Assembly: GCA_017468465.1 (NCBI GenBank)
Contig: JAFUIN010000014.1
Location: forward strand, 67,618 to 99,675
From: Clostridia bacterium
Lineage (GTDB): Bacteria > Bacillota > Clostridia > UMGS1840
Length of the DNA stretch: 32,058 nt
Direction: 5' to 3'
The position numbers were made by a program, and so were the translations under genes. The notes under the pieces were generated by a model. That model saw only the letters and a program-made list of their open reading frames with translations, made no database searches and was not told the origin of the DNA. Of this stretch, positions 1 to 32,058 are shown in pieces. Numbering within the stretch: position 1 is the first letter of the stretch; the number at the start of each line of letters is the position of its first letter.

Positions 1-1144
1 TAGATACGCCCCATTTGTAGCTCCCTTCATCCGGTTCCATTTCTCCTGCAAGAATTTGAAACATGGTGGTGACTGCAGTTTCGTTTTCGCCTAAAAATGC
101 TACCTTGTCTCCTTTGTTCAAAGTGAAAGAAACATTGTCAAGAACTTTGACACCGTCAATTGTTTTGGAAATACCTTCCACAAACAAAATGTCTTTGCCG
201 GCTTCTCGGTCCATCTGGAATCCAACAAAAGGATATCGTCTGGAGGAGGCGGGAAGTTCTTCAATGGTCAGCTTTTCCAATAACTTTTTACGGGAGGTTG
301 CCTGACGTGATTTGGATTTATTGGCAGAGAACCTTTGAATAAAACTCATCAGTTCTTTTGCTTTTTCTTCGTTCTTTTTATTTTGGTCTCGAATCATTTT
401 TTGAATCAACTGACTGGATTCATACCAAAATTCGTAGTTGCCAACAAACATTTTAATTTGTGAAAAATCAATGTCCACAATGTTGGTGCAAACGGTATTC
501 AAAAAGTGACGATCATGCGAAACCACAATGACCAATCCCTCATATTCCAATAAAAAATCTTCCAGCCAGTTAATGGAATCCACATCTAAGTGGTTGGTAG
601 GTTCGTCTAATAAAATAATATCGGGATTTCCGAACAAGGCTTGTGCCAGCAGTACTTTGACTTTTTGTTTTCCGTCTAAAGTACTCATTTGTTCGTATAA
701 AACACTTTCGGGCAGTCCTAATCCTTGGAGCAGTTTGGAGGCATCACTTTCTGCTTCCCATCCGTTTAATTCTAAAAAATCGCCCTCCAGCTCAGCCAAG
801 CGAACTCCGTCATCATCGTTAAAATCAGGTTTTGCATAAAGAATTTCCTTTTCTTTCATAATGTCATACAGACGCTTATTTCCCATAATGACAGTATCAA
901 AAACAGTGAACTCGTCATATGCAAAATGGTCCTGTTTTAAGACAGACATTCTCAAGTGACCGGGAATGATGACTTCTCCTGTGGAAGGCTCTAATTCGCC
1001 GGATAAAATTTTTAAGAATGTGGATTTACCGGCACCGTTTGCTCCAATCACACCATAACAGTTGCCGGGTGTGAATTTCAGGTCTGCATTTTTGAACAGA
1101 CTGGTTCCGTTAAAATTTAAGCTTAAGTTTGTAACTGTAATCAT
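1..1144 (-). CDS. ABC-F family ATPase (YkpA/YbiT-like), 3' end missing
   Basis: Soluble two-domain ATPase of the ABC-F family, whose members act on the ribosome; it has no membrane segments. About 381 N-terminal residues are in the window and the rest lies off the left edge. The first nucleotide-binding domain has Walker A GANGAGKS and Walker B ILLDEPTNHLD followed by the VVSHDRHFL switch region. The signature is LDGKQ rather than LSGGQ. The second domain begins near the edge, and its Walker A position reads GENETAVTT, lacking the usual GK. I recall similar divergence in the YkpA/YbiT-like branch, so this may be a subfamily trait. The ATG at 1144 is preceded by AGAAAGGAAC at a good distance. 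It ends an apparent leftward run with the CHR genes, 14 bp downstream of them. The family is secure; the cellular role (translation factor or antibiotic protection) is not resolved. Confidence 0.9.
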   Translation of the reverse strand, partial: MITVTNLSLNFNGTSLFKNADLKFTPGNCYGVIGANGAGKSTFLKILSGELEPSTGEVIIPGHLRMSVLKQDHFAYDEFTVFDTVIMGNKRLYDIMKEKEILYAKPDFNDDDGVRLAELEGDFLELNGWEAESDASKLLQGLGLPESVLYEQMSTLDGKQKVKVLLAQALFGNPDIILLDEPTNHLDVDSINWLEDFLLEYEGLVIVVSHDRHFLNTVCTNIVDIDFSQIKMFVGNYEFWYESSQLIQKMIRDQNKKNEEKAKELMSFIQRFSANKSKSRQATSRKKLLEKLTIEELPASSRRYPFVGFQMDREAGKDILFVEGISKTIDGVKVLDNVSFTLNKGDKVAFLGENETAVTTMFQILAGEMEPDEGSYKWGVS

Positions 1145-1158
1145 TTTTTAGTTCCTTT

Positions 1159-1716
1159 CTAAAATCCGCCGAAAACAATGCCGAAAACAGCACCAATGCC
1201 AATCAGAATAATTGGATGAGCCTTTTGGAATCGAAACCGTATCAGCGCCAATAGCAAAAACATAACCAGTGCCTTCCAATTCAAAAGGGTGAGTATGGTT
1301 GTTGCATTTGGGTGTAAAAAACTTAATTCCATAATAGAAAGCACTGCTGCAGAAATTAAACCGACAACAGCAGGACGCAGTCCTGTAAATGCAGTTTGAA
1401 CATAACGGTTTTCATTAAATTTTTGAAGAATTCTTGCAATCAATAAGATCACCAGATAAGAGGGAAGTACAATTCCGAAGGTTGCAACAATTCCGCCAAG
1501 GATTCCTGCTCCCGTAAAGCCTGTGTAGCTTGCCATATTGATGCCCAAAGGGCCGGGTGTGGATTCGGAAACGGCAATAATATTGGCCAAATCTCCGGAG
1601 GTAAACCAGGGATATTTTTCCGCTAATTTACTTAAAAAAGGAAGGGTTGCCAATCCGCCGCCAACTGCAAACAAACCAATCTTGAAAAATTCAAAAAAGA
1701 GTAAGCCTAAATTCAT
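1159..1716 (-). CDS. Chromate transporter family (CHR) half protein, second of pair
   Basis: A 185-aa membrane protein of the CHR family (chromate ion transporter, Pfam Chromate_transp). The N-terminal GLFAVGGGLATLPFL and the SESTPGPLGINMASYTG segment are family hallmarks, followed by several hydrophobic helices. It is a single-domain (short-chain) member; such proteins usually occur as adjacent pairs that together equal one long ChrA. Its ATG overlaps the stop of the partner gene (ATGA at 1713-1716), implying translational coupling and a heteromeric transporter. The family was named for chromate efflux, but the natural substrate in anaerobes without chromate exposure is unclear, so I call the family and not the substrate. 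Confidence 0.9.
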   Translation of the reverse strand: MNLGLLFFEFFKIGLFAVGGGLATLPFLSKLAEKYPWFTSGDLANIIAVSESTPGPLGINMASYTGFTGAGILGGIVATFGIVLPSYLVILLIARILQKFNENRYVQTAFTGLRPAVVGLISAAVLSIMELSFLHPNATTILTLLNWKALVMFLLLALIRFRFQKAHPIILIGIGAVFGIVFGGF

Positions 1717-2258
1717 TTTGTTTCTTCCTCCTTTTTAGGATTGGTAAAAATGCCGCCCATTCCTGCCAACAATACAATCCAAACCGGTGAAATCGGTGTA
1801 AAAGCACTCAATAAAAATGCTACAATACAAAAGATATAATCGGAGAATTTTTTTACTGATTTTTTCCATAAATTAACGATCGATACCAGAATCGTCGCAC
1901 AAACAGCAATACGGATGCCGGAAAATGCGTGTTGCACAATCGGATAGGCTGCAAAGTTTTTTAAGAGGGAAGCAATCAGTATAATAATAATTACCGAAGG
2001 CGTAACGATTCCCGCTGTTGCAGCTGCACCGCCTAATATTCCTTTTCGCTTATAGCCAACAAAAGTTGCCGTGTTTACTGCGATAATGCCGGGGGTACAT
2101 TGACCAACTGCATAATAGTTCAACAGCTCTTCGTTGGTAGTCCAATTCTTTTTCTCTACCAATTCCCGTTGCATCATGGGGAGCATTGCATAGCCTCCGC
2201 CAAAGGTGAATCCACCGATTTTGGCAAAGGTTAAAAATAAATCAATGTATTCTTTCAT
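1713..2258 (-). CDS. Chromate transporter family (CHR) half protein, first of pair
   Basis: A 181-aa CHR-family membrane protein, paralogous to the next gene. It shows GGFTFGGGYAMLPMM near the N-terminus, then AVGQCTPGIIAVNTATFVGY, matching the conserved P-G motif of the family, followed by hydrophobic segments. The ATG at 2258 overlaps the stop codon of the AAA ATPase gene at 2255-2258, and its own stop overlaps the next CHR gene, so ATPase and both half-transporters are read as one coupled unit. The Shine-Dalgarno-like AAGGAG lies inside the ATPase gene end. The substrate is not determined by sequence. Confidence 0.9.
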   Translation of the reverse strand: MKEYIDLFLTFAKIGGFTFGGGYAMLPMMQRELVEKKNWTTNEELLNYYAVGQCTPGIIAVNTATFVGYKRKGILGGAAATAGIVTPSVIIIILIASLLKNFAAYPIVQHAFSGIRIAVCATILVSIVNLWKKSVKKFSDYIFCIVAFLLSAFTPISPVWIVLLAGMGGIFTNPKKEEETK

Positions 2259-3247
2259 CGATCGTTCTCCTTTTGCTTTTCATCCCGAAAATCAAGCTCT
2301 TTTTCCAAACGAATTTGGTATGCCCGTTCACCATCGGTTATTTGACAGGATGTGGTTTCTTTGTCGGAACGCAGCCGCAGAATTGTGAGAAGATTTAATT
2401 CATTGTAAAAATGAAGTAAATCCAGCCATTCATCTATGATTTCTGCACTTTGTGTCACCAGAAAAAGTTGGATTTGCCGTTCTTTTGATAATTGATAGAT
2501 AAAATTAACAGCTTCCCGCACAGTATTTTTTGCCAACAGACATTCAAAGCCGTCAACTGCCAGAATTCCGTTGGAATAGCCGGATAATGCTTCAGCAATT
2601 TTCAATAAAAACTGAATTCCGTCACTGAAAAATGACGGGCTTAAATTTCCGTATGTGTTGTGATATAAAAAATATTCCTTAAAATCTTCTGTATGGAAAT
2701 CACAGATTTCTTCATCAAAAAGAGCTAACAGAGAAAGCACCTTTTCCTTTATTCTGTCATCCTCCCAAATTCTTTTTAAGCAAACTGACGTATCATTGGG
2801 AGAAACTGTCCGGAAGGGAAGTAACGCTCTGACAGAACTGTCCTTTTTATCCGAAAATGAGTAGGATATTTGTGTTGTTTTAACCTTTTTCTCCTTCTCG
2901 GCTTGATAGGTGAAATGATGATAGCCTATAAAGGATTCGTTATCGATAGGAAAATAAGAGGTGATTTCTATTCCATAGAAGTTTTGAAGCACCAATCCTG
3001 CAATGTTGGAACATGGACGCGGCTCCCGTTTATGAAAGGAATTTTTGAAGCTTTCAAACGTTTTGCCGGATGCTTTTATATAATGAAAAAAATCACTCGG
3101 ATTCGTGAGTATTTCCAACCCGTTCAGCAAGGCAGTTTTTCCGCTGCCGTTTGGCCCGGTAATAATATTGATTGAGGAAAATGAATCAATATTCAACCGA
3201 CGGATACCCTTGTAATTTCCGATGGAAATGCTGTTGATATATTCCAT
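2255..3247 (-). CDS. AAA-type ATPase, RecF/SMC-like (AAA_15/AAA_21 group)
   Basis: A 330-aa cytosolic P-loop ATPase of the RecF/SMC-like group. The N-terminus runs through ISIGNYKGIRRLNI into Walker A GPNGSGKT (residues 31-38). A signature-like segment SDGIQFLLKIAEAL (about 208-221) precedes the Walker B region ILAVDGFE (228-235), then LVTQSAEII (263-271). Two expected residues differ: the catalytic Glu after the Walker B Asp is Gly (DG rather than DE, with a Glu two residues later), and the usual THS motif is TQS. ATPase activity may therefore be reduced or differently organised. AAAAGGAGGA precedes the ATG. The gene is first in the leftward unit, coupled by ATGA overlap to two CHR transporter halves. 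No nuclease or reverse-transcriptase partner is adjacent, so I do not call this a defence system. The family is clear, the function unknown. Confidence 0.8.
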   Translation of the reverse strand: MEYINSISIGNYKGIRRLNIDSFSSINIITGPNGSGKTALLNGLEILTNPSDFFHYIKASGKTFESFKNSFHKREPRPCSNIAGLVLQNFYGIEITSYFPIDNESFIGYHHFTYQAEKEKKVKTTQISYSFSDKKDSSVRALLPFRTVSPNDTSVCLKRIWEDDRIKEKVLSLLALFDEEICDFHTEDFKEYFLYHNTYGNLSPSFFSDGIQFLLKIAEALSGYSNGILAVDGFECLLAKNTVREAVNFIYQLSKERQIQLFLVTQSAEIIDEWLDLLHFYNELNLLTILRLRSDKETTSCQITDGERAYQIRLEKELDFRDEKQKENDR

Positions 3248-3296
3248 TCAAAATCCTCCTTTTTGTAAAATATAGGCTGAAATACCAATTCTAATT

Positions 3297-3325
3297 ATTT
3301 TAGCACGTTTCATAAAAAATAGCAA
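3297..3325 (-). promoter_or_regulatory. Sigma-A-like promoter for the ATPase-CHR unit
   Basis: On the minus strand TTGCTA (3325-3320) is followed after exactly 17 bp by TAAAAT (3302-3297), with TGC before the -10 box as in extended -10 promoters. It lies about 50 bp upstream of the ATPase start codon and is the only good match in that direction. Confidence 0.65.
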
Positions 3326-3410
3326 TAGATTTTGAAAAATAAAAAAAGTAATATAGAACGGTTTTCTTTTGGAAATACTGAAAACAAGACTAAAAAACGG
3401 AGTGAAAATT

Positions 3411-5105
3411 ATGCAATATATATTTCGGTTAGAGGAAGTTTCTCGAAATACTTATGACATTATGATTTTTCCTGACTGTTTTGCGGAAACTGTTGACGCT
3501 GAATTCTCGTCGGAGCTGTTTAGGAAACCCTTTTATCTCAGAATGGTTACTGTTTTTTTGACAGGAACCCTTTCTGTCAGTATTCCATTTTCAAAAATTG
3601 CAGATGCCAATTCTCGTTATTCTATGACCTATCTTTCTTATGGAAGTTACGACAAACAGTTGGAATATGTTGCAATGTCTAATCAAGGCTTTTCTGTCAT
3701 TTCGCCCAGCTATTTCAATATTCTTTCTGACGGTTCTCTTTTTGTGGAACCTATCAGCGCAAGCTATGTTGATGCAATGCATCAAAAAAACGTAAAAATT
3801 GTTCCGTTTTTAAGCAATCATTGGGATAGAGTTGCCGGAAATAATGCGATGAAAAATGTAGAAAAGCTTGCAACAGAAATTGCTTCTGCGGTGCAACAAT
3901 ATCGTCTTGACGGCGTGAATGTGGACATTGAAAACGTGACCCATGAGTATCGGGACCAATATACAAAGCTGGTTCGGCTGTTACGGGAGAAAATTCCAAA
4001 GGAAAAAGAAGTTTCGGTTGCAGTTGCAGCGAATCCGAATGGGTGGAATCTTGGATGGCACGGATCCTACGATTACAAAGCTTTGGGGGAAATCGCAGAT
4101 CATCTCTTTATTATGGCATATGACGAGCATTATAACGGAGGTGATGCGGGACCGGTTGCAAGCATTTCTTTTGTGGAACAGTCTATTCAGTACGCTTTGA
4201 AGCATGTCCAAAAAGAAAAAATAGTTCTTGGTGTTCCGTTTTTTGGACGAATCTGGAGCGATGACGGAACCCTTCGCGGAATGGGCATCACCAATAAGCA
4301 AATCGAATCTGCCCTCAAAAAAACAGGTGGTATTTCAAAAGTCGATGCGGCATCAAAAAGCGTTACGGCACGGTTTCGTGTGGGAACAGAGCATTCTATC
4401 ACCTTAAACGGACAAAAATTAAAGCCGGGATACTACACAGTATGGTATGACAACAGCGATACACTAAAATATAAATTGAGTTTGGTGGATAAATACGGCT
4501 TGAAAGGTGCCGGAAGCTGGAGTGTGGGGCAGGAAACACAGGATGTCTGGGACTATTACAGCATGTGGCTTAATGGAAAATATTTCTCTGATACCTTTCA
4601 CCATTTTGCAAAGGATGACATTCTTTTGAATTATCAAAAAGGTTGGATGGAGGGAACAGGGCATCACACCTTTGCTCCGGATGACGGACTAACCCGCGGA
4701 CAGGCAGCAGCAATATTATGCAGATATCTGAATTTGGAAAGCCAAAATCCAAAAACAATGTTTTCAGATATTTCCGGGCATTGGGCAGAAAATGAAATTC
4801 GCACGGCAGCAGATTACGGAATACTCCAAGGGTATCCTGACGGAAAATTTCATCCCAACCGTGCCGTTACCAGAGAAGAAATTGCGGTCATATTGCAACG
4901 GATATTGCAATATGAATATAGTGGAAAGCGTGCAGCTCATTTTTCGGATGTTTCAAAAGACAGATGGTCTTTTCATGAAATAAAAGCATTGCTGGACAGC
5001 GGAATTTTAAGCGGTTATCCCGACAACACCTTCCGGCCGGAGCAATATCTGTCCCGCGGCGAAATGGCGCATCTTTTGAAAAAAACATTGCATTTGGAAC
5101 AGTGA
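3411..5105 (+). CDS. Glycoside hydrolase family 18 protein with three SLH domains
   Basis: A 564-aa cell-surface enzyme: a GH18 domain of the YaaH/SleL type (about residues 70-388) followed by three S-layer homology repeats (about 396-440, 451-497, 511-557) that bind secondary cell-wall polymer. The catalytic motif DGVNVDIE (167-174) keeps the essential acid/base Glu, and MAYDEHY (from 235) supplies the second conserved Asp. YaaH-type members hydrolyse peptidoglycan amino sugars, so a wall or cortex glycosidase is more likely than a chitinase. I chose ATG 3411 because CGGAGTG precedes it at 7 bases; an in-frame TTG at 3369 has no ribosome site. Oddly, the only hydrophobic stretch (MVTVFLTGTLSV, from residue 45) lies behind about 44 unremarkable residues instead of at the N-terminus. 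Either it works as an internal signal/anchor or the real start is elsewhere. No LysM domain is seen. Confidence 0.87.
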   Translation: MQYIFRLEEVSRNTYDIMIFPDCFAETVDAEFSSELFRKPFYLRMVTVFLTGTLSVSIPFSKIADANSRYSMTYLSYGSYDKQLEYVAMSNQGFSVISPSYFNILSDGSLFVEPISASYVDAMHQKNVKIVPFLSNHWDRVAGNNAMKNVEKLATEIASAVQQYRLDGVNVDIENVTHEYRDQYTKLVRLLREKIPKEKEVSVAVAANPNGWNLGWHGSYDYKALGEIADHLFIMAYDEHYNGGDAGPVASISFVEQSIQYALKHVQKEKIVLGVPFFGRIWSDDGTLRGMGITNKQIESALKKTGGISKVDAASKSVTARFRVGTEHSITLNGQKLKPGYYTVWYDNSDTLKYKLSLVDKYGLKGAGSWSVGQETQDVWDYYSMWLNGKYFSDTFHHFAKDDILLNYQKGWMEGTGHHTFAPDDGLTRGQAAAILCRYLNLESQNPKTMFSDISGHWAENEIRTAADYGILQGYPDGKFHPNRAVTREEIAVILQRILQYEYSGKRAAHFSDVSKDRWSFHEIKALLDSGILSGYPDNTFRPEQYLSRGEMAHLLKKTLHLEQ

Positions 5106-5217
5106 GAAAACAATTTGGAATTTTGAAACATTTCAACAAATAAAAAGCAAAAATAACACTCTTTTTATCATAATCTGCAAGATTTTTGAAAAATTATGAA
5201 ATTTTTATAGAAAAAAC

Positions 5218-5246
5218 TTGCAAAAAGAAGAAACATAGTGTATAAT
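5218..5246 (+). promoter_or_regulatory. Sigma-A promoter of gdhA
   Basis: TTGCAA (5218-5223), 17 bp, then TATAAT (5241-5246). A start of transcription near 5253 would give an 84-base leader. This is one of the strongest promoter matches in the window, fitting a highly expressed metabolic gene. Confidence 0.8.
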
Positions 5247-5256
5247 ATTTTCTTGG

Positions 5257-5277
5257 AAGCGTTAGAAAAAAACGCTT
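5257..5277 (+). other. 5'-terminal stem-loop in the gdhA leader
   Basis: AAGCGTT (5257-5263) and AACGCTT (5271-5277) form a perfect 7-bp stem with an A-rich 7-base loop. It starts about four bases from the predicted transcription start, the position of hairpins that protect mRNA 5' ends. No U tract follows closely, so it is not a terminator. Confidence 0.55.
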
Positions 5278-5279
5278 GA

Positions 5280-6683
<1,404 letters not shown>

Positions 6684-6705
6684 TTATCGTTTTATACATA
6701 TAGAG

Positions 6706-6749
6706 GAGCTGTTGCAAAATGTCATTCATTTTGCTGCAGCTCTTTTTTT
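6706..6749 (+). terminator. Intrinsic terminator of gdhA
   Basis: GAGCTG-TT-GCAAAATG (6706-6721) pairs with CATTTTGC-TG-CAGCTC (6727-6742), giving 14 bp around a two-base mismatch and a 5-base loop, followed directly by seven T residues. Confidence 0.9.
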
Positions 6750-6802
6750 GTCTGCAAAACTTGACACAAATTTTGATTTTTGTATTGGTATTTCGTTGTT
6801 TT

Positions 6803-6828
6803 TTGTCGTATGTCGAAAGCTGTCGTGT
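6803..6828 (+). promoter_or_regulatory. Cluster of Spo0A-box-like sites upstream of spo0A
   Basis: One exact core Spo0A box, TGTCGAA (6811-6817), is flanked by two partial boxes starting TGTCGT (6804 and 6821). All are on the same strand, in the 330-bp gap before spo0A and 30-55 bp upstream of its -35 element. The consensus TGTCGAA is known from Bacillus and Clostridium. Position and clustering suggest autoregulation by the downstream gene product; occupancy is inference. Confidence 0.55.
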
Positions 6829-6857
6829 AATAATTGGAAAATTTTTCCAAAAATATC

Positions 6858-6886
6858 TTGATTTTTTGAAAATAATGTGATATATT
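6858..6886 (+). promoter_or_regulatory. Sigma-A-like promoter of spo0A
   Basis: TTGATT (6858-6863), 17 bp, TATATT (6881-6886). Transcription would start near 6893, leaving a 120-base leader before the ATG at 7014. Confidence 0.65.
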
Positions 6887-6906
6887 ATATCCAGAAGATG
6901 AAAAGA

Positions 6907-6977
6907 ATCTTTTTTTGAATATGCATATCACAAAAAATCTTGGTAAAAAAGAGAAAAAGTCAGCGCAAACTTTTTCT
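6907..6977 (+). other. Dyad and hairpin in the spo0A leader
   Basis: Two symmetric elements lie between the predicted start of transcription and the ATG. The first is the palindrome ATATGCATAT (6919-6928) flanked by TTTTTTTG and CAAAAAA arms. The second is a 9-bp perfect stem, AGAAAAAGT (6952-6960) with ACTTTTTCT (6969-6977), around an 8-base loop. No U tract follows, so neither is a terminator. They could be an operator and a leader fold; neither matches a motif I know. Confidence 0.4.
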
Positions 6978-7013
6978 TAAGAAAAAATCAAATGAAAGAG
7001 CAAGGAGAACCCT

Positions 7014-7817
7014 ATGAAAAAGATTATCGTGATAGAAGACAATGTAACCCTTCTGGAAGAGCTGAAAGCTTATCTGGAGCAAGATAGTTATTTTGACAAA
7101 GTATACACCGCAAAAGAAGGGAAGGAAGCGCTTTCCATCATCCGTGACAACAGTCCGGATATTATCCTTACAGACATTGCAATTCCAAATGGTGATGGCA
7201 TTTGGTTGCTGGAAAGTCTGCAAAAAGAATTTCTCCTCCGCAATGATATGACAGTTGTATTTATGATGGATATAAAAATTCCTGCCATTGAAAAACTGGT
7301 AGTCGATATGGGAGCTGATTATTTTGTATTGAAGCCCTTCGACATTCCTTCCACGATTACGCAGATTAAAGCCGTTTCCGACAGTGAAAAACAACAGAAT
7401 GAAAAAAGTGCAAATGAGCTTCGTTCTGCGGGCAAAATTGCTAATATTTCAACTTCCAAAGAAAATCCTGTGCTGGAGCAGATGGTGACCAATATTTTTC
7501 ACGAGCTTGGTATGCCGGCACATATAAAAGGCTATGAATATCTCAGATATGCAATTTTAAGAGTGCTGGAAAACAGAAAACTTCTTCACAGCGTTACCAA
7601 AGAACTCTATCCCATGACCGCAAAGGAATTTGATTCCAAGCCCAGTCGGGTAGAACGTGCAATCCGTCATGCCATTGAGGTAGCATGGACCCGAGGAGAC
7701 GCAGATAACATCGCAAAAGTATTTGGCTGTACGGTGTTGTCCTCTCGTGGAAAGCCGACTAACTCTGAATTTCTTGCAATGATTGCTGACAATATTTTGC
7801 TTCGCCTGTCCGCATAA
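7014..7817 (+). CDS. spo0A: Sporulation master regulator Spo0A (variant receiver)
   Basis: A 267-aa response regulator. The receiver domain is residues 1-120, with acidic pair E8-D9, phosphoacceptor D54 in LTDIAIP and K107 in VLKPFD. The C-terminal DNA-binding domain is unmistakably Spo0A: GMPAHIKGYEYLRYAI and the recognition region SRVERAIRHAIEVAW, then the conserved KPTNSEF near the end. Spo0A is activated by phosphorylation and binds TGTCGAA boxes to start sporulation and stationary-phase programmes. The switch Thr/Ser of receivers aligns with Met85 (FMMDIK, against MLTAFG in Bacillus), and the first acidic residue is Glu instead of Asp, so phosphorylation-coupled signalling may be altered. 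AAGGAG precedes the ATG. The usual neighbour spoIVB is absent upstream; glutamate dehydrogenase sits there instead. Both sides are bounded by terminators, so the gene is monocistronic. Confidence 0.95.
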   Translation: MKKIIVIEDNVTLLEELKAYLEQDSYFDKVYTAKEGKEALSIIRDNSPDIILTDIAIPNGDGIWLLESLQKEFLLRNDMTVVFMMDIKIPAIEKLVVDMGADYFVLKPFDIPSTITQIKAVSDSEKQQNEKSANELRSAGKIANISTSKENPVLEQMVTNIFHELGMPAHIKGYEYLRYAILRVLENRKLLHSVTKELYPMTAKEFDSKPSRVERAIRHAIEVAWTRGDADNIAKVFGCTVLSSRGKPTNSEFLAMIADNILLRLSA

Positions 7818-7858
7818 ACCATTTTTCGCCTGTATCCATTCTATATAATTCTTTTCCC

Positions 7859-7905
7859 AAGACAAAGGAGCTGTATCGCATTTTTGTGTGCAGCTCCTTT
7901 GTCTT
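7859..7905 (+). terminator. Long hairpin terminator after spo0A
   Basis: A perfect 15-bp stem with core GACAAAGGAGCTG (7861-7873) and CAGCTCCTTTGTC (7891-7903), extended by AA/TT at the base, and a 17-base loop. The T tract after it is weak (TTTCC), so termination may be partial. It shares GGAGCTGT and TGCAGCTC arms with the terminator on the other side of spo0A. Confidence 0.7.
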
Positions 7906-7931
7906 TCCATTTGACATTTCCGTTACAACTA

Positions 7932-7960
7932 TTGCATATATTGGATTTCTGGTTTATAAT
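7932..7960 (+). promoter_or_regulatory. Sigma-A promoter of cca
   Basis: TTGCAT (7932-7937), 17 bp, TATAAT (7955-7960), about 34 bp upstream of the cca start codon. The TTGACA at 7911 has no -10 at a proper distance. Confidence 0.7.
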
Positions 7961-7993
7961 AAAACAAGTAATAATTAAGTTGGGTGATTGTTT

Positions 7994-9325
7994 ATGATAA
8001 AGCTTCCAAAAGATGTAGAAATCATCATACAACAATTAAATCAAGCCGGATACGCTGCCTATGTGGTAGGCGGCTGTGTTCGTGACAGCCTGCTTGGGTT
8101 GGAACCGGAAGATTGGGACGTTTGTACCTCTGCATTGCCGGAAGAAACCAAACAGGTTTTTTCCGGATTTCATATCATTGAAACCGGAATTCAGCATGGG
8201 ACAGTTACAGTTCGTGTCAATCATCAATCTTATGAGGTTACTACTTTCAGAAAAGACGGCGATTATAAGGACTTTCGCCATCCGGAAACAGTGGAGTTTG
8301 TTTCGGAGCTGAAGGATGACCTTTCCCGTCGTGATTTTACCGTTAATGCGATGGCATATCATCCCAAAACCGGTGTGGTTGACTATTTTAATGGTCAGAA
8401 AGATTTGGCATCCAAAACAATTTGCTGTGTTGGGGATGCGAAGACTCGGTTTCAGGAAGATGCTCTACGGATTTTACGTGGGTTACGGTTTGCAGCAAGA
8501 TATGGTTTTTCTATAGAAAGCAGTACAAAAAATGCAATGAAAGAATGTAAAGAGCTTCTTTCGCTGATTGCAAAGGAGCGAATTTCAGAGGAGTTAAAAA
8601 AACTCTTGTTAAGTGATTATCCGGAAACTATTCTTTTGGATTACAGAGAAATTTTCGCACAATTTATTCCGGAATTTGCGACTATGTTTGATATGGAACA
8701 AAAGAATCCTCACCATCAGTATGATGTGTGGGAGCATACGGTGAAAAGTGTAGCCTGTGCAGATAAAAACCTTTTTGTCAGGTTAGCAGTTTTGTTTCAC
8801 GATATCGGAAAGCCGCAGACCTTTTCAATGGACAAGGAAGGAATCGGACATTTTTATTCTCACGCTAAAGCTGGTGAAGCTCTGTGCGAAACCATATTGC
8901 GTCGATTGAAATTTGATGCTAAAACCATAGCTTATGTCAAAGAATTGGTAAAATATCATGACATACAAATTGAACCTACTGAAAAAGCGGTCAAAAAACA
9001 ACTCAATAAAATTGGTGCAGAACAGTTTGAACGATTGCTGTTGGTAAAGGAAGCAGATGCAAAAACCACAGTAAATGCTGAAATAAAATTAAAAAAAATT
9101 GAAGCGGTAAGAAAACTTTATCAAATGGTTATAGAAAAGGATTCTTGTTTTACATTGAAAGATTTAGAAATCAGCGGAAATGACTTGATTTCTCTGGGAA
9201 TTCCGGAAGGAAAACAAGTGGGCGCAACACTTTTATTGTTGTTAGAAATGGTGATGGAAAATAAATTAGAAAACAAACGGGAGATATTGACTCGTTTTGT
9301 CCAAAAAAACCTGAAAAATATTTGA
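7994..9325 (+). CDS. cca: CCA tRNA nucleotidyltransferase with HD domain
   Basis: A 443-aa class II enzyme that adds or repairs the 3'-CCA of tRNA in the cytosol. The head domain shows VVGGCVRDSLLG followed by the metal-binding DWDV, then RRDFTVNAMAY and EDALRILRGLRFAARYGF, which match the conserved catalytic, ribose-binding and nucleotide-template motifs. A C-terminal HD domain follows (LFHDIGKP, about residue 270 on), a common fusion in Firmicutes. I start at ATG 7994, preceded by GGGTGA at 7 bases; a TTG two codons earlier is less likely. The ribosome site is weaker than in the neighbours. The gene has its own promoter and is followed by a separate promoter for the deaminase gene. Bacteria with poly(A) polymerase paralogues can confuse this call, but the motifs fit CCA addition. 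Confidence 0.93.
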   Translation: MIKLPKDVEIIIQQLNQAGYAAYVVGGCVRDSLLGLEPEDWDVCTSALPEETKQVFSGFHIIETGIQHGTVTVRVNHQSYEVTTFRKDGDYKDFRHPETVEFVSELKDDLSRRDFTVNAMAYHPKTGVVDYFNGQKDLASKTICCVGDAKTRFQEDALRILRGLRFAARYGFSIESSTKNAMKECKELLSLIAKERISEELKKLLLSDYPETILLDYREIFAQFIPEFATMFDMEQKNPHHQYDVWEHTVKSVACADKNLFVRLAVLFHDIGKPQTFSMDKEGIGHFYSHAKAGEALCETILRRLKFDAKTIAYVKELVKYHDIQIEPTEKAVKKQLNKIGAEQFERLLLVKEADAKTTVNAEIKLKKIEAVRKLYQMVIEKDSCFTLKDLEISGNDLISLGIPEGKQVGATLLLLLEMVMENKLENKREILTRFVQKNLKNI

Positions 9326-9344
9326 TTTTTTTCAACATAGTATC

Positions 9345-9373
9345 TTGAAAAAAGAAGTTTTTTATTATATAAT
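9345..9373 (+). promoter_or_regulatory. Sigma-A promoter of the dCMP deaminase-pgi unit
   Basis: TTGAAA (9345-9350), 17 bp, TATAAT (9368-9373), 30 bp before the start codon. No promoter is visible between the deaminase gene and pgi, so both are probably transcribed from here. Confidence 0.7.
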
Positions 9374-9402
9374 ATGAAAAGCAGAAAAAAGGAGGGTTTT
9401 CT

Positions 9403-9888
9403 ATGGAAAGAAAAGATAAACAAAATTATTATCTTGACATTGCTGAGGCTGTTGTCACCAGAGGCACATGCTTAAGAAGAAATTTTGGAGCAATTATTGT
9501 TAAAAACGATGAAATTATTTCCACGGGTTATACAGGCGCTCCAAGAGGCAGAAAAAACTGTGCCGATTTAGGCAGCTGTGTCAGAGAAAATCTTCAGGTG
9601 CCGAGAGGACAGCGTTATGAATTGTGCCGCTCTGTTCATGCGGAAGCAAACTGCATTATCAGTGCAAAACGTTCCGATATGATTGGTTCTACCATTTATC
9701 TGGTGGGGAAAGAAATGTCAGACGGCAGCTATGTTCAAAATGCCAATCCCTGTGCGATGTGTAAACGGTTGATTATTAACGCCGGCATTGAATGGGTCAT
9801 TGTGAGAAATACAAAAGATGATTTTACAACGGTGCATGTCAGAGATTGGATTTACAATGATGATACTTTGGGCAGTGGCTCTTATTAA
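9403..9888 (+). CDS. comEB: Deoxycytidylate (dCMP) deaminase
   Basis: A 161-aa zinc deaminase converting dCMP to dUMP for thymidylate synthesis. The catalytic signature is H79-A-E81 together with P-C117-x-x-C120-K, the single zinc site of the cytidine/deoxycytidylate deaminase fold. TGYTGAPRGRKNCAD near residue 41 matches the substrate loop of dCMP deaminases. Length (~160 aa) fits the ComEB type. AGGAGGG lies 8 bases before the ATG. It is followed after 28 bp by pgi, probably in one transcript. The gene name comEB comes from the Bacillus com locus; no competence genes are adjacent here, so only the enzyme role is implied. Confidence 0.95.
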   Translation: MERKDKQNYYLDIAEAVVTRGTCLRRNFGAIIVKNDEIISTGYTGAPRGRKNCADLGSCVRENLQVPRGQRYELCRSVHAEANCIISAKRSDMIGSTIYLVGKEMSDGSYVQNANPCAMCKRLIINAGIEWVIVRNTKDDFTTVHVRDWIYNDDTLGSGSY

Positions 9889-9916
9889 ATAAAAACAGCG
9901 AAAGGATTATTACTTT

Positions 9917-11269
9917 ATGAACAAATTAAAGGTGGATTTTTCCAAAACAAAAGGCTTTATTAATCAGGATGAATATGGAAAGATTTCCTATCAGGCAAAA
10001 GCAGCGATTGAGTTATTACATAATAAAACCGGGCCCGGAAATGATTTTTTAGGTTGGTTGGATTTACCAAAAAACTATGACAAAGAAGAATTTTTGCGCA
10101 TTAAAGCAGCTGCCGAAAAAATCAAAGCACAATCGGATGCTTTAATTACCATTGGAATTGGCGGTTCTTATTTGGGTGCCAGAGCAGCGATTGAGTTTTT
10201 GAATGGTCCCTTATATAATGTGAAAACAAAAGAATTTCCACAGATTTTCTTTGCGGGAAATACCATCAGCTCTGAGTATCACAAAGATTTGCTTTCTTTG
10301 ATGGAAGAAAAAGATTTTTCCATCAATGTAATTTCAAAATCCGGAACAACAACCGAACCCGCACTTGCTTTTCGTTTGTTTAAAGATTTAATGGAGAAAA
10401 AATACGGAAAAGAAGGCGCGAAAGAACGAATTTTCGTTACAACTGATGCGAATAAAGGCACACTCCTTAATTTAGCAAGAGAAGAAGGCTATGAAACCTT
10501 TGTGGTGCCGGATATTATCGGTGGAAGATTTTCTGTTTTAACTGCAGTGGGCTTATTACCCATTGCGTGTGCAGGGGCGGATATTGATGCGCTGATGCAA
10601 GGTGCCTATGATGCGATGGTTGATTATTGTGACACGGATATTGAAAAAAATGATTGCTTAAAATATGCAGTTTCCAGAAATCTTTTGTATCGCAAAGGGA
10701 AAAATGTAGAAACATTGGTTTCATACGAACCTGCAATGGTGATGTTTTCTGAATGGTATAAGCAACTGTTTGGAGAAAGCGAAGGAAAAGAACAAAAAGG
10801 TATTTTGCCAACTTCTATGAATTTTTCTACCGATTTACATTCTTTAGGACAGTATGTTCAGGAAGGTCTACGGAATTTATTTGAAACGGTTATCACCGTG
10901 GAAAATCCTACTGCCAATATTACGATTTCGGAAGATAAAGATAATGTTGACGGGCTGAACTTCCTGGCAGGAAAAACCGTTGACTATGTAAACAAAAAAG
11001 CATTTTTAGGCACTTTAATGGCACATTATGACGGTGGCGTTCCAAATATTGTGATTTCGCTTGATAAGAAGGATGAATATAACCTTGGTTATTTATTCTA
11101 CTTCTTTGAAAAAGCATGCGCAATTTCTGGCTATATGTTAGGGGTAAATCCCTTTGATCAGCCGGGTGTTGAGGTGTATAAAAAGAATATGTTTGCACTT
11201 TTGGGAAAAGACGGATATCAGGATATGAAAGCAGACCTGGAAGCAAGAATTGATGCACTTTCAAAATAA
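9917..11269 (+). CDS. pgi: Glucose-6-phosphate isomerase
   Basis: A 450-aa glycolytic enzyme interconverting glucose-6-phosphate and fructose-6-phosphate. It has [14 protein letters not shown] (about residue 77), [16 protein letters not shown] (about 141) and [20 protein letters not shown] (about 292), the phosphate-binding and active-site segments of the short bacterial Pgi type. Start ATG 9917 follows AAAGGA at about 10 bases. It lies 28 bp after the dCMP deaminase gene and likely shares its promoter. No terminator hairpin is obvious in the ~20 bp before the next promoter. Nothing unusual was seen. Confidence 0.97.
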
Positions 11270-11291
11270 GAAAAAATATTGAAAAAAACAC

Positions 11292-11320
11292 TTGCATTTT
11301 TGCCAGAATTATGCTATAAT
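11292..11320 (+). promoter_or_regulatory. Extended -10 promoter of the small P-loop gene
   Basis: TTGCAT (11292-11297), 17 bp, TATAAT (11315-11320) with TGC directly before it. Predicted start near 11327 leaves a leader of about 128 bases before the ATG at 11455. Confidence 0.8.
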
Positions 11321-11328
11321 CCAAATAA

Positions 11329-11438
11329 GCAAAGGTAGTCTGATTTTATTTTATACTTTTGCAAGGTGTTGCATAGTTATTCAAATGCAACGGATACCAA
11401 TAACTTAAGAAAGGGTTTTCAAAGTAACATTTGAAAAC
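11329..11438 (+). promoter_or_regulatory. Structured leader RNA with hairpins, possible pseudoknot and competing pairings
   Basis: The leader starts at the base of a 9-bp stem (11329-11337 with 11354-11362, one G-U). Next comes GTTGCAT/ATGCAAC (11368-11374 with 11385-11391). The loop of that hairpin, AGTTATT (11375-11381), is complementary to AATAACT (11399-11405), allowing an H-type pseudoknot. Last is a perfect 9-bp hairpin, GTTTTCAAA/TTTGAAAAC (11415-11423 with 11430-11438), ending just upstream of the ribosome site GGGGA (11442-11446). TTCAAATG (11380-11387) can instead pair with CATTTGAA (11428-11435), which would open both neighbours. No U tract is present, so any control would act on translation. 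I recognise no known riboswitch class. Confidence 0.5.
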
Positions 11439-11454
11439 GATGGGGAATTTTATT

Positions 11455-11868
11455 ATGATTAAAGTGTTAATTGGCCCGAAAGGAACCGGTAAATCCAAAA
11501 CTTTAATTTCCTGGGTTGCTGAAGCAGTAGAAAATGAACACGGTAATGTGGTATGTATCGTAAAGGATGACAGATACAACCTGAGCATTTCCCGTGAAGC
11601 AAGACTGATCAATGCTTCCGAATTTGAAATTAACGGTGCCGGCGAATTATACGGATTCCTGTGTGGCTTAATTTCTATGAATTATGATGTAACACATATC
11701 TTTATTGACAGCTTAACTTCTATTATGAAAGGTTCTGTTGCAGATGCAGATGCAGTGGTTCCTTATTTAGAAAAACTGTCTCAGCAGTTTAATATCAAAT
11801 TCACCGTTATGATTAGCGGCGATGAAGCTGATGCGAAAGATAATGTAAAAAAATATATTGTGAAATAA
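11455..11868 (+). CDS. Small P-loop NTPase of unknown function
   Basis: A 137-aa soluble protein beginning MIKVLIGPKGTGKSKTLI, with Walker A GPKGTGKS at residues 7-14 and a Walker B-like HIFIDSL (D85). The C-terminal half ends in a short mixed alpha/beta segment with no added domain, so it is close to a minimal P-loop fold. I believe similar short proteins occur widely in Clostridia as hypothetical or loosely named ATP-binding proteins; I know of no assigned function. I start at ATG 11455, 8 bases after GGGGA; upstream TTG 11431 and ATG 11440 in frame have no usable ribosome site and lie in or against the leader hairpin. Monocistronic: its own promoter, a long folded leader and a strong terminator. 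Confidence 0.85.
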   Translation: MIKVLIGPKGTGKSKTLISWVAEAVENEHGNVVCIVKDDRYNLSISREARLINASEFEINGAGELYGFLCGLISMNYDVTHIFIDSLTSIMKGSVADADAVVPYLEKLSQQFNIKFTVMISGDEADAKDNVKKYIVK

Positions 11869-11886
11869 ACCCTCTTTCTTGTATAG

Positions 11887-11923
11887 AAAAGGCTTGCTGT
11901 TGTGTGATGGCAAGCCTTTTTTT
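11887..11923 (+). terminator. Intrinsic terminator after the small P-loop gene
   Basis: AAAAGGCTTGC (11887-11897) and GCAAGCCTTTT (11910-11920) form a perfect 11-bp stem with a 12-base loop; the T run continues to 11923. Confidence 0.93.
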
Positions 11924-12016
11924 GTTCGCGAAAACATTTTTATTCTTCAAAAAAATAAAAAGCAAAATTTGTTCCGCAGATTCTTGATTTTTTTGAAAAA
12001 AACTCCTTTTTTTATA

Positions 12017-12045
12017 TTGCAATTTTATTTTATTTATGCTATAAT
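12017..12045 (+). promoter_or_regulatory. Extended -10 promoter of the acn-icd-rex operon
   Basis: TTGCAA (12017-12022), 17 bp, TATAAT (12040-12045) preceded by TGC. It is the same architecture as the promoters of gdhA and the small P-loop gene. The leader of about 105 bases contains a 6-bp hairpin, CATCCG (12120-12125) with CGGATG (12140-12145), next to the ribosome site. Confidence 0.78.
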
Positions 12046-12156
12046 ATATCTTGTGCTTTTTTGGACGAAAAAAGACGAAAATTTATAGATTGAATCAATG
12101 ATTTTTACAAAGAAAGGACCATCCGCAAATTCATATAACCGGATGTGGTGATTATA

Positions 12157-14088
12157 ATGGGATACACACTGGCAGAAAAAATTATCAAAGAACATTTGGT
12201 GGAAGGGGAATTAAAACGCGGTAGTGATATCGCAATTCGCATTGACCAGACCTTGACACAAGATGCAACGGGCACGATGGCATATCTGGAATTTGAAGCA
12301 ATGGGTGTAAAACGTGTCAAAACAGAAAAATCTGTTGCATATATTGATCATAACACCTTGCAGTCCGGTTTTGAAAATGCAGACGACCATCGTTTTATTG
12401 GAAGCATTTGTAAAAAACATGGAATTTATTTTTCTCGTCCCGGCAACGGCATTTGCCATCAGGTTCATTTGGAACGGTTCGGCATTCCCGGAAAAACCTT
12501 AATTGGTTCCGATTCTCATACTCCTACCGGCGGTGGCATTGGTATGCTTGCAATCGGTGCAGGCGGCATGGATGTTGCTGTTGCTATGGGTGGCGGAGCA
12601 TATCACATTGTTTGTCCTGAAATTGTCAAAGTAGAGTTAAGCGGAAAATTAAGTCCCTGGGTTAGCGCGAAAGATGTTATTCTGGAAGTTTTGAGAATTT
12701 TATCTGTAAAAGGCGGTGTTGGAAAGGTCATTGAGTATGCCGGAGAAGGAGTAAAAACCTTATCTGTTCCGGAAAGAGCAACCATTACCAACATGGGAGC
12801 TGAGCTCGGTGCAACTACCTCCATTTTCCCGTCTGATGAAATTACAAAAGCATTTTTGAAAGCACAAAAAAGAGAAAATGACTATGTTCCCTTGGCTGCT
12901 GATCCTGATGCTGTATATGATAAAGTGATTTCCATTAACTTATCTGAATTAAAGCCTCTGGCAGCTTGTCCCCATTCTCCCGATAATATTAAATCTGTCG
13001 AAGAAATCGGCAATATGAAAATTGACCAGGTGTGCATTGGCTCCTGCACCAATTCTTCCTTGTTAGACATGATGAAGGTGGCTTACATACTCAAAGGAAA
13101 AACAGTGCATCCCGATGTTTCGTTGTCTATTGCTCCCGGTTCAAAACAGGTGCTCAATATGCTGGCGGAAAACGGTGCATTATCCATTTTAATTGATGCC
13201 GGTGCCAGAATTTTAGAAAGTGCTTGCGGTCCTTGTATCGGTATGGGGCAGTCTCCTAATTCCAAGGGTATTTCTTTGAGAACCTTCAACCGTAATTTTG
13301 AAGGCAGATCCGGTACAAAAGACGGTCAGATATATCTGGTATCTCCGGAAATGGCAGCTGCTTCTGCGTTGAACGGATATTTGACCGATCCCAGAGAATT
13401 AGGCGAAATGCCGGAATTCAAGCTGCCTGAAGTGTTTACCATTAATGATAATATGATTGTTCCGCCTGTTGCGGAAGAAGATATGGATTCTGTTGAAGTG
13501 TTAAGAGGTCCGAACATTAAGCCGTTCCCAACCTCTGAACCCATGGAAGATACCATTTTGGCTCCTGTCAGCTTAAAAGTAGGGGATAATATCACCACCG
13601 ACCACATTATGCCTGCCGGTGCAAAAATTCTTCCGCTTCGTTCTAACATCCCGGCAATTTCCAAGTTTTGCTTTGCAGTGTGCGACGAAGCGTTCCACGA
13701 CAGAGCACTTCAGATGAAGCAGTCCATTATTATCGGTGGAGCAAATTACGGTCAGGGTTCTTCCAGAGAACATGCTGCATTGGCGCCGTTATATTTAGGT
13801 GTGAAAGCCGTCATTGTAAAATCATTTGCCAGAATTCATAAAGCAAACTTAATTAACGCCGGCATTGTGCCGTTAACCTTCCAAAATGAAGCAGATTATG
13901 ATGCAATAGATTTGCAGGATGAGTTGGAATTAAAAGACGTAAAATCAGCAATTCTTAACAATACACAAATTGTTTTGTTCAATAAAACCAAAAATAAGGA
14001 AATTCCTTTGGTGCAGGAATTTTCACAAAGAGACAGAGAAATGCTTGCAGAAGGCGGTCTCTTGAACTTTACCAGAAACAGAGCATAA
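12157..14088 (+). CDS. Aconitate hydratase (single-chain, ~640-aa type)
   Basis: A 643-aa iron-sulfur enzyme converting citrate to isocitrate via cis-aconitate. The three [4Fe-4S] ligands are present: C297 in GSCTNSS, and C357 and C360 in ACGPCIG. The C-terminal swivel domain carries GGANYGQGSSREHAALAPLYLG with the catalytic Ser-Arg. Length matches the shorter aconitase branch found in Clostridia and Thermotogae rather than the ~900-aa AcnA. Start ATG 12157 follows GGTGAT; in-frame GTGs at 12145 and 12148 overlap that ribosome site. It heads an operon with isocitrate dehydrogenase (15 bp later) and rex. With no citrate synthase gene in view, citrate must come from elsewhere in the genome. A homoaconitase or isopropylmalate isomerase role is less likely given the neighbour and the fused swivel domain. 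Confidence 0.94.
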   Translation: MGYTLAEKIIKEHLVEGELKRGSDIAIRIDQTLTQDATGTMAYLEFEAMGVKRVKTEKSVAYIDHNTLQSGFENADDHRFIGSICKKHGIYFSRPGNGICHQVHLERFGIPGKTLIGSDSHTPTGGGIGMLAIGAGGMDVAVAMGGGAYHIVCPEIVKVELSGKLSPWVSAKDVILEVLRILSVKGGVGKVIEYAGEGVKTLSVPERATITNMGAELGATTSIFPSDEITKAFLKAQKRENDYVPLAADPDAVYDKVISINLSELKPLAACPHSPDNIKSVEEIGNMKIDQVCIGSCTNSSLLDMMKVAYILKGKTVHPDVSLSIAPGSKQVLNMLAENGALSILIDAGARILESACGPCIGMGQSPNSKGISLRTFNRNFEGRSGTKDGQIYLVSPEMAAASALNGYLTDPRELGEMPEFKLPEVFTINDNMIVPPVAEEDMDSVEVLRGPNIKPFPTSEPMEDTILAPVSLKVGDNITTDHIMPAGAKILPLRSNIPAISKFCFAVCDEAFHDRALQMKQSIIIGGANYGQGSSREHAALAPLYLGVKAVIVKSFARIHKANLINAGIVPLTFQNEADYDAIDLQDELELKDVKSAILNNTQIVLFNKTKNKEIPLVQEFSQRDREMLAEGGLLNFTRNRA

Positions 14089-14103
14089 AAAAGGAGAAAG
14101 AAA

Positions 14104-15261
14104 ATGGATAAAATACAGCTTGCAAAAGAAAAATTTGAAAAAATATTGGAAAAACAGCTGAAACGCGTAGAAATGATCAATGCTAACAAGGAATTCAAAA
14201 ATTTTAAGGCGTTGGATAAAATCATCATCGGTGTTTGCGGCGGTGACGGTATTGGTCCCAGAATTACCGGTGAAGGTCAGAAAATTCTGGAATTTTTGCT
14301 ACAGGATGAAGTGAAAGCCGGAAAAGTTGAATTCAAAGTGATTGATGGCTTAACCATAGAAAGACGTGCAGAATTAAACAAAGCAATTCCTGACGATACT
14401 TTGGCAGAATTAAAGGCTTGCGATGTTATTTTGAAAGGGCCTACCACCACGCCCAGAAAAGGTGACCCGTGGCCGAATGTGGAAAGTGCGAACGTTGCAA
14501 TGAGAAAAGAGCTTGATTTGTTCGCAAATGTGCGTCCGGTAAAAGTTCCGGAAGAAGGAATTGACTGGGCATTTTTCCGTGAAAATACAGAAGGCTCTTA
14601 TGCATTGGGTTCCGAGGGCTTTGAAGTAGATGACGATTTGGCAATCGACTTTTGCGTAACCACTACCGAGGGAACAGAAAGAATTGCAAGAGCTGCATTT
14701 GAATATGCAAAAGCAAATGGCAAAACCAGAGTTTCCATTGTCACTAAGGCAAACGTCGTAAAAACTACCGATGGTAAGTTTTTGAAGCTTTGTAATGAAG
14801 TTGCCAAGGATTATCCCGGTATCGAAGTGGATGACTGGTATATTGACATTATGACTGCAAAATTGATTGATAAGAAAAGAAGAACCAATTTCCAGGTTCT
14901 CATTCTTCCCAATTTATATGGTGATATTTTAACTGATGAAGCAGCTGAATTTCAGGGTGGTGTTGGTACTGCCGGTTCTGCAAATTTAGGAAAGCAGTAT
15001 GCAATGTTTGAAGCAATTCACGGTTCTGCACCCAGAATGGTAAAAGAAGGCAGAGACATTTATGCTGACCCCTGTTCTATTTTCCGTGCTTGCGTGATGC
15101 TTCTTTCTCACATTGGATATACCGATGCTGCCAACAAATTGGAAAAAGCGCTGGATATTTGTATGTATACTGAAAAGAAAGTTGTAATTACCGGCAGAGC
15201 AGACGGTGCTACCAGTGCAGAATTTTCTCAGTATGTTATGGATACTGTTGCAAATATGTAG
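14104..15261 (+). CDS. icd: Isocitrate dehydrogenase (isocitrate/isopropylmalate dehydrogenase family)
   Basis: A 385-aa beta-decarboxylating dehydrogenase making 2-oxoglutarate from isocitrate. GDGIGP (about residue 43), RENTEGSYALGSEGF (about 160), a K-AN-V-K-TTDG segment (about 220), LPNLYGDILTDEAA for Mg2+ binding (about 270) and HGSAPRM in the cofactor loop are all present. The family also includes isopropylmalate dehydrogenase; the adjacent aconitase and the lack of leu genes favour isocitrate. Cofactor choice (NAD or NADP) cannot be settled from the loop alone. An N-terminal helix of about 38 charged residues precedes the Rossmann-like core. AAGGAG sits before the ATG, 15 bp after the aconitase stop. 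With glutamate dehydrogenase this completes a citrate-to-glutamate route. Confidence 0.9.
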   Translation: MDKIQLAKEKFEKILEKQLKRVEMINANKEFKNFKALDKIIIGVCGGDGIGPRITGEGQKILEFLLQDEVKAGKVEFKVIDGLTIERRAELNKAIPDDTLAELKACDVILKGPTTTPRKGDPWPNVESANVAMRKELDLFANVRPVKVPEEGIDWAFFRENTEGSYALGSEGFEVDDDLAIDFCVTTTEGTERIARAAFEYAKANGKTRVSIVTKANVVKTTDGKFLKLCNEVAKDYPGIEVDDWYIDIMTAKLIDKKRRTNFQVLILPNLYGDILTDEAAEFQGGVGTAGSANLGKQYAMFEAIHGSAPRMVKEGRDIYADPCSIFRACVMLLSHIGYTDAANKLEKALDICMYTEKKVVITGRADGATSAEFSQYVMDTVANM

Positions 15262-15295
15262 TATCTTAATTTGTAATAGAAAGTAGATATTAAAA

Positions 15296-15946
15296 ATGAC
15301 GCAAAGAAAAAAAGTTTCGGAAGCCGTTATCAAGCGACTTCCTCGATATTACAGGCATTTATCTCAGCTGTTAGAGGGAAATATTGACCGTATTTCTTCC
15401 AATGAGTTGGCATCAAGAATGCACATTACTGCCTCTCAGGTTCGTCAGGATTTGAATAATTTTGGCGGCTTCGGGCAGCAGGGATATGGCTACAATGTTA
15501 AAATGTTGCATGCGGAAATCGGTAACATTTTAGGGCTTGGGCAAGAGCTTTCCTGTGTCTTAATTGGTGCTGGTAATCTGGGACATGCTGTGGCAAACTA
15601 CGCAAACTTTGAACGAAGAGGATTTAAGATTAAAGGCATATTTGATAATAACCCCGCAATTATCGATACAAAAATTAACGGTCTTACTGTTCAAACAGTA
15701 GATGATTTGATTCCTTTTATTCAAAAAAACCAGATTAAAATAGCAATGCTCACCATTCCTGCTGTGTCTGTTAAGGAGCTGATTGACGATATTATCGAGG
15801 CAGGCATCAAAGGAATCTGGAATTTTTCTTATTTAGATATGGAGGTTCCGGCTGATGTTGCCTTGGTCAATGTTCATCTGTCGGACAGTTTAATGACACT
15901 GGCATACAAATTGAATGAAATTGAATATTTGAAAAAAAATCAATAA
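15296..15946 (+). CDS. rex: Redox-sensing transcriptional repressor Rex
   Basis: A 216-aa dimeric repressor that reads the NADH/NAD+ ratio. The N-terminal winged helix has RLPRYYRHL and the recognition region ASQVRQDLNNFGGFGQQGYGY, both family hallmarks. The C-terminal Rossmann domain has VLIGAGNLGHAV for NAD(H) binding and ends in the usual domain-swapped helix. Length is typical. It follows icd by 34 bp with only a weak ribosome site (AGAAAG), so it is probably co-transcribed with acn-icd at a lower translation level. Clustering of Rex with the citrate-to-2-oxoglutarate genes suggests those genes may belong to its regulon, but I found no complete TTGTTAA-N4-TTAACAA operator near the promoters in this window. 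Confidence 0.95.
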   Translation: MTQRKKVSEAVIKRLPRYYRHLSQLLEGNIDRISSNELASRMHITASQVRQDLNNFGGFGQQGYGYNVKMLHAEIGNILGLGQELSCVLIGAGNLGHAVANYANFERRGFKIKGIFDNNPAIIDTKINGLTVQTVDDLIPFIQKNQIKIAMLTIPAVSVKELIDDIIEAGIKGIWNFSYLDMEVPADVALVNVHLSDSLMTLAYKLNEIEYLKKNQ

Positions 15947-15962
15947 TCAATTACAGCGTTTC

Positions 15963-16003
15963 AAAAAGCAGAATTGTCCCCGATTAGTCAGTTCTGCTTT
16001 TTT
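15963..16003 (+). terminator. Intrinsic terminator after rex
   Basis: AAAAAGCAGAATTG (15963-15976) pairs with CAGTTCTGCTTTTT (15989-16002) with one G-U, a 12-base loop and a T run into 16003. It ends only 40 bp before the polC start codon. Confidence 0.88.
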
Positions 16004-16042
16004 ATTCAAACAACATATTTTCCGATTTCAGAGGTCAAAGAT

Positions 16043-19000
16043 ATGAATTTAATGCAAATATTTAATAAATCAGAAGAAATAAAGAAATATGAAGACCTGT
16101 TTGCACCGGGCGAAATACTGGATTTCACAGTTTATCAGGAACAAAAGAAAATCGAGTTAACTGCTAAATTTCCGAAAATTGTCCCGAAGGACATTATTTT
16201 TTCGATTGCAAAAGATATCCGAAAAGCCTATGATTTAGTTGCAATTAAATTATATGCAAGGTATTCCGAAGAATTGTTTTCGGCAGATTATTATTCTGAA
16301 ATTCTTACTTATTTATCACTGAAAATGCCGGGAGTTCAGCAGTTTTTAGAAAACTCTTCTGCAACTTACGAAGACGGAATGCTAAAAATTTATCTTGCAG
16401 GCGGTGGTGCAGATTTACTTTCCGGCGGTGCGGGCGATGAAATCAAAAAACTGATTCAGGAAGAATTTTCACTGGAGATTGCTGTTACATTTATCGATGG
16501 TGAAGTTACCACTAATACAGAAAATTTCATAGAAAGACGTGCGGAAGAAATTCGGGAATTGGTTGCTTCGGAAATGGAAGAAACCATGAAAGCAGTTTCC
16601 GAGCGGAAAAAAAGCCCCATCGTTATGGGAAAAGAAATTCGTGGAAATACAGTTTCTATTAACACGCTGTCGGCAGAAAGCGGTCGTGTGATTGTAATAG
16701 GCGAAGTGTTTTTTATGGAAAACCGTGAAACCAGAAACGGTTTTATTGCAGTTAATTTCGATATTACAGACGGCACTTCTTCGGTTACTGTGAAAAAAAT
16801 ATTTACCAAAGAAGAATATGCACCGTTTTCTGAAAAAGTAAAAGTAGGCTCATACTTAAGAATCCGCGGAGAAATTATGTATGATAAATACCTTCGTGAT
16901 TTTGCGCTTACCCCCTATGACATTACTATGGAGGAAAAGGAAGAACGTCAGGACCTCTGCGAAGAAAAAAGAGTAGAGCTTCATTTACATACAAAAATGT
17001 CTGCTGTTGACGGTGTCAGCGATGTAGAAGATTTAATCAGCGCTGCAGCAAAATGGGGACATAAGGCCATTGCGATTACAGACCACGGTGTTTTACAGGC
17101 ATTTCCCGAGGCTTATTTATATGTAAAAAAGAAAAAGCTTGACATCAAACTTTTGTTGGGTGTGGAGTGTTATCTGGTAGATGATATGTCCGAAATCTAT
17201 CAAGGTGAAAAAGATTATCCGCTTGATACAGAATTTACTGTTTTTGACCTGGAAACAACCGGACTTTCTTCTCAAACGGAACGAATTACCGAAATCGGTG
17301 CGGTGAAAATTAAAAACGGAGAAGTTGTCGAACGGTTTTCCGAATTTGTAAATCCGGGTAAATTGTTATCACCGGAGATTTCAAATTTAACAGGAATTAC
17401 CAACGAAATGCTGGCCGACAAGCCGGACGAAACCGATGTGGTTCCCCGTTTTATGAAATTTGTGGGAGACAGTGTTATGGTAGCGCATAACGCTTCCTTT
17501 GATATGAGTTTTATTTTTGCTGCATGTGAGCGGTTAGGTATTCCGGTCAATAACAGCTATCTGGATACGCTCGATTTGGCAAGAAGGATCTATCCTGAAC
17601 TGAAAAATCATAAATTAGATACGCTCGCAAAGGAAACACATGTGGTGTTGGAAGGTCACCACAGAGCAGTGAACGATGCGGAAGCGTTGTATGGAATTTT
17701 TTTAGTTTTATTAAAAAAATGTATGGAAGCAGGCGTTTCCACACTATTTGAATTAAATACAAAATTAACCAAAAACACAGATAATTTGCGTGCATATCAT
17801 GGAATTATTCTGGTTAAAAATAAAACAGGTTTATTAAATTTATATAAATTGGTTTCCCAGTCTAATTTATTGCATTACAAAAAGAGACCTCGTATGTTAA
17901 AAAGTGAACTGATTGAAATGCGGGAAGGCTTGATATACGGTAGTGCATGTGAAGCAGGGGAATTGTTTAATGCAGTAAAATCCGGCGCCAAAAAGGAAAC
18001 CATTGAAAAAATTGCACGGTTTTACGATTTTCTGGAGGTTCAGCCTTTGGGAAATAACGAATTTTTATTGGAGAATGGTCAACTTACACAAGCAGATCTC
18101 ATTCGTTTTAATAAAGAAATTATTGACCTTGGGAAAAAGCTTGACAAGCCGGTAGTTGCAACCGGTGACGTGCATTTTCTGAATCCTGAGGGAAGTGCTT
18201 ACCGTAAAATCTTAATGTACGGACACGGCTTCAAAGATGCAGATAAGCAAGCCCCCTTATATCTTCGTACAACAGAAGAAATGCTGGAGGAATTCTGGTA
18301 TCTGGACGAGGAAACCAAAAAAGAAATCGTAATTACCAATCCCAATTTGATTGCAGATTGGTGTGATGATGATATTGCACCGATTCCCAAAGAAAAACAT
18401 CCGCCCGTCATTCCCGGTGCGGAAGAAGAACTGCGGGAAATGACCTATCAAAGAGCCAAAGAAATTTATGGTGAAAATTTGCCAGATTTGGTAAAAGAAC
18501 GCATGGATAAGGAACTCAATTCCATTATCACAAACGGATTTTCCGTAATGTATATCATTGCACAAAAGCTGGTAAAAAAATCCCTGCAGGACGGTTATCT
18601 GGTAGGGTCCAGAGGCTCTGTCGGCTCCTCTTTTGTTGCCTTTTTATCCGGAATTACAGAGGTAAATGCACTATGTGCGCATTACATTTGTCAGAATCCG
18701 GATTGCAAATATTCCGAATTTTATACCAATGGAGAATATAATTCCGGATATGATATGCCGGAAAAATTCTGTCCCCATTGCGGACAGCGCCTGAAACAGG
18801 ACGGACACGACATTCCGTTTGAAACATTTTTAGGTTTTAACGGAGATAAGGAACCGGATATCGACTTAAACTTTTCAGGTGATTATCAGCCTACCATCCA
18901 TAAATATTGCGAAGAAATTTTTGGAGAAGGGCACGTTTTCCGTGCAGGGACCATTTCTACTATTGCCGAAAAAAATGCAATGGGTTACGTTCGCAAATAT

Positions 19001-20290
19001 GTGGAAGAAAACAATCTTTCCGTTCATGTTGCAGAAATGAGACGTCTGGCAAAAGGCTGTGAAGGCGTGAAAAAAACAACCGGTCAGCATCCGGGCGGTG
19101 TTATGATTGTGCCCAAGGAAAACGAAGTGTACGAATTTTGTCCCATTGCACATCCGGCAGATGATAAAGACAGTGACATTATTACCACACACTTTGCCTA
19201 TACCTATTTGCACGATTGTCTGTTAAAATTAGACCTTTTGGGACACGATGACCCCACTATGATTCGTATGCTTAAGGATATCACAGGTTTAGATCCGCAA
19301 ACGATTCCTTTGGAAGACAAAGCTACTATGTCATTGTTCACCACAACGGAAGCTTTGGGAGTCACTCCCGAAGATATCAATTCCACAGTGGGAACATTTG
19401 GTGTTCCGGAGTTTGGTACCAAATTTGTCCGTCAAATGCTGGTGGATACCAAGCCTACAACATTTTCGGAATTGGTTCGTATTTCCGGCTTGTCTCACGG
19501 TACAGACGTATGGTTAAACAATGCGCAGGAGCTTATCAATTCCGGCACCACAACCTTAAAAGAAGCAATTTGTACCCGTGATGATATTATGACCTATTTA
19601 ATTCATAAAAATCTGCCCCCGAAAACCGCTTTTACCATTATGGAAAGCGTTCGTAAAGGGAAAGGGCTAAATGATGAATGGGAAGCGATTATGCGTGAGC
19701 ACGATGTGCCGGAATGGTATATCGACAGCTGTAAAAAAATCAAATACATGTTCCCGAAAGCTCATGCAGTTGCCTATGTAACCATGGCATTTCGAATTGC
19801 ATATTATAAGGTTCATCATCCGCTGGCATATTACGCAACCTATTTCACTGTTCGTGCAGACGATTTTGATGCAGATATTATGGTTGGAAGTCAAGTCCCA
19901 CAAAAAATTAAAGAATATGAGGCAATTCAAGGGGACGCCAACGCCAAAGAGAAAAACATTTTAACCATTTTAGAAATGTGCAACGAAATGCAAAAACGCG
20001 GATTTCAGTTTTTACCTGTTGATTTATATAAATCAGACGCTACGAAATTTTTAATCGAAGAAAACGCACTTCGCTTGCCCTTTACTGCCATCAAAGGATT
20101 GGGTGGAACTGCAGCAGAAACCATTGTTTCCGCCCGTCAGGAAAAAGAGTTTTTCTCTAAAGAAGACATTCTGCGCAGAACAAAAATTTCAAAAACCATT
20201 TTAGAGCAAATGGACCAAATGGGCTGTACTGCCGGACTTCCCAATTCGGAACAAGTGGAGCTTTGGGATTTGTTAGGTGGCACATTATGA
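16043..20290 (+). CDS. polC: DNA polymerase III alpha subunit, PolC type
   Basis: The replicative polymerase of low-GC Gram-positives, 1415 aa. Order of domains: N-terminal and OB region; PHP domain starting ELHLHTKMSAVDG (about residue 311); inserted DEDD 3'-5' exonuclease with VFDLETTGL (about 399) and AHNASFD (about 484); then the polymerase core with GSRGSVGSSFVAFLSG (about 855), a zinc-binding pair C-x4-C / CPHC (about 883 and 910), and the catalytic PDIDLNFSGDYQP (about 939). All active-site acidic residues I looked for are there. Start ATG 16043 follows AGAGGT; in-frame codons before it lie inside the terminator hairpin and are rejected. The downstream mnmM ATG overlaps its stop (ATGA). 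No convincing promoter is seen between the terminator and polC. Confidence 0.98.
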   Translation: MNLMQIFNKSEEIKKYEDLFAPGEILDFTVYQEQKKIELTAKFPKIVPKDIIFSIAKDIRKAYDLVAIKLYARYSEELFSADYYSEILTYLSLKMPGVQQFLENSSATYEDGMLKIYLAGGGADLLSGGAGDEIKKLIQEEFSLEIAVTFIDGEVTTNTENFIERRAEEIRELVASEMEETMKAVSERKKSPIVMGKEIRGNTVSINTLSAESGRVIVIGEVFFMENRETRNGFIAVNFDITDGTSSVTVKKIFTKEEYAPFSEKVKVGSYLRIRGEIMYDKYLRDFALTPYDITMEEKEERQDLCEEKRVELHLHTKMSAVDGVSDVEDLISAAAKWGHKAIAITDHGVLQAFPEAYLYVKKKKLDIKLLLGVECYLVDDMSEIYQGEKDYPLDTEFTVFDLETTGLSSQTERITEIGAVKIKNGEVVERFSEFVNPGKLLSPEISNLTGITNEMLADKPDETDVVPRFMKFVGDSVMVAHNASFDMSFIFAACERLGIPVNNSYLDTLDLARRIYPELKNHKLDTLAKETHVVLEGHHRAVNDAEALYGIFLVLLKKCMEAGVSTLFELNTKLTKNTDNLRAYHGIILVKNKTGLLNLYKLVSQSNLLHYKKRPRMLKSELIEMREGLIYGSACEAGELFNAVKSGAKKETIEKIARFYDFLEVQPLGNNEFLLENGQLTQADLIRFNKEIIDLGKKLDKPVVATGDVHFLNPEGSAYRKILMYGHGFKDADKQAPLYLRTTEEMLEEFWYLDEETKKEIVITNPNLIADWCDDDIAPIPKEKHPPVIPGAEEELREMTYQRAKEIYGENLPDLVKERMDKELNSIITNGFSVMYIIAQKLVKKSLQDGYLVGSRGSVGSSFVAFLSGITEVNALCAHYICQNPDCKYSEFYTNGEYNSGYDMPEKFCPHCGQRLKQDGHDIPFETFLGFNGDKEPDIDLNFSGDYQPTIHKYCEEIFGEGHVFRAGTISTIAEKNAMGYVRKYVEENNLSVHVAEMRRLAKGCEGVKKTTGQHPGGVMIVPKENEVYEFCPIAHPADDKDSDIITTHFAYTYLHDCLLKLDLLGHDDPTMIRMLKDITGLDPQTIPLEDKATMSLFTTTEALGVTPEDINSTVGTFGVPEFGTKFVRQMLVDTKPTTFSELVRISGLSHGTDVWLNNAQELINSGTTTLKEAICTRDDIMTYLIHKNLPPKTAFTIMESVRKGKGLNDEWEAIMREHDVPEWYIDSCKKIKYMFPKAHAVAYVTMAFRIAYYKVHHPLAYYATYFTVRADDFDADIMVGSQVPQKIKEYEAIQGDANAKEKNILTILEMCNEMQKRGFQFLPVDLYKSDATKFLIEENALRLPFTAIKGLGGTAAETIVSARQEKEFFSKEDILRRTKISKTILEQMDQMGCTAGLPNSEQVELWDLLGGTL

Positions 20291-20850
20291 TAAAAAATGC
20301 AGTTGAATTAGCTCATTTCTATTTGAAACAGTATGTAAAGAACGGCTCTTTCGTCGTGGATGCAACGTGTGGAAACGGCGGAGATACCGTGATGTTAGCG
20401 TCTTTAGTTGGAAATAACGGAAAAGTTTTTGGGTTTGATATTCAAAAAGATGCAATTTTAGCCACAGCAAAACGAATTGAGATGGAAGGGCTTTCTTCTC
20501 GTGTTTCTTTGTTTCAGGACGGACACGAGAACATGGAGCAGTATTTGGAAAATCAAATAGTGGATGCTTTTATCTTTAATTTAGGGTATCTGCCAAAAGG
20601 TGACCATAGCATCCACACCAAAGGAGAAACCACCATAAAAGCACTTGAAATTGCGTTAAAACATCTTTCTCAGACCGGAGTGATTGCTTTGAGCATTTAC
20701 CACGGGGGAGACAGCGGATTCGAAGAACGGGATGCCGTTTTAGCTTATTTGGAATCCCTTGATTCCCGCAAATATAACGTGATTTTACACAGTTATATCA
20801 ATAAACCTAATTTTCCGCCGCTGTTTGCATTGATATGCCATAATACCTAA
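20287..20850 (+). CDS. mnmM: tRNA (mnm5s2U34) methyltransferase MnmM (YtqB family)
   Basis: A 187-aa class I SAM-dependent methyltransferase. Motif I is VVDATCGNGGDT (about residue 20), and FNLGYLPKGD (about 99) replaces the usual NPPY-type motif, as in the YtqB family. Bacillus YtqB (MnmM) methylates nm5s2U at the tRNA wobble position in bacteria lacking the MnmC methylase domain. ATG 20287 overlaps the polC stop (20288-20290) and has AGGTGG 8 bases upstream, so the two are translationally coupled. tatD follows 48 bp later. Assignment rests on motif and length similarity recalled for YtqB; a generic rRNA/tRNA methyltransferase name would be the fallback. Confidence 0.85.
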   Translation: MIKNAVELAHFYLKQYVKNGSFVVDATCGNGGDTVMLASLVGNNGKVFGFDIQKDAILATAKRIEMEGLSSRVSLFQDGHENMEQYLENQIVDAFIFNLGYLPKGDHSIHTKGETTIKALEIALKHLSQTGVIALSIYHGGDSGFEERDAVLAYLESLDSRKYNVILHSYINKPNFPPLFALICHNT

Positions 20851-20898
20851 TGATACTGTTTGACAAAATTTTACAAGAAAGGGTAGGGGAGCAGCACC

Positions 20899-21657
20899 AT
20901 GATTATAGACAGTCACAGCCATTATGATGATGAACGGTTTTCGCCGGACCGTGAACAAGTTCTTTTGGATTTGAAAAACCATAACGTTGAAAAAATTATC
21001 AATGTTGGATATGATTTACAGTCCAGCGAAAATGCAGTTATGCTGGCAAATAAATATGATTTTGTGTATGCTGCAGTTGGGTTTCATCCAAGCGATGCTT
21101 CCGGTTTTACCGAGGAAGCAAAGAATCGTTTAATGGAATTAACCAAGAACGAAAAAGTGGTTGCCTGGGGTGAAATTGGACTGGACTATCACTATGATAA
21201 TATTGATAAAGAGGTTCAAAAAGAGGTTTTCATCCAACAAATGAAAATTGCCAAGGAACTGAATTTGCCGGTCAGCATCCATACCAGAGATGCAATGGCT
21301 GACACCTTGGAAATTGTAAAAAATTTCCAGACGACCGGAGTTTTTCATTGTTATTCCGGAAGTTTGGAAATTGCTAAAGAATTGGTAAAAATTGGATATT
21401 ATATTTCATTTTCCGGAACCGTAACCTATAAGAATGCAAAAAATGTGAAAGAAGTTGCAAAATGGATTCCAGCTGATAAATATTTAATCGAAACCGATTG
21501 TCCGTATCTGGCACCGGAACCGGTTCGCGGCAAACGAAATGATTCCAGAAATCTAAACTATATTGCACAACATATTGCAGAGCTTCGAAATGTGAGCGTT
21601 GATCAGGTTATCAGAGAATCCTGTGAAAATACAAAGAGACTATTTGGCATTGTTTAA
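20899..21657 (+). CDS. tatD: TatD family metal-dependent deoxyribonuclease
   Basis: A 252-aa TIM-barrel hydrolase of the TatD/YcfH group, with 3'-5' DNA exonuclease or D-aminoacyl-tRNA-like hydrolase activities reported for members. Metal ligands are in SHSHYDD (HxH at the N-terminus), EIGLDYH (Glu), IHTRDA (His), HCYSGS (His) and ETDCPYLAPEP (Asp). The last motif is the TatD hallmark. GGGGAG precedes the ATG. It is the end gene of the polC-mnmM-tatD run; in many Firmicutes tatD follows metG, which here lies 5 kb to the right on the opposite strand. Nothing is truncated. Confidence 0.95.
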   Translation: MIIDSHSHYDDERFSPDREQVLLDLKNHNVEKIINVGYDLQSSENAVMLANKYDFVYAAVGFHPSDASGFTEEAKNRLMELTKNEKVVAWGEIGLDYHYDNIDKEVQKEVFIQQMKIAKELNLPVSIHTRDAMADTLEIVKNFQTTGVFHCYSGSLEIAKELVKIGYYISFSGTVTYKNAKNVKEVAKWIPADKYLIETDCPYLAPEPVRGKRNDSRNLNYIAQHIAELRNVSVDQVIRESCENTKRLFGIV

Positions 21658-22034
21658 AAAAATTCTATCGGATTCTGACGCACACCAAAAGTTGTAATTT
21701 GTAGAAAATGAAGCATTGTAGCATTTTCAAGAAATGTATTTTGAACGTTGTGAAGAATCTCACGAATATATGAATCAATCAGGAATCAATTCAACCAAGT
21801 TGTAAATTCATCATTTACAAAATAGATTTTTACTTTATTCAATCGTAATTTGTGATTTCTATGGTTGTTTTGTTATTTTTTCATAAAACCACTGAAATTA
21901 AGCCATTTTTTTGACTATATTTTTGATACAAGCGCTCCCCTATAATAAACAAAATTTTTATTTTGTTGAGTAAAATATTGAATTTTTTTGAGACCTAATT
22001 TATTAAGTGGTTCTATCCCCTGCAGATAAAAACG
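21658..22034. other. AT-rich region without a gene
   Basis: About 380 bp with no coding frame that has a ribosome site and family resemblance. It holds three small hairpins: GAAAATG/CATTTTC (21704-21710 with 21722-21728), a perfect TTGTAAAT/ATTTACAA (21800-21807 with 21813-21820), and AACAAAA/TTTTGTT (about 21949-21968). A TATAAT at 21941 lacks a -35 element at 16-18 bp. Transcription of tatD probably ends here, but I see no strong terminator before 22035. Confidence 0.5.
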
Positions 22035-22064
22035 AAAAAAACTACCCATTTGGGTAGTTTTTTT
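22035..22064. terminator. Bidirectional terminator between tatD and the secreted-protein gene
   Basis: AAAAAAACTACCC (22035-22047) and GGGTAGTTTTTTT (22052-22064) form a perfect 13-bp stem with a 4-base loop. T tracts occur in both directions, so it can end transcripts of both converging strands. It lies 19 bp beyond the stop of the leftward gene. Confidence 0.93.
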
Positions 22065-22083
22065 CATGATTAAGTATTTACTT

Positions 22084-24807
22084 TTAATAATTGTCGCCGT
22101 TTACATCCACAACTACAATCAGTTTGGTGTCGCCATCGTAACAATAAACATATACAAAGTCATCATTGGTAAGCTGACCTGCATTTCTGTAATCACTTGT
22201 AATATAATCGGTTTCTGCATCCATAATGCTGGAAACTTTATATTTTCCGGTCTGTGCATTGTAGTAGTAAGCGATTTCATTAACGTTAACGGTTACATCG
22301 GTGATCAGTTTTTCATCGCCGTCTTTTAGTAAATCATATTCTCTGCCGGTAGCAGTAAAGGTGGTTTCGTAATTATCAACATTTAACAGTCTTAACAGAC
22401 TGCCCTGCACTCTGTATGCCACGCCAACAGCGCCGTAACCTTTGATAGAACCAGCAGATGCTGCTTTTGCCATTCTACCTTGTGCGATTGACATTGCACG
22501 ATTTGTATCCCAATCTGCTTCAATGTTTAATTCTGTAAATGAAGATGTATTAAGTGTTATTTCATCGTATGCTACGTCATCTGTATTATAGATGGTGTTC
22601 GTTTTACCGGTCGCTTCAATGACAGCTCTGCTGTTATCCGCTACAATAAGTTCACTGCCGCTCTTATAAACTAACCGCTTTGCATCTGTAATTTCGCCAC
22701 CGGGGAATATACTGTTGTTATTTATGGAATATAGAGCAATATCTCCCGCATTAAGTTTTTTGGCCTCATCAGAAGCATCTTCTGCTAAAAGGCAGCTAAC
22801 CTCTTCACCATTTATGTATCCGGTAAATTTGATGCGATCTTTTCCTTCCAGTGTGACAGTTTCTTTTTTGACAATCAGTAGCGGAATATAGTCGGATTCA
22901 AAAGAATCTTCAACTTTTATCATTGAGTATACAACAACTGCAATAATATTTTTTTGGTTGTCAAATAATACACCAAATTCATATTCAGCTTCATCTACCA
23001 ATTGATCTTCGGTTAGTAATGTAATTTCTTCGTTGTTTTCGACAAAATCGCTCATTCCAAAGAAAATAGTATCATCTGTAAGGTAATAGTTTCCGATTTT
23101 TCTTGCACTTTGATTATAAATACCATTTTGGGAAGCGATCTTTTCATTATTTTTCAAAACGTTTCTGTTATAATAATCATCTTGTATATCATAAGCAAAA
23201 ATTTCATTTTGATCATTTAATAAATAACAAATAATAAAGCCTGTCGGTAATGCTGATTTTAATTCTGTATCCGTTGTCCAGCTTTGAGAAGAATTATTTA
23301 TGGTTTCTGCCAAAGGATATTGGATTGTTTCCCCTTCAGTTGTATAAAGAGTTATCTGACAGGAACTGTCGTTATTGATTTTTGCATCCAGGATAACGCC
23401 GACATTTGCAATAAAAGCATGTTCCATAGATATCACAGTGTCATCAAATACATAGGCATTGACTACATCTCCAGAACGAAAAGCGTGATTTGGTATAGTT
23501 AAAGTAGAATATTCTTTACCATTTATTTCATATTTTGCCATTCCTGAGATATCTGTATAGACTGTGTTAATTTCACCTGAAATAAATTCAGGATTTTCTA
23601 CAGTAATATCATAGTAAGTATATTCATCGTCGATAGACGGTTTAATACGAATGATTTGACCTGCAGTAATCTCGTCAAAATCTATATTCATATCATATAT
23701 TGTATAACTATCATCCGGATCTAACTGAAGCGATGTTCTTTCATATGTTCGCATTGCTTCCGTATCTACATAAATTTTTCTTGTGCTGTAGTTCACCGTT
23801 CTGACCATAAATATTTTTTCGTAGTCTATATATACTGTGTCGTATAAATTATCTAAGTCGGTATCCACGTAACGGTATTCCTTGATTTGGTCGTCATATC
23901 CTTCAATAATTTCAGAATAAGAAGAGGGTTCATAATTTCTATATACTGCAACAGAATCTGCTAACGGTAACATTGAAAGAGAGGTGTCGGTTTGGGAGGA
24001 ATAGTACAGCACTTCCCCTTCTCCGTTATCTTTTGATGCTAAGTTTTCTGGTTTTATAGAAATAGTCTTGTTGTAATTTTCAATCGGTTCTGCCCAACGC
24101 AGTTCATATGTACCGTCATTTAGTATGTTAATCATAATACGGCAATATAAACCTTGCACTTTGTATAGTTCGTCCCATTTATTTTTTGTAACTGTTATAT
24201 TTTGTCCCATAACAAAATGATCTTCTGTATAACCTGCGTCTGTTGCGCCTTCGAACAGCAACACGTTGTTCATGACCTTAGTAGATACCGTGGTTTCTAC
24301 GTTGTGTATAGGTACATAGGGGATGATACCATCAAACTGCACAAATTTAAAATAATCCATATTGGACCGGATAATTTCATTAGTTTCCCCTACTGCTCTT
24401 CTGATGGTTCCCTCGGGAGATAAGGTGTCTAAATTGTCAATCATGATAAGCTTAAATCGATAATACTGAATGCTTGGATTTGTAATACGTACTTCCGGAG
24501 TATACCAGTACCAGTCATGCTCTATAAATGGATTTTCTAAATGAATTGGTAAGTAAAATACATCTACTAACTGATTGCTTTCTCCGGCGTAAACAGCAAC
24601 ATAACATTCTGTATCAAGATTGCCTACTGTTCCCACTTCGCCATAGAAGTTAATCGAAAGTCTTACTAAATCCTGCGACATAAATGTTGCGCTTGAAATG
24701 GAATAACTGAAATTCACCGGTTGTGGTTCTTCAGATGCAAAAACAGTTGTTGTCATTACCGTCAAAACAGTTAAAAGTAATGTGAGCATTTGTTTCAATT
24801 TTTTCAT
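22084..24807 (-). CDS. Large secreted protein of unknown function
   Basis: A 907-aa exported protein I do not recognise. It starts MKKLKQMLTLLLTVLTVMTT with a classic signal peptide (K-rich n-region, hydrophobic core, likely cleavage after VFA near residue 24). No lipobox, LPXTG, transmembrane tail or SLH repeat is visible, so how it stays at the surface, if it does, is unknown. The mature chain is acidic, Tyr- and Asn-rich and beta-like throughout; segments in the middle (ANVGVILDAKINNDSSC, then LYTTEGETIQYPL) resemble small beta domains that I recall from SLH-bearing Clostridia surface proteins. No catalytic motif was found. AAAGGATGG precedes ATG 24807; codons further upstream in frame cross the leader terminator and are rejected. 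Its transcript begins with the foldable leader at 24831-25006, so expression is probably conditional. Confidence 0.8.
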   Translation of the reverse strand: MKKLKQMLTLLLTVLTVMTTTVFASEEPQPVNFSYSISSATFMSQDLVRLSINFYGEVGTVGNLDTECYVAVYAGESNQLVDVFYLPIHLENPFIEHDWYWYTPEVRITNPSIQYYRFKLIMIDNLDTLSPEGTIRRAVGETNEIIRSNMDYFKFVQFDGIIPYVPIHNVETTVSTKVMNNVLLFEGATDAGYTEDHFVMGQNITVTKNKWDELYKVQGLYCRIMINILNDGTYELRWAEPIENYNKTISIKPENLASKDNGEGEVLYYSSQTDTSLSMLPLADSVAVYRNYEPSSYSEIIEGYDDQIKEYRYVDTDLDNLYDTVYIDYEKIFMVRTVNYSTRKIYVDTEAMRTYERTSLQLDPDDSYTIYDMNIDFDEITAGQIIRIKPSIDDEYTYYDITVENPEFISGEINTVYTDISGMAKYEINGKEYSTLTIPNHAFRSGDVVNAYVFDDTVISMEHAFIANVGVILDAKINNDSSCQITLYTTEGETIQYPLAETINNSSQSWTTDTELKSALPTGFIICYLLNDQNEIFAYDIQDDYYNRNVLKNNEKIASQNGIYNQSARKIGNYYLTDDTIFFGMSDFVENNEEITLLTEDQLVDEAEYEFGVLFDNQKNIIAVVVYSMIKVEDSFESDYIPLLIVKKETVTLEGKDRIKFTGYINGEEVSCLLAEDASDEAKKLNAGDIALYSINNNSIFPGGEITDAKRLVYKSGSELIVADNSRAVIEATGKTNTIYNTDDVAYDEITLNTSSFTELNIEADWDTNRAMSIAQGRMAKAASAGSIKGYGAVGVAYRVQGSLLRLLNVDNYETTFTATGREYDLLKDGDEKLITDVTVNVNEIAYYYNAQTGKYKVSSIMDAETDYITSDYRNAGQLTNDDFVYVYCYDGDTKLIVVVDVNGDNY

Positions 24808-24830
24808 TTGAAACCATCCTTTCTTCAGAG

Positions 24831-24870
24831 AAATAAAAAAAGTGTGCAATCCAATCAAAGAAAGCACACC
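24831..24870 (-). terminator. Leader terminator hairpin with U tract, upstream of the secreted-protein start
   Basis: On the minus strand GTGTGC (24869-24864) pairs with GCACAC (24847-24842) around a 16-base loop, followed at once by seven T residues (24841-24835), an A and more T. It lies between the promoter and the start codon, so readthrough is required to express the gene. The stem is short (6 bp), which suits a conditional terminator. Confidence 0.7.
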
Positions 24871-25006
24871 GAAAAATGCACTGCTCTGATTGTTTGGCAC
24901 ACAATTTTCATCCCTAAGATTGGTATATGAAAAACAGAGTGTACATTTTTACCAAAACAGTAAAATTATACACCTAATCTCAAGAATTTATTCTCTTGTG
25001 TGCCAA
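24871..25006 (-). promoter_or_regulatory. Putative riboswitch/attenuator sensor region, class unknown
   Basis: The predicted RNA begins at or within TTGGCACACAA (25006-24996), which pairs perfectly with TTGTGTGCCAA (24904-24894): an 11-bp closing stem P1. Inside, AGATT-A-GGTGTAT (24980-24968) pairs with ATATACC-AATCT (24928-24917), 12 bp with one bulged A and one G-U. Within that, TTTTAC/GTAAAA (24965-24960 with 24952-24947) closes a 7-base loop. The 3' strand of P1 contains GTGTGC (24902-24897), identical to the 5' arm of the downstream terminator, and can capture the terminator's GCACAC. CAATCAGAG (24892-24884) with CTTTGATTG (24860-24852) extends that alternative fold. I see no hallmark bases of the common riboswitch classes. 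Confidence 0.6.
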
Positions 25007-25010
25007 TTTC

Positions 25011-25039
25011 ATAATATCATACTTGTTTGAAAAATGCAA
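25011..25039 (-). promoter_or_regulatory. Extended -10 promoter of the secreted-protein gene
   Basis: Minus strand TTGCAT (25039-25034), 17 bp, TATTAT (25016-25011) preceded by TGA. Transcription would start near 25004, the first bases of the P1 stem. An AT palindrome (25043-25058) just upstream could serve as an UP element. Confidence 0.78.
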
Positions 25040-25056
25040 GAGAAATTTTTGAAAAT

Positions 25057-25251
25057 TTATTTTTTCTTTCCAATTTTTACTTTGTTGCCTTTTTCATCCA
25101 TAATATAAGTTTGGTCCAACGTTTGCTTCAAATTGCCTCGAAATGCTGCGATATACTCATCACGAAGCTTCTTTTGCTCCAGCTTTTCTTCTTCGGTTAA
25201 ACCAATTTCGCGGGATTTTTTTGCCAGTTCGTTAATTCTTTCAATATTCAT
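25057..25251 (-). CDS. DUF896 family protein (YnzC-like)
   Basis: A 64-aa basic/acidic helical protein starting MNIERINELAKKSREIGLTE, with EEKLEQKKLRDEY and a C-terminal MDEKGNKVKIGKKK, matching the DUF896/YnzC family of small Firmicutes proteins, whose N-terminal half is a helical hairpin. Molecular function is not established. I start at ATG 25251 because AAAGGAAG lies 6-8 bases upstream; an ATG two codons earlier (25257) is too close to that site, and longer in-frame extensions run through the preceding gene. It overlaps the DUF1653 gene by 11 bp and is last in the operon. No terminator is seen before the next promoter 20 bp away. Confidence 0.88.
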   Translation of the reverse strand: MNIERINELAKKSREIGLTEEEKLEQKKLRDEYIAAFRGNLKQTLDQTYIMDEKGNKVKIGKKK

Positions 25252-25465
25252 TTTCATCTTCCTTTCCGATATATGTAAAACGCTGCACTTCCCTGCCCTC
25301 GTGGACCACAGTTTCATTCCACATAGACATGGGACGTACCCAAATGCCAAATTCTCCGTACAGAGCACGGTAAACCACCATTTCTTCCAAGGTTTCACTG
25401 TGTTTTGCAACATAGAGAGCTTCGTATTCGTTTCCCTTAAAATGTTTGTATTTTCCAAGCTTCAT
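25241..25465 (-). CDS. DUF1653 domain protein
   Basis: A 74-aa protein matching DUF1653 almost end to end: GKYKHFKGNEYEALYVAKHS, then VVYRALYGEFGIWVRP and a C-terminal FTYIG. Members are small single-domain beta-rich proteins of unknown function. AAGGAG precedes ATG 25465. It sits 12 bp after the acyltransferase gene and its end overlaps the YnzC-like gene, so all three probably form one transcript. Confidence 0.9.
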   Translation of the reverse strand: MKLGKYKHFKGNEYEALYVAKHSETLEEMVVYRALYGEFGIWVRPMSMWNETVVHEGREVQRFTYIGKEDENEY

Positions 25466-25477
25466 ATTCTTTACTCC

Positions 25478-26515
25478 TTACATAATATATTTCTTCAAAA
25501 GCGGAATTTTAGAAATAACACTGTATATGAAAAGGCAGATACCAAGAATTGCCAGTGTAATGATTGGCACGGAAATTACAGGTGACATCATTTGAGCAGT
25601 TATGCTGTAATTTTGGAAGATGTAAAGCACAAATAAATGCGAAAGGTAAATAAAAAAGGAAGCCTTTGAAATGTAAGTGATTGTTTTTGACAAAAATCCT
25701 TTGATATTAACGTGTGTAATCAAGCCAAAAATTCCAAGTGCAGACAGGAAAACAGTTGGGCTTAAGCCTTGCAAAAAGATTTCGTTCAGAGCCATGTCGC
25801 GATAGGATAAAATAACGGTAAAAAGAATGGTTAAAAGCAATCCTGTCACAGTGTAGCAAAATGATTTTTTAATGGAAAGCGGATATATCTTCAAATAATA
25901 ACCCAAAAGAGAATATCCGATAGAAGCATATGCAAAATTGATGGTCCACTGCTTTGTATATCCGGAAAGCAAGTTAAACGGATGAAATACTCTTAAGGTT
26001 GGATAAACTGTCCCGAAGAAAAAAAGGAGAATAAATGCGTAAATATAAAGTTTTTTGTCCGCATTTTTCGCAAGAAGCCTGGTCAGCGGCAGAAAAATGT
26101 AGGTTATTAAGATTACATGAATATAATAAAAATGAAATTCCTGATTGAATAACAGCACTTCTTTGAAGCTGTGCCAAACGGCAGAGAGACTTAATTGATT
26201 GGATATGGTTAAATGATATAATTTATAGCACATTCCCCAAAAAATCATTGCAATGACAATTCGTAAAATATTGTGGAAATATAATTTCTTCATTGGTAAT
26301 TCTTTATCAGGATTTAGCATAATAGCACCGGATGCCATTAAAAAGAGCGGAACGCTTTGCCGAAAAAGTACTCCATAGAAAAGACCCATATTCCACGAAA
26401 AAGAACCAATACTTGCATTGGTCAGTAAGATCGAATTGACATGAATGGCAATCACACCAAAGATGGAAAAGGCTTTGATAAAATCAATGGTCAGATTTCT
26501 TTCGTTTGTTTTCAT
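25478..26515 (-). CDS. Acyltransferase 3 family membrane protein
   Basis: A 345-aa integral membrane O-acyltransferase (Pfam Acyl_transf_3, like WecH and OatA membrane domains), expected to acetylate or succinylate a surface glycan. The N-terminus has IDFIKAFSIFGVIAIHV with the family's catalytic His at the end of helix 1, followed by a conserved region with R and Q (VLFRQSVPLFLMASG). About ten hydrophobic segments follow. No extracellular SGNH esterase domain is attached, so the acceptor is unknown. AAGGAG lies 7 bases before ATG 26515. It is first in the operon with DUF1653 and YnzC-like genes, driven by the promoter at 26566-26594. Confidence 0.88.
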   Translation of the reverse strand: MKTNERNLTIDFIKAFSIFGVIAIHVNSILLTNASIGSFSWNMGLFYGVLFRQSVPLFLMASGAIMLNPDKELPMKKLYFHNILRIVIAMIFWGMCYKLYHLTISNQLSLSAVWHSFKEVLLFNQEFHFYYIHVILITYIFLPLTRLLAKNADKKLYIYAFILLFFFGTVYPTLRVFHPFNLLSGYTKQWTINFAYASIGYSLLGYYLKIYPLSIKKSFCYTVTGLLLTILFTVILSYRDMALNEIFLQGLSPTVFLSALGIFGLITHVNIKGFLSKTITYISKASFFIYLSHLFVLYIFQNYSITAQMMSPVISVPIITLAILGICLFIYSVISKIPLLKKYIM

Positions 26516-26565
26516 CCATGCTGCTCCTTAAAATTTTTGTTTGCTAAAAAAGAATTGTTTTATTT

Positions 26566-26594
26566 ATTATACAATATGCTATCAGATAATACAA
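26566..26594 (-). promoter_or_regulatory. Sigma-A promoter of the acyltransferase operon
   Basis: Minus strand TTGTAT (26594-26589), 17 bp, TATAAT (26571-26566), about 50 bp before the start codon. Confidence 0.75.
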
Positions 26595-26667
26595 GTTTTT
26601 CCAATAATTTTTTTCATAAATTACAGGTTCTTTTCTCATAATAAAAAAGAAAAGGAGTTTTTATAAA

Positions 26668-26847
26668 ATGGCAAAAAAGAGAAACAAAAAAGCATCCTTT
26701 GATTTTGACTTAATGGATGCTTCCTCCTCTACAGAATGCACGGGAATTGTGCCGAGACCTCCTCTGACAGACAGTGAATATGAATCTTACCAAGAGGTTT
26801 TTAATTTTGGTCCACCCAAAATAAGAAATAAAAAGGACAAAAAATAA
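26668..26847 (+). CDS. Small conserved-looking protein, 59 aa, unknown function
   Basis: An open frame of 59 codons starting MAKKRNKKASFDFDLMDASS, with a basic start, an acidic middle including STECTGIVPRPPLTD and SEYESYQEVFNF, and a basic KIRNKKDKK tail. AAAAGGAG lies about 10 bases before the ATG, and a strong terminator begins 4 bp after the stop, which supports real expression. I recall similar short Clostridia proteins carrying a D-S-S-S-T-x-C-T-G-hydrophobic-x-P core, but no function. It is the only rightward gene between 22.1 kb and the right edge and converges on metG. No membrane segment or signal peptide. The promoter is unclear: CATAATA at 26635 resembles the -10 of forespore sigma factors, but no fitting -35 is seen. 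Confidence 0.75.
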   Translation: MAKKRNKKASFDFDLMDASSSTECTGIVPRPPLTDSEYESYQEVFNFGPPKIRNKKDKK

Positions 26848-26850
26848 GAA

Positions 26851-26879
26851 AAATGCCGTATGAAAGTCATACGGCATTT
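26851..26879. terminator. Bidirectional terminator between the 59-aa gene and metG
   Basis: AAATGCCGTATGA (26851-26863) and TCATACGGCATTT (26867-26879) form a perfect 13-bp stem with a 3-base loop. The minus-strand side continues into TTCTTATTTTTT, the plus side into CTTT, so it should work best for the metG operon. Confidence 0.9.
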
Positions 26880-26888
26880 CTTTATGGA

Positions 26889-28790
26889 TTAGTAGATTTT
26901 GGAACCGTCTTTGATTTCTTCAAAGGGTTTTAACAGTTGTAAGATATCTCCGTCTTCTGCACAAAGAAGCATTCCCTCGGAGAGGATTCCCTTTAATTTC
27001 ACGGGTTTTAAGTTGTATACCATAACAACCTGTTTTCCGATTAAATCTTCGGGCTTATAATGCTTTTTAATACCGGAGACAACGGTTTTTACCTGAGAGC
27101 CGACTTTTAACTTGAACTGGAGCAGTTTATCGGATTTCTTTACTTCTTCACATTCCAAAACAGTTGCAATTCGCAAGTCTAATTTCTGGAAATCTTCAAA
27201 TTCAATCGGTTCTGCCATCGGGATGGTATCATCCGGAGTGTTAGCTGCAATTTCTTCTTCGATTTCTTTTAATTTCTTTTCTTCGTCAATTCGCATAAAG
27301 ATTGGTGTGGGATTATCCAGTGTAATATCGGAAACGGTTTTTCCAAATTCAGTGGATTCATCAGTGCAAGCAATCTGACGCTGAATTTCTTTTGCGGTAT
27401 CCGGCATAAAGGGCGTTAAAATTACCGAAATAATACGGATGCTTTCCAGCAGATTGTAAAGAACTGTTTTTAAGCGTTCTTTTCCCTCATCATCTTTTGC
27501 TAACACCCAGGGAGTGGTTTCGTCAATATATTTATTGCATCTGCGGATCAATTCAAAAATTGCATCCAGAGCATCTGCAGTTTTATATTCGTCCATTTTT
27601 TTGCGATATGCTGTGATGGTGTTTTCAATGCAGGATTTTAAGTCTTTATCCAGCTCGGTTTCTTCACCAGGTGTGGGCACAGAACCAAAATATTTGTTTA
27701 CCATTGCAATGGTACGATTTACTAAATTTCCTAAGGTGTTTGCCAGGTCTGCATTAAATTTTGCAATGATATTTTCATAGGTGATCGTGCCATCGTTGCC
27801 GTAAGGCATTTCCGATAAGAGATAATATCTCATTCCGTCTACGGTAAAGTGACGCACCAAATCATCGGCATACATAACATTTCCTTTGGATTTAGACATT
27901 TTGTCATTGCCGGAAAGAAGCCATGGGTGTCCAAAAATTTGTTTTGGTAACGGCTGTCCCAGTGCCATCAGCATAATCGGCCAGTAAATGGTGTGGAAAC
28001 GTAAGATGTCTTTCCCGATCACATGAACATCACAGGGCCAATATTTTTGATATAAGGTATCGTCTTGTTGATTATAGCCTAACGCAGTGATGTAATTGGT
28101 TAATGCGTCAATCCATACGTAAATAACATGATTGGGGTCGAATTCAACAGGAATGCCCCATTTGAAAGAGGTTCTGGAAACACATAAATCCTGCAGACCG
28201 GGTTTTAAGAAATTGTTGACCATTTCTTTTTTGCGGGATTCCGGCTGAATAAAATCCGGATGTGTTTCGATGTATTCCATCAGCTTGTCCTGATATTTGG
28301 ACATTTTGAAAAAATATGCTTCTTCTTTGGTGGGCTTTACTTCCCTGCCGCAGTCGGGACATTTGCCGTCTATCAGCTGGCTTTCTGTGAAGAACGATTC
28401 ACAGGGGACACAGTATAAGCCTTCATATTCCCCTTTATAAATATCTCCCTGGTCATATAATTGTTTGAAGATTTTCTGCACGGTTTTTTCGTGAAAATCG
28501 TCTGTCGTGCGGATAAATTTATCGTAGCTTGCATTCATTAAATTCCAGATTTCTTTGATTTCACCGGCAACATTGTCAACATATTCTTTTGGGGTAATAC
28601 CGGCATCTTTTGCACAATCTTCAATTTTTTGACCGTGTTCATCAGTGCCGGTTAAGAAGAATACGTCATATCCCATCTGGCGTTTATACCGTGCAATCGC
28701 ATCTGTTAAAACAATTTCATAAGTATTGCCAATGTGCGGCTTTCTGGAGGTATACGCAATGGCAGTTGTTACATAAAATTTTTCTTTCAT
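26889..28790 (-). CDS. metG: Methionyl-tRNA synthetase with C-terminal tRNA-binding domain
   Basis: A 633-aa class I aminoacyl-tRNA synthetase charging tRNA-Met. The catalytic core has the HIGH-type motif as KPHIGN, followed by FLTGTDEHG, a zinc knuckle with YCVPCE and CPDCG (about residues 127-145), and KMSKS (about 298). A linker leads to a C-terminal EMAP/Trbp111-like domain (about 525-633, EDFQKLDLRIATVLE through NLKPVKLKG), used for dimerisation and tRNA binding. The last His of HIGH is Asn, which I believe is usual for this branch. AAGGAG is about 11 bases before the ATG. It is the last gene of the operon, 30 bp after the amidohydrolase, with a strong terminator behind it. No T-box leader is present next to it. 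Confidence 0.97.
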   Translation of the reverse strand: MKEKFYVTTAIAYTSRKPHIGNTYEIVLTDAIARYKRQMGYDVFFLTGTDEHGQKIEDCAKDAGITPKEYVDNVAGEIKEIWNLMNASYDKFIRTTDDFHEKTVQKIFKQLYDQGDIYKGEYEGLYCVPCESFFTESQLIDGKCPDCGREVKPTKEEAYFFKMSKYQDKLMEYIETHPDFIQPESRKKEMVNNFLKPGLQDLCVSRTSFKWGIPVEFDPNHVIYVWIDALTNYITALGYNQQDDTLYQKYWPCDVHVIGKDILRFHTIYWPIMLMALGQPLPKQIFGHPWLLSGNDKMSKSKGNVMYADDLVRHFTVDGMRYYLLSEMPYGNDGTITYENIIAKFNADLANTLGNLVNRTIAMVNKYFGSVPTPGEETELDKDLKSCIENTITAYRKKMDEYKTADALDAIFELIRRCNKYIDETTPWVLAKDDEGKERLKTVLYNLLESIRIISVILTPFMPDTAKEIQRQIACTDESTEFGKTVSDITLDNPTPIFMRIDEEKKLKEIEEEIAANTPDDTIPMAEPIEFEDFQKLDLRIATVLECEEVKKSDKLLQFKLKVGSQVKTVVSGIKKHYKPEDLIGKQVVMVYNLKPVKLKGILSEGMLLCAEDGDILQLLKPFEEIKDGSKIY

Positions 28791-28820
28791 GCTTTTTTAT
28801 CTCCTTCATCTAATTAAATT

Positions 28821-29981
28821 TCATGATATGATGGTTCCGTTGATGAACACAGTTTCCGCTTTTGCCAGCAGTTCTAATGGGAAACGGTCAAACATCACAA
28901 TATCTGCATCTTTTCCTATCTTTAAGGAACCAACTTGCTCCTCAATTTCCAAAGCTTTGGCGGGATTTATTGTTATTGCTTTCAAAGCCTCATGTTCGCT
29001 CATGCCAAATTTTACAGCCAATGCTGCACAAAGCGGTAAAAAGTTTACCGGAATTTCCGGGTGGTCTGTAATAATAGAAACTAAAATTCCTTTTTCCGAA
29101 AGTATCTTGTATGTATCAAATGTAAGGTTTTTTAGTTCCGGCTTAGAACGGTCTGATAATGTGGGGCCTAACATGCAAGGAACCTGAGCTTCCGACAGCT
29201 TTTCCCAAATAAGGTGCCCTTCTGTTGCGTGTTCTACCGACAAATTCAAATGAAATTCTTTAGCAATTCGCAATGCTGTTGCAATATCATCTGCCCGGTG
29301 TGCGTGGGCTTTCACCGGTAACTCTCCGGACAGTACAGGAAGTAGGCTCTCTAATTTTGCATCATAGTCCGGTTTTTCATAATCATCAGGATTTTCGTTT
29401 GCTAATTTGATATTTTCTGCATATTCCTGTGCTTTTTTCAGTGTTTCCCGAATTAAAGCAGCAGTTGCCATGCGAGTTAAGGGTTGCTGGTTTTTACTGT
29501 GATAGACAGTTTTTGGGTTTTCTCCAAAGGAAAACTTCATAGCCGCCGGCGCTTTTACAATCATATCATCAATGACTGTGCCGTGAGTTTTCAAAATACA
29601 AAACTGTCCACTGATGGGATTTGCGCTGCCGGGGCCGCTTGCTACCGTTGTGATTCCTGCCAGCTTTGCCTCTGTAAAATAACGGTCGCTTGGGTTGATT
29701 GCATCAATGGCTCTTAAGTGCGGCGTAATCGGATCTGTCTCTTCGTTTCCGTCATCACCTTCAAAGCCCAACGAATCTTCAAACATTCCAAGGTGTGTAT
29801 GCCCGTCAATGAAACCGGGAAAAACATATTTTTCGCAGGCGTTAATCACTTCTTCTCCGGTTGGAATTTTGCAATCACGCATATCTCCAATGGCTTCAAT
29901 TTTATCGTGAAACAGGATATATCCGTTTTCAATGGGAGCATCCGATTCCATGGTATATATTTTTGCATTTGTAATGATCAT
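28821..29981 (-). CDS. Amidohydrolase family metal-dependent hydrolase
   Basis: A 386-aa amidohydrolase of the imidazolonepropionase-like/deacetylase-like group. An N-terminal beta sandwich leads to the metal motif FPGFIDGHTHLG (HxH about residue 55). Further ligands are in KAHAHRADD (His about 211), SVEHATEGH (His) and ITDHPE (Asp). The TIM barrel ends with the typical ITINPAKALEIEEQVGSLKIGKDADIV, then the composite sandwich domain. The substrate is unknown; no cytosine, urea or hydantoin genes are nearby. Start ATG 29981 overlaps the trxB stop (ATGA, 29978-29981) with GAAAGG upstream; a longer in-frame extension runs inside trxB and is rejected. Operon position between trxB and metG gives no clear metabolic hint. 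Confidence 0.9.
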   Translation of the reverse strand: MIITNAKIYTMESDAPIENGYILFHDKIEAIGDMRDCKIPTGEEVINACEKYVFPGFIDGHTHLGMFEDSLGFEGDDGNEETDPITPHLRAIDAINPSDRYFTEAKLAGITTVASGPGSANPISGQFCILKTHGTVIDDMIVKAPAAMKFSFGENPKTVYHSKNQQPLTRMATAALIRETLKKAQEYAENIKLANENPDDYEKPDYDAKLESLLPVLSGELPVKAHAHRADDIATALRIAKEFHLNLSVEHATEGHLIWEKLSEAQVPCMLGPTLSDRSKPELKNLTFDTYKILSEKGILVSIITDHPEIPVNFLPLCAALAVKFGMSEHEALKAITINPAKALEIEEQVGSLKIGKDADIVMFDRFPLELLAKAETVFINGTIIS

Positions 29982-30880
29982 AAATTTACCTTTCTCTGGA
30001 TAGCGGAAATCACTTCTGCGCCGTCGCTGCAAGCGGTAACAATCTGCCGAAGCTCTTTTCGCCGCACATCGCCAATGGCATACACATCTTCCAGATTTGT
30101 CATCATGTTTTTATCGGTAATAATTTCGCCAAAATCGCTTTTTAAGATACCTTCCGGAAGGAAGGACACATTTGGCTGATATCCAATCGCCACAAAAAGT
30201 CCGTCGGTTTTTAGTGTCAGCCGATCCTTGGTTTCGGTGTGCTCTAAAACAACTTCTGAAAGCTGTTCTTCTCCAACCAGTTCCACGGGAATATATTCGG
30301 TATAAATTTTAATTTTTTCATTTGCACGGATTTGGTTCAAGGTAGATTGGTCACCGCGAAAAGCAGTTCTTCGATGCACCAAATTTACCTGTTCACAAAA
30401 CTTCGCAAGATAAAGTGCATCTTCTAAGGCGGTATTGCCGCCGCCAATAACAGTTGCAGTTTTATTGCGATAAAAAGCGCCATCACAGGTTGCACAGTAA
30501 GAAACTCCCCTACCTGTGAGTTTTTCTTCATTTGAAAACCCAAGTTTTCTGGGATTTGCTCCAGTGGCAATTATCACATTTTTTGCCTGAAAGGTTTCTT
30601 TTTTTGTGGTTAATAATTTTATGCTGCCGGATAAATCCATTTGCACAACTTCAGCAGTTTTATAATCAATTTCGGTTAATTGCTTTTTCATTGCCTGCGC
30701 AAGTTCAGCACCGGAAATTCCGTGAAATCCCGGATAATTTTCAATATTATGTGAAGAAACCATTTGTCCGCCCGGAAATGCTTTTTCCAACAGCAAAACT
30801 GACATTCCCGCACGCATTCCGTAAAGTGCCGCAGTCATCCCTGCAGGGCCGGAACCTATAATCGCAACATCGTATATCAT
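29978..30880 (-). CDS. trxB: Thioredoxin-disulfide reductase
   Basis: A 300-aa flavoprotein reducing thioredoxin with NADPH. FAD-binding IIGSGPAGMTAALY lies at the N-terminus, the redox-active CATC near residue 134, an NADPH site with IGGGNTALEDALYL and HRRTAFR, and a second FAD motif VYAIGDVR near the end. The HRRxxxR pattern supports NADPH over ferredoxin or NADH types. I prefer ATG 30880, 4 bp after the apbE stop; an in-frame TTG at 30892 would add four residues and overlap apbE. Spacing to the ribosome site does not fully settle this. It overlaps the downstream amidohydrolase gene by ATGA. No thioredoxin gene is in the window. Confidence 0.95.
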   Translation of the reverse strand: MIYDVAIIGSGPAGMTAALYGMRAGMSVLLLEKAFPGGQMVSSHNIENYPGFHGISGAELAQAMKKQLTEIDYKTAEVVQMDLSGSIKLLTTKKETFQAKNVIIATGANPRKLGFSNEEKLTGRGVSYCATCDGAFYRNKTATVIGGGNTALEDALYLAKFCEQVNLVHRRTAFRGDQSTLNQIRANEKIKIYTEYIPVELVGEEQLSEVVLEHTETKDRLTLKTDGLFVAIGYQPNVSFLPEGILKSDFGEIITDKNMMTNLEDVYAIGDVRRKELRQIVTACSDGAEVISAIQRKVNL

Positions 30881-30884
30881 ATTT

Positions 30885-31844
30885 TCACTCAACCTTTTCG
30901 TTTGATATGGTATAATCAGTATGAAGCAAATTGAAGTTTTTAATTCCGTCTGTTACAATAATTTTATTGTCTTTTGTAACAAAAATTGCTTCAACATTTT
31001 TGTTATAATCTTGATTCTCGTCGCAAAACCATGTGGTTGCCAGAATATCTGCCTCCATAGCAGAATCGCAAATCACAGAGACGCTGACAAATTCGCTGTC
31101 AAAGGGATATCCTGTTTTTGGATTGATAATGTGGTGATATGTTTGATTATCAACGGTAAAATTTCTTTCATAGGAACCGGAGGTGGCAACCGCCTTACCT
31201 GCCGGCAAGGTAAAAGAACAAAGCAGTCCATCAAGAGTAGGAGATTTGATGCCTGCCGTGATATCCTCTCCAACTGCTTTTACTGTTCCGCCAATGTCAA
31301 CAATGGCAACTTCCTGGGTTAAGTAATCAGCAATTTTGTCGCAGATATAACCTTTGGCAACAGCACCCAAATCAATTTCAGCTTCGTTTTCCAGATAAAT
31401 AAAATCGTCTTCCAAAATTACATTCCGCCAGTCAACTGCCCGAAGATTCTGCTTCAGTACTGTGTTGTCGGGGACAACCGGTTTGTCTGCATTAAAATCC
31501 CATAACTTGCTAATGGGGCGAATTGTGATGTCAAAATACTGATTGCAAAACGGCAAAGATGCAGAAATAATCTGATAAAGCATCTGTGCATTTCCGTCAT
31601 CTTTGGAAACCGTTATTTTTTTGTGATGGTTTAATTGTGAAAGCGTTGAGCTTTCCTGATAGGCATCAAAGCAGCTGTCTGCATCTTTCAGCATGGTTTT
31701 GATAGAATGTTCTTGTTCTTTTGTCAACTCATTGGCGCTGATACGATAAGGCGCATCCATGGAAAAGCCTTGCATTTCTGCTTCTTTTTTGGTGCACCCT
31801 GTCAGACAAAGAATACATAAAAGAAAAATTATTGTTTTTTTCAT
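30885..31844 (-). CDS. apbE: FAD:protein FMN transferase ApbE, lipoprotein
   Basis: A 319-aa exported flavin transferase that attaches FMN to a Thr/Ser of partner proteins such as RnfG/NqrC-type subunits. The N-terminus is a lipoprotein signal, with LCLTGC as lipobox and Cys16 as anchor, so it acts outside the membrane. EIDLGAVAKGYICD, ATSGSYERNF, HHIINPKTGYP and a Mg-site segment DSAMEADILAT are family motifs. ATG 31844 overlaps the stop of the upstream partial gene by ATGA, implying co-translation. In Clostridia the partner is often an FMN-binding membrane protein; the truncated neighbour could be one, but only its tail is visible. Confidence 0.95.
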   Translation of the reverse strand: MKKTIIFLLCILCLTGCTKKEAEMQGFSMDAPYRISANELTKEQEHSIKTMLKDADSCFDAYQESSTLSQLNHHKKITVSKDDGNAQMLYQIISASLPFCNQYFDITIRPISKLWDFNADKPVVPDNTVLKQNLRAVDWRNVILEDDFIYLENEAEIDLGAVAKGYICDKIADYLTQEVAIVDIGGTVKAVGEDITAGIKSPTLDGLLCSFTLPAGKAVATSGSYERNFTVDNQTYHHIINPKTGYPFDSEFVSVSVICDSAMEADILATTWFCDENQDYNKNVEAIFVTKDNKIIVTDGIKNFNLLHTDYTISNEKVE

Positions 31845-32058
31845 GACTGTGTCTCCGATGTGTTTGAATAATACGAATCAGGAATTGGCGTTTGTTCAGG
31901 AGCGGCAGCCGGTGTTGCAGTTGGTATCGGGGACGATGACGGTTCCGGCTTCGGAGAACTGCTTGGCTTCGGAGAACCGGTTGGTTTTACTGCCGGGGTT
32001 CCACCGGGCTTTGGTGTGCTCTTTGGTTTGGAGGTAGCAGCAGGTGCAACATAAGAAC
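31841..32058 (-). CDS. C-terminal tail of a Pro/Ser/Thr-rich protein (partial)
   Basis: The last 72 codons of a gene entering from the right edge. The visible part is low-complexity, built from S-P-K-P, T-P-K-P and T-P-A-like units, ending PDSYYSNTSETQS. Such tails are wall- or surface-exposed linkers in Gram-positive proteins. The main domain is outside the window, so the product is unknown. Its stop overlaps the apbE start (ATGA), which makes a functional link to ApbE plausible: it may be an FMN-carrying or electron-transfer membrane protein, but this is inference from position only. Confidence 0.7.
   Translation of the reverse strand, partial: SYVAPAATSKPKSTPKPGGTPAVKPTGSPKPSSSPKPEPSSSPIPTATPAAAPEQTPIPDSYYSNTSETQS

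Follow-up and report, generated by a model that had tools for sequence, protein, structure and literature searches.

The window analysed here (the whole stretch of 32,058 nucleotides of Clostridia DNA) carries on its minus strand, at positions 25006-24835, one member of a family of structured leaders. Sequence comparison indicates that this leader is probably a cis-acting transcription attenuator belonging to a new orphan class of riboswitch-like RNA. It had been predicted earlier as an unassigned riboswitch-like attenuator in front of the gene of a large secreted protein; the observation is confirmed and that interpretation is partly supported. The family spans many gut and rumen Clostridia, where it lies before genes for adhesin-like, dockerin, S-layer and lipoprotein products, and identifying its signal would reveal what the carriers sense on changing their surface. 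Candidate riboswitch classes that are multi-copy and this widespread rarely remain unlisted.

Re-reading the sequence of the window, we found all the elements of the original prediction in place: extended -10, P1, bulged P2/P3 arm, CAATCAGAG/CTTTGATTG pairing and terminator, all on the minus strand. The promoter (25011-25039) consists of TTGCAT (25039-25034), a 17-nt spacer and TATTAT (25016-25011), the latter being part of an extended -10, TG-A-TATTAT (25019-25011, with TG at 25019-25018). P1 starts 5 nt after the -10; in the predicted fold its 11 bp (25006-24996 with 24904-24894) close an aptamer-like domain. This domain contains the P2 arm (24911-24987, ends approximate) with a conserved asymmetric 3' bulge, CTCTGTTTTTCATA (about 24939-24926), and the P3 hairpin, in which GTGTATAATTTTAC (24973-24960) pairs with GTAAAAATGTACAC (24952-24939). 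The 3' strand of P3, AAAAATGTACACTCTG (24935-24950, hereafter S), is also the 5' strand of a pseudoknot with the linker that follows P1, CAATCAGAGCAGTGCATTTTT (24872-24892, hereafter K). The window's pseudoknot joins AAAAATGTAC to GTGCATTTTT (24950-24941 with 24881-24872), plus CTCTG (24939-24935) to CAGAG (24888-24884). Alternatively, K can pair with the 5' arm of the terminator to form the antiterminator hairpin CAATCAGAG/CTTTGATTG (24892-24884 with 24860-24852, and inner pairs). The intrinsic terminator is weak, with a 6-bp stem (GTGTGC, 24869-24864, and GCACAC, 24847-24842), a 16-nt loop and seven T (24841-24835), and it lies 27 nt upstream of the ATG of the controlled gene (22084-24807). 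This gene encodes an exported protein of 907 amino acids with a signal-peptide-like start, MKKLKQMLTLLLTVLTVMTTTVFA, and no Pfam match was found for it. The folding energy of the leader is -56.1 kcal/mol, compared to -33.5 ± 4.1 kcal/mol for dinucleotide shuffles (z = -5.5; 0 of 200 shuffles as low).

Homologues were first sought by blastn in the window's own genome and then in its genus, giving two diverged copies in the former and several more in the latter. A covariance model built on eight leaders from these copies, with the window left out (R1), recovered copies from every one of the five genomes of the genus and from another family of the order, and found the window leader with E = 6.6e-7. 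A pattern made of the P3 3' strand, the bulge and P2, run on an 84,980-species genome set, matched at least 118 contigs; among the matches listed, 80 of 80 are labelled Clostridia, mostly gut or rumen bins, and they include Ruminococcus bromii ATCC 27255, a Monoglobus and Eubacterium species. The R. bromii strain, which is cultured, carries a single copy (L100, 1339-1470, minus strand). In a second covariance model (R2, 67 leaders, the window being one training row) the window leader scored 90.3 bits (E = 2e-16), with 12.9 bits for the runner-up elsewhere in the window; the score stands far above chance because the leader has homologues at many other loci. At E ≤ 1e-4, R2 matched 84 of the 391 Clostridia genomes sampled, which belong to 50 of the 222 genera covered; at E ≤ 1e-5, 397 other genomes drawn phylum-wide gave no match, a result that doubles as a false-positive control; from these counts the family appears to be specific to Clostridia. 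Among the sampled Clostridia, copy number reached at least eight per genome and tandem copies occur. The 1.5-Mb genome of the window holds about 11 copies that differ in sequence (R1 and R2 places combined). At one locus (L060, 5741-5860) a 5'-truncated leader remnant is fused to the end of the upstream gene and is followed by an intact copy.

A phage origin was considered and rejected: the exact pattern had no match in 2.9 million viral contigs, a scan with a small downstream protein also gave nothing, and only two fecal 'phage' contigs match the leader. These are two unannotated 'Bacteriophage sp.' records matched by blastn, MT835845.1 and MT837627.1. The former (locus L196, 2076-2204, plus strand) holds a full leader (116 bits) directly before a lipoprotein-like gene, and may be bacterial DNA or a prophage. 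Plasmids were searched as well and contained no leader match.

The homologues share a conserved structured domain placed in the 5' leader. In a covariation test, P1, inner P2 and P3 were paired at 96.0%, compared to 85.7% in shuffled controls and 34-54% with slid partners, so that the covariation called for by the original prediction is indeed found in homologous leaders; cells in which both partners had changed numbered 163 in these helices, 41 being expected. Covariation is clearest in P1, which is 99.3/94.3% paired with many compensatory changes, one pair alternating between G-C, C-G, U-A and A-U. When partner strands were swapped between loci, a procedure that does not fully remove the effect of relatedness, P1 fell from -15.6 to -8.1 kcal/mol, with 0 of 3000 swaps as good as the native pairing. 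Inner P2 is 94.9% paired and has both sides changed at four of its seven pairs, while native P3 beat its swapped versions over 101 loci (0/3000). A GGTAA-type loop and the U-rich bulge are conserved, and P1 differs between copies of one and the same genome.

Three mutually exclusive helices are kept in 105 copies: the long-range pseudoknot, the antiterminator and the terminator. They share strands and each of them covaries, which amounts to an expression platform with alternative states: S:K and K:terminator 5' arm exclude one another since both use K, as do the antiterminator and the terminator since both use the terminator 5' arm. The S:K pairs are kept at 94.5% in 67 homologues, compared to 31-65% when slid; S itself varies little on the alignment because the search pattern partly fixed it. 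Swapping partners gets round part of this bias, and none of 2000 swaps matched the native S:K pairing over 105 loci. The same test gave 5 of 5000 within type A and 0 of 5000 within type B, type C having too few distinct members to be included, and 0 of 5000 for 27 loci that R2, and not the pattern, had retrieved, R2 itself having been trained on pattern-chosen sequences. The paired segments are AAAAATGCAT-GCTCT with GAGC-TATGCATTTTT in the common type, AAAAAGTGT/ACACTTTTT in type A and AAAAACACA/TGTGTTTTT in others. Four type D copies with extra helices and a different arm retain S:K, and their local P3 is weaker or absent. The pairing of K with the terminator 5' arm reached -13.3 kcal/mol, compared to -9.8 kcal/mol after swapping (0/2000), and CAATCAGAG/CTTTGATTG, originally proposed as an antiterminator core, belongs to this pairing. 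K and the terminator 5' arm covary as well in the 39 copies that have no gene close by (0/3000). The terminator arms covary likewise (-18.1 native, -13.2 kcal/mol swapped; 0/3000).

Part of the earlier model did not hold. The P1 3' strand had been proposed to capture the 3' arm of the terminator, yet over 80 loci this pairing scored -6.8 kcal/mol natively and -6.6 kcal/mol after swapping, with 253 of 3000 swaps as good, and only 6 of the 80 loci share a 6-nt match between the two segments; it is thus not conserved. The idea of mutually exclusive states stands for pseudoknot, antiterminator and terminator. It fails for P1 and the CAATCAGAG/CTTTGATTG hairpin, because the minimum free energy fold of the window RNA contains both together.

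Across the family the layout of promoter, RNA and terminator is fixed: about 6 nt separate the -10 from P1, and about 20 nt separate the T-run from the start codon. In 57 of 80 homologues the end of a -10-like hexamer (at least 5 of 6 matches to TATAAT, background about 2% per position) falls 5-7 nt upstream of P1, and in 33 of them the distance is exactly 6 nt. Given this conserved spacing, transcription should start at P1 and not downstream of it, in line with the promoter placement first proposed. The distance from T-run to start codon has a median of 20 nt (IQR 19-24 nt). By a strict rule, an ATG-initiated ORF with a ribosome-binding site follows within 60 nt in 60 of 105 copies and is absent in 45. 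Signal-peptide-like starts, called by the same crude rule for genes and controls, were found in 31 of the 34 such adjacent genes with a product of at least 150 aa, compared to 147 of 521 control ORFs (28%). Pfam domains encoded downstream of the leaders comprise BspA-type LRR, dockerin, S-layer, Ig-like and DUF6273. A second group of downstream products is made of small cytosolic and cysteine-rich proteins. The cysteine-rich ones (MIIDGPTGIELIPGN..GKDCPGNGENGNECCCDECNY) recur directly behind leaders, often several per genome (loci L016, L018, L024, L030, L031, L032, L035 and L039). Another small-protein family (.DYKKLYFHLFGKVADVIEEY..) lies behind type A leaders in two genomes (L015, L017, L020 and L021), two of these loci (L020 and L021) having an aspartate-semialdehyde-dehydrogenase-like gene further downstream.

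We propose the following mechanism. RNA polymerase would start at P1, as the conserved promoter spacing suggests, and P1 and P2, which covary, would form a scaffold. S would pair either with its local partner in P3 or, as a pseudoknot, with K behind P1, while K could alternatively pair with the terminator 5' arm. In the predicted OFF state S holds K; the antiterminator would then be blocked because K is occupied, the terminator would form and transcription would stop, a direction that follows from the pairing. In the predicted ON state S would be kept in P3, leaving K to form the antiterminator, and the downstream gene, usually coding for an exported protein, would be transcribed. The choice would most likely be made by a candidate small molecule at the core formed by P1, P2, the bulge and the pseudoknot. 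By rough energy sums, pseudoknot plus terminator lies about 12.7 kcal/mol below P3 plus antiterminator, before any pseudoknot penalty, so that OFF may be the default of the RNA when nothing is bound; folding during transcription could favour the local P3 first. A putative ligand seems somewhat more likely to bind the pseudoknot form, which would make an OFF switch, than the P3 form. We regard as evenly balanced the prediction that the family is a riboswitch class which senses a small signal, either a gut metabolite or a second messenger other than c-di-GMP, for a regulon of several genes encoding exported and surface proteins, and which does so by letting one strand switch between a local hairpin and a long-range pseudoknot. 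What speaks against a small-molecule riboswitch is that the downstream genes share export and not a pathway, since targets sharing no pathway are unusual for metabolite riboswitches.

The same attenuator could instead be sensed by an RNA-binding protein or another trans factor which, by holding P3 or the pseudoknot in place, would determine whether termination occurs. Functionally unrelated exported proteins and many copies per genome resemble a protein-controlled regulon, and the conserved GGTAA-type loop and U-rich bulge would suit it; however the conserved core is large, with a pseudoknot woven into it, most protein-binding leaders need less than that, and no candidate protein was found. 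We consider this reading possible, though rather doubtful. We give little credence to the idea that the copies are trans-acting small RNAs, each about 170 nt long and built as a stand-alone promoter-RNA-terminator unit, with downstream genes expressed through leaky read-through. Every unit, tandem copies included, does have its own promoter and terminator and some copies lack a close gene, but a small RNA would not need the antiterminator that covaries even in those gene-distant copies, and the distance from terminator to start codon is tight.

Two further explanations seem to us very improbable. The hairpin might only end the upstream operon, an alternative already raised with the original prediction: no other terminator-like site was found in the window between the DUF896 gene and the leader. 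As a main role this is rejected because the same arrangement of promoter, leader and terminator is seen again, about 20 nt ahead of start codons, in many contexts that are unrelated; its own promoter precedes the hairpin, and the antiterminator and pseudoknot are conserved. The leader might also be a miniature transposon-like inverted repeat whose RNA folding is incidental, as could be suggested by the many and tandem copies and by P1 strands resembling terminal inverted repeats. Against this, P1 differs among copies within one genome, which leaves no single shared repeat, the spacing of promoter, terminator and start codon is fixed, and no match was found in plasmids or, with the exact pattern, in the viral contigs.

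At the gathering score, Rfam 15 gave no match over the leader in the window or at 18 homologous loci, in agreement with the earlier view of it as unassigned, and permissive Rfam scans of the leaders of the window and of locus L097 returned weak chance matches to miRNAs or sRNAs only. We found no description in the open-access papers searched; a large list of human-microbiome RNAs (PMC8040213) may hold the leader as an unnamed candidate. Clostridiales-1 and Gut-1 are structured RNAs of gut bacteria found by comparison and listed as not cis-regulatory (Weinberg et al. 2010, PMC2864571); the leader differs from both, as their models (RF01699 and RF01706) do not match it. Gut-1 was reported from human gut metagenomes only (PMC2864571), and we observed a Gut-1 RNA (RF01706, 72.7 bits) in a genome bin from the same order as the window (L042, 1906-1977, minus strand), with a leader copy a few hundred bases away.

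A leader-peptide attenuator starting at AAAAATG was also rejected, no short ORF being conserved: the start codon is absent at the candidate place in 25 of 105 copies, candidate ORFs range from 6 to at least 50 codons, and the bulge spacing of 6 or 7 nt breaks the frame. Like T-box leaders, the family is promoter-proximal with exclusive terminator and antiterminator, but there is no Rfam T-box match, no UGGN bulge was seen in the antiterminator and the downstream genes are not amino-acid related. The c-di-GMP-I and -II riboswitches occur in many copies per genome, also in tandem, and have surface-protein targets in Clostridia. Our leader resembles them in all these respects but matches neither GEMM model, and a search for GGDEF domains gave nothing in 6 of the 16 genomes with leaders that were examined (G000, G025, G235, G253, G274 and G379), among them the genome of the window, which is 96% complete. 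A c-di-GMP riboswitch was rejected on these grounds, and c-di-GMP is unlikely to be the ligand.

Pseudoknotted transcriptional riboswitches include the ZTP, fluoride and preQ1 types. Pseudoknot-based attenuation is itself a known way of working, and it is the leader family that is unlisted in Rfam 15. The leader resembles these types in having a closed aptamer-like domain directly before a gene, with a pseudoknot whose partner, a downstream linker, is also involved in deciding whether the terminator forms. Apart from the lack of an Rfam match, it differs from them by a longer and different P1-P2-P3 hairpin arm, by a pseudoknot strand with an alternative partner in a local hairpin, and by its position mostly before genes for exported proteins.
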